Assembly: GCA_009840005.1 (NCBI GenBank)
Contig: VXOR01000039.1
Span: 1 to 39,451 of the forward strand
From: Gemmatimonadota bacterium
GTDB lineage: Bacteria > Latescibacterota > UBA2968 > UBA8231
Reading direction: 5' to 3'
Length of the DNA stretch: 39,451 nucleotides
The position numbers were made by a program, and so were the translations under genes. Within the stretch, counting starts at the first letter, position 1. Every line of letters begins with the position of its first letter. Of the stretch, positions 1 through 39,451 are shown in pieces. Below the pieces are notes generated by a model, which was given only the letters and a program-made list of their open reading frames with translations, did not search any database and was not told where the DNA came from.

Positions 1-90
1 ACTTAATCTCCTGTCAATTTAGGGGTAGGTCTTTCTCTTTTTGTCGCGTAGCATGATGTCTCCTAATGGTTTTTCAAATACACTCAATTC

Positions 91-1362
91 CTACCTCAGC
101 TTGCGCTGTTCCGCTTCAATAATTTCTAGCTGCGCCTCTATTGCGGCGTAGTATTCGGGCAACGGGTCTATCTCATACAGCATGTCAATACCTCGCTGCT
201 GGCAGTTAGCGAACAGAATCATGCCCCCCTCACTTGGTTCCTCTGCGTTCTGCACATTCTCACGTAGGTCGGCATAGAAGCTGTGGGAGGCAGTATGTTC
301 GACCTTCAGTTCCCTAGACGCCATTCTATAAAATGTGGTCTTTACACTCGGAAACACTACTCGTTTGAGAAACCCCTCCTCGCGTCTCCCGCTGGCACAA
401 GTCATTAAACGCGACTCGAAAAATGAGTTCATTGCATCTACGACATTCTGGTACAGATACAGAAACTCGTCCCGGAAATTGGTAGCGAGATCCTGAAGCT
501 CCTTAACCGCTCTTCGAAGATGCCGTCCCTTAAACCACCCGCTGATTCCCTTTCCCGTAAAGACACCGATCAAGATACCTACCATGGAGGTCACAGCGGG
601 TATAATAATAGCTGATGCGCCCCCAGTCACGGGTGACAACGCTAGACCAAGACCAAGACCAGCCTTGCTTCCGAGCCAGCCCCCGGCACCAACAGCAGCA
701 GTGTCGAGCGCAGTATGTTCCGCTGCCGTTTTCATGTCTAGATCGCCTTTGTGCCATTTATAGGCATTCTTACTTGTGTTGATCGCTAATGTGATGATAG
801 GGATACTATCGAACCAATCTCCGGCGTCAGCAAGCCTCTCTGCCACCTCCCCTTTGTCTATTTCCTCAAACGTGGCATTGGTGTTGTGAAACGCTTCCTG
901 AGAAGAGAGATCAGGATTGATTATAACTCGGGGATTGTCATGGAAGGCATCGGCCATCTCTCGGTTAGTGATTATATCGATATCTGGATACTTGTCGAGA
1001 TGCTCCCGGATGTAACTTGGGTCATCTGTGATCTTAACATTGTATAGCTTCCCATCTATTATATGGTCCCATCCCTCGTTAGTACCTGAATCTGGAGTCA
1101 CGACGTCATGCCCTCTCTCTCGGTAATAGTCTGCCACAGCATCCTCGCCGGTGTAGCCTTTGTATTTGTGGATCATCGATCGCCAAGCTGCTTCTCCAGG
1201 CTCGGACCTGATGATCTCGCTTTTCATGAAGTCCATGAGGTCCCCAAGACTCTCGAAGTTTTGTTTGTGATGCAGATGATCGATCCCTTGCAGAACGTGA
1301 GGGTCCAACTTCGTGATCATTATGGTATGATAGAACACATCGAACACGCTCACACCAGTCAC
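91..1362 (-). CDS. Unknown protein: possible PD-(D/E)XK-like domain plus glycine-rich membrane segment
   Basis: I do not recognise this 423-residue protein. Its N-terminal half has a pattern that could be a PD-(D/E)XK nuclease-like core: Glu73 in a helix (GEDAVADYY), Asp99 in GWD, then Asn108-Val-Lys110, followed by a segment ending KYPDIDIITNREMADAF. Residues about 222-275 are hydrophobic and rich in Gly and Ala, enough for a membrane hairpin, followed by a basic amphipathic stretch (KGRHLRRAVKEL) and a mostly helical C-terminus. The GTG start is chosen because GGAG lies 4 nt upstream and the codon sits in a GTGA overlap with the stop of the small membrane gene before it, which suggests translational coupling. 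Met15 is a weaker alternative with no ribosome site. The DNA is clearly more AT-rich than the PhyH gene next door, which suggests transfer. Existence of the gene is fairly sure; the nuclease idea is only a motif reading. Confidence 0.7.
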   Translation of the reverse strand: MTGVSVFDVFYHTIMITKLDPHVLQGIDHLHHKQNFESLGDLMDFMKSEIIRSEPGEAAWRSMIHKYKGYTGEDAVADYYRERGHDVVTPDSGTNEGWDHIIDGKLYNVKITDDPSYIREHLDKYPDIDIITNREMADAFHDNPRVIINPDLSSQEAFHNTNATFEEIDKGEVAERLADAGDWFDSIPIITLAINTSKNAYKWHKGDLDMKTAAEHTALDTAAVGAGGWLGSKAGLGLGLALSPVTGGASAIIIPAVTSMVGILIGVFTGKGISGWFKGRHLRRAVKELQDLATNFRDEFLYLYQNVVDAMNSFFESRLMTCASGRREEGFLKRVVFPSVKTTFYRMASRELKVEHTASHSFYADLRENVQNAEEPSEGGMILFANCQQRGIDMLYEIDPLPEYYAAIEAQLEIIEAEQRKLR

Positions 1363-1523
1363 ACTGCTCCATCCACTCCTAACTCTCGTGCTACACGCTT
1401 CCGCAGTGGTTCGTCAACCTTGAGCGTCTTTGTAAGGAAGGCCCGCTGACGCGACCGATGGAAGTATGAGGCTGTGCTAAGTGTGACAGTCGCAACAGCT
1501 ATACATATGAGGAGGACTTCCAT
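1359..1523 (-). CDS. Small membrane protein (54 aa) coupled to the downstream unknown gene
   Basis: This short reading frame starts at an ATG 8 nt behind an AAAGGA ribosome site and encodes 54 residues. Residues 2-20 (EVLLICIAVATVTLSTASY) form one hydrophobic segment, followed by a basic region (FHRSRQRAFLTKTLKV) and a short charged tail (RKRVARELGVDGAV). That is the profile of a single-span small membrane protein. Its TGA stop overlaps the GTG start of the next gene by 4 nt, the usual sign of translational coupling, so the two products probably work together. No family is recognised. Confidence 0.6.
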   Translation of the reverse strand: MEVLLICIAVATVTLSTASYFHRSRQRAFLTKTLKVDEPLRKRVARELGVDGAV

Positions 1524-1554
1524 AACGCGATTCCTTTTTGTCTCATGTTATGCT

Positions 1555-1573
1555 CGCGCTTAATCTGAGCGCG
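1555..1573 (-). terminator. Hairpin just downstream of the first PhyH gene
   Basis: A 6-bp perfect stem (CGCGCT / AGCGCG) with a 7-nt loop begins about 15 nt after the stop codon of the minus-strand PhyH gene. It has no T-run, so it is at best a weak or Rho-assisted terminator. It also lies in the leader of the small membrane gene. Confidence 0.3.
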
Positions 1574-1588
1574 GTTTGCAGACGGTGT

Positions 1589-2560
1589 CTAGGCACAGAC
1601 GGCCGCGTCGGCGTTCCAGCGATTGAAGGGAGTGTGCGCCTCTTGCGCCAGCCGGTCGCGGGTGTCGCGCCAGAGCTTTTCCCACGTTGCTGGATCGCGT
1701 AAAACGCTTTCTGGATTAGCTCGGCTGCGGGCGACAAAGCCGGGGAAGAGGTCGCGGCCCGTAGGCTGGCCAATTGGATTGTAGCGCAAGTCAAAACTCC
1801 AGCGCACGTCGTCGCTGTTGTTGGCCAGCGAGCCGTGGATGGTGTGTTGAGTGAGGAAAAGCACATCGCCGGGCTGCATGGGCACCGGCATCGCTGAGTC
1901 CATGTCCATAAACAACTCGGGTATCCACAGCCCCCCCGGCCCTCCCGGACAGTGAGTTTGCAGCCCTCGCCGGTGGCTGCGGGGCATAATCCGCAGACAG
2001 CCGTTTTCGAGCGTCGCCTCATTGAGTGGGAACCACACCGTCAAAACCTCCGAGTCGTCGGCTTCGGGCAGGACCACGCCGTTGTCTTGGTGCCAGTTAG
2101 TGGCGCTGACTAGCGCTTGGCCATTGTGGTTTTTGGGCACTAGGCGCTCGGGCGGCTTGAGGCGCACGTGCTGGACGGGGTTGGACCAGATCTCAGGGCC
2201 AACGATGGACTCGACCGCGTCGAGGAGGTCGGGGTTGGTAATGCAGCGAAAAACGGCTGGCCCGGCCCAGAAAGGGGTGTCGGCATCAATGCCCGTCTGG
2301 GGCAGGGAGAAGTCGAAGTACTGGGCGTGGATCTGGCCGCTCTCGACGACGATTTGCGTCAGGCGCTTGCCAAAGGGCAGGTCGTCGTACGTGGATGCGA
2401 TCTGGCCAGCTTGGTAGAGTTCGCGAGCGAGGGTGTCGAGAACGCCGTGGTATTCGTCGATAATGGGCTGGATGACCTCATCCACATCGAGCATCCCCCT
2501 CACTAGTAGGTAGCCTTCTTCGTCAAAGTGTGCGAGTTGTTCGTCCGTCAAGCATGGCAT
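1589..2560 (-). CDS. Phytanoyl-CoA dioxygenase (PhyH) family oxygenase, copy 1
   Basis: This is a 323-residue Fe(II)/2-oxoglutarate-dependent oxygenase of the PhyH family. These enzymes hydroxylate small molecules or lipids using 2-oxoglutarate and O2. The facial triad is visible: His157-x-Asp159 in NWHQD and the distal His242 in TQHTIHG, with Arg253 (VRWSFDLRY) as the likely 2-oxoglutarate anchor. The core strand pattern WFPLNEATLENGCLRIMPRSH is typical. The start is the ATG with GGAGG seven bases upstream; the frame is open further upstream but that extension would run into the promoter region of the divergent nucleoside hydrolase gene. It is a clear paralogue of the PhyH gene at 12.7-13.6 kb, sharing the C-terminal pattern DLRY-x-P-x-G and FVARSR. 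The substrate cannot be read from the sequence. Confidence 0.9.
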   Translation of the reverse strand: MPCLTDEQLAHFDEEGYLLVRGMLDVDEVIQPIIDEYHGVLDTLARELYQAGQIASTYDDLPFGKRLTQIVVESGQIHAQYFDFSLPQTGIDADTPFWAGPAVFRCITNPDLLDAVESIVGPEIWSNPVQHVRLKPPERLVPKNHNGQALVSATNWHQDNGVVLPEADDSEVLTVWFPLNEATLENGCLRIMPRSHRRGLQTHCPGGPGGLWIPELFMDMDSAMPVPMQPGDVLFLTQHTIHGSLANNSDDVRWSFDLRYNPIGQPTGRDLFPGFVARSRANPESVLRDPATWEKLWRDTRDRLAQEAHTPFNRWNADAAVCA

Positions 2561-2639
2561 ATGCTTTCCTCCGTAGGTTTGCGCTTGAATATAGCGCGAT
2601 ATGATCCGTTTGCGAATAGCTGAAAGGAGGAGCATCGCA

Positions 2640-3578
2640 ATGTCTATGAATTTTCCCAAACTCGACGAAGCCCTGCGCTTGGAGCGCCTGACACCGCCGA
2701 CAGACAAAGTGCGGATGGTGCTCGACACCGACACGTACAACGAGATCGACGACCAGTTCGCCGTGGTCCAAGCCCTGCTCTCGCCCGACCAGCTCGTGGT
2801 CGAGGCGATCTACGCGGCACCTTTCTACAACATCCGTTCGTCCGGACCGGGCGACGGAATGGAGAAAAGCTACGCGGAAATCCTGCGGCTATTGGAGCGG
2901 TTGGATATGGTGCCGGAGGGCTTGGTGTTCCGAGGAGCGACGGACATACTGCGGGACGACACACCGCAGGAAAGCGCGGCGGTCGATGATCTAATCGCCA
3001 AGGCCAAAATCGCCGACCCGCTCTACGTGGTGGCCATCGGCGCGCTGACCAACATAGCTTCGGCTATTCTAAAAGACCCCTCCATCATCGAGCGAATCGT
3101 CGTGGTCTGGCTCGGCGGCCACGCGCTCTACTGGCCGACCGCGGATGAATTCAACCTCCAAGGCGATCTCATAGCGGCGCAAGTAGTCTTCGACTGCGGC
3201 GTGCCCTTCGTCCAGATCCCATGCCACCCCGTGGCCTCGCATCTGCAGACGACGCTGGCAGAGCTAGAGCGCTTCGTCAAAGGACGGGGAGCAATCGGCG
3301 ATTATCTAGTCGAGATCTTCGCCGCCTATGCCCAAAACCACTTCGCCCCTTCCAAGGTAATTTGGGACATGTCAGCGGTCGCTTGGCTGCTCGACTCATC
3401 GTGGGTGCCGACTGACGTAGTGCATAGCCCGGTGCTGACCGATCAAAAGACTTGGAGCCACGACCCGTCGCGGCACTTTATGCGCGTGGCGCGGACAGTG
3501 CGGCGCGATGCAATTTTCGGGGATTTGTTCAAAAAACTGGAGCAGCTTCTTTCGCCTGCCGACAGGCATATTGAATAA
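2640..3578 (+). CDS. Inosine/uridine-preferring nucleoside hydrolase family protein
   Basis: The 312-residue product matches the nucleoside hydrolase (IU-NH) fold, which cleaves N-glycosidic bonds of nucleosides. Near the N-terminus VLDTDTYNEIDDQFA is the Ca2+-binding Asp cluster (family form DTDxxxEIDD). Other family blocks are VVAIGALTNIASAIL, the VVWLGGHA strand, EFNLQGD, and a late Asp in WDMSAVAWLL that would complete the metal site. The start is the ATG 9 nt after AGGAGG; an upstream in-frame ATG at 2601 lacks such a site. It is divergent from a PhyH gene with only 79 bp between, so both promoters must sit there. Its stop codon lies at the breakpoint that truncates a toxin gene read from the other strand. 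Confidence 0.88.
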   Translation: MSMNFPKLDEALRLERLTPPTDKVRMVLDTDTYNEIDDQFAVVQALLSPDQLVVEAIYAAPFYNIRSSGPGDGMEKSYAEILRLLERLDMVPEGLVFRGATDILRDDTPQESAAVDDLIAKAKIADPLYVVAIGALTNIASAILKDPSIIERIVVVWLGGHALYWPTADEFNLQGDLIAAQVVFDCGVPFVQIPCHPVASHLQTTLAELERFVKGRGAIGDYLVEIFAAYAQNHFAPSKVIWDMSAVAWLLDSSWVPTDVVHSPVLTDQKTWSHDPSRHFMRVARTVRRDAIFGDLFKKLEQLLSPADRHIE

Positions 3579-3660
3579 CCGCATCGCTTAGGTGGAGATG
3601 AGATATACCGGCGAAGGCGATCAACGGACCGCTGTCCGCGACCAAGAGCCGTTCACGCAT
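3529..3660 (-). pseudogene. Truncated PIN-type toxin (DUF3368-like) stub
   Basis: Directly after the antitoxin gene, and overlapping its end by 8 nt, an ATG opens a 43-codon frame. Its first 20-odd residues, RERLLVADSGPLIAFAGISH, match the start of DUF3368 PIN-like toxins, in which strand 1 ends with an Asp-Ser-x-Pro-Leu-Ile motif. After about residue 24 (near 3588) the similarity stops, and the frame runs on as unrelated sequence antisense to the end of the nucleoside hydrolase gene. A family member is normally about 150 residues with further acidic active-site residues, all missing here. I read it as a toxin gene broken by the rearrangement that brought in the neighbouring block. The overlap and the start are seen; the family assignment rests on a short stretch. 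Confidence 0.6.
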
Positions 3661-4147
3661 TCTTGAATTCGGCTTCTAGTTGATCTTGGTCCAGATCGAC
3701 TACTGCAACGTTCAGTTGGCTCGCTTTCAGCAGAAATTCAGGCTTTTCCATCCCGCTCATTTCAGCCGCCTTGCCAGCAGATATGCGGCGAAGTTCAAAG
3801 AGCTTCAAGGCGAGTAGGAACCGAGTCTCGCGCTCAAACTCCTCTGGCTCTGATCCCATCAAGAGCAACAGCCCTTTGCGCACAGCCTTGACTGCGGCCT
3901 CGATAGCAGCAGCAGAGAGTTGATCCGTACCCGTCTTTGTGGACGTTTGCTGCACAGCGTTGACAGCAGCTAGGGCGCGGGCACTGCGCAGGGTGTCGAG
4001 CGATTCTTCCAGCAATTCTTCCGATGTCGCCGCAAGCAAGGCGATTGGCTTGCCATTGGAAGTGATTACCATCTCTTGCTCCTGCGCGAGTTCCTTCCAT
4101 ATAGCAGCCGATTTCCCGCGCAATTCGCGGACTGAGACAAAGCGCAT
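3653..4147 (-). CDS. Antitoxin: Phd/YefM-like N-terminus fused to UPF0175-like C-terminus
   Basis: The 164-residue protein begins with a Phd/YefM-type DNA-binding region (FVSVRELRGKSAAIWKEL, then VITSNGKPIALLA). After a linker of about 60 residues it ends with a UPF0175-like module (LALKLFELRRISAGKAAEMS, then KPEFLLKASQLNVAVVDL), a small helix-turn-helix type usually encoded before a DUF3368 PIN toxin. Such proteins neutralise the partner toxin and repress their own promoter. The ATG is preceded by AAGGAG at 6 nt. The expected toxin gene follows immediately but survives only as a stub, so this antitoxin appears orphaned. The twin TGTACA operator just upstream supports autoregulation. The family reading is fairly sure for the N-terminal part and good for the C-terminal part. 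Confidence 0.8.
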   Translation of the reverse strand: MRFVSVRELRGKSAAIWKELAQEQEMVITSNGKPIALLAATSEELLEESLDTLRSARALAAVNAVQQTSTKTGTDQLSAAAIEAAVKAVRKGLLLLMGSEPEEFERETRFLLALKLFELRRISAGKAAEMSGMEKPEFLLKASQLNVAVVDLDQDQLEAEFKNA

Positions 4148-4160
4148 AGAAAACTCCTTG

Positions 4161-4178
4161 TGTACATGATAGTGTACA
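4161..4178. promoter_or_regulatory. Twin TGTACA operator of the Phd/YefM-type antitoxin
   Basis: Two perfect TGTACA hexamers at 4161-4166 and 4173-4178 lie 12 bp apart centre to centre, inside a larger dyad GTGTAC-N8-GTACAC (4160-4179). The Escherichia coli YefM operator is built from TGTACA cores with the same centre-to-centre spacing, so this is very likely where the adjacent antitoxin binds. It covers the predicted -10 box and lies 14 bp before the antitoxin start. Confidence 0.75.
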
Positions 4179-4199
4179 CGTCTATAAACTACCCGTCAA
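4171..4199 (-). promoter_or_regulatory. Sigma70-type promoter of the antitoxin gene
   Basis: On the minus strand TTGACG (4199-4194) is followed after 17 bp by TACACT (4176-4171). The -10 box overlaps the right-hand TGTACA operator hexamer, so a bound repressor would block RNA polymerase. A start near 4164 would leave a leader of about 17 nt with the AAGGAG site. Confidence 0.5.
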
Positions 4200-4237
4200 T
4201 CATTGCGCTGGAGCTAGTCGATTAGTAGCATAAATTC

Positions 4238-6715
4238 ATGGCCACCGTCGTCCTCACCGAAAAGCCCAGCGTGGCGCGCGACATTGCCCGGGTCTTAGGA
4301 GCCAACAAACGCGGCCAAGGCTACGCCGAAGGCAACGGCTATATCGTCACTTGGGCACTTGGGCACCTCGTGCAATTCGCCGAGCCAGACGACTACGGCC
4401 CGCCTTGGAAGGGCCGCTGGTCCTTTGCCCAGCTACCGATGATCCCCGAGCAGTGGAAGCTCAAGACGACGCGCTCGACCTCCGACCAGTACCAAATCGT
4501 CAAAAAACTGCTCAACAGCCCGCAGACCGAGCGCGTCATCTGCGCCACAGACGCCGGGCGCGAGGGCGAACACATCTTTCGCCTGATCTACGATCACGCC
4601 CGCTGCAAAAAGCCGGTTAGCAGACTGTGGGTTTCGAGCCTGACCGACGAGGCAATTCGCGGTGGTTTCCGCGCCCTGCAGGAAGGAGCGGCCTTCGATC
4701 ACCTCGCTGCGGCTGCGCGGGCGCGCGGTCAAGCCGACTGGCTGATGGGCATGAACCTGACCCGCGCCTACACCGTCCACAACAAAGCGCTCTGCACCAT
4801 CGGCCGCGTGCAGACGCCGACCCTGTCCATGGTGGTCAAGCGCGATGCGGCGATTGCCAGCTTTGTCAAGGCGTATTTCTACGAGTTGGTGGCGCAGTTA
4901 GAAGAGGGCTTTGCTGCCAAGTACTGCAAGGACGGCCAGACCCGCATCGACAAGAAGGAGGAAGCCGAGCGCCTGCATCGCCAGCTCAGCCCCAACAAGG
5001 TCGGCACCGTCCGCAAAATCGAGAAGAAAGTTAAAAGAAACCGGCCACCCCCCCTCTACGATCTCAACAATCTCCAGCGCGACGCCAACCGCTACTTTGG
5101 CTTTACCGCGGCGCAAACCCTCGAACGCGCCCAAGCCCTGTACGAAACCCACAAGCTCATCACGTACCCGCGCACCGAGAGCCGCCACATCTCCGAGGAC
5201 ATGGTGCCCAAGTTGCCCGGTATCTTGGAAAAGCTAGCGCACCCGCAGGCCGCGGTGGCGCTGGAGCGCCTGCGCGGCGGACATCGGCTCAGCAGAGCGT
5301 ATGTCGATCGCACCAAGCTCACCGACCACCACGCGATTATTCCCACCGGGCAACAGCCTGCTCCCAATCTCGCACCGGACCTACAGAAGGTGTACGACCT
5401 AGTGGTGGCGCGCTTTGTCGGCATCTTCCTGCCCGACCAACAGGTCGAGGAAACGACCGTCTTGCTCGACATCGGTGGTGCCGACTTTGTCGCCAAAGGG
5501 TCTGTCGTTTTAGAGGCGGGTTGGACGGTGGCGGCCATGCGGCCTCCAAACGCAAAGAGTAAAGAGAAGGACGACGACCAGCGGGCGCTCCCGCCGTTGC
5601 AACAAGGTCAGCAAGTTCACGTAACGCGCATGGATGTGGTCGAAAAGGAAACCCAGCCGCCGCGACCCTACACAGACGCCACGCTCCTAGCGGCAATGAA
5701 AAACGCCGGCCGCGAAATCGAGGACGATGAGTTAGCCGCGGCCATGAAGGAATCGGGGCTGGGCACGCCGGCCACGCGGGCCGAGACCATCGAAAAGCTG
5801 ATTCGCACCGGCTATGTAGTCCGCGACCGCAAGGCGATCACCTCGACGGAGAAGGGCAAGGCACTCGTGGGCTTGGTGGCCGAATCGCTGCGCAGCCCAG
5901 AGCTGACAGGTGAGTGGGAGCAACAGCTCAAGGAAATCGAGGAAGGGCAGCGGCCAGTGGCGGGGTTCTACGAAGGGATTGCCGACTTGGTGAAGTCGCT
6001 AGTACCCAAGGTCCAGCAAGGACCGGCGCTTTCCCCCGAGCAAGCGGCGCAGGCACGAGGCAAACAGAAGGGCCGCAGTAAAAGCAGCGGCAAAGTGTTA
6101 GGGCCTTGTCCCAAGTGCAAAGAGGGCCAAGTAGTAGAAAACGCCAAAGCGTACGGATGCAGCCGCTATCGAGAGGGGTGCAGCTTTACCATCTGGAAGA
6201 CGGTGGCGCGCAAGAAGCTGACCGAAAAACAGGCGCAGTTGTTGATGGCCAACGGCCGCACTGAAAAGATGCAGGGCTTTGTCTCCAAGGCCGGCAAGAA
6301 GTTTGCAGCGCGGCTCAAATTCGACGATGAATACAAGGTCGTCTTCGAGTTTGATGACGGGCCGCGGAATGGCTCCTCAAAGTCGGAAGGACGTCCCTCA
6401 CCCCAAGAGAAGCCGCCAGCGGAAACCGCCCAATCCACCGCCACCCTCACCTGTCCCAAGTGTCAACAGGGCCAAATCATTGAAGGCCAGCGCGGCTTTG
6501 GCTGCAATCGCTATCGCGAGGGGTGCGACTTCGTGGTGTGGAAGGAAGTGGCGGGTAAGAAGCTGACCGAAAAGCAAATCCACACCTTGATCGCCAAAGG
6601 CAAAACCGGCGTAATCAAGGGCTTCAAAAGCAAAAAGGGCAACAAATTCGACGCGCGGTTGAAGTTAGGGCCGGAGTGCAAGGCCGCGTTTGACTTTCCC
6701 GCCGGATCGCGCTGA
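4238..6715 (+). CDS. topB: DNA topoisomerase III (type IA), TopB-like
   Basis: This 825-residue type IA topoisomerase passes single DNA strands through a transient break and resolves replication and recombination intermediates. The Toprim domain opens with VVLTEKPSVARDIA (Glu8) and has the acidic block ATDAGREGEHIF (103-114), as in Firmicutes-type TopB. The active-site tyrosine is Tyr310 in LITYPRTESRHIS. After residue 620 come two copies of a topoisomerase C-terminal zinc module, each of the form CPKC-x10-13-GCxRYREGC followed by a WK-x2-A-x-KKLTEKQ block. The start ATG has no good ribosome site; GCATAAATTC precedes it. It diverges from the antitoxin gene across 90 bp. TopB is also common on conjugative elements, but no transfer genes are nearby and base composition matches the chromosome, so I treat it as resident. 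Confidence 0.93.
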   Translation: MATVVLTEKPSVARDIARVLGANKRGQGYAEGNGYIVTWALGHLVQFAEPDDYGPPWKGRWSFAQLPMIPEQWKLKTTRSTSDQYQIVKKLLNSPQTERVICATDAGREGEHIFRLIYDHARCKKPVSRLWVSSLTDEAIRGGFRALQEGAAFDHLAAAARARGQADWLMGMNLTRAYTVHNKALCTIGRVQTPTLSMVVKRDAAIASFVKAYFYELVAQLEEGFAAKYCKDGQTRIDKKEEAERLHRQLSPNKVGTVRKIEKKVKRNRPPPLYDLNNLQRDANRYFGFTAAQTLERAQALYETHKLITYPRTESRHISEDMVPKLPGILEKLAHPQAAVALERLRGGHRLSRAYVDRTKLTDHHAIIPTGQQPAPNLAPDLQKVYDLVVARFVGIFLPDQQVEETTVLLDIGGADFVAKGSVVLEAGWTVAAMRPPNAKSKEKDDDQRALPPLQQGQQVHVTRMDVVEKETQPPRPYTDATLLAAMKNAGREIEDDELAAAMKESGLGTPATRAETIEKLIRTGYVVRDRKAITSTEKGKALVGLVAESLRSPELTGEWEQQLKEIEEGQRPVAGFYEGIADLVKSLVPKVQQGPALSPEQAAQARGKQKGRSKSSGKVLGPCPKCKEGQVVENAKAYGCSRYREGCSFTIWKTVARKKLTEKQAQLLMANGRTEKMQGFVSKAGKKFAARLKFDDEYKVVFEFDDGPRNGSSKSEGRPSPQEKPPAETAQSTATLTCPKCQQGQIIEGQRGFGCNRYREGCDFVVWKEVAGKKLTEKQIHTLIAKGKTGVIKGFKSKKGNKFDARLKLGPECKAAFDFPAGSR

Positions 6716-6761
6716 TATGGAAAGCCCGAATGATTGCGGCGTATCGTCTTGTCCATCCTAT

Positions 6762-6782
6762 TCTGCGTCCATCTGCGGATAA
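6762..6782 (+). repeat. 21-bp repeated element, copy 1 (upstream of tag)
   Basis: A 21-bp sequence with core CTGCGTCCATCTGCGGATAA occurs here and, identically, at 8575-8595. It contains an internal direct repeat of TCTGCG. In both places it ends 26-27 nt before a start codon and is followed 3-4 nt later by TATAAA. It may be a short dispersed repeat or a shared promoter-proximal element. Confidence 0.6.
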
Positions 6783-6808
6783 TTCTATAAACGATTTAGG
6801 ATTTCTAT

Positions 6809-7387
6809 ATGCCCCTCCAACGCTGCCCGTGGCTCGACCTCGACAAACCCGATTACGTCGCGTACCACGACCGCGAGTGGGGCGTGCCAGTCCACGATGA
6901 CCGCAAGCACTTCGAGTTCCTCACCCTCGAATCCGCCCAAGCCGGCCTTAGCTGGTACACCGTCCTTCGCAAGCGCGCCAACTACCGCCAAGCCTTCGCC
7001 GAATTCGATCCCGCCAAGGTCGCTCGTTTCAACGCAGCCAAAATTGAACAGATGCTCCAAGACCCCGGGCTAATTCGCAATCGCCGCAAGATCAGCGCGG
7101 CCGTAGAAAACGCTCGGCACTTCCTCGCCGTGCAGGACGAATTCGGCAGCTTCAGTGCCTACATCTGGCGCTTCGTCGGTGGCGAGCCTATCGTCAACGA
7201 GTTTCGCACCCTCGCCGATTTACCGGCCACCAGCCGCGAGTCCGACGCCTTGAGCAAAGACCTCAAAAGCCGCGGCTTCAAATTCATCGGCTCGATTGTC
7301 ATCTACGCCCACATGCAGGCCACCGGCATGGTCAACGACCACGTACTCGACTGCTTCCGCCGCAGTCAGATTCTCGACGCGGGATAG
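6809..7387 (+). CDS. tag: DNA-3-methyladenine glycosylase I
   Basis: The 192-residue protein removes 3-methyladenine from alkylated DNA as the first step of base excision repair. The Tag zinc snap is complete: Cys6, His20, His178 and Cys182 (NDHVLDCF). The base-binding residues Glu41 and Trp49 (LESAQAGLSWYTVL) correspond to the conserved Glu and Trp of E. coli Tag. Further family blocks are REWGVP near the N-terminus and SKDLKSRGFKFIGS (149-162). Length matches the family. There is no clear ribosome site before the ATG (ATTTCTAT), but the protein begins just as family members do. The 21-bp repeat and a TATAAA box lie just upstream. It reads as a single-gene unit. Confidence 0.95.
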   Translation: MPLQRCPWLDLDKPDYVAYHDREWGVPVHDDRKHFEFLTLESAQAGLSWYTVLRKRANYRQAFAEFDPAKVARFNAAKIEQMLQDPGLIRNRRKISAAVENARHFLAVQDEFGSFSAYIWRFVGGEPIVNEFRTLADLPATSRESDALSKDLKSRGFKFIGSIVIYAHMQATGMVNDHVLDCFRRSQILDAG

Positions 7388-7507
7388 GTACTCCCACCGT
7401 TTCCACGCTCAACAACGAACCCAACGCAGCAGCCTAAAAATTGCCAACCTAGCGCGGCTTGCGTACCGTTTCCAACCCGACCCTTTCACCCCACCAAGGA
7501 GCCTCTC

Positions 7508-8494
7508 ATGCACGTCGGCACCCAGCAGTTCACTACAACGGACGAAGACCTCGAATATCTGGCCCGTCACGGGGTCTTCAACAAGAACGAAAACTTCATT
7601 GCGTTCCACCGCGAATACGGTTGGGACGTCGAAGAGTTAGTCGCCAAAAAGGAGAAGTGCGCTCGCTTCGGCATCAACATGGAGATGGTCGCCCTGCCCA
7701 TAGCCCAGTTCAACGTCAACGGCGATAGCGTACCCAACTTTATGATGGGCAACTACGAGGAAGGCGATAAGGAGATTGAGCTGGTCATCAACATGGTGCG
7801 GCAGGCAGCCGAAGCCGGCATCCCAGCCATCAAATACTACCTCTGCGCCCTCGAAAACCAGCGCACCGAAAGCACGCCCCCCGGCCGCGGCGGCTCTATC
7901 TACAGCACTTGGGACCTCGAAAAGGCCGACGCCGATACGCCGCGCTACGACAAACCGGTCACCGCAGAGGAAAACTGGCGTCGCATCACCTACTTCTTGG
8001 AAAGGGTCATCCCGGTCGCCACCGAGTGCAAGATTCGCATGGCCTGCCACCCCTGCGACCCCTGGCTGCCGCCCGGCTATAGGGGCGTCGATCGCGTGAT
8101 GGGCGGCTTTGACGGCTTCAAGCAATTCATCGATATCTGCCCCAGCCCCTATCACGGCGTCAATCTCTGCTTGGGCTGCATGGCCGAGAGCGTCGAAGAT
8201 CCGCTCAACGAGGTGCCCGAAATCATCCGTTACTTAGGCTCGCGCGACAAAATTTTCCTCTGCCACTTCCGCAACATCGTCGGCAAGCGCAACAAGTTCC
8301 AAGAGGTCTGGCCAGATGAGGGGGTGATGAACATGCACCGCAATATGCAGGCGCTCAAAGAAGTGGGCTATCAGCACATGTGCGTCCCAGATCACGCGCC
8401 TGGGCACAAGGATCCCCACAGTATGCGCCAAGCTTGGGCGTACGAGTTCGGCTATATCCAAGCCATGATCCAAGCGGTGATTGACGAGAATTGA
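7508..8494 (+). CDS. Mannonate dehydratase (UxuA)-like TIM-barrel enzyme
   Basis: The 328-residue product resembles UxuA, which dehydrates D-mannonate to 2-keto-3-deoxygluconate in hexuronate breakdown. It shows family blocks in order: IKYYLCAL, the metal-site region RMACHPCDPWLP (UxuA has HPDDPP), GVNLCLGCMAE, and IFLCHFRNIVGKRNKFQEVW, and ends with MCVPDHAP and a GY-x-QAM helix. The ATG follows AAGGAG at 6 nt. UxuA of E. coli is longer, about 390 residues, and the second metal-site Asp is Cys here, so this may be a relative acting on another sugar acid. The enolase-superfamily and 2-hydroxyacid dehydrogenase genes elsewhere in the window fit the same theme. The fold is sure, the substrate is not. 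Confidence 0.82.
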   Translation: MHVGTQQFTTTDEDLEYLARHGVFNKNENFIAFHREYGWDVEELVAKKEKCARFGINMEMVALPIAQFNVNGDSVPNFMMGNYEEGDKEIELVINMVRQAAEAGIPAIKYYLCALENQRTESTPPGRGGSIYSTWDLEKADADTPRYDKPVTAEENWRRITYFLERVIPVATECKIRMACHPCDPWLPPGYRGVDRVMGGFDGFKQFIDICPSPYHGVNLCLGCMAESVEDPLNEVPEIIRYLGSRDKIFLCHFRNIVGKRNKFQEVWPDEGVMNMHRNMQALKEVGYQHMCVPDHAPGHKDPHSMRQAWAYEFGYIQAMIQAVIDEN

Positions 8495-8574
8495 GCACAA
8501 CGGAGGTCACACCATCAGCTTCCCCAGCATGATAAGGCCAAGTTGCAGGAAACGGGTACCGGCGGTATTCACCA

Positions 8575-8595
8575 TCTGCGTCCATCTGCGGATAA
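8575..8595 (+). repeat. 21-bp repeated element, copy 2 (upstream of kinase-like gene)
   Basis: Identical in all 21 bases to 6762-6782, again ending 27 nt before an ATG and followed by TATAAA (8598-8603). The two downstream genes are unrelated in sequence. Confidence 0.6.
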
Positions 8596-8622
8596 CGTAT
8601 AAATGAGTGCCAGACGCACTAT

Positions 8623-9447
8623 ATGTCCATGAGCTCCGCCCATCCACTGCGCGACATCGAGCGCATCGACGGGCCGCCCGGCCCGTATCTCGAAGCAATC
8701 GGCACCGTCTTCGCCACCTTTGGCGCGCCCACCCAAGACTCCGGCAATGTTTCCTATGGCGTGCAGATTGGCGACGAGCGCTTCTTCGTCAAAACTACTG
8801 ACCCCGGGGCTGAGGTATTCAGCGACCACGCCGCCCGCGTGGCGCTCCTGTACAATGCGGCCCGGCTCAGGCGTAGCTGCGATCATCCGACCTTGCCAGT
8901 GCTGCACTGCATCGTCGAAACCGCGCACGGCCCGGCACTCGTGTACGACTGGGTTGACGGCGAGTGCTTGCACGGTGGACGCGACGATCCGCAATCGGCG
9001 CATCAGCGCTTTCGCCGCCTGCCCACCGACGCCATTTTCGCCGTGCTCGACGCGATCTACGATTTGCACGTCCAGCTCGTTCAGCGCGGGTGGATTGCCG
9101 TGGATTTCTACGATGGCTGTCTGATGTACGACTTTGAGCGCCAGGCCGCGCACATCGTGGATCTCGATATGTATCACTTGGGGGCGTTCACCAACCAGAT
9201 GGGGCGGATGTTTGGCTCGACGCGCTTTATGGCTCCAGAGGAATTCGAGCGCGGCGCACTAATCGACGAGCGCACGACCGTCTTTACTATGGGCCGCGCC
9301 GCATTCGTATGCCTCGGCGACGACATCGGCGGTGCGATGGGGGAGGTCATGCGGTGCGCCTGTCGCCCGGAGCGCACGGCGCGCTACGGTTCGATGGAGG
9401 AATTTCACGCGGCTTGGCAGCAAGCGCGCCGGTTAGGGCACCGCTAA
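8623..9447 (+). CDS. Protein-kinase-like protein with altered catalytic motifs
   Basis: The 274-residue protein has the outline of a bacterial Ser/Thr kinase: Lys57 in FFVKT, the catalytic-loop equivalent IAVDFYDGCLMYD (Asp161), the metal Asp in IVDLDMY (180-182), and an APE-type motif in GSTRFMAPEEF (204-206). HRD is reduced to AVD, the usual loop Asn is replaced by Cys, and DFG is DLD. Similar VDFYDG forms occur in a known group of bacterial kinase-like proteins, so activity is possible but not assured. There is no membrane segment or sensor domain. The start ATG has no strong ribosome site; the second Met (residue 3) is an alternative. Its stop codon TAA lies inside the terminal repeat of a MITE-like element, so the present C-terminus was probably set by that insertion. 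Confidence 0.78.
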   Translation: MSMSSAHPLRDIERIDGPPGPYLEAIGTVFATFGAPTQDSGNVSYGVQIGDERFFVKTTDPGAEVFSDHAARVALLYNAARLRRSCDHPTLPVLHCIVETAHGPALVYDWVDGECLHGGRDDPQSAHQRFRRLPTDAIFAVLDAIYDLHVQLVQRGWIAVDFYDGCLMYDFERQAAHIVDLDMYHLGAFTNQMGRMFGSTRFMAPEEFERGALIDERTTVFTMGRAAFVCLGDDIGGAMGEVMRCACRPERTARYGSMEEFHAAWQQARRLGHR

Positions 9448-9599
9448 GTACACGACAGTAATCCACTGGACGTTAGGCATGGGCGACCTGAGATGCTTCG
9501 ACTCCGCTTTGCTCCGCTCAGCATGACCGGGGATGACGCCGATGTTGTCATGCTGAGCGGAGCGAAGCATCCCATACCACTCTACTGTCGTGTACTTAG
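9444..9599 (+). mobile_element. MITE-like palindromic element, copy A
   Basis: A 156-bp element with perfect 17-bp terminal inverted repeats (CTAAGTACACGACAGTA at 9444-9460 and its complement at 9583-9599). Inside is a second long inverted pair, GATGCTTCG...CGCTCAGCATGAC against GTCATGCTGAGCG...CGAAGCATC, so the whole unit can fold into one long hairpin. It holds no coding capacity. A second copy in opposite orientation lies at 30604-30771 and aligns from end to end. TA at each tip would suit IS630/Tc1-like transposition, which is inference. The remaining bases up to comM (9600-9757) hold only its leader. Confidence 0.85.
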
Positions 9600-9707
9600 G
9601 GGCGCAGTTAATAGGTTCTGCCAGTGTACCCCTTAGGCACCAACGCTGTATCGCCTAGCTCCCATTCTGCCTTCCAACATCCCTGCCGCCCTCAGAGCAC
9701 ACCCCCG

Positions 9708-9724
9708 CTGGCACGGTTCTTGTT
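9708..9724 (+). promoter_or_regulatory. Possible sigma54-type promoter before comM
   Basis: CTGGCACG-GTTC-TTGTT matches the sigma54 -24/-12 consensus (YTGGCACG-N4-TTGCW) except for T in place of C at -12. It lies 33 nt before the comM ATG. No enhancer-binding regulator gene is in the window, so this may be chance. Confidence 0.2.
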
Positions 9725-9757
9725 TCCTTTTTGTTTTGTCAAACGGAAAGGAACCGC

Positions 9758-11284
9758 ATGCCCTCCACCGTCCTATCGGCCGCCACGCTCGGAATTGACG
9801 CGTACCCTGTCCACGTCGAAGTCGATACCGACCGCAGCTTGCCGACCTTCACAGTCGTCGGCCTACCCGACTCCGCAGTCCGCGAAAGCAAGGAGCGCGT
9901 CTTGGCGGCCATCAAAAACGCTGGCTATCAGTGGCCGCGGCGCAAGGTCACCATCAACCTCGCGCCGGCCGACCGCAAGAAGGAAGGCTCGGCTTTCGAC
10001 CTGCCCATAGCCGTCGGCGTCTTGGCGGCCTCTCGGCAGATCAAACCCGTGTGTCTCGCCGAGTTCGCGCTCCTAGGCGAGCTATCGCTCAACGGCAGCG
10101 TGCGCCCGGTACATGGGATGCTCCCCATGGCCTCATCCCTGCACCAGCAGGGACTCTACGGCATGATCGTACCGACGCAAAACGCCCGCGAGGCCGCCAT
10201 TGCCAATGGGCCGCTCGTCTATGGCGTCAGTTCGCTGAGCGAAGCTATCGGCATCTTGACCGGCGACGCGCACCAACGGCCCTACGAATTGAACTTGGAG
10301 GAGGTGTTTCGCAGCAACGCCAACTACGGGGTTGACTTTGCGGACGTGCGCGGCCAAGATCACGCCAAGCGCGCCCTCGAAGTCGCCGCCAGCGGCGGGC
10401 ACAATTTGCTCATGGTCGGGCCGCCTGGGTCGGGCAAGACCATGCTCGCCCGCCGCCTGCCCACGATCCTCCCAGCACCAACCCTGCAAGAAGCGCTCGC
10501 CACCACCAAGATCCATTCAGTCGCTGGCGTCCTTGCCCCAGGCCAAGCCCTAGTCGCCACCCGGCCCTTCCGCGCCCCGCATCACACCGTCTCAGACGCC
10601 GGCCTCATCGGCGGCGGCGCGTATCCCCGCCCGGGCGAGGTGTCGCTCTCCCACCACGGCGTGCTTTTCCTCGACGAACTGCCCGAGTTCCGCCGCAATG
10701 TCGTCGAGGCCCTGCGCCAGCCGCTCGAAGACCACGCCGTCACCATCACGCGGGCGCAGATTGCGATCGCCTATCCAGCGGATTTTACCCTCGTTGCGGC
10801 GATGAATCCCTGCCCTTGTGGCTACCTTGCGGACGCCCGCCACACCTGCACCTGCTCTCCGGCCGCAATCCGCCGCTATCGCGCGCGCGTTTCCGGGCCA
10901 CTCCTCGACCGCATCGACATCCACATCGAAGTGCCAGCCCTCGCCTACGACGACTTGGCCAACAAGCAAGGCGGCGAAGGCTCAGCACAAATCCGCCAGC
11001 GCGTCAACGCCGCTCGCCAGCGGCAACTCGACCGCTTTGCTGGCGAGCTATTCTGCAACGCCCAGATGAGCACGCGGCACATCCGCCGCCATTGCTCGCT
11101 CGACGCCGCCGGGCAAGCGCTCCTCGAAAAAGCTATGACCCGCCTTGGCCTGTCGGCCCGCGCCTACGACCGCATCCTCAAAGTCGCCCGCACCATAGCC
11201 GACTTGGCCGACGCCCCAATTCAGTCGCAGCACTTGGCGGAAGCCATACAATACCGGGCACTCGATCGCAGCGGCCTTCTGTAG
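9758..11284 (+). CDS. comM: ComM/YifB family Mg-chelatase-like AAA+ ATPase
   Basis: The 508-residue protein is a ComM (YifB) ATPase, a hexameric helicase that drives branch migration during natural transformation in bacteria where it has been studied. The N-terminal Lon-protease-like domain is recognisable from the blocks [23 protein letters not shown] and [10 protein letters not shown]. The AAA+ module follows with Walker A GPPGSGKT (221-228), the RPFRAPHHT block, Walker [13 protein letters not shown], and the Cys-rich insert MNPCPCGY...CTC, and ends with the Mg-chelatase C-terminal region. The ATG is preceded by GGAAAGGAA; an in-frame ATG nine codons earlier has no ribosome site. A possible sigma54-like box lies upstream. 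It stands alone with a MITE before it and is a conserved chromosomal gene. Confidence 0.95.
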
Positions 11285-11398
11285 CCCTAGTGGCGGCAGC
11301 GGCCAACGCGGGCCAAGGGGCCGAGGTTTGAATAAAAAATCTTGACGAATGAACGGATTCTTAACTCTATCTTATGGAAACAAATACGAGGTAGCATC

Positions 11399-11596
11399 GT
11401 GAGTGAGTCGCTGCCGCCCGAGCGGCCCTATCCATTAGACCACGAGGGACGCATCGCCCGGTTGGAAGGTATTATCGAGCAAATCGATGGCCGGCTAGGC
11501 CGCGTCGAAACCAAAATCGACAGCCTTTTACGGTGGATCATTGCCCTGCAAGTGGCGACGTGGGGCCTCATCGGAGCCTTAAAGCTGTTCGGCTAG
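11399..11596 (+). CDS. Mini coiled-coil protein with C-terminal membrane anchor (65 aa)
   Basis: Starting at a GTG placed behind ACGAGG, this frame encodes 65 residues: a charged coiled-coil region (HEGRIARLEGIIEQIDGRLG, then VETKIDSLLRW) and one C-terminal transmembrane segment (IIALQVATWGLIGALKLF). The layout is like small tail-anchored or XhlA-type proteins. It is plainly related to the 77-residue protein at 25861-26094: both share RLEGI-x-EQ and a RW-[IV]-I-x-x-Q-x-A motif at the membrane edge. An earlier in-frame ATG at 11342 lies within a TTGACG promoter-like stretch and is less likely. It lies 44 bp before the PIG-L gene and is probably co-transcribed with it. The role is unknown. Confidence 0.6.
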   Translation: MSESLPPERPYPLDHEGRIARLEGIIEQIDGRLGRVETKIDSLLRWIIALQVATWGLIGALKLFG

Positions 11597-11640
11597 CGGG
11601 CGTGGCAGGTGAGGAACCCACGTCTGAGAAGGAACCGACC

Positions 11641-12570
11641 ATGGCCCCTAGTCCCGACCCGCGAATCCCTTGGTACACTCCCGTCGGCGAGATAACCGTC
11701 GAAAAGCACATCCCGGACAAACCCCACCAAGGCAAGGTACTGGCTGCCGTCCAAGCCCACGCTGACGATATTCCCCTCTTCTGCGCCGGCCTCGTCGCCA
11801 AGCTCATCGCCGAAGGCTACACGGCTTATTTGATCCAGACCACCAACGACGAGAAGTGCGGGCCGGGCACGATGGGCGAGACCATCCTCCAGAACGAGCG
11901 CGAAATCGACGTACTCGCCGGGGAGTTGGGATTCAAACAGGTCATCCACCTCGGCTACCGCAATCACTTCCTCGACGAAGCCGCCCCCACCGAGCTGCGG
12001 GCCCGGCTGGTCTTTCTGATCCGCGCCCTCAAAATCGACACCATCACCACCTTTAGCCCTTGGGGTCACTGGGAGGAAAATCCCGATCACTACATCACCG
12101 GCCAAGCCGTCGAGGCCGCGCGCTGGATGGCCGGCATGAACAAGGACTATCCCGAACAACTAGCCTGCGGCATGCAGCCTCACTCGGTCAAAGACCTCTA
12201 CTACTGGACCTGCCGCCCCAGGCAGCCCTACAACACCGTCGTCGATATAGCGCCCTATCTCGACGCAAAGGTCGCCGCCATGAGCGCCAACAAGGCCCAA
12301 GGACCGGCAGGTGCCCACGGTCGTCGCCTCAAGGAACGGCTAGCGCGTCAGGGCAAGTACCTACCTGCCTTGGGCGACGATGACGAGGGAGCCGACCGCC
12401 AGTACATCCGCCTCTTTGGCTTGCGTGAATACCAACGCATCGGCGAGCCCTATGGCTTGGACTACGCCGAGGCGTTCTACTACATGCCGCCCGGCGGAAC
12501 CTTTACCGGCGCGATGAGCGCAGCGGAAATCGAGCGCTACATCGAAGAACACGCCGAGGACTTGGGATGA
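11641..12570 (+). CDS. PIG-L/LmbE family deacetylase
   Basis: This 309-residue protein belongs to the PIG-L (LmbE-like) zinc deacetylases, which remove acetyl groups from N-acetylglucosamine-type substrates. The metal motif is HADD at 40-43 (commonly PHPDD), followed by the helix LFCAGLVAKLI and the later block NPDHYITGQAVEAARW, whose His is the third zinc ligand. AYLIQTTN and ILQNEREIDVLAGELG (NEREI is a family signature) are further support. The ATG follows GAAGGAA at 6-7 nt; the open frame upstream would overlap the small coiled-coil gene. It is longer than typical members (about 230-250) because of an extra C-terminal region rich in Tyr and Glu. The substrate is not predictable. Confidence 0.87.
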   Translation: MAPSPDPRIPWYTPVGEITVEKHIPDKPHQGKVLAAVQAHADDIPLFCAGLVAKLIAEGYTAYLIQTTNDEKCGPGTMGETILQNEREIDVLAGELGFKQVIHLGYRNHFLDEAAPTELRARLVFLIRALKIDTITTFSPWGHWEENPDHYITGQAVEAARWMAGMNKDYPEQLACGMQPHSVKDLYYWTCRPRQPYNTVVDIAPYLDAKVAAMSANKAQGPAGAHGRRLKERLARQGKYLPALGDDDEGADRQYIRLFGLREYQRIGEPYGLDYAEAFYYMPPGGTFTGAMSAAEIERYIEEHAEDLG

Positions 12571-12681
12571 GAAGTGTCGGAGCGCGTTGTTGCAGAACGG
12601 AGCTTAGAAGAACCGAGCTGTTTACAGTTTGATAGTGGTTTCTTTAAATTTGCCCGCACAACGAATTGGGGAGAAACCGCG

Positions 12682-13566
12682 ATGAAACTCACGACCGAAC
12701 AGATCGCAGAATTCAACACCCGCGGCGTCATCATCGCCCGCGAGGCGCTCACCCACGACGACTTGCAGCCAATCATCGACGAACTGTCGGCGTGGATCGA
12801 TGCGCACGCACGGACGCTGCACGACGAGGGTGAAATAGCGAACCTGCACGAGGACGCCCCGTTTGCCACGCGCTACGGCTTGCTGTTCAAACAGTGCCCT
12901 GAGATCGGGCACGGCATGGACATCACGCACTATCGGGGACGGGCGATGTTTGAATTTTTGCGCAACGAAAATCTGCTCGACCTACTCGAATCGCTGCTGG
13001 GTTCCGAGCTGATCTGCAACCCCATCCAGCACCTGCGAGCCAAGCCGCCGCAAGCCTACGAAAACCGCGAAGGTCCCTCTTTTCACAACGCGCCCTGGCA
13101 CCAAGACGCCGGCGTGATGATGCCGGAAGCCGAAGGCTCTGACGTGGTCACCTGCTGGCTGCCTTTGGCCGAAGCCACGGTAGAGACCGGCTGCATGGAG
13201 GTCTTGCCCGGCCTCGTCGAAACCGGCTATCTCCGGCATTTGGCGGCCGGCGGCACCACCATCGCCCCCGAGGCCATGCCCCACATCGAACCCTTTCCCT
13301 TGGAGTGCAGGCGCGGCGACGTGGTGCTCATGAGCCGCTTTACGCCCCATCGCTCCACCCCCAATTACTCCGACCAATGCCGCTGGTCCCTCGACCTGCG
13401 CTACCAGCCCACCGGCGAACACACCGGCCGCACCGGCCACCCCGAGTTCGTGGCGCGCTCCCGCCGCGATCCGTCCAGTGAGTTGACCGACTACGAGGAA
13501 TGGTGCCGCTTGTGGATCAACGCCTTTGAGAATCCTCGCGGCGTTGTCGCGCACCGCGGGGAATAG
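12682..13566 (+). CDS. Phytanoyl-CoA dioxygenase (PhyH) family oxygenase, copy 2
   Basis: A 294-residue Fe(II)/2-oxoglutarate oxygenase of the PhyH family. The triad is His140-x-Asp142 (APWHQD) and His223 (RFTPHRS), with Arg234 in CRWSLDLRY as the 2-oxoglutarate anchor. It is the closest relative in this window of the PhyH gene at 1.6-2.6 kb, sharing HQD-x-GV, LRYxPxGxxTGR and FVARSR blocks. The ATG lies 8 nt after GGGGAG. The upstream frame, 36 codons, has no family similarity and is excluded. Same strand as the PIG-L gene with about 110 bp between; whether they form one operon is unclear. The substrate is unknown. Confidence 0.9.
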   Translation: MKLTTEQIAEFNTRGVIIAREALTHDDLQPIIDELSAWIDAHARTLHDEGEIANLHEDAPFATRYGLLFKQCPEIGHGMDITHYRGRAMFEFLRNENLLDLLESLLGSELICNPIQHLRAKPPQAYENREGPSFHNAPWHQDAGVMMPEAEGSDVVTCWLPLAEATVETGCMEVLPGLVETGYLRHLAAGGTTIAPEAMPHIEPFPLECRRGDVVLMSRFTPHRSTPNYSDQCRWSLDLRYQPTGEHTGRTGHPEFVARSRRDPSSELTDYEEWCRLWINAFENPRGVVAHRGE

Positions 13567-13684
13567 AAGGGCGCTAACCGTACGTTTTCGCTCGCGCTTG
13601 GGGCTTTGCTAGGAATTTCCAGAGCTTCTTTGATCGCAGCTTGGCGAATGGCTGGCTGCGCTGAGCGATTGCAAGGAGACGACG

Positions 13685-15262
13685 ATGGCCAAACCACGCA
13701 TTTTTTTCGACCACGACGGTCGGCACCCGCTGATCTACATGTACGAGCCGCCGATGCAGAAAGAAGAGCTAGAGGCGGCGGTAGACGAGTTGGTGGGGAC
13801 GCCAGTCGAGGCACTGTCGCTAACCCTGGGCGATGCGCAGAGTCTGCTCTACGATTCGCAGGTGGGTGCGTTGTGGGGACGGGATATAAAGAAGTGGCCG
13901 CATCTGATCTGGAAGCGGGCCAACCAGAATTTCACTCAATTGATCAAAGCCGGATGCGATCCGCTCCAAGTGCTCTGCGACAAAGCCCATGCCAATAGCC
14001 TGCTGCTCTACGCGATGCTATTGCCGCAGCAGGGACCGCGGGAGTTGATGTTGAAAAGCTGGGAAAATCCGCGCTTTGCCGCCGAGCAGCGCGACCCGCA
14101 GCCGTTGGAGATCGGCAGCAAGGGCGGTGTGGACGCGGAGTGGCCGGGGTATCGCGCGTGGGATTACGCTTGGGATGCAGTGCGCGAGCGGAATTTGGCG
14201 ATTGTCGAGGAAGTGCTCGCGCGCTATCCCGTTGACGGTTTTGAGCTACAGCTCAATTACTGTCCCTATTATTTTCACCCCGATGAGATTGCGACGGGGA
14301 TGGAGATTATGACCGAGTGGATAGGGCGGGTTTACGCGGCTGTAAAAAAGAGCGATCCAGCACGAGAGTTGGTCCTGCGCGTACCGGCGAATCTGGATGG
14401 ATGCCGGGCGGTGGGGCTGGAGCCATTGGAGTGGATGCGCCGGGGCATTGTCGACGCGATCGTGCCCGAGGCATCGGGAGCGGCGGATCCGTCGGCGGAT
14501 TTCAGCGCCTTCGTCAAAGCGGCACACGGGACGGCGTGTCGGGTCTTGCCGGCGTTACAGAGTCGGATCGACAGCGACCGGGTCGGTGAGGGGACGATCG
14601 AAATGGTGCGGGCGGGGGCTTGCAACTATTGGGCGCAGGGAGTCGACGGCCTCTATATCGCGCATTGGTTTGGCTGTTGGCCGTATAAGGCCGATTTCTA
14701 CCAGAAGCTGCGCGAGGTGCCCTTCCCCGAGACGATGGCGGCCAAGGACAAGATCTATCGAATCCCCAGCGAGGGCAGCGCGCCGGCACCGGAGGCGATT
14801 GCGCCGAATGTCGCTAATCCGCTACCCATTGAGTTGGCAAAGGGGCAGGCGTTACAGGTGGGTTTTGCAGTGAGCGATGATCTGAAAAAATGGAACAAGG
14901 TCAATCGGGTCCACGAGGTGATCTTGCGGGTGCGAGTGCAGGAGACGACCGAGCGGGATCGCTTGCGCTTTGCTTTTAACGGCAAAGAATTACCGCAATC
15001 GCTGCTGCGCAAAATCAATCAGATGTACGTGATGGATGCGCCGCGCTATCGGGTTTTTGGCTATTGGTATGTCTTTCGTTTGCCCGAAAAATTTAGGCCG
15101 GTGCAGGGGTGGAATGTGCTGGAGGTCGAACTGCTCAAACGGGACGGGCAGGCGCTACCGGCTGTCGTATTGCGCGATGTAGAGCTGGAAATCAAGTACT
15201 TGATGGGGAAGAATTACCATCGGGGTTTGATCGATGCAGATCTGGGACCGGGTGAATTGTAG
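13685..15262 (+). CDS. Putative TIM-barrel glycoside-hydrolase-like protein with C-terminal beta domain
   Basis: The 525-residue protein has no signal peptide. The first about 360 residues look like a TIM-barrel hydrolase of the uncharacterised glycoside-hydrolase-like type. The pattern includes a His-rich start (FFDHDGRHPLIY), DGFELQLNYCPYYFHPDE with strand-end acidic residues, the ELVLRVP strand, DAIVPEAS and GVDGLYIAHWFG. After about residue 380 the sequence becomes beta-rich (LQVGFAV, VILRVRVQE, WNVLEVELL), consistent with a carbohydrate-binding-like sandwich. The ATG follows AAGGAG at 6 nt. Several acidic residues at strand ends could be catalytic, but I cannot assign a family or pair of catalytic carboxylates. 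It follows the second PhyH gene on the same strand. Confidence 0.6.
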   Translation: MAKPRIFFDHDGRHPLIYMYEPPMQKEELEAAVDELVGTPVEALSLTLGDAQSLLYDSQVGALWGRDIKKWPHLIWKRANQNFTQLIKAGCDPLQVLCDKAHANSLLLYAMLLPQQGPRELMLKSWENPRFAAEQRDPQPLEIGSKGGVDAEWPGYRAWDYAWDAVRERNLAIVEEVLARYPVDGFELQLNYCPYYFHPDEIATGMEIMTEWIGRVYAAVKKSDPARELVLRVPANLDGCRAVGLEPLEWMRRGIVDAIVPEASGAADPSADFSAFVKAAHGTACRVLPALQSRIDSDRVGEGTIEMVRAGACNYWAQGVDGLYIAHWFGCWPYKADFYQKLREVPFPETMAAKDKIYRIPSEGSAPAPEAIAPNVANPLPIELAKGQALQVGFAVSDDLKKWNKVNRVHEVILRVRVQETTERDRLRFAFNGKELPQSLLRKINQMYVMDAPRYRVFGYWYVFRLPEKFRPVQGWNVLEVELLKRDGQALPAVVLRDVELEIKYLMGKNYHRGLIDADLGPGEL

Positions 15263-15283
15263 CTTCTCTGCACGGCCTAGGTA

Positions 15284-15376
15284 ATGGTGCGCCGCTACGG
15301 GCTTTATTTGCTGCTGGCTGTTTGTCTGGGGTGGTTTGCATACCAGCAGGCACTGTCGGCCATCGGCAGGAGTTGA
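15284..15376 (+). CDS. Possible 30-residue membrane peptide
   Basis: A short frame of 30 codons in the gap between two larger genes encodes MVRRYGLYLLLAVCLGWFAY and ten further residues. The basic start and single hydrophobic run are typical of very small membrane proteins. It has no clear ribosome site, so it may be chance. Confidence 0.25.
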   Translation: MVRRYGLYLLLAVCLGWFAYQQALSAIGRS

Positions 15377-15481
15377 TTTTTCATGTCGGCTCCTCGGGCC
15401 GCCTCGCACGAGCTTGACCGAGCAGGCGGATTGCATTAACTCACTCTAGGCCGCCAACGCAAACCGAAAGACAGGTGCAAA

Positions 15482-17422
15482 GTGGATCTAGACAAACTGC
15501 TGAGCGACGTGGATCTAGACGAAATGCTGCGCCTCTACGACGAGGCGGCTGAGGAGCTGATGCAAGTCGCCATCAGCGACGGCCACTTTGCCGACCGCGA
15601 TCCAAGCGAAATTATCTGGCCGGTGGGCAGCGACCTCGACGCGCTTGAGCGACGCGCCGAGCTAATCGGCTCCATTCACGAGGGCATCCCCTCGCTCCGC
15701 GACAAGCGCCTGCAAGAGGCCTATGACCGCTACGAGCACGTCGGCCCCGCCTACCACCAAGCGAACCGCCTCTACCTAGCAACGCGCCAGCTCTTCGTCG
15801 AACGCGGGCGCGGCGACGCACTCGATTTCCACGCACTCTACCAATCGGTCTATCTACACGCCCTAGGCCGCGACAACCCCTACACCCTTGACGAAGGCGA
15901 GGCCGCCCTCGTCAAGCTGCGGGTCTCCCGCGTGCCACTGTCCCACGCCCACGCCGTCGCCGAGAAGCTGCAAGCCGGTGCTGCGCAAAAAGAGCCCGCG
16001 ACCGACTCGGCCGACGATCTGCGCTTGGCCGAGCACTACGCCTGCGAAATCGACGGAGTGCGCCACGCCGGGACGCTGCACGACCTGCTTAGCGAGGTTG
16101 CCGAGCGCGTCGTCGATTACCTCGCCGCTGGCGAGCACCTCGCCATCCGCTTTAACACCTATAGCAACTTCATCTATCTCGGCATATCGGTGTGGAAGGC
16201 CATCACGGACGCCGACGTGCTCTTGGCCCGCATCGAAGGGCGAGTGCGCGCCCAATGGCACCAAAAGCTGTGCAAGCTGGTCCTGCTGGGTAAGGGGATG
16301 CTACTCAAGTTTCTCCAAGCCCACTCCGAAGATCCCGCCCAAATCAAGCCGAGGGAATTTTGGTACGGCCAAGAGTACAGCTACCTGACCCGCGACATGA
16401 TCGACCTGACGCGCCGCTTAGTCAGCTACGTCAACCGACTAGCGGGCCGGGTGCGGGGAGAAGTCGATCTGGTGGTCCTGCCCCCACTGCTCGACGGCAA
16501 GGCCAAGGGCCGCTTTCTCGAATATCAGCACGTTGGGCGACGCCAGAGCCTCGGCCCATGGAGCCGTCGGGCTCGCCTCTTTCAGTGGGCTTACCTCTAC
16601 TACCGCACCGGAAAGAAAAAAATGAGCCTGCTAGCGGCTCAACTCCCAGAAGCAGAGCGCCTCAAAGCCGCCAGCGCCCAAAGCAGCGAATGGGGGAGGA
16701 AATCGCTGGACATCTTCGGCATTGAATTGACCGTAAACGCCGACCCGCTCTTCGCCGACACCGCCCGCGACCTAGACCTAGCCAACAAACAGGAGAAGGT
16801 CCTTTTCCTCCCCACGCATCGCAGCCTATTCGACCATCCGGTGATGAGTACCCTGATCCACGACCCCCGCTTCCTCGAACTGATGGGCTGGCGCGAACTT
16901 CCCACGCCAGTGAGCCTCGCCCGCGCTCGCCTCACCGAACCCGCAACCCTGCGCATTGGCGGGCGCTCTTTTTCGCTGATTGGCTTTACTACCGAGGAAG
17001 TCGATCAGATCATGGAGAAAGTCGATGGGCACGTCATTATGACCCGCTCGGCCGACACCAAAAATCCCACGCGCCGCTTTGCCGAGCTCCTCGCAAAGCG
17101 GCCGGGCGTCGTCTATGGCGAGGGCACCACCGCGGCCTTTGAACAGCAGTGCTTGCCCATGCAGCACGCGCTCTTTGCTTATCTGCCGCCCGACGTGATC
17201 ATCGTGCCGCTAGCCTTTCGCGGCCTGCACTCGCTGTGGCCCAAATGTCCCCGAGGCAATCTCAACATCGGCAGCGGCCGGGTCGAAGTAATGGTTTGCC
17301 CACCCATGCTCGGCGAAACCACGCTCCTGCCGCGCAAGCGCGCCCTGCGCACGCAGCTAGAGCCAGCGACGCTCTTCCAAGCCGTGCACATCGCGCGGCT
17401 TTTTAATCCGGAACCGAGCTAG
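15482..17422 (+). CDS. PlsB/DHAPAT-type 1-acyltransferase-like protein
   Basis: The 646-residue protein has a long helical N-terminal region and a C-terminal acyltransferase domain. Motif I is THRSLFDHP, giving the HX4D catalytic pair His446/Asp451 in the HRSxxD form typical of glycerol-3-phosphate or dihydroxyacetone-phosphate acyltransferases. Motif III is VVYGEGTTAAF (Glu547-Gly-Thr), and a Pro-containing block follows in VIIVPLAFRG. Such enzymes place the first acyl chain in phospholipid synthesis. It lacks obvious transmembrane spans and is shorter than E. coli PlsB (807 residues). The start is a GTG with a weak AGG upstream; no better start is close. The gene stands alone, and AT-rich DNA begins soon after its stop. 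The acyl acceptor is uncertain. Confidence 0.75.
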   Translation: MDLDKLLSDVDLDEMLRLYDEAAEELMQVAISDGHFADRDPSEIIWPVGSDLDALERRAELIGSIHEGIPSLRDKRLQEAYDRYEHVGPAYHQANRLYLATRQLFVERGRGDALDFHALYQSVYLHALGRDNPYTLDEGEAALVKLRVSRVPLSHAHAVAEKLQAGAAQKEPATDSADDLRLAEHYACEIDGVRHAGTLHDLLSEVAERVVDYLAAGEHLAIRFNTYSNFIYLGISVWKAITDADVLLARIEGRVRAQWHQKLCKLVLLGKGMLLKFLQAHSEDPAQIKPREFWYGQEYSYLTRDMIDLTRRLVSYVNRLAGRVRGEVDLVVLPPLLDGKAKGRFLEYQHVGRRQSLGPWSRRARLFQWAYLYYRTGKKKMSLLAAQLPEAERLKAASAQSSEWGRKSLDIFGIELTVNADPLFADTARDLDLANKQEKVLFLPTHRSLFDHPVMSTLIHDPRFLELMGWRELPTPVSLARARLTEPATLRIGGRSFSLIGFTTEEVDQIMEKVDGHVIMTRSADTKNPTRRFAELLAKRPGVVYGEGTTAAFEQQCLPMQHALFAYLPPDVIIVPLAFRGLHSLWPKCPRGNLNIGSGRVEVMVCPPMLGETTLLPRKRALRTQLEPATLFQAVHIARLFNPEPS

Positions 17423-17540
17423 GGCATCCAGTCTCGGATTGGCACTTAGAGCAGATATAGTGCATTAGGGGAAACCACCAAGAACTGGAAATACAAATGA
17501 ACGCGACATGGCTTGACCTTATAATTAAAATCTCTTAACT

Positions 17541-17552
17541 TCTTGTACAAGA
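17541..17552. promoter_or_regulatory. 12-bp palindrome upstream of the protease gene
   Basis: TCTTGTACAAGA is a perfect palindrome lying 113 bp before the SDH-type protease start in AT-rich intergenic DNA. It could be an operator; no regulator can be named. The rest of 17423-17665 shows no gene. Confidence 0.25.
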
Positions 17553-17665
17553 GTGTATTACCAACTTTTTAGCATGCCTTATCATGTTGGACACCCGATC
17601 TAATTGGGGCGGTACAAACCCGTAAGGTCCCATAGTATTTGCCGAGAAGGAGAATCCATTGTAGT

Positions 17666-18676
17666 ATGTCTGAAATCGAAAAACGAAGAGATCTACTTCG
17701 ACAGATCGAGTCGGATCGTAACTCCAAGACAGTGCTCTACGTGACGGGAGATCGTCAAGGACTGGAAACCAAGATAGGCCAAGATACCATAGATTTATTT
17801 GTTGATCATTTAGACGAAATTGGGCCAGTAAAAAAGATATCGCTCGTTCTTTACACATCTGGCGGAGATACATCTGCGGCATGGAATCTGGTCAATCTTT
17901 TTCACATGTTTTGTGATGATTTTGAAATCATAGCACTAGGAAAATGCATGAGTGCTGGAACGCTTATATCGCTCGGTGCAGACCGTATTGTCATGACTAA
18001 ACAGGCAACGCTGGGGCCTATTGATCCTAGTATACAACACCCGCTTGGTCCTTCTATTCCCGGGGCAAGCCCTGAAGCACGTGCTGGAGTAAGTGTTGAA
18101 GCAGTCAAAGGCTACCTTGATGCAATCCGTAAATATGAGGCCGGCGAACTTTTTGAAGGTCAAGCTCTTATTGATCTGTCAAATAAGGTACATCCTCTCG
18201 TGCTTGGGCAGATTTTTCGGTCCAGACAGCAGATAAGAGACCTTGCTGGACGACTATTGCGGAGACATATTGACAACCAAGACCAGATAGAACAAATAGT
18301 TGACTTCCTATGCTCTGAATCTGGTAGCCACGACTATACTATCAACCGCCGAGAAGCCAGGAGACTCGGGCTGAATGTAGAAAAATGTTCCGAAGAGCTC
18401 TATGTAATTCTTCGGCAACTACGTAACAGCTTTTCCACACAAATGTTACTGCGGGAACCCTACGATATTAATATATTAGCTGCGAATGGTGGTGTGGGAA
18501 ACTATGAATTCACGCGTGCTTTAATCGAAAGTGCGGATCACGGAGCACATCATTTCGTTACGGCCGGAGAGATCGAAGTTACAGAGATTATCCAGCAAAA
18601 CCAAGACGGGACATCGCACAAACAGGTTGCTTTTCGCGATCAGCGAAAATTCGAGGGTTGGAGGAAAATTGCATGA
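17666..18676 (+). CDS. SDH-type Clp-fold serine protease
   Basis: The 336-residue protein matches the serine dehydrogenase proteinase (SDH) group, SppA/ClpP-fold enzymes without a signal peptide. The fold markers are SLVLYTSGGDTSAAW (oxyanion region), the nucleophile block GKCMSAGTLISLGAD with Ser96, and MTKQATLGPIDPSIQ, which carries the likely Lys112 and the GPIDP motif of the family. The C-terminal part is helical. The ATG at 17666 has an AGAAGGAGAA stretch about 13 nt upstream; a TTG nine codons earlier is also possible. Codon use and base composition are much more AT-rich than the flanking genes, so it was probably acquired. It overlaps the next small gene by ATGA, suggesting a two-gene unit. 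The cellular target is unknown. Confidence 0.82.
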   Translation: MSEIEKRRDLLRQIESDRNSKTVLYVTGDRQGLETKIGQDTIDLFVDHLDEIGPVKKISLVLYTSGGDTSAAWNLVNLFHMFCDDFEIIALGKCMSAGTLISLGADRIVMTKQATLGPIDPSIQHPLGPSIPGASPEARAGVSVEAVKGYLDAIRKYEAGELFEGQALIDLSNKVHPLVLGQIFRSRQQIRDLAGRLLRRHIDNQDQIEQIVDFLCSESGSHDYTINRREARRLGLNVEKCSEELYVILRQLRNSFSTQMLLREPYDINILAANGGVGNYEFTRALIESADHGAHHFVTAGEIEVTEIIQQNQDGTSHKQVAFRDQRKFEGWRKIA

Positions 18677-18876
18677 CGAAGACCGCACAAGACCCCGGAC
18701 TAGAATCGACTTTTCATGGTGGTACAGCAGCTTCAGCGTATCACCTATCGGAATCATTAGATTGGTCGAGTCTGTCGACGCAAATAAAAAACCGGGTAGT
18801 TCTTGTTCCCACTCACACGCAAACGCTGACGAACCTCGAATCACCCGAGGAAAAGAAAGAGGTACGTCAAGCCTAG
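18673..18876 (+). CDS. 67-residue protein coupled to the protease gene
   Basis: The start ATG overlaps the protease stop codon (ATGA), so translation is very likely coupled. The product is 67 residues, hydrophilic, with no membrane segment: an acidic and Ser/Thr-rich N-terminal half (AYHLSESLDWSSLSTQIKNR) and a strand-like VVLVPTHTQT before a charged end (LESPEEKKEVRQA). It could be a protease cofactor, inhibitor or substrate; nothing in the sequence chooses between these. An overlapping longer frame in another register looks like a shadow. The 162 bp after it show no further gene. Confidence 0.5.
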   Translation: MTKTAQDPGLESTFHGGTAASAYHLSESLDWSSLSTQIKNRVVLVPTHTQTLTNLESPEEKKEVRQA

Positions 18877-19038
18877 CGCCTACGGTGGCAAAAAGACGCA
18901 AGTTCCCTCCTGAACATAGGACGGACAATCCCCTGTGATTATCCTACCATCGTCCGGGACCAATGGGGTGCCATTTGTAAGGGGAAATCTATGTGCGCGC
19001 CTGTTGGGGGGCAGGACGTGCGTACTAACCGAGCTAAC

Positions 19039-22000
19039 CTAAAAGAGCGATAGCTGCTCGGCCTCCCGCCGGCGCGGCATGGCCACATCCTCGCGCGCGA
19101 GCAACTGAGCGGGGATCTCTTCCACAAACGGCGATAGTGCACACTGCACCCGCTCGCCATAGCGCTGGCGGCTGCGCGCCCGCAGCAACACCAACTCCTC
19201 CTCGGCTCGCGTCATGCCCACGTAAAAGAGCCGCCGCTCCTCGGCGAGGCTTCGACCTGAGCTCAGCCGAAGGTCGGCATCCCGCTCGCGGAAGGGGACG
19301 AGTCCGTCCTCCACCCCGCAGATGAAGACCACTGGAAACTCCAAGCCCTTGGCCGCGTGCAAGGTCATCAGCGCGACGGCCTCTGGGCTTTGAGGGCCGC
19401 CCCGCTCCTCGTAGTCGGCCTCCGCGCCTAAGAGCACAGTCTCCAGTAGCTGCGCGAGCGTTCCGGCCGCGGCCGCTACTCGGGCCAAGTGCTCCAAGTC
19501 CTCGTCCTCTGGGTCGCCGAACTCGGCCTGCCAGCGGCGCACCCAAGTCCCCGCCTCCTCCTGCTCGGCCCATCGCCTGTACTCCGCTATCCGCGCCTCT
19601 AGCGCCTCGACCCGGTTCTGCGCCGCGGCCGATAGCTCCCCTCGACGCACTTGGCGCAAAATGTGCGGCTCCGCGCCCATGGCCTCTAGTGCCTGCCAGC
19701 GGCGCACGTCCTCTTGCGAAATCGCGGCGTAGCGGGCAAACGCCAACGCTGCCCGCACGGCCGGCGCTTGCAGAAAACCCTTCTGCCCGACGAGCCGGTA
19801 GGGCAGGCCCTCCTTGCGGAAGCACTCCTCCAGCACTTGACCCTGTCGGCCGGTGCGGAAGAGCACGGCAAAGTCGGCGAAACTGCGCTTACCCTCGGCG
19901 CCAGCATCGGTCTGCACCATGTCGGTGCCGCCGACCATGCGGGCAATCTCCCGCACCACCGCAATGCCCTCGGCCGTCTCGCTCTGCACTTCGATCAAAC
20001 GGATTCTTTCCTTCCCCGGACGCACGGCGGCCAGTTCAATGGCCTCGCGCCCCGGATTGTGGCCGACGACGGCAGCGGCGGCCTCGACAATATGCCCCTG
20101 CGAGCGGTAATTCGCGCCTAGATGAAAGAGTCGCGTATCCGAGAAACGGTCGCGCAAGTGAACGAAATGGGCAGGCGAAGCCCCGCGAAAGCTATAAATC
20201 GCTTGATCCGGGTCGCCGATGGCCATCAGGCCCGCGCCTTCACCCGCCAACTGGAGGACCAATCTATACTGCGCAGCGTTGAGGTCTTGGAACTCGTCTA
20301 TCAGCAGATAGGGAAAACGCGCTCGCACCTGTTCCCGCACGGCTGCATCCGCTTCTAAGAGACGCAGCAAATCCAAGAGAATATCGTCGTAGTCGCAGGC
20401 TCTGGATGCGCGTAGAGCTTCCTGATAGGCGTCGTAATGAGGTCGCCACTCCTCGGCCACCTCATCCGGCCCCTGCGCGGCGGCCTTAGCCAGCGAGATG
20501 GCTTGACTAGCAGCGGCAACTGACCCCGACAATTCAGCGTCTGCCAGCGCCCCTTCCAACAACCGGCGCGCTTCCACCTCGTCGAGCACCAGCTTCGGCT
20601 TTGGCCTGAGCCCAGCCGAAGGCTCGCAGCCCAACTCCCGCAACAGCGACAACGCTAAGCGGTGGAAGGTCCCCACCTGCATCGCGCCCAGCCCACCGTC
20701 CAACAAGGCGCTCAGCCGCTGCCGCATCTGTCCAGCCGCCCGCCGGGTAAAGGTGATGGCCATGATCTGCCCCGGGTCCACGCCGCTTGCGACCAGCCGG
20801 GCAATGCGCCGCGTCAGCACCCGGGTCTTGCCCGACCCTGGGCCGGCCACGACCACTAAAGGCCCTCCTCCGGCCTCTTCGATTTGCCGCTGTGCGTCGT
20901 CGGGCGCGTCCCCGTCCTGTTCCGCTTGCTCGGTGCTAGCGGGGCTTGGTGGCGGCACCGCTGGAACGTGGGTTTCCTCAGCCGTCTTCGCGACCGCCGG
21001 GCCCAAGTCGAACAGCGCACCCTGTCCTTTTAAACGCGCCCGCTCCTCCTCGCTAAACACGCTGATTACGCCGTACTCTCCATCGTGGCCGGGGTAGATA
21101 TCCACCTCGCCGCCGCGCATCCGACGCACGCCTTCGGTCACCAACGGCCCGGCGCAGCTTTCAATCGCTTCAAGTCCAGCGCGGCGCAATACTTTGAGCT
21201 CTGTACCTACTTCGGCTAGGAGCCGGTCGTACACAGCGCGGACTTTCTTGGACTTCGGACCAACGCCAACCGCTGCACCGATCACTTCGTCGAGCGGGAT
21301 CAAGTACTCGTAGGACGGGGCAACATCCGGGCGAAATCCCTCCGGACGATCAGCTAGCTTCTCCACCCGGTGCAAAACCCCCACCGTCAGCTTGCGTCCA
21401 CACACCGGACAGATCCCCTCGGCGGCCAGCGTTTGCGCCGGCTTGTAGCACACCGCGCACTTGCGGTGGCCGTCGTAGTGATATTTGCCCTCTTCGGGGT
21501 AGAACTCCAAGGTGCCCAAAAAGCGCGCAGGGTCGCGGTCTTTGAGCGCAGCGTAGATGCCCGGATACGAGCACTCCGTATCAAAGCACGTGGCCTCGCG
21601 GGCCAGTTTTTGCGGCGAGTGGGCGTCGGAATTGGATACGATCGCATAGCGGTCGAGGGCCGACAGCCGCCAGTTCATCGGCGGATCTGAGGACAGGCCG
21701 GTCTCGACAGCGAAGATGTGCGGCAGCAAATCCTCGTAGCACTCCTCCAACGAATCAAAACCCGACGAAGCCCCCAACGCGGCAAAGTGCGGCGTCCATA
21801 TATGGGCCGGGATGAAGAGCACGTTCTCGTCGGCTTCGAGACAGATTTCTAAGAGGTCGCGGCTGTCCAGCCCCAAGATGGGCCGGCCGTCGGACTTCAA
21901 GTTGCCAATGGCGCCGAGGCGGTGGTTGAGTCGAGCGGCGGATTCGAGGGAGGGCAGGATGACGACGTGGTGGATCTTGCGGGTCTTGTCGCCCTTCTTG

Positions 22001-22293
22001 TAGATGGTGCTGATTTCCACCGAAAGCATGAAGCGCACAGCGCGGCGACAGCGCTCGGGCAGCTCTTGTTCCACGGCGGCGCGGCGGCCGGGCTCAAGCT
22101 GGTACAGCCCCTCTTCCGCCGGTTCAAGCTGCTCAGATAGTTCGGCGAACCACTCGGGATGCGTGTAGTCGCCCGTTCCAACTACGTCAACACCCTTGAG
22201 CGCCGACCACTTGTGCAAATTAGAGGGGTTGAGTTCGCGGCTCGTCGCTCGCGCAAAACGCGAGTGCAAATGCACGTCGATTACAAACTGCAT
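19039..22293 (-). CDS. Endonuclease Q-UvrD/PcrA helicase fusion
   Basis: The 1084-residue protein joins two DNA-repair enzymes. Residues 1-430 match endonuclease Q, which nicks 5' of deaminated bases: a PHP metal site (Asp6, His8, His10, Glu93, His109, His164, Asp223, His225 in SNSDAHS), then a four-Cys zinc knuckle (CAVC at 279-282, CPVC at 295-298) and the VYDRLLAEVGTELKVL helical part. After a Pro-rich linker (about 431-465), residues 470-1075 form an SF1A helicase: Walker A AGPGSGKT (483-490), GTFHRLAL, IDEFQD, GDPDQAIYSFRGA, LGANYRSQ, TLHAAKGLEFPVVF and YVGMTRAEE. The last five residues, QLSLF, are the consensus beta-clamp-binding peptide. The start ATG has AGGGA at 7 nt. The gene is GC-rich like the chromosome although both neighbours are AT-rich. 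A product that incises and then unwinds is inferred. Confidence 0.88.
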   Translation of the reverse strand: MQFVIDVHLHSRFARATSRELNPSNLHKWSALKGVDVVGTGDYTHPEWFAELSEQLEPAEEGLYQLEPGRRAAVEQELPERCRRAVRFMLSVEISTIYKKGDKTRKIHHVVILPSLESAARLNHRLGAIGNLKSDGRPILGLDSRDLLEICLEADENVLFIPAHIWTPHFAALGASSGFDSLEECYEDLLPHIFAVETGLSSDPPMNWRLSALDRYAIVSNSDAHSPQKLAREATCFDTECSYPGIYAALKDRDPARFLGTLEFYPEEGKYHYDGHRKCAVCYKPAQTLAAEGICPVCGRKLTVGVLHRVEKLADRPEGFRPDVAPSYEYLIPLDEVIGAAVGVGPKSKKVRAVYDRLLAEVGTELKVLRRAGLEAIESCAGPLVTEGVRRMRGGEVDIYPGHDGEYGVISVFSEEERARLKGQGALFDLGPAVAKTAEETHVPAVPPPSPASTEQAEQDGDAPDDAQRQIEEAGGGPLVVVAGPGSGKTRVLTRRIARLVASGVDPGQIMAITFTRRAAGQMRQRLSALLDGGLGAMQVGTFHRLALSLLRELGCEPSAGLRPKPKLVLDEVEARRLLEGALADAELSGSVAAASQAISLAKAAAQGPDEVAEEWRPHYDAYQEALRASRACDYDDILLDLLRLLEADAAVREQVRARFPYLLIDEFQDLNAAQYRLVLQLAGEGAGLMAIGDPDQAIYSFRGASPAHFVHLRDRFSDTRLFHLGANYRSQGHIVEAAAAVVGHNPGREAIELAAVRPGKERIRLIEVQSETAEGIAVVREIARMVGGTDMVQTDAGAEGKRSFADFAVLFRTGRQGQVLEECFRKEGLPYRLVGQKGFLQAPAVRAALAFARYAAISQEDVRRWQALEAMGAEPHILRQVRRGELSAAAQNRVEALEARIAEYRRWAEQEEAGTWVRRWQAEFGDPEDEDLEHLARVAAAAGTLAQLLETVLLGAEADYEERGGPQSPEAVALMTLHAAKGLEFPVVFICGVEDGLVPFRERDADLRLSSGRSLAEERRLFYVGMTRAEEELVLLRARSRQRYGERVQCALSPFVEEIPAQLLAREDVAMPRRREAEQLSLF

Positions 22294-22346
22294 GTTTGGT
22301 CCCTGCGTTGGAGGGTAATAGGTCGTGAGGAATAGCGGTCTGCTGA

Positions 22347-22376
22347 TTGCCCGCGTTGCAGAGCCATAGTATACTA
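22347..22376 (+). promoter_or_regulatory. Promoter and palindromic operator of the Xre-ImmA/PIN unit
   Basis: TTGCCC (22347-22352) and TATACT (22370-22375) are 17 bp apart, a good sigma70 promoter. The -10 box lies within a 10-bp palindrome TAGTATACTA (22367-22376), a likely operator for the helix-turn-helix protein encoded next. The leader to the ATG would be about 160 nt. The remainder of 22294-22543 shows no gene. Confidence 0.5.
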
Positions 22377-22543
22377 GAATATCCTACAGCCGACAGCCAG
22401 ACTTAGGTGATACCCGCTGGCAGGGTTATGATTTGATCCGCCAGTGCGTCAATGAAGTATCTCCTTGGCTAAAGGCGGAAGACCTCAGTAAAGGCAGTGG
22501 GCATCTTCGGCAACGACACGATGACGATTGTGGAGGCAGCATT

Positions 22544-23734
22544 ATGAGTGAGCCTATTTCTGTCAATCCCCAAGTCTTGCGCTGGGCGCGTACCAGCTTG
22601 GGTCTCTCGCAGGAAGAAGTGGCTCAGCGCATGAACAAAAAGGCCAGAGAGGTTGACTCTTGGGAACGCGGCGAGGCGTCTCCAACATATATTCAGTTGG
22701 AAAAGCTGGCATACGAAATCTATAAACGCCCGATCGCACTGTTCTTTTTTCCCGAGGTGCCAGAAGAGGAAACCATAGAGCAAGAATTTCGCACTTTGCC
22801 GAAGGAAGAATTGCTGCATCTCTCGCCATGGATGCGTTACCTACTCCGCAAAGCAAGAGTACTACAACTCAATCTTGACGAACTGTATGGCGGTGTGAAT
22901 CCGGCAAAACGCAGGGTGCTGCACGATCTTGATTTTGCCCCCTCTGTTGCCGCTACTGATATGGCGAAGCAAGTCCGTACCTATCTGGGCATTGAACTCG
23001 CTCAACAACAGGCATGGAAAAATACAGAAGACGCCCTCAAGCACTGGAGGGAAGTGTTGGAGGAATGCGGAGTTTTTGTTTTTAAAGACACCTTCAAACC
23101 GCCTAGAAAAAAGGGGATAAGTACGGGCGACATTCCTTTTTCTGGTTTCTGTTTATACGATCCAGATTTTCCAATTATCTACGTCAATAACAACAACACT
23201 AAATCCCGTCAGATTTTTACCTTGTTCCACGAACTGGCACATCTCCTGATGCACACTGGCGGGATAGATACTCGACAGGACAACTACATTGAGCATATGA
23301 CCGGCGACAATAGGCGCATAGAAGTGCTCTGCAATCTATTTGCCGCTGAGTTTCTGGTCCCCTCCCACGATTTTGCAGCGCGTTCGGCTGGTGTTTCTAT
23401 CGACGATCACGCTATCGAAAATTGGGCTAGCCTGTACTGCGTTAGTCGCGAAACCATCCTGCGTCGCCTACTCGACCAGGGACGAGTGCGTCAACAGGAT
23501 TACGAACAGCAGGTACAACAATGGTCAAAGGATCAAACGGGAAGTGGAGGTACGGGCGGTGATTACTATCGGACCAAGGGAGCGTATCTAGGTGAACGGT
23601 ACATTGAAATGGTGTTTAGTCATTATCACCAAGGGCATATTTCGGTGGAGCAAGCCGCTGACTATCTAGGTGCACGGGCGAAGAATGTCCCTAGAATAGA
23701 AGAATGGCTCTTCAATCAGGGAACAAGGACATGA
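22544..23734 (+). CDS. Xre helix-turn-helix / ImmA-IrrE metallopeptidase (antitoxin-type)
   Basis: The 396-residue protein combines an N-terminal Xre-type DNA-binding domain (about 8-60; LRWARTSLGLSQEEVAQRM, then VDSWERGEASP) with an ImmA/IrrE-type zinc peptidase domain whose HExxH motif is TLFHELAHLLMH. Such proteins act as repressors that can be cleaved or as antitoxins in two-gene units. The ATG follows GGAGG at 7 nt; the upstream frame would start at TTG and is rejected. Its stop overlaps the start of the following PIN-type gene (ATGA), matching the known pairing of Xre-ImmA proteins with DUF4411. AT-rich relative to the chromosome, so likely mobile. Confidence 0.88.
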   Translation: MSEPISVNPQVLRWARTSLGLSQEEVAQRMNKKAREVDSWERGEASPTYIQLEKLAYEIYKRPIALFFFPEVPEEETIEQEFRTLPKEELLHLSPWMRYLLRKARVLQLNLDELYGGVNPAKRRVLHDLDFAPSVAATDMAKQVRTYLGIELAQQQAWKNTEDALKHWREVLEECGVFVFKDTFKPPRKKGISTGDIPFSGFCLYDPDFPIIYVNNNNTKSRQIFTLFHELAHLLMHTGGIDTRQDNYIEHMTGDNRRIEVLCNLFAAEFLVPSHDFAARSAGVSIDDHAIENWASLYCVSRETILRRLLDQGRVRQQDYEQQVQQWSKDQTGSGGTGGDYYRTKGAYLGERYIEMVFSHYHQGHISVEQAADYLGARAKNVPRIEEWLFNQGTRT

Positions 23735-24207
23735 CAGTCTATGTGTTCGACAGTGGCCCACTGATTGATCTTTTTCGCCACTATTACCGAGATCGATTTC
23801 CCTCTTTGTGGGAAGCATTTGATGCGATGGTTACAGAAGGTCGAATTACTTCGACGCGAGAAGTATTTAACGAATTGGATTCACACGGTGATGACTTGGC
23901 GGCTTGGTGTAAGGAGAATAGGCAGCAGGTATTTATAACGCCAAGCTCGGAGGAACTGGAGTTCGTCAAGGCGATATTTGAAGTCAGGCATTTTCAGGCG
24001 ATGATTCGCAAGAAGGAGCGCCTTCAGGGAAGTTCGGTTGCCGATCCGTTTGTTGTTGCACGAGCAAAGTGTTTAGAAAATGGTTGCGTTGTAACGACCG
24101 AAAAATACAGTCCCAATGCCGTGAAAATTCCAAATGTTTGTGAGTATTTTGGGGTCGATTGTACCAACCTCAAAGAATTCATGGAACGAGAGAAGTGGCG
24201 TTTTTGA
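23731..24207 (+). CDS. DUF4411 PIN-like toxin
   Basis: The 158-residue protein has a PIN-type ribonuclease outline: YVFDSGPLIDLF at the N-terminus (Asp7), a middle Glu in STREVFNELD, and a third acidic site in SSVADPFVVARAKCLENGCV. The last block, VVTTEKYSPNAVKIPNVCEY, is characteristic of DUF4411 proteins. Family members are the toxin halves of Xre-ImmA-linked modules and are expected to cut RNA. The start ATG overlaps the antitoxin stop by ATGA; an ATG nine codons earlier lies within the antitoxin gene and would be out of pattern. All acidic positions appear intact, so unlike the toxin stub at 3.6 kb this one looks functional. Confidence 0.82.
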   Translation: MTVYVFDSGPLIDLFRHYYRDRFPSLWEAFDAMVTEGRITSTREVFNELDSHGDDLAAWCKENRQQVFITPSSEELEFVKAIFEVRHFQAMIRKKERLQGSSVADPFVVARAKCLENGCVVTTEKYSPNAVKIPNVCEYFGVDCTNLKEFMEREKWRF

Positions 24208-24246
24208 GAGGCCCCTCAATTCGTAGCAGCAACCCTTGTCGTCACC

Positions 24247-25143
24247 CTAATCCCGCTCGACCCAGTTGGCAATCACAATGCCCACAGCCACCAACCCCAT
24301 GCTGGCCAGCAGATAGGGCGATATGGCCTCGTCCAAGAACGCGGCGCTCAACAGCACCCCCACCACCGGCGTGGCAAAGCCGAAGCCGCCCAATCGCCCC
24401 GGTGAGTGGTGTTGGAGCAGAAAGACGAGGATGATAAAACACAGCCCAGCGACGACGATGCCTTGGTAGAGTACGCCGGCGACGACCGGGCCGGTTAGGA
24501 CGAACTCAGCCTCGGATTCTAAGAACGCGCTCCAAGCGGCGAACAGCGGTAGGCTTAGCACGGCCTGCCAAAACAGCACCTGATAGGGGTTGAGCCCCTG
24601 CACTAGCCGCTTGATCACCACCTGCCGCAAACCCAACAACAAGCCGCTAGCAGCCACCATCGCATCGCCGAGCAGGTACTGGGTCTCGGCCAGCGCCAGC
24701 GACTCCCAAAACAGCAGCACCACGCCAGCAAACGAAATGAGCAAGCCAAACCACTGACCCCAGCCCAAACGGTCGCCGACGAGCAAGTGTGCGAAGAATG
24801 CCGTGAAGAAGGGGTAGATATTGACCACCACCCCCGAGCGGCTGGCCGTGGTGTATTGAGTGCCGGCATTCAAAAGCCATATTTGCAGCGCGAACAGCAG
24901 CGCCAAGCCGCCCAGCCCCTTCCATTCGCTGGAGGGTATCCGCAGTTGAATACCAGCAAAAAGTGCCCCGACCCATACGGTCAGAGCACCCAGTGCGAAG
25001 CGCAAGCCAGCCATCGCCGCCGGCGGCACCCCGTCGAGACCCACCTTGATCGCCACCGGATTGCCGCCCCACAACACGGCGGTCACAACGGCTAGGGTAC
25101 CGGCCTTTAGCCCCACGGCTTCATTGCGGATTTCGGCGGCCAA
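24247..25143 (-). CDS. EamA/DMT family transporter
   Basis: A 298-residue inner-membrane protein with about ten hydrophobic segments arranged as two EamA repeats, as in drug/metabolite exporters. The first repeat starts with LAVVTAVLWGGNPVAIKVGL and the second near LLGDAMVAASGLLLGLRQ. The substrate cannot be told. The frame begins with TTG just 1 bp after the stop of the cyclophilin gene, so the pair is probably translated together; a GTG nine codons later is an alternative, and no ATG fits. It converges on the PIN-type toxin gene with 39 bp between and no clear terminator. Confidence 0.87.
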   Translation of the reverse strand: MAAEIRNEAVGLKAGTLAVVTAVLWGGNPVAIKVGLDGVPPAAMAGLRFALGALTVWVGALFAGIQLRIPSSEWKGLGGLALLFALQIWLLNAGTQYTTASRSGVVVNIYPFFTAFFAHLLVGDRLGWGQWFGLLISFAGVVLLFWESLALAETQYLLGDAMVAASGLLLGLRQVVIKRLVQGLNPYQVLFWQAVLSLPLFAAWSAFLESEAEFVLTGPVVAGVLYQGIVVAGLCFIILVFLLQHHSPGRLGGFGFATPVVGVLLSAAFLDEAISPYLLASMGLVAVGIVIANWVERD

Positions 25144-25144
25144 T

Positions 25145-25783
25145 TTACTCGATGATCTCGGCCTTGACGATATAGTCTAAGTTGGGAAAGTTTTCTGCGA
25201 GATAGGCGTTGCCGTGATTGCCAATCTGCCCTTGGGAAGGCTGCTCGCCGTACTCGGCGTTGATCGCATCCACCACCTCTATGCCTTCTACTACTTCGCC
25301 GAAAGGCGCAAACCCCATGCCGTCGAGTCTGCTGTTGTCTCCGAAGTTGATAAAAAGCTGGGTCGTGCGCGTATCCTGTGAGGATTTGGCAAAGGTAATC
25401 CGTCCGCGCGTATTGCTCTGTTTAACGGGGTCGTCGAGGATACGGGCCCGATGCCAGACCTGATTTAGCGCTGGATTGCCGCTAAACCCCCACTGCACCA
25501 CAAAGCCGGGTACCACGCGGTAGAAGCGCTGCTCGTCGTAGAAACCATTGCGGACCAAATTGTAGAAGCGGTCGGCACCGATCGGTGCCCAATCGCGCGT
25601 CACTTGGATGACCACCGGGCCAGCGCTAGTCTCCAAGCGCACGGAGAATTCGTCGGGTGCCTGCTCGTTTAAGGCCTCACCTGTAGGATCCATTAAGATC
25701 TCCTTGCTTGTTTCCCCACCTTGACCGCCGGTTCCACAGCCGAAAGCCCAAAGTGCGATGATTAGTAGTGCGCTCCGCTTCAT
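25145..25783 (-). CDS. Lipoprotein cyclophilin-type peptidyl-prolyl isomerase
   Basis: The 212-residue protein starts with a lipoprotein signal (MKRSALLIIALWAFGC, lipobox AFGC), so it should sit lipid-anchored outside the inner membrane. The mature part is a cyclophilin: VRLETSAGPVVIQVTRDWAP, FYNLVRNGFYDEQRFYRVVP (with the catalytic-type Arg), FVVQWG, TTQLFINFGDN, and FAPFGEVVEGIEVVDAI. It should help fold exported proteins. I chose the ATG at 25783 because it gives a clean signal peptide and is preceded by AAAAGG; the longer frame to 25864 starts in an ATGA overlap with the previous gene and remains possible. The EamA gene follows at once. Confidence 0.88.
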   Translation of the reverse strand: MKRSALLIIALWAFGCGTGGQGGETSKEILMDPTGEALNEQAPDEFSVRLETSAGPVVIQVTRDWAPIGADRFYNLVRNGFYDEQRFYRVVPGFVVQWGFSGNPALNQVWHRARILDDPVKQSNTRGRITFAKSSQDTRTTQLFINFGDNSRLDGMGFAPFGEVVEGIEVVDAINAEYGEQPSQGQIGNHGNAYLAENFPNLDYIVKAEIIE

Positions 25784-25860
25784 TTTCAATACCTTTTTGC
25801 TGAGTGTGTTTGCATGGTTGCTCCTCTGGCGGTGATGCCCCGGCCAGCGCAGGTTGGTCG

Positions 25861-26094
25861 TCATCCAGGCAGTTTGTTTAGGATGCCCACGAGCAAGCCG
25901 ACAATGGCTAGCAGGCTTGCAATCTGAATGCCAATGACCCAGCGGATCGACGAGCGAATTTCACCGCGAAGCTCGCGCATATCCTGCCGCAAATCGACGA
26001 TGGCTTGGGTGGTCTGTTCGGCGATGCCTTCCAACCGGCCTAAGCGACGGTCGTGGTCTTGGGCTTGGGTTAGGGGTTGGGATTGCTCGGTCAT
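25861..26094 (-). CDS. Mini coiled-coil protein with C-terminal membrane anchor (77 aa)
   Basis: This 77-residue protein has a coiled-coil region (RRLGRLEGIAEQTTQAIVDL, then RQDMRELRGEIRSS) and one C-terminal transmembrane segment (WVIGIQIASLLAIVGLLVGI). It is a paralogue of the protein at 11399-11596 by the shared RLEGI-x-EQ and RW-[IV]-I-x-x-Q-x-A motifs. The ATG follows GAGGAG at 8 nt. It sits between the transketolase-like and cyclophilin genes, 39 bp from the former, and is probably part of the same transcript. The layout recalls XhlA-type or tail-anchored helper proteins; the function is not known. Confidence 0.7.
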   Translation of the reverse strand: MTEQSQPLTQAQDHDRRLGRLEGIAEQTTQAIVDLRQDMRELRGEIRSSIRWVIGIQIASLLAIVGLLVGILNKLPG

Positions 26095-26133
26095 GGCGTT
26101 TCTCCTCGTTGGGATTGTTGTCCCGTATTGCCG

Positions 26134-28371
26134 CTACAGCCCACTCACGGCTGCGACGAGCGCCTCAGTCGTAATGCCGAAGTGCGCCCACGTCTCTAGA
26201 TGGCCTTCTGACGGGGCCGTCGTCGGGTCGGTAATGCCGATGTGCGCCGCCGGAATGCCCAAGTCGCCGGCGACGCCCGCCACCAGCCCAGCAAAACCGC
26301 GCACGCCGACATTGGCTGCGCCGATCAGACCGTCTTCGATAGTTACCACGCCCTTGGGATAGCGACCCACTAGCTCTTCTAAGGCAGCGGCAGGCAGCGG
26401 CAGACCGTTGATGATATGCACATCCACCCCACCTTCGAACTGCTCAGCCGCCTCTCCAGCCAGAAAAGCCGGCGCGCCAAAAGCCAATATCGCCCGCTCG
26501 GCTCCAGCGTAAGTGCGATAGGCCGTCAGCGGCTCCCAATCGTCGCCCGCCTCCCACAGCGGCCCCGAGCCATCTTGCTTTTCGAGGATGGGCAGGGAGT
26601 CGCGCGGGATGCCGATGATGTGCCCTCCGTAGTGCGCCGCCATATCGCAGACTGCCAAAAACGCCGCCCGCGCATCGGCTGGCCCGTAGAAGCGGTGCAA
26701 ATAGGGCAAATAACTCAAGCCGACGTTGATCCACTCCAAGCCCCAACCCGAAAAGTGATCGCGCCCGGTGCAGGCCCCCACGTGCGAGACGTGGAAGGCG
26801 ACGTTGAGGCCCTCGTTGACGCCGGTGAGGTTGCGCTGATAGCGCCAGACGTCAAAGCCCTCGCGGGCAATGCCCTCGTAAAAGGCGGCAAACGTCGATA
26901 CCACATTGAGCTGCGGACCCGGCCCGCTCATCGCCAACCCGTCCGTGATCAGACAAGCGGCCTGCTCCTCAATGCTCATCTCGAATTGGTGATCCGCGGT
27001 CAAGAAGCCGCGTGCCTTCGCCAGCTTGGTCGAAGGATCTAGATCGCAGCTAACGACGAAGACATCGTCGGGAAAATGCGCGGCCACCGCTGCGTACGCA
27101 GCCTCGGACCCAGCGCGCGGACTTTCGCTTGTGCCCACCTTGGGCAAGCTAACTTTTTCCCTCACATCTTGGGACAGAACCAAGTTGCGGCTGCCGGGAG
27201 CAGGTCTAGCTCGGGTCTCAACTTGGCGCTTCTCGTCTTGGCGCAGTGTCGCCAAGGCTTGATCCGCAGCCGCTGTCTTTTGGAACATCGGATTGCTCAG
27301 CACTTGCGCAGCGTCGCGGCCTTTCATGTGGCCGTCGTGATGCCCTTCGCCGCCGGGGAGCTTGTTGACCAAAAAGAGGCACTCGAGCATCGGCACTACG
27401 TCGCGGTAGCTCATCAGCGAGCCGGGAACCCAGATGCGAGTATTGAGCTCGACGCCGTGCTCGGCGGCAAATGCTGCGACCTCGGAACCAATGCCCATGC
27501 GCTCGCCAAAGTCGCCGAGTTGCTCGTGCGTTCCCGTGGGATAGATCAGCGTCGGCCGACCCTGCTGCGCCAGTTTGTAGCCTTCGACATAGGTTTCGTA
27601 GAGCACCGCAGCGTCGTGCAGAGTCTCGACCTCGATGACTTCCACGCCCATCGCCGCGACGATCGGACGCGGGTCCTTGTCCATAATGCCCTCGGTCGCG
27701 CCCGAAAGCTGGATGCCGTTGCGGTGCATGACGAAGGTGATGGGTGCTCCGTGGACGGCTGCGCCGTTGAAGCCGTTGAGCGCTTGGCCCGAGATATAGC
27801 CGGCGTCGCCACAGTGGCAGATGACCCAGCCCCCCTCGCCGCGCCTAGCCCGCTTACCGAGGGCTTGACCCACGGCCACCGGAATCATCACCCCCAAGCG
27901 CCCGCCGTTGAGTTGGGTGCCGCCCGGCAGCCAAGACACGTGCCCAGGCGCGTCGAGCCCGCGGCGAAAACCCTCGACGACGATCTCCTCATCGATAAAG
28001 CCCAATGCCGCCAGTGCCGCGTAGTAGCCAACTGAGGTGTGGGCGTGTTCGATGGTGTATTCGATGCGTTCGTAGTCGGTGATGGCCAAAGTCAGCAAGA
28101 GCGACGGAATCAGCTCTAGACCGCCACCGAGGTGATCCAACTCGCCGATTTCAGCCAGCGAGGCCAGCGAGCGAATCGCGATTGCGGCTGCTTCGATCTG
28201 CAAGCCCTCTAGGGCGGCGATTTGCTCTTGCTGCAGCGCTTGTCGGTTGCCGATATCCACGGTGAGCGGCAAGACCTCGGAATGCACTTTCTCGCCTAGA
28301 TAGCGCACTCCGCCCAACAGCTCTTTGTTGCGCTGCTGTTGTCCCGTTTGCGCCGCCTCGATCCCCCGCAT
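26134..28371 (-). CDS. Transketolase-like thiamine-diphosphate enzyme
   Basis: The 745-residue protein has the domain order of a transketolase. In the first half ICHCGDAGYISGQALNGFNG followed by HRNGIQLSG corresponds to the thiamine-diphosphate GDG...N motif (GDG is GDA here), with EHAHTSVGYYA upstream. The second half has SIEEQAACLITDGLAMSG with the Glu expected to activate the cofactor, and the GRDHFSGWG block, then a C-terminal domain. Specificity is not readable; transketolase, phosphoketolase-like and related acyl transfer activities are all possible. The ATG at 28371 has GGGAG at 6 nt and is preferred over an ATG at 28404 and over the longer frame. A REP-like hairpin pair lies just upstream. 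The sugar-acid enzymes elsewhere in the window fit a pentose or hexose route. Confidence 0.8.
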   Translation of the reverse strand: MRGIEAAQTGQQQRNKELLGGVRYLGEKVHSEVLPLTVDIGNRQALQQEQIAALEGLQIEAAAIAIRSLASLAEIGELDHLGGGLELIPSLLLTLAITDYERIEYTIEHAHTSVGYYAALAALGFIDEEIVVEGFRRGLDAPGHVSWLPGGTQLNGGRLGVMIPVAVGQALGKRARRGEGGWVICHCGDAGYISGQALNGFNGAAVHGAPITFVMHRNGIQLSGATEGIMDKDPRPIVAAMGVEVIEVETLHDAAVLYETYVEGYKLAQQGRPTLIYPTGTHEQLGDFGERMGIGSEVAAFAAEHGVELNTRIWVPGSLMSYRDVVPMLECLFLVNKLPGGEGHHDGHMKGRDAAQVLSNPMFQKTAAADQALATLRQDEKRQVETRARPAPGSRNLVLSQDVREKVSLPKVGTSESPRAGSEAAYAAVAAHFPDDVFVVSCDLDPSTKLAKARGFLTADHQFEMSIEEQAACLITDGLAMSGPGPQLNVVSTFAAFYEGIAREGFDVWRYQRNLTGVNEGLNVAFHVSHVGACTGRDHFSGWGLEWINVGLSYLPYLHRFYGPADARAAFLAVCDMAAHYGGHIIGIPRDSLPILEKQDGSGPLWEAGDDWEPLTAYRTYAGAERAILAFGAPAFLAGEAAEQFEGGVDVHIINGLPLPAAALEELVGRYPKGVVTIEDGLIGAANVGVRGFAGLVAGVAGDLGIPAAHIGITDPTTAPSEGHLETWAHFGITTEALVAAVSGL

Positions 28372-28407
28372 GTATAACTCCCACTTAGATATTCTGATAC
28401 GCATTGT

Positions 28408-28491
28408 AGGGCACCCCTTGTGGCTGCCCTTTTCAGATCCCGTTGGCTGAATGCGCCGGGTAGCGTAGGCGTCCACAAGGGACGCCCCTAC
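28408..28491. repeat. REP-like inverted pair of hairpins
   Basis: Two imperfect palindromes, 28408-28430 and 28465-28491, share a core CCTTGTGG with flanking TAGGG...GCCC arms and lie in opposite orientation (AGGGCACC..TTGTGG..TGCCCT; on the other strand TAGGGGCGTCCCTTGTGG). This resembles a bacterial REP/BIME pair. It separates the transketolase-like gene from the dehydrogenase gene. Confidence 0.5.
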
Positions 28492-28587
28492 TCCTACCGG
28501 TCCGACGCCGATGCGTAACGTCAGTTAGGTATTTTCAGTTGAATGAAAGAGTCGTAAAAGTATAAACCCAGCACTGAATGCGAGCAA

Positions 28588-29598
28588 TCAACGCGGCTTA
28601 AACTGCACGGCCAATTTCTCTGCCCATGCCTTGTTCGCGTCGATCGTGCGTCCAGCGTTGTGCGGCGTATGCACCACGTTGTGCCGCCCCAACAGCGGAT
28701 CGTCTAAAGGTAGCGGCTCTTGATCCCACACGTCCGCCGCTAGGCTCAGTTCATCGGCCATCACCCGCCGCCGGATCGCGTCAGTATCGCAGATCTTCGC
28801 TCGGGTCACCAGCACCACCAGACAGCCCTTGGGCAGTGCGTCAATGTGCCTAGCCTCGACCAAGCCGCGCGTCGATTCCGTCAGCGGCACCATGGGCGCG
28901 AACACTTCGGCATCGGTGACTAGCTGTTCTAGATGGTATTCGCGGCGCGACCCGGCCCGATGAAAGCACGGCTCCGTGGCAAACGGGTCCCAAGCCGCCA
29001 CATCGGCTCCCAGCATCGACGCGAAGCTGGCGTAGCGGCTGGCGATATTGCCGGCCCCGACGATCCGCACCCGCTTGCCGCACAGCGTGCCGCTGGCAAA
29101 GGCAGAGTCGTCGCCAAACTGGTGCCCGCGTGCCCCGGGCCGACCTTGGCCCTCGGGAGGCTCATAGTCCCAAGGCGCTTGGCTCTGGATGATCTCGCGG
29201 TGCAACTGCGGAATTCGCCGCAGCCCGCACAGCGTCAAGGCCAAGCCAAATTCCGCCACGGTCTGCGACCAAAACCCCTCGCTCGGATGGTCGTACACAA
29301 CGACGCCGACCTCGGCCAGATACTCGCTACAGCCCTCGGCCAACCGCCGACCATAAGACCCCTGAAAGGTCGCCTCCTGCAAAGCCGTAAAAAGTCGCAG
29401 GCACGTCAGGCTTACTGGCACCCCGAGCGTGGCCAACCGCGTCACTTGGCTCGGATCCTCGACGACCTCGCCCAAGGGCCGTTCTTCTCCGTGCGCTAAG
29501 CGCACAAAGTCCGCTTCGGGCCACAAGGCGCGGAAGTGGTCGGCGGCAAAGGGCCAAACTCCGTCAAAATCTGGGTGAACGACGATCAGATCACTCAT
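28588..29598 (-). CDS. D-isomer-specific 2-hydroxyacid dehydrogenase
   Basis: The 336-residue protein belongs to the NAD(P)-dependent D-2-hydroxyacid dehydrogenases, which interconvert 2-keto and D-2-hydroxy acids. The nucleotide-binding motif is VRIVGAGNIASRYASFA followed by the Asp in AAWDPF. The catalytic Arg is in LVVLVTRAKICD, the Glu in DVWDQEPLPLDDPLL, and the His in VVHTPHNAGRT. The start ATG is preceded by GAGGAGG and lies one nucleotide after the stop of the PHP gene, so the two form an operon; the frame extends 120 codons further, but only as antisense-like sequence overlapping that gene. The substrate could be a sugar-derived keto acid. Confidence 0.9.
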   Translation of the reverse strand: MSDLIVVHPDFDGVWPFAADHFRALWPEADFVRLAHGEERPLGEVVEDPSQVTRLATLGVPVSLTCLRLFTALQEATFQGSYGRRLAEGCSEYLAEVGVVVYDHPSEGFWSQTVAEFGLALTLCGLRRIPQLHREIIQSQAPWDYEPPEGQGRPGARGHQFGDDSAFASGTLCGKRVRIVGAGNIASRYASFASMLGADVAAWDPFATEPCFHRAGSRREYHLEQLVTDAEVFAPMVPLTESTRGLVEARHIDALPKGCLVVLVTRAKICDTDAIRRRVMADELSLAADVWDQEPLPLDDPLLGRHNVVHTPHNAGRTIDANKAWAEKLAVQFKPR

Positions 29599-29599
29599 G

Positions 29600-30475
29600 T
29601 TATTCGCCCTCCTCGCAAAAAAACGGCTGCGTCCAAGCAAACGCCTCTCCTGCGCCCCAACACTCAAAGCGCACATAGCCCGCCCGCTCTGGCACTTCCA
29701 CCTCAATTTCCCGCCCATCGGCCACGGCGATCCGCTTCGCGCCAGCGCACAAGGCCACAATCCGCGCCGCATTCTCCGTCTCAATCCAGATCCTGTTTCC
29801 CTCGACTTGGATCTGGCTGATCTCAACGCCCGTCGAGGCGTAAAAGCGACCGGCGCGGAGGGCTTCCACCACGCCGTCGGCCGTCTCCGCCTCCACATAG
29901 GCCACATTCCACCCCAACCCCACATCGCCTTTGGCCGCGTGGCTGTCGTCGTTGGCAAACCCCCACAGGCGTCTTCCCGCGCTCAGCAGCATGTCCCAGC
30001 GATTCGTCGCGTAGGGGCTGCCCTCCGAGATCACGCCGTTGTAGATCTCCAAGCCCACGTAGCCCTCGCAGGCCTGCAAAAGCTCCTGCGGACAGTGGTT
30101 GAAATTGCCGTGCCTGTTGGGGTGGTTGAAAAGGGCAAAACCACCACCCGATTCGTTGACCTCGTCAATTACCTGCTGCCGATCCGCATGGGGCTCAACC
30201 CACCCTGCTTCCCCTACGTGCAAAACGTGCGGGCCATTGGCTGAAATCTCATTGCCCGGAACTAGGATCATCCCTTGTGCATCGTATTGCTCGTAGTCTC
30301 CCAAGGACGTATAGATGTCGTGGTCGCTGATCGCCAAAAAGCCGTAGCCGCGGCCCGCGTAATCGTCGATTACCGCTTGGTGTTCGCGCTCGCCGTCGCT
30401 GGCGGTCGTGTGCGTGTGCAGGTTGCCGACTAGCCAGCGTCCTCCGCGCAAATTCTGATAGGGATGTTCAATCAT
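29600..30475 (-). CDS. PHP-domain phosphoesterase-like protein
   Basis: The 291-residue protein has the PHP metal-binding signature: NLHTHTTASDG near the N-terminus, AISDHD, the Glu in VPGNEIS, NHPNRHGNF and NDDSHAAKGD near residue 200. The C-terminal part (from about 215) is beta-rich. PHP enzymes hydrolyse phosphate esters or act as nucleases; none of the DNA-polymerase or EndoQ-like extensions are present, so a small-molecule phosphatase is more likely. The ATG is placed 6-7 nt after GGAG; an upstream start with a 19-residue extension is less likely. The 2-hydroxyacid dehydrogenase gene follows one nucleotide later. The upstream gap to 30805 holds a MITE copy. Confidence 0.87.
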   Translation of the reverse strand: MIEHPYQNLRGGRWLVGNLHTHTTASDGEREHQAVIDDYAGRGYGFLAISDHDIYTSLGDYEQYDAQGMILVPGNEISANGPHVLHVGEAGWVEPHADRQQVIDEVNESGGGFALFNHPNRHGNFNHCPQELLQACEGYVGLEIYNGVISEGSPYATNRWDMLLSAGRRLWGFANDDSHAAKGDVGLGWNVAYVEAETADGVVEALRAGRFYASTGVEISQIQVEGNRIWIETENAARIVALCAGAKRIAVADGREIEVEVPERAGYVRFECWGAGEAFAWTQPFFCEEGE

Positions 30476-30603
30476 CGGATTCTCCTCGTTGGGAAGCGGC
30501 CTCAAAATACGGGAGCACTCTGCGGGCGACAAGGGAAGGCTCGCCGGGCAGTGTTGACGCGAAAAGTAAGTGGCCGTTTAATACAGCCCGTGAAGAGATA
30601 GAC

Positions 30604-30771
30604 CTAAGTACACGACAGTAGAAGTGGTATGAGATGCTTCGCTTCGCTCAGCATGACACTAGGAAGCAATGCATCAGCACTTGTCATGCTGAGCGAAGCG
30701 GAGCGGAGTCGAAGCATCTCATACCTAGAAGTCCATACCTAACGTCCATTGGAGTACTGTCGTGTATTAAG
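30604..30771 (-). mobile_element. MITE-like palindromic element, copy B (opposite orientation)
   Basis: A 168-bp element in inverted orientation to copy A at 9444-9599. The left terminal repeat (30604-30620) is identical to copy A; the right one (30755-30771) differs at two positions. The internal hairpin arms GAGATGCTTCG...CTCAGCATGAC and their complement are conserved, while the loop differs. It lies between the divergent PHP and enolase-superfamily genes. The rest of the 330-bp gap (30476-30603 and 30772-30805) shows no gene and must hold the two promoters. Confidence 0.85.
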
Positions 30772-30805
30772 GCACACATAACTAAAACTTCGCCACAGGA
30801 GTCCG

Positions 30806-31960
30806 ATGAAAATCACCGACATCCGCACGCTTTCGCTCTCGCGCGCCCACGAGCCTGAGCTTCAGTGGTACAGCGCCACCTTCCACGTGCCCAAGGCCGA
30901 CTGTTCGATCTGCATCATCGAAACCGACGAAGGCTTGCAGGGCATCGCCGAGCCTTGTGCGTACGGCGTGCCGCCCGCAATCGCCGCTCGCATCGACGAA
31001 CTCAAGCCCAGTCTCATCGGCCGCGACCCCCGCGACGAAGACCTGACGCCGCACAACGAAGCAGAGCGCGCCAACGACATCGCCAACGCTGGGCTCAACT
31101 GCGCGTTGTGGGATTTGCGCGGCAAGATCGCTGGCAAACCCACCGCCGACCTGCTCTGCGCGGCAGGACAGGAACCCCTGCGCCGCCTCCGCCTCTACGC
31201 TTCCTCGGGCGTGCGCTACGACTGGGACGACCACCCTGAATCCGTCGTCGAAGAGGCCATCGGCTACGCTGAAGACGGCTTCACCGCCTACAAGATGCGC
31301 CTAGGCACCCACTGGGCTTGGTCGGGCGTCACCGTCGAGCGCTTTCTAAAAATAGCGCATCAAGTCGAAGAGGCCGTGGGTGCGCACATGGACTTAGCCC
31401 TCGACGGCAATTGCCGCCTCTCGATGGAGGAAGCACTGCCCATTGCCGAGGCGCTCGACGAAATGGGCTGGGCTTGGTTTGAGGAGCCGGTCGAACGCGT
31501 GCCCGCAGACTACGCCCGGCTCAACGAGGCCGTCTCCATCCCCATCACCGGCGGCGAGCCGTTCACCACGTGGGCGCAGTTCGAGCCATTCATGGAGGCG
31601 GGGGGCTTCGGCATCGTCCAGCCCGACGCCGGCGTCTGCGGCATCGACCTCTGCATGGAGGTCGGCCACAAGGCCCACTTCGACTACGGCGAAATACCCC
31701 TGATCCCGCACAACTGGCACAACGGCCTGATGACCATGGCCAACGCCCACATGGTCGCGGCGCTTCCTGACCCGCGTCTAGTCGAGCTAAATATGAAACA
31801 GGGGGCGCTACAGTGGGAAATTCTGCGCGAGAAGCCGCTGATCGAAGACGGCCACTTGGTCCTGCCCGACGCCCCGGGCTTCGGCGTCGAGTTGGCCGAC
31901 GATCTCGAGACGCGTTTCCCGTACATCGAAGGCCCTTGGGGCAATCCCGTCCAGCGCTGA
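30806..31960 (+). CDS. Enolase-superfamily enzyme (mandelate racemase/muconate lactonizing type)
   Basis: The 384-residue protein belongs to the enolase superfamily, which abstracts a proton alpha to a carboxylate with Mg2+. The acid-base motif is YKMRLG (Lys163-x-Arg165), the three metal ligands are Asp200 (LALDGNC), Glu226 (WFEEP) and Glu251 (ITGGEPF), and the late His302 (IPHNWHNG) with Asp274 (QPDAG) would form the second base pair. The KxR form suggests a sugar-acid dehydratase rather than a muconate lactonizing enzyme. The ATG is preceded by AGGAG at 5 nt. The third PhyH gene starts 6 bp after its stop, so they are one operon. Exact substrate unknown. Confidence 0.88.
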   Translation: MKITDIRTLSLSRAHEPELQWYSATFHVPKADCSICIIETDEGLQGIAEPCAYGVPPAIAARIDELKPSLIGRDPRDEDLTPHNEAERANDIANAGLNCALWDLRGKIAGKPTADLLCAAGQEPLRRLRLYASSGVRYDWDDHPESVVEEAIGYAEDGFTAYKMRLGTHWAWSGVTVERFLKIAHQVEEAVGAHMDLALDGNCRLSMEEALPIAEALDEMGWAWFEEPVERVPADYARLNEAVSIPITGGEPFTTWAQFEPFMEAGGFGIVQPDAGVCGIDLCMEVGHKAHFDYGEIPLIPHNWHNGLMTMANAHMVAALPDPRLVELNMKQGALQWEILREKPLIEDGHLVLPDAPGFGVELADDLETRFPYIEGPWGNPVQR

Positions 31961-31966
31961 GGACTT

Positions 31967-32800
31967 ATGGTCACCGACCTCGAAAATTATCTCTTCGATC
32001 TGCGCGGCTACCTGCACTTAGAGGGGGCACTTACCGCCGATGAGGTCAAAGATCTCAACGATTGCCTCGACGCCATCCCGCCGCTAGAGCCGGGCGATTG
32101 GTACGGCTACGTCCATGCCCATACCTATGGCACGATTGACGGCCTCAACTTGCAGCAAATCTACGAGGCGGGCGAACCTTTTGAGCGGATGATCGACCAT
32201 CCCGCTTGGATCGATAAAGTCAAGCACTTCGTCGGCGGTGAGAACACGTTCGACTACGCACACGGGCCGCTCTTCATCGACGAAAACTTTGCTAACTTCC
32301 GCCAACCCGGAGAGGCCATCGGCCTGCACTCCGGCGGCTACCCGCCCATCATGCGCAATCAATTCCGCTACCACGGCGGACGCTACATGTGCGGCCAAAT
32401 CAACATCCTCGTCGCGCTCACGGACATCGGTCCGGGCGACGGCGGCACCATGCTGATCCCCGGCAGCCACAAGTCCAACTTCACGCATCCCGACTTAGGC
32501 CGGCATCGCATGAAGCCCGAAGGCGCCACCGTCGAGGGCATCACCGGCGCAATCGAGTGCCACATGGCCAAGGGCGACGCTCTGCTTTTCGTCGATGGCC
32601 TCTCGCACGGCTCGGCCCGGCGCCAAAACGAGGGTACGCGCCGAATATTCGTCTATCGCTACGGACCCTCTTGGGGCAATTTTCGCCACGGCTACCACCC
32701 CTCGGAAGAGCTGTTGGCGCGCCTGACGCCCGAGCGGCGGCAAATCGTCTGGCCGCAGAGGCCCCGTCCCCAAGGACCGCAAAAAAAGGGCATTGAGTAG
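31967..32800 (+). CDS. PhyH family protein with HxG in place of HxD
   Basis: The 277-residue protein has the PhyH fold but a changed metal site. Where the two other PhyH proteins of the window read HQD, this one has LHSGGY (His121-Ser-Gly123) before INILVALTDIGPGDGGTMLI and the PGSHKS turn; the distal His214 (DGLSHGSA) and the Arg225 region remain. An Asp-to-Ala/Gly change at this position is what iron/2-oxoglutarate halogenases use to open a site for chloride or bromide, but non-catalytic PhyH proteins with HxG also exist. The family assignment is firm; halogenation is a hypothesis. The start ATG follows GAGGA, 6 bp after the enolase-superfamily gene. Confidence 0.82.
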   Translation: MVTDLENYLFDLRGYLHLEGALTADEVKDLNDCLDAIPPLEPGDWYGYVHAHTYGTIDGLNLQQIYEAGEPFERMIDHPAWIDKVKHFVGGENTFDYAHGPLFIDENFANFRQPGEAIGLHSGGYPPIMRNQFRYHGGRYMCGQINILVALTDIGPGDGGTMLIPGSHKSNFTHPDLGRHRMKPEGATVEGITGAIECHMAKGDALLFVDGLSHGSARRQNEGTRRIFVYRYGPSWGNFRHGYHPSEELLARLTPERRQIVWPQRPRPQGPQKKGIE

Positions 32801-32804
32801 ATCC

Positions 32805-33686
32805 ATGAAGGGCATCATCCTCGCCGGCGGCCAAGGCACGCGCCTTTACCCCCTGACCGTATCGGTCTCCAAGCAAATTCTGCCGATTTTCGACAAGCCG
32901 ATGATCTACTACCCGCTCTCGGTGCTCATGCTGGCCGATATCCACGAGATTCTCATCATCTCTAGCCCAGAGCACACCGATCTCTACCGCCAGCTCTTCG
33001 GCGACGGCGAGCGGCTGGGGCTGAGCATTGAATATGCGGTCCAAGACCGGCCCGAGGGCGTGGCCCACGCCTTTGTCGTGGGGGCCGATTTCGCCGGTCG
33101 AGACCCCTGTGCCTTGATATTCGGCGACAACTTCCTCTACGGGCATGGCCTGACTGCGATCCTACACCGCGCCAGCCAACTACGAGAGGGGGGATTGGCC
33201 TTCGCTTACTACGTGAGCGATCCCACGAGCTACGGAGTCGTCGAATTCAACGCCGAGGGCAATGCCATCAGCATTGAAGAGAAGCCGCAAAACCCCAAGT
33301 CCAACTACGCGGTCATCGGCCTTTACTTTTACGACGGCGAGGTCGTCGATATCGTCCGCAGCCTCAAACCCTCGGCCCGCGGCGAACTAGAGATTACCGA
33401 CGTCAACAACGAGTACCTCCGACGTCAACAGCTCAAAGTCGAGGTATTGGGGCGGGGCTTTGCCTGGTTCGACACCGGCACGCACGAGAGCCTCCTAGAG
33501 GCCAGCAACTTCGTCCAAACCATCGAGCACCGGCAGGGGCTCAAAGTGGGCTGCGTCGAGGAAATAGCGTATCGCAAGGGCTACATTGGCGCGGAACAGC
33601 TTCTCCGCATCGCCAATTACTCCGACGACAATGCGTATTGCCTCTATCTGAAGCACCTCGTCGAACAGTCTGGGCCGACGTTTTGA
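32805..33686 (+). CDS. rfbA: Glucose-1-phosphate thymidylyltransferase
   Basis: The 293-residue protein is RfbA (RmlA), which makes dTDP-glucose from glucose-1-phosphate and dTTP, the first step to dTDP-rhamnose and other deoxysugars. The N-terminal nucleotide-binding loop MKGIILAGGQGTRLYPLT is close to E. coli RfbA, followed by KQILPIFDKPMIYYPLS, the metal Asp in ALIFGDNFLYG, SYGVVEF, the EEKPQNPKSN block, and WFDTGTHESL. The ATG at 32805 lies 10 bp after the previous stop. The rfbB, rfbC and rfbD partners are not in the window. Length matches the family (about 290). Confidence 0.95.
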   Translation: MKGIILAGGQGTRLYPLTVSVSKQILPIFDKPMIYYPLSVLMLADIHEILIISSPEHTDLYRQLFGDGERLGLSIEYAVQDRPEGVAHAFVVGADFAGRDPCALIFGDNFLYGHGLTAILHRASQLREGGLAFAYYVSDPTSYGVVEFNAEGNAISIEEKPQNPKSNYAVIGLYFYDGEVVDIVRSLKPSARGELEITDVNNEYLRRQQLKVEVLGRGFAWFDTGTHESLLEASNFVQTIEHRQGLKVGCVEEIAYRKGYIGAEQLLRIANYSDDNAYCLYLKHLVEQSGPTF

Positions 33687-33835
33687 TGCTGGGCCTACAA
33701 TCGGCCCCGGCCTATCGCGCTCTTTTGCGACTAGCCTATCTATGGGACGAGGTGAAAGCCAAGCGAGGAAGTTTGAACAATACGGCTACTGGCTGCCGGT
33801 TCGTCGCGGTTGTGGTTGCTGGCGTTGCGCTCTGA
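33686..33835 (+). CDS. Possible 49-residue protein overlapping the rfbA stop
   Basis: An ATG that overlaps the rfbA stop (TGATG) opens 49 codons: LGLQSAPAYRALLRLAYLWD and a hydrophobic end (FVAVVVAGVAL). Stop-start overlap is suggestive, but the sequence is unlike any family I know and may be a run-on. Confidence 0.25.
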   Translation: MLGLQSAPAYRALLRLAYLWDEVKAKRGSLNNTATGCRFVAVVVAGVAL

Positions 33836-33873
33836 CCTCCGTTCAAGCTCAGCTTAGTCCGGTAAGCTTCACC

Positions 33874-34506
33874 ATGAGAGCGCTACCTTTTAGCCTGATC
33901 GCCTGGGCTCTGGTCGCTTGTGGCCCTGATGTCCTGTCTCCTAACTGCCCAGAGCCCGAGCCTTGGCCGGATTGGTCCTGTGCATCGGCGAAGTTAGCGA
34001 GCGTTTGCGCTCGTCGTGAACCGACACCGGAGGCGGTGTGCCCGGAAATATTATTCCATCTTGTTTCTTGGGCGCTCAACGAGCCTCGTTTCTTTTTTCT
34101 TCCCGAGGAATTGATGGCCCCAGACTTCAAGTTTGTCGATGAGACGACCGGAATCAGCACACAAGACCAAGCGTACGAAAGGGCCTTAGCCGATAGCCTC
34201 CAGTGCTACTACCGTGGGGCAGAGTTCGACTTCCGCATTTCCTCCCGCACCCAACAAGGGGCCTGTCAAAAGGCGTGTGGAATGGTCTTCATACGCTTGT
34301 ACCACACGGCCAATGTGGGTCTCCTAATCAACGACCAAACCTGTATGACGACATGTCCACAAGCCGAGGATGGCTCATGGCGGCTGACCGAGTGGCGGAT
34401 TTTGCGGAGTGTGCCCCCGGCGCAAGCCGAGGAGGGCTTTGAAGGGGCTACTTGGGGCGAAGCCAGAAGAAGGAAGTGGGAGAAAAACTACTGCGATCCT
34501 TCCTAG
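33874..34506 (+). CDS. Cys-rich lipoprotein, possible NTF2-like fold
   Basis: The 210-residue protein begins with a lipoprotein signal (MRALPFSLIAWALVAC; lipobox LVAC, lipidated Cys16). The mature part has ten further Cys residues (25, 36, 45, 56, 111, 131, 135, 157, 161, 207), fitting several disulfides outside the cytoplasm. The stretch SWALNEPRFFFLPEELMAPDF followed by strands (FDFRISSR, MVFIRLY, RLTEWRIL) could be an NTF2-like alpha+beta fold, an inference only. The ATG has a weak ribosome site (GGTAAG). It lies downstream of rfbA and before the decarboxylase genes, with its own gap on both sides. Confidence 0.6.
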   Translation: MRALPFSLIAWALVACGPDVLSPNCPEPEPWPDWSCASAKLASVCARREPTPEAVCPEILFHLVSWALNEPRFFFLPEELMAPDFKFVDETTGISTQDQAYERALADSLQCYYRGAEFDFRISSRTQQGACQKACGMVFIRLYHTANVGLLINDQTCMTTCPQAEDGSWRLTEWRILRSVPPAQAEEGFEGATWGEARRRKWEKNYCDPS

Positions 34507-34591
34507 TCCGCCATGAAGTTACCCTCGAAAAAAACCGTGCCAAGGATTTGATTTTTAGAGGGTTATCTCAGTACCGACGTTCTAACGCCTT

Positions 34592-34619
34592 TTGACTTAT
34601 CGGCTCGCCGCCCTACCTT
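34592..34619 (+). promoter_or_regulatory. Possible promoter of the oad operon
   Basis: TTGACT (34592-34597), 16 bp, then TACCTT (34614-34619): a moderate sigma70 match, with the oadG ATG 33 bp further on. Confidence 0.3.
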
Positions 34620-34652
34620 AATGTATTTCATTTTCTACACAGCCACTTAGAC

Positions 34653-34904
34653 ATGAATCAACTCGCACTCGACAATCCACTAGCGCAGGGGCTCGACCTA
34701 GCCTTCGTGGGCATGAGCATCGTCTTCACCGCCCTAGTATTGGTCAGCATTTTTATCACTGTCTTGCCGAGAATCCTCGCCGCGATCCATCCCTATATTC
34801 CCCCAGCCCAACTCCACACGCAGAGTCATAGCAGAGAAACCGACGCACCCGCCATCGCCGCGGCCATCGGCTTCGCCCTGCACGCACGCCGCCAAAACGA
34901 CTAA
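34653..34904 (+). CDS. oadG: Oxaloacetate decarboxylase gamma subunit-like protein
   Basis: The 83-residue protein has one N-terminal membrane segment (DLAFVGMSIVFTALVLVSIF) of the OadG type, followed by a Pro/His-rich linker and a short Ala-rich helix (AIAAAIGFALHARR) typical of OadG C-termini. OadG holds the alpha and beta subunits of the Na+-pumping decarboxylase together. The beta gene begins 6 bp after its stop. Length is normal for the family. Confidence 0.85.
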   Translation: MNQLALDNPLAQGLDLAFVGMSIVFTALVLVSIFITVLPRILAAIHPYIPPAQLHTQSHSRETDAPAIAAAIGFALHARRQND

Positions 34905-34910
34905 TCGGCC

Positions 34911-36038
34911 ATGGATATTCTCCTCGAATTCCTCTCTACCACGGCCGTGGCCAACATGTCGGGCGGCAACCTGCTGATGATCGCTATCGGCGCGATCTTC
35001 ATCTCTCTGGCCATCCGCAAAGACTACGAGCCATTGCTGCTGCTGCCGATTGGCTTTGGCTGCATCGTGGGCAATCTCCCTTCTATCTCCAGCATGGCCA
35101 TCGGCGTGTACGACCAAGGCAGTGTGCTCTACTACATCTACTTTGGCGTCAGTCAAGGAATCTTCCCGCCGCTGATTTTTCTCGGCATCGGCGCGATGAC
35201 CGATTTCTCGATCATGCTCTCCAGCCCTCGGCTAGTGCTGCTAGGAGCAGCGGCGCAGACGGGCATATTCCTCACCTTGATCGGCGCGCTCTACCTAGGC
35301 TTCACTCCGGCCGAGTCCGGGGCCATCGGCATTATCGGCGGGGCCGACGGGCCAACGGCGATCTTTCTCGCGGCCAAGTTAGCTCCTCACCTGCTCGGGG
35401 CCATTGCCATTGCCGCGTATTCCTACATGGCCTTGGTACCAGTAATTCAGCCGCCGGTGATGAAACTTTTGACCACTCGTAAGGAGCGGCTGATTCGCAT
35501 GAAGCCCCCGCGCGAGGTCTCGCAGCGCGAAAAGATCATCTTTCCCATCGCCGCCTTCCTCATCTGCGCGCTCCTCGCCCCGGGCGCAATCGGCTTGCTC
35601 GGCATGCTATTCTTCGGCAATCTGCTCAAGGAAAGTGGCGTCACCGAGCGCTTGGCCCAGACCGCCCGCACTTCGATGGTCGATATCGTCACCATCCTCC
35701 TCGGGTTCTCGGTCGGCTGCTCGACCCAAGCCCAGACCTTTCTCACGCCGCAGTCGGTACTCATCTTCAGCCTCGGCGCTTTGTCCTTTGCCGTCGCCAC
35801 GGCCAGCGGCGTGCTCTTCGCCAAGTTTTTGAACCTCTTCACCAAAGACAAAATCAACCCCCTCGTCGGCGCTGCCGGGGTCTCGGCCGTGCCCGACTCG
35901 GCCCGCGTGGTGCAGATGATGGGCCAGCGCGAAGACCCCAATAACTACCTGCTGATGCACGCGATGGCCCCCAATGTCGCCGGGGTCATCGGCTCGGCAG
36001 TAGGTGCCGGCGTCTTGTGGTCGGTGTTGGTGGGATAG
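34911..36038 (+). CDS. oadB: Na+-pumping carboxylase beta subunit (OadB/GcdB/MmdB type)
   Basis: The 375-residue protein is the membrane subunit that decarboxylates carboxybiotin and exports Na+. It has about nine hydrophobic segments. The conserved motif GAIGIIGGADGPTAIF holds Asp146, which matches the essential Asp of Klebsiella OadB, and later GVSAVPDSARVVQ and NYLLMHAMAPNVAGVIGSAV are characteristic. It could equally serve as the beta subunit of methylmalonyl-CoA or glutaconyl-CoA decarboxylase, because these share the subunit. The alpha subunit that follows favours oxaloacetate or pyruvate chemistry. The three genes are closely spaced and on one strand. Confidence 0.92.
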   Translation: MDILLEFLSTTAVANMSGGNLLMIAIGAIFISLAIRKDYEPLLLLPIGFGCIVGNLPSISSMAIGVYDQGSVLYYIYFGVSQGIFPPLIFLGIGAMTDFSIMLSSPRLVLLGAAAQTGIFLTLIGALYLGFTPAESGAIGIIGGADGPTAIFLAAKLAPHLLGAIAIAAYSYMALVPVIQPPVMKLLTTRKERLIRMKPPREVSQREKIIFPIAAFLICALLAPGAIGLLGMLFFGNLLKESGVTERLAQTARTSMVDIVTILLGFSVGCSTQAQTFLTPQSVLIFSLGALSFAVATASGVLFAKFLNLFTKDKINPLVGAAGVSAVPDSARVVQMMGQREDPNNYLLMHAMAPNVAGVIGSAVGAGVLWSVLVG

Positions 36039-36055
36039 ACAACGAGGATGCGACT

Positions 36056-37867
36056 GTGAACAAGAAAAAAGTTCGCTTCATGTGTACCGCCTTCCGCGAC
36101 GGCTTCCAGTCGGTCTATGGCGCACGCGTTTTCACGTCCGATTTTCTGCCCGCCGTCGCCGCGGCCAAGGAAGCTGGCATCAACTACTTCGAGGCCGGCG
36201 GCGGGGCCTGTTTCCAATCCTTCTACTTCTACTGTGGCGAGGACGCCTTTGCCGCGATGGACGCCTTCCGCGCCACGGTCGGCCCGGACGCCGACTTGCA
36301 GACCTTGGCGCGAGGAGTCAACGTGGTCGGCCTCGAATCGCAGCCCAGCGACATCGTCAAGCTCCACGCCGAACTCTTCAAAAAGCACGGCATCACGACC
36401 ATCCGCAATTTCGACGCGCTAAACGACGTCGATAACCTCATCTACTCGGGGCAGTGCATTGTGGATGCCGGACTCAAACACCAAGTCTGCGTCACGCTGA
36501 TGGAACTGCCTCCGGGCTGCTCCGGTGCCCACGACGCGGCCTTCTACACCAAGACCTTGCGTCAGATACTAGACGCCGGCATTCCCTACGACGCGGTCTG
36601 TTTCAAGGATGCCTCGGGCACGGCCGTGCCTTCTAAGGTCTATGAGACGATCTCCGAGGCGCGCCTCATGCTGCCCGAAGACACCTTCATCCACTTCCAC
36701 ACGCACGAAACAGCCGGCATTGGCGTCAGTGCCAACATGGCCGCCCTCGACGCCGGGGCCGACGCCATTGACCTGTCTATGGCTCCCTGCTCCGGCGGCA
36801 CCTGCCAGCCCGACATTATCGTCATGTGGCACGCGCTGCGCGGCTCCGACTACGATCTCGACATCGACGTCGACAAAATCCGCGACGCCGAGGAAGTCTT
36901 CAAGGAGTGCATGGCCTCCTACTTCCTGCCGCCCGAAGCCGTGGCCGTGGAGCCGATGATTCCTTGGAGCCCCATGCCCGGCGGCGCGCTGACGGCCAAC
37001 ACCCAGATGCTGCGCGACAACGGCATCATGGACAAGTACCCGGATATGATCAAGGCCATGCGCGAAGTAGTAGAAAAGGGCGGATTCGGCACCTCGGTGA
37101 CGCCGGTCTCGCAATTTTACTTTCAGCAGGCTTTCAACAACGTCATGTTCGGCCCTTGGGAGCGAATCGCCGCGCCCTACGGCCAGATGGTCTTGGGCTA
37201 CTTCGGCAAGACGCCAGTCGCGCCCGATCCCTCAGTCGTCGAGATCGCCGCCCAACAGCTTGGGCTAGAGCCAACGACCCAAAAGCCGCTCGAACGCAAC
37301 GACGCCGATCCGAATAAAGGCGTCGAACCAGCCCGCAAACAACTGCGGGAAGCTGGCCTTGAAGAGACAGACGAAAACATTTTTATCGTCGCCGCCTGCC
37401 AAGACAAGGGCCTCGCCTTCCTCAAGGGAGAAGGTGAGATCGGCGTGCGCAAGGTCGAAAAAGAGAAAAAAGAAGCGGCCCCGAGCGACGGTCCCGCGCA
37501 CTATGCGATCACCGTCGATGGCCGTCGCTATGCCGTGGCCATTGACGGCGACACAGCCACGGTGGATGGCCGCCGCTTCCAAGTCAGCCTAGAACAATCG
37601 ACAGAATCGACAGACGTGGCGACTCCCTCCTCACCGGCACCCAAGGCGGACGGTGGCACGCCAGTGCAAGCCCAGATGCCTGGGAAAGTAATCCGCCACC
37701 TCGTCCAAGCCGGCGACCGCGTAGAGGCGGGCGACGGAATCATCGTGCTCGAAGCCATGAAGATGGAAATGCCGGTAACGGCTCCCGTCGAGGGCACGGT
37801 CACCGATATTTTGGTCCATGCCGGGGAGCAGGTGTCCGACGGACAGGTGCTGGCGCACATAAGCTAA
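36056..37867 (+). CDS. oadA: Oxaloacetate decarboxylase alpha / pyruvate carboxylase subunit B-type carboxyltransferase with biotinyl domain
   Basis: The 603-residue protein has a carboxyltransferase TIM barrel (residues 1-about 300; TAFRDGFQSVYGARVFTSDF, the FKDASGTA block and IHFHTHETAG with metal-ligand His), a PYC-type C-terminal barrel extension, a Glu/Lys-rich linker and a biotinyl domain ending with EAMKMEM (Lys569 carries biotin). No biotin-carboxylase domain is present, so it acts as carboxyltransferase for OadB. The GTG start at 36056 is chosen because it follows GAGG at 8 nt, and the longer frame overlaps oadB. The stop codon sits within a 43-bp direct repeat that also forms the end of birA. 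The reading frame is complete. Confidence 0.93.
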   Translation: MNKKKVRFMCTAFRDGFQSVYGARVFTSDFLPAVAAAKEAGINYFEAGGGACFQSFYFYCGEDAFAAMDAFRATVGPDADLQTLARGVNVVGLESQPSDIVKLHAELFKKHGITTIRNFDALNDVDNLIYSGQCIVDAGLKHQVCVTLMELPPGCSGAHDAAFYTKTLRQILDAGIPYDAVCFKDASGTAVPSKVYETISEARLMLPEDTFIHFHTHETAGIGVSANMAALDAGADAIDLSMAPCSGGTCQPDIIVMWHALRGSDYDLDIDVDKIRDAEEVFKECMASYFLPPEAVAVEPMIPWSPMPGGALTANTQMLRDNGIMDKYPDMIKAMREVVEKGGFGTSVTPVSQFYFQQAFNNVMFGPWERIAAPYGQMVLGYFGKTPVAPDPSVVEIAAQQLGLEPTTQKPLERNDADPNKGVEPARKQLREAGLEETDENIFIVAACQDKGLAFLKGEGEIGVRKVEKEKKEAAPSDGPAHYAITVDGRRYAVAIDGDTATVDGRRFQVSLEQSTESTDVATPSSPAPKADGGTPVQAQMPGKVIRHLVQAGDRVEAGDGIIVLEAMKMEMPVTAPVEGTVTDILVHAGEQVSDGQVLAHIS

Positions 37868-37905
37868 GCCACATCCCCGGTCCACACCTCGCGCCGCGTC
37901 CCATC
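37863..37905. repeat. 43-bp direct repeat, copy 1 (end of oadA, extra copy of birA 3' end)
   Basis: The 43 bp here are identical to 38675-38717, the 3' end of birA. On the minus strand they encode GTRREVWTGDVA and stop in the same register. The oadA stop codon lies inside it. A longer minus-strand frame above it, with GNRIAVTW and ITGVCLEQEFD, could be an older biotin-ligase C-terminus, but that is weak. Confidence 0.85.
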
Positions 37906-38161
37906 AAATTCTTGCTCTAAGCACACGCCAGTAATTCTTGGGTCCTGCCTTGGTTCCAATCGTCGGGATCGTGCCCAAGTAACGGCGATCCGGTTGCCGT
38001 GCCGTCGAGCGAAGGGGCGTGTTGCCGCGAAGAAACAGCGTTGTTGACCCAAGGTAACAGCCCAACGCCTCTTGCACCTATAGAACGGGCGGCTGCCCGG
38101 CATGGTCCATCTTTTGCTTGGAGAGGGCGAATGCGTACCTTTACCCAAGGAGAAATTGCTC

Positions 38162-38620
38162 ATGGCCGAACAGCCGTCCCATCCGGCTCCGCCTACGGAG
38201 TCCACGCTCGCCCTCAGCTTCCTGCGCGAGGATATCCAAGATGTGCGCCACGACGTGCGTCAGACCAACGAGCGCATGGACGCCCTGCGCACCGAGCTGA
38301 GCGGGCGCATTGATACCCTGCGCACCGAGACGAACGGGCGCATGGACGCCCTGCACACCGAGACGAACGAGCGTTTTGATCAGATGAACCATCAGATGAA
38401 CAGGCGTTTTGATCAGATGAACGATCAGACTAATGAGCGTTTCGATCTGATTAATGGGCGTTTCGATCTGATTAACGGGCGTTTCGATCTGACGAACGGA
38501 CGTATTGACGAGTTAGGCAAACAACTCGATTCGCGCTACGCGCGGCTGATGACCATGCTCATCGCCTGCACCGGCATCCTCGTCGCCTCCTTAGGGACGG
38601 CCGTGGCAGTGCTCAAGTAA
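38162..38620 (+). CDS. Coiled-coil protein with hendecad/heptad repeats and C-terminal membrane anchor
   Basis: The 152-residue protein has a short Pro-rich start, a long coiled coil and a C-terminal membrane segment (LMTMLIACTGILVASLGTAV). The coiled coil is regular: repeat starts at Arg38, 49, 60, 71, 82, 93, 100, 107, 114 and 125 give spacings of 11,11,11,11,11,7,7,7,11, each unit beginning R-[MIF]-D (the last RYA). The ATG follows AAGGAG at 10 nt; an upstream ATG at 38102 is possible. It is the only gene in the cassette between the two 43-bp repeats. Similar in layout to the two mini coiled-coil proteins of the window. Role unknown; it could be a membrane-bound scaffold. Confidence 0.72.
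   Translation: MAEQPSHPAPPTESTLALSFLREDIQDVRHDVRQTNERMDALRTELSGRIDTLRTETNGRMDALHTETNERFDQMNHQMNRRFDQMNDQTNERFDLINGRFDLINGRFDLTNGRIDELGKQLDSRYARLMTMLIACTGILVASLGTAVAVLK
38273..38533 (+). repeat. Tandem coding repeats (33-bp and 21-bp units)
   Basis: Within the coiled-coil gene, five 33-bp units and then three 21-bp units (for example GGGCGTTTCGATCTGATTAA, nearly repeated) encode the hendecads and heptads. Near-identity of the 21-bp units at DNA level shows recent tandem growth and allows length change by slippage. Confidence 0.7.
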
Positions 38621-38674
38621 AGCCCAGTTCCTGTTTACGGTGACGTGCGTGGCTCCCATGTCCGTTCCTTTTTG

Positions 38675-38717
38675 GCTAAGCCACATCCCCGGTCCACACC
38701 TCGCGCCGCGTCCCATC
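38675..38717. repeat. 43-bp direct repeat, copy 2 (native birA 3' end)
   Basis: Identical to 37863-37905. This copy encodes the C-terminus of the intact biotin ligase and is taken as the original. Confidence 0.85.
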
Positions 38718-39380
38718 GTCCTCGCGCAGCAGCAGTTGTCCGGCTGCGCCAAAGCCCAGCACCACACCCGCGTACTCGCCGACTGCGACGTACTGACCCA
38801 AGTTGGCGCAGTGCGACTCCCACGCCGCACTCAGCGCAGCAAAGCCGCCTTTTTCCCAACGCCCGATCCACACCTGCAAATGCGCCAGCAACTCGTCCAA
38901 CGTCCTTTCCACATCGCGCTTAACCCCCGTCTCAATCCGCAGCGAGGTAGCGGGCTGGCCGATGGACGCGGCCTCGTCGGCATCCATGTTGACGTTGAGG
39001 CCGATGCCGAGGACGACCCCTTTGCAGCGCTCGGCCAAAATGCCGCAGATCTTGCGGCCGCCCACTAGCACGTCGTTGGGCCACTTGGTCTGCGCCGCCA
39101 AACCATTTTCCTCCAAGTAGGCCACCACGCCCAAGGCAGCAGCCTGCGGCAGCGACAGGAACTGCAACGGCGACGCAGCGGTCTGCAATAGCGCGGAAAA
39201 GGTCAGGTTGCGACCGGGCCGAGCGAGCCACTGCCGCTCGTAGCGGCCCCGGCCAGCGGTCTGGGAACGAGCGGCGAGCACGAAGCCGTCGGGCAGGTCC
39301 CGGCCCTCGTGCAACCACGCAACCAAGGTCGTATTGGTCGAGGGCAACTCGTCGTGCCACTGGGGTTTTTGAAATCGCAT
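38676..39380 (-). CDS. birA: Biotin-protein ligase (biotin-[acetyl-CoA-carboxylase] ligase)
   Basis: The 234-residue ligase makes biotinyl-AMP and attaches biotin to carrier lysines such as Lys569 of OadA. The ligase motifs are STNTTL, ARSQTAGRGRYERQW (biotinyl-AMP loop), TKWPNDVLVGGRKICGIL and GIGLNVN; the C-terminal SH3-like domain ends GTRREVWTGDVA. No N-terminal DNA-binding domain is present, so it is the single-function type and not a biotin repressor. I chose the ATG at 39380 (RFQKPQ), which fits the family start; an ATG ten codons upstream is possible. The gene converges on oadA, and without the inserted cassette the two stop codons would overlap. Confidence 0.92.
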   Translation of the reverse strand: MRFQKPQWHDELPSTNTTLVAWLHEGRDLPDGFVLAARSQTAGRGRYERQWLARPGRNLTFSALLQTAASPLQFLSLPQAAALGVVAYLEENGLAAQTKWPNDVLVGGRKICGILAERCKGVVLGIGLNVNMDADEAASIGQPATSLRIETGVKRDVERTLDELLAHLQVWIGRWEKGGFAALSAAWESHCANLGQYVAVGEYAGVVLGFGAAGQLLLREDDGTRREVWTGDVA

Positions 39381-39413
39381 TGTTTTAAATATATATTTGA
39401 TGTTACGCATCGT

Positions 39414-39439
39414 CCTGCCAGTATGCTAGCATTGGCAGG
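39414..39439. promoter_or_regulatory. Inverted repeat upstream of birA
   Basis: CCTGCCA and TGGCAGG form a 7-bp dyad with a 12-bp spacer that itself holds the palindrome ATGCTAGCAT (one base off centre). An AT-rich run (ATATATATTT) lies between it and birA. It may be an operator, or a hairpin belonging to a gene beyond the window. Confidence 0.35.
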
Positions 39440-39451
39440 TATAGAGATGCT

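Follow-up and report, generated by a model that had tools for sequence, protein, structure and literature searches.

Does one bacterial protein both cut DNA beside a deaminated base and unwind the cut strand? The question is raised by a gene within the window, a stretch of 39,451 nucleotides from a Gemmatimonadota bacterium (contig VXOR01000039.1). The original prediction assigned the first 430 residues of its product to endonuclease Q (EndoQ), with the PHP site and zinc knuckle, and the rest to a complete SF1A helicase. This anatomy is confirmed: EndoQ and a UvrD-type helicase are joined in a single polypeptide, encoded by one unbroken reading frame with an ATG start. The features are as follows, all on the minus strand.

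19039..22293, minus: EndoQ-UvrD fusion gene (P0001), 1084 aa, intact open reading frame; the relatives L001 and L003 (94% in the best segment) begin at the residue matching its ATG
21028..22293, minus: EndoQ domain, aa 1-422 (PHP catalytic, zinc and C-terminal parts)
21802..22017, minus: span of the catalytic residues E93, H108 and H164 (PfuEndoQ E76, H84 and H139), 62/62 fusions
21691..21699, minus: lesion-gate residues G199 and S201 (PfuEndoQ G169 and S171), 62/62 fusions
21400..21468, minus: zinc knuckle H276-x2-C279 ... C295-x2-C298, ligands presumed from conservation (each 62/62)
21010..21024, minus: beta-clamp-type motif QGALF (internal), aa 424-428, where the EndoQ domain ends (conservation and shuffling)
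20914..21009, minus: linker, aa 429-460, poorly conserved and modelled as disordered (pLDDT and alignment)
19078..20913, minus: SF1A (UvrD/PcrA-type) helicase, aa 461-1072, 2B region all-helical
19042..19056, minus: C-terminal beta-clamp-type motif QLSLF, aa 1080-1084 (conservation and shuffling)

The AlphaFold2 model of the fusion has a mean pLDDT of 87.2 and a pTM of 0.60, the latter making the mutual placement of the domains tentative. It aligns 392 residues to PfuEndoQ and 579 to Deinococcus UvrD (DrUvrD). The pLDDT falls below 50 over aa 427-460, and conservation is lowest at aa 441-460 in an alignment of 62 fusions (A1), hand-picked from 71 near-full-length loci and 120 proteins. On the whole, the EndoQ half is better conserved than the helicase half in this alignment.

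Residues 6-422 match PfuEndoQ (PDB 5zb8) with an E value of 6e-48, and the fold of PfuEndoQ is present over its whole length. The two proteins share 129 of 383 aligned residues and differ in the stretch ahead of the zinc knuckle. Residues 6-410 match TIGR00375 with 166.2 bits, which is under the family cut-off of 326.6, and the fusion is therefore filed as a divergent EndoQ subfamily rather than as a member of TIGR00375. The metal residues E93, H108 and H164 and the lesion-gate residues H164, G199 and S201 (PfuEndoQ H139, G169 and S171) are invariant in all 62 fusions. According to section 15 of PMC8307549, mutation of E76, H84 or H139 abolishes the activity of PfuEndoQ, and H139, G169 and S171 form its gate. 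Sequence, fold, and catalytic and lesion-gate residues together rule out another PHP family for the N-terminus and agree with its assignment to EndoQ. The predicted zinc knuckle is also present and conserved, with H276, C279, C295 and C298 each found in 62/62 fusions and C282 in 43/62, but this putative zinc site does not have the four Cys of PfuEndoQ, since its first presumed ligand is His. The unfused relatives listed likewise have His at this position (120/120). We know of no activity reported for this EndoQ subfamily. Given the low identity and the score under the TIGR00375 cut-off, its substrate range may differ from that of PfuEndoQ.

The remainder of the protein is a complete SF1A helicase, as predicted. 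Residues 466-1037 match UvrD-helicase (PF00580, 204 bits) and UvrD_C (PF13361, 139 bits), and residues 470-1066 match PcrA 1pjr in two stretches. The helicase motifs include the Walker A GPGSGKT and DEFQD. The 1B and 2B accessory domains are present, with the alignment to DNA-bound DrUvrD extending across aa 461-1072 at an rmsd of 2.9. Identity to the UvrD, PcrA and Rep chains is 31-39% over aligned residues, and scores lie below the equivalog cut-offs for PcrA (TIGR01073, 367.3 against 911.2 bits) and UvrD (TIGR01075, 303.7 against 1144.45 bits). Like UvrD, PcrA and Rep, the fusion has a complete motor with its accessory domains, but it groups in a clade with other EndoQ-linked helicases. In a quick-method tree of an 82-row subset, from which near-duplicates and truncated rows were left out, fused and split EndoQ-linked helicases form one clade (SH-aLRT 97) that excludes 17 of the 20 other helicase rows. 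The three rows inside it are L123, which is the same protein as the split helicase of L019, and L129 and L130, which are helicases of 610-620 aa.

Both halves end in a short motif of the beta-clamp type. The internal motif (QGALF type) occurs in 54/62 fusions against 4.7 by shuffling, with Q in 60/62 and L, F or M at +3 in 62/62. The terminal motif (QLSLF type) occurs in 59/62 tails against 4.5 by shuffling, with Q in 60/62, L at +3 in 57/62 and F at +4 in 57/62. By pattern, the former is absent from eight and the latter from three of the 62. In contrast, none of 19 PcrA/UvrD tails carries the terminal motif; one further control (1/20) was left out, as its frame ran to the contig end. QLxLF is the published beta-binding consensus and is frequently C-terminal (passages of PMC4549789), and by its sequence the fusion is a candidate beta-clamp client. 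In passages of PMC4858679, thermococcal EndoQ requires a C-terminal PIP box for PCNA binding and stimulation, and bacterial EndoQ homologues are reported to end in beta-binding motifs. A clamp-type motif ending the EndoQ part is common to the fusion and other EndoQ (PfuEndoQ PDB 5zb8/7k30, archaeal and Bacillus EndoQ, TIGR00375), along with the whole-length fold, catalytic metal residues and lesion gate, whereas the attached helicase, the His zinc ligand, the score below TIGR00375 and the additional motif at the far C-terminus set the fusion apart. Among the unfused EndoQ listed, 14/120 end in neither QxxLF- nor QxxLL-type letters. The two motifs probably hold the fusion on the beta clamp.

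A genome scan gave at least 545 related stretches, from which 80 loci were kept, with titles spanning many phyla. At six of the 80, two neighbouring genes encode EndoQ and the helicase separately, and EndoQ then always carries a QxxLF- or QxxMF-type motif immediately before its stop. L070, whose helicase is interrupted by an in-frame stop, is counted among the six, and L007, with a frame change within the helicase, is not. Neither the two clamp-type motifs nor this two-gene form appear in the original prediction. In the phylum of G020, the helicase follows EndoQ within 0.9 kb at 12 of 30 loci, 11 of them directly adjacent. None was seen in the other 18, where up to about 1.4 kb beyond the match was examined, and EndoQ may accordingly work without the helicase there. 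With regard to fusion or fission, either order of change is compatible with two quick-method EndoQ trees of subsets without near-duplicates and truncated rows. In the 50-row tree without PfuEndoQ, fused and unfused forms lie on opposite sides of one branch. In the 87-row tree rooted on the long PfuEndoQ branch, unfused forms nest among fused ones and the fused label needs two changes.

The carriers also bear on the predicted role as an alternative to glycosylase-based repair in genomes lacking uracil-DNA glycosylase (UDG). For the counts, 50 of the 80 loci were hand-chosen and 49 genomes used (44 fused, 5 two-gene), and all sets surveyed are rich in metagenome-assembled genomes of unstated completeness. 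UDG is present in 44/49, and in the phylum of G020 in 44/45 EndoQ-positive and 53/55 EndoQ-negative genomes, which contradicts this role; the fusion does not substitute for UDG. MutL over cut-off is present in 41/49. A PcrA/UvrD-like helicase is found in 42/49, a count that rests on our own line of 700 bits, as the official TIGR01073 cut-off is passed by only 11/49. On these figures, we reject a replacement of MutL or PcrA/UvrD for most carriers. In most carriers examined, the fusion occurs beside UDG, PcrA/UvrD and MutL and not in their place.

The reading that we prefer, with a probability of roughly 60%, is that of a chromosomal repair enzyme in which a bacterial EndoQ and a dedicated UvrD-type helicase form one beta-clamp-held polypeptide, which would incise 5' of a deaminated base and strip away the strand with the lesion. 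The site of cutting, the ends and the substrates in this scheme are taken from papers on archaeal EndoQ, whose cut leaves a 3'-OH and a 5'-phosphate in the account of PMC4357722. The enzyme would ride the clamp through the motif at the EndoQ end, the C-terminal motif, or both. The pocket of the EndoQ domain would take up a flipped-out abasic site or deaminated base (hypoxanthine, uracil or xanthine), and incision of the backbone 5' of the lesion would produce a 3'-OH and a lesion nucleotide with a 5'-phosphate. Tethered to the nick through the linker, the helicase would load on the intact strand and move 3' to 5', the direction in which UvrD translocates (a passage of PMC7776575), and would thus displace the downstream strand, whose 5' terminus bears the lesion. 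A polymerase would extend the 3'-OH, other nucleases would remove the flap and a ligase would seal. That the fusion cuts, sits on the clamp and couples cutting with subsequent unwinding, the last as the original prediction supposed, is inferred; the later repair steps are likewise presumptive.

A narrower role is conceivable, though we consider it rather unlikely, in which the fusion mainly replaces endonuclease V (EndoV) as a specialist for hypoxanthine and UDG handles uracil. EndoV likewise nicks directly at deaminated bases without a glycosylase, but belongs to a different Pfam family (PF04493), lacks a helicase part, and cuts 3' of the lesion (passages of PMC8307549 and PMC7776575). Only 5/49 carriers have EndoV while 44/49 have UDG. 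In the phylum of G001, EndoV occurs in 3/44 EndoQ-positive against 8/20 EndoQ-negative genomes (p 0.0025, kinship ignored), but no significant difference is seen in the phylum of G020 (8/45 against 16/55, p 0.24, kinship ignored), and in the phylum of G005 EndoV is scarce in any case (2/101). Moreover, PfuEndoQ cuts uracil too (PMC8307549, section 15). The scarcity of EndoV in EndoQ-positive genomes is significant in one of two testable phyla.

Improbable, too, is a strand-marking nickase for mismatch repair, in which clamp-bound EndoQ nicks the new strand at a stray uracil or inosine and the helicase begins excision, like MutL with UvrD. A single protein that unites a UvrD-type helicase with two clamp-type motifs is compatible with this, and Caulobacter MutL appears to be an endonuclease at the replisome (passages of PMC8034640). 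On the other hand, with MutL in 41/49 and PcrA/UvrD-like helicases in 42/49, most carriers have no gap in mismatch repair to fill. MutL endonuclease and UvrD share with the fusion a nick followed by helicase-driven strand removal, which we use as a working analogy only; they are separate proteins, partnered by MutS, and act on mismatches.

The surroundings of the gene bear on a role in anti-phage defence. GC is 0.62-0.68 over 19-22 kb against 0.475-0.54 on both sides, and the predicted contrast between a GC-rich gene like the chromosome and AT-rich neighbours is therefore real. Close relatives lack one or both AT-rich stretches at the corresponding locus, so that the neighbours are the oddity rather than the fusion gene, which stays between conserved chromosomal genes while the flanking stretches vary. 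The AT-rich flanks are accessory DNA inserted next to a long-standing chromosomal gene. No neighbour family beyond the fusion itself is conserved across loci, and no conserved operon partner was found among the 58 neighbours scanned of 94 immediate same-strand neighbours located; the commonest family among the 58 is HhH-GPD, with four, three of them named endonuclease III (L046, L047 and L071). At E 1e-5, no EndoQ match exists among 50,697 phage and 72,556 plasmid records. A scan of viral contigs with EndoQ-derived patterns gave 47 stretches, of which four encode relatives that match the helicase part only, at 21-24% identity. A phage or plasmid gene is rejected on these results, and the distribution of the fusion resembles that of a chromosomal housekeeping gene.

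It is thus very unlikely that the fusion nicks and unwinds phage DNA containing uracil or other modified bases. This role would agree with the suggestion in section 15 of PMC8307549, a review, that bacterial EndoQ may join antiviral defence, and the helicase part matches PADLOC models of GajB, the UvrD-like helicase of Gabija, with a best score of 283.6 bits. However, the score is higher with the general PcrA model (367.3 bits), so that the GajB match is what any UvrD relative is expected to give. The partner of GajB is GajA, and no PADLOC match to it exists among the five neighbours tested (one left, four right); Gabija is rejected on both counts. The constant chromosomal place of the gene and the lack of EndoQ matches in phage and plasmid records also argue against defence. 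Finally, an EndoQ half that has lost lesion cutting and only guides the helicase to damaged sites or onto the clamp, to which the low identity to PfuEndoQ and the divergent stretch before the zinc knuckle might point, is scarcely credible, as none of the catalytic and gate residues tested varies among the 62 fusions and the EndoQ half is generally the better conserved.

No description of an EndoQ-UvrD fusion was found in the literature searched, with an earlier mention possible in the NAR 2018 and PNAS 2021 structure papers or the Bacillus pumilus EndoQ paper (2017), and the searched passages of literature naming both EndoQ and UvrD do not connect the pair. EndoQ is portrayed as chiefly an archaeal enzyme that also occurs in a few genera of bacteria (passages of PMC4858679, PMC4357722 and PMC7776575), yet the fused form, defined by length alone as an open frame of at least 900 aa at the EndoQ match, occurs in 37/64 genomes of one phylum and 13/101 of another. 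The fusion also bears on the naming of its relatives. Four of the 120 fused relatives listed are named, three as 'UvrD-helicase domain-containing protein' and one as 'uncharacterized protein (TIGR00375 family)', and the unfused 423-aa relatives include entries named 'endonuclease Q family protein' as well as entries named 'DNA helicase UvrD'.

To our knowledge, what comes after the EndoQ nick is unsettled. Both the natural fusion and the two-gene form suggest that a helicase takes over, and the two clamp-type motifs suggest where the fusion acts. A broader proposal, which is tentative and to which we give somewhat less than even odds, is a glycosylase-independent excision pathway of many phyla, in which a single clamp-tethered polypeptide nicks 5' of deaminated bases behind the fork, the helicase on the second clamp motif strips the lesion strand, and long-patch resynthesis follows. 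If true, this would be an undescribed pathway that does for deaminated bases what the MutL-UvrD step does in mismatch repair.

The fusion of EndoQ with a UvrD-type helicase is confirmed as observed: the 1084-residue protein comprises an EndoQ domain (residues 1–422), a linker, and an SF1A UvrD/PcrA-type helicase (residues 461–1072). In the archaeal reference PfuEndoQ, E76, H84, and H139 are essential, and H139, G169, and S171 form the steric gate against normal bases, according to a review of crystallographic studies (PMC8307549). The fusion counterparts E93, H108, H164, G199, and S201 are invariant in all 62 fusions aligned, which bears out the claim of a full EndoQ site. D223, the counterpart of PfuEndoQ D193 (read as N in the 7k30 chain), is equally invariant. 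The predicted zinc knuckle is also present as H276-C279-C295-C298, with each residue kept in 62/62 fusions and an extra Cys nearby at position 282 in 43 of them. Its first position is His in the fusions and in 120/120 unfused relatives among the matches listed, whereas PfuEndoQ has Cys. The fusion protein scores 166.2 bits against TIGR00375, under the 326.6-bit cut-off, and no EndoQ match reached this cut-off in the surveys of three phyla, those of the carrier genomes G001, G005, and G020. It is therefore filed, on sequence grounds, as a member of a divergent bacterial EndoQ subfamily.

The protein carries two clamp-type motifs, QGALF at the end of the EndoQ domain and QLSLF at the C-terminus, the latter resembling the published beta-clamp consensus QLxLF (PMC4549789, as excerpted). 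The Gln of each is kept in 60/62 fusions, and the surrounding residues are variable. The pattern Q-x-x-[LMIF]-[FLWY] occurs in 59/62 C-terminal tails (4.5 after shuffling the same residues) and 54/62 internal regions (4.7 after shuffling), and in 0/19 complete PcrA/UvrD tails from carrier genomes used as a control. Among the 120 unfused EndoQ proteins in the matches listed, the last five residues are exactly Q-x-x-[LMI]-F in 84 and Q-x-x-L-L in 20, two have one residue past the motif, and 14 have no terminal motif. Passages from one study describe a C-terminal PIP box through which thermococcal EndoQ binds PCNA and is stimulated by it, and already note that bacterial EndoQ homologues carry C-terminal beta-type motifs (PMC4858679). 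New here are the retention of the EndoQ motif inside the fusion and the second motif at the helicase end, both putative clamp-binding sites.

EndoQ and the helicase are encoded by separate adjacent genes in 6 of the 80 related loci kept (L017, L019, L048, L060, L070, and L078). In all six, EndoQ carries Q-x-x-[LM]-F immediately before the stop, and in five the helicase start codon lies 6 to 9 bases past that stop in the same frame. The L070 helicase contains one in-frame TAA. G020 is the genome that contains L017, a locus titled Nitrospirae; EndoQ matched in 45/100 genomes of its phylum, always in frames of at most 516 aa, so that none looks fused. A helicase lies at most 0.9 kb downstream in 12 of the best 30 loci there, directly adjacent in 11; two of the 12 are L017 and L078 again. 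In the helicase tree, 53 fused and 9 split rows form one clade (SH-aLRT 97), with 17 of 20 other helicases outside it. The three inside are L123 (the same protein as the split helicase of L019), L129, and L130. The last two are helicases of ~610–620 aa from two Clostridia-type genomes, encoded at a site other than that of the fusion gene, and a second role for this helicase line is possible. In the EndoQ tree without PfuEndoQ (50 rows), 29 fused and 21 unfused forms lie on opposite sides of a single branch (SH-aLRT 100), so a single event, either fusion or fission, would account for the split. Rooting on the very long PfuEndoQ branch nests unfused forms among fused ones, and either order of events is possible.

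The protein search gave at least 7993 candidates (all E ≤0.001), and the genome scan gave at least 545 confirmed stretches, from which the 80 loci were kept. Their titles include Gemmatimonadetes, Latescibacterota, Bacillota, Anaerolineae, Caldilineae, KSB1, Zixiibacteriota, Caldithrix, Spirochaetes, Deltaproteobacteria, Geobacter, SAR324, Bacteroidales, and others. Counting as fused any frame of at least 900 aa at the EndoQ match, the fusion occurs in 37/64 genomes of the phylum of G001 and 13/101 of that of G005. In the latter, a higher-scoring stand-alone EndoQ type (at least 195 bits) is found in 31 genomes and in none of the 13 fused (chance 0.006, uncorrected for kinship). Phage and plasmid records held no EndoQ match, and viral contigs matched the helicase part only. 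With this spread over genomes, the fusion gene behaves like a chromosomal housekeeping gene. Contig C112 of G014, the genome of L008, has EndoQ matches in frames of 1216 and 445 aa, ~10 kb apart on opposite strands. At L007:4361-7822 the fusion is split over two frames with the break inside the helicase, by sequencing error or gene damage.

The GC-rich gene was correctly placed between AT-rich neighbours:

17639-18676, + strand, ClpP-like SDH-type serine protease gene, in the AT-rich stretch 17422-19038
22311-24244, AT-rich cassette encoding an HTH + M78-peptidase protein and a DUF4411 protein, a possible toxin-antitoxin type pair

In L001 neither stretch is present, and conserved genes directly flank the fusion gene on either side. 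In L003 and L004, ~670 bases that do not match the window take the place of the first; the second is also missing from L002 and L003, while L004 has it. Both stretches are accessory and account for the GC contrast. Three long window ORFs (13685-15262, 15482-17422, and 26134-28476) in stretches matching close relatives had no Pfam match at 1e-5. Neighbours at other loci vary. An IS607-type transposase gene lies directly downstream of the fusion at L005:9338-9994, and endonuclease III genes (nth, over the NCBIfam cut-off) do so at two loci titled Clostridium and one titled Candidatus Lachnoclostridium:

L046:9241-9888, nth
L047:9196-9855, nth
L071:9270-9965, nth

The suggestion that carriers of the fusion might lack uracil-DNA glycosylase (UDG) is not supported. 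UDG is present in 44/49 carrier genomes (44 fused, 5 two-gene) and, in the phylum of G020, in 44/45 EndoQ-positive versus 53/55 EndoQ-negative genomes; the fusion is therefore no UDG stand-in. Among the same carriers, a PcrA/UvrD-like protein at ≥700 bits occurs in 42/49 (above the official cut-off in 11/49), MutL above cut-off in 41/49, and EndoV in 5/49. A leaning of the fusion to hypoxanthine is possible, as EndoV is rarer in EndoQ-positive than in EndoQ-negative genomes of the phylum of G001 (3/44 versus 8/20, p 0.0025), but the difference is not significant in that of G020 (8/45 versus 16/55, p 0.24), and 2/101 EndoV-bearing genomes are too few for comparison in that of G005.

No description of an EndoQ-UvrD fusion was found in the literature searched, the EndoQ structure papers lying outside that search, and the passages seen from papers naming both proteins do not connect the two. 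The original interpretation is partly supported, in its anatomy and observed fusion though not in UDG substitution. EndoQ is described as nicking 5' of the lesion to leave 3'-OH and 5'-phosphate ends (PMC4357722, in part), and UvrD as translocating 3'-5' (PMC7776575, in part). From such a nick, a helicase on the intact strand would displace the downstream strand, whose 5' end bears the lesion, whereas loading on the nicked strand would strip away the sound primer; we infer that intact-strand loading would be the productive arrangement. The anatomical case is strong, the nicking and unwinding by this protein are predicted activities, and clamp tethering would bring the enzyme and polymerase together.
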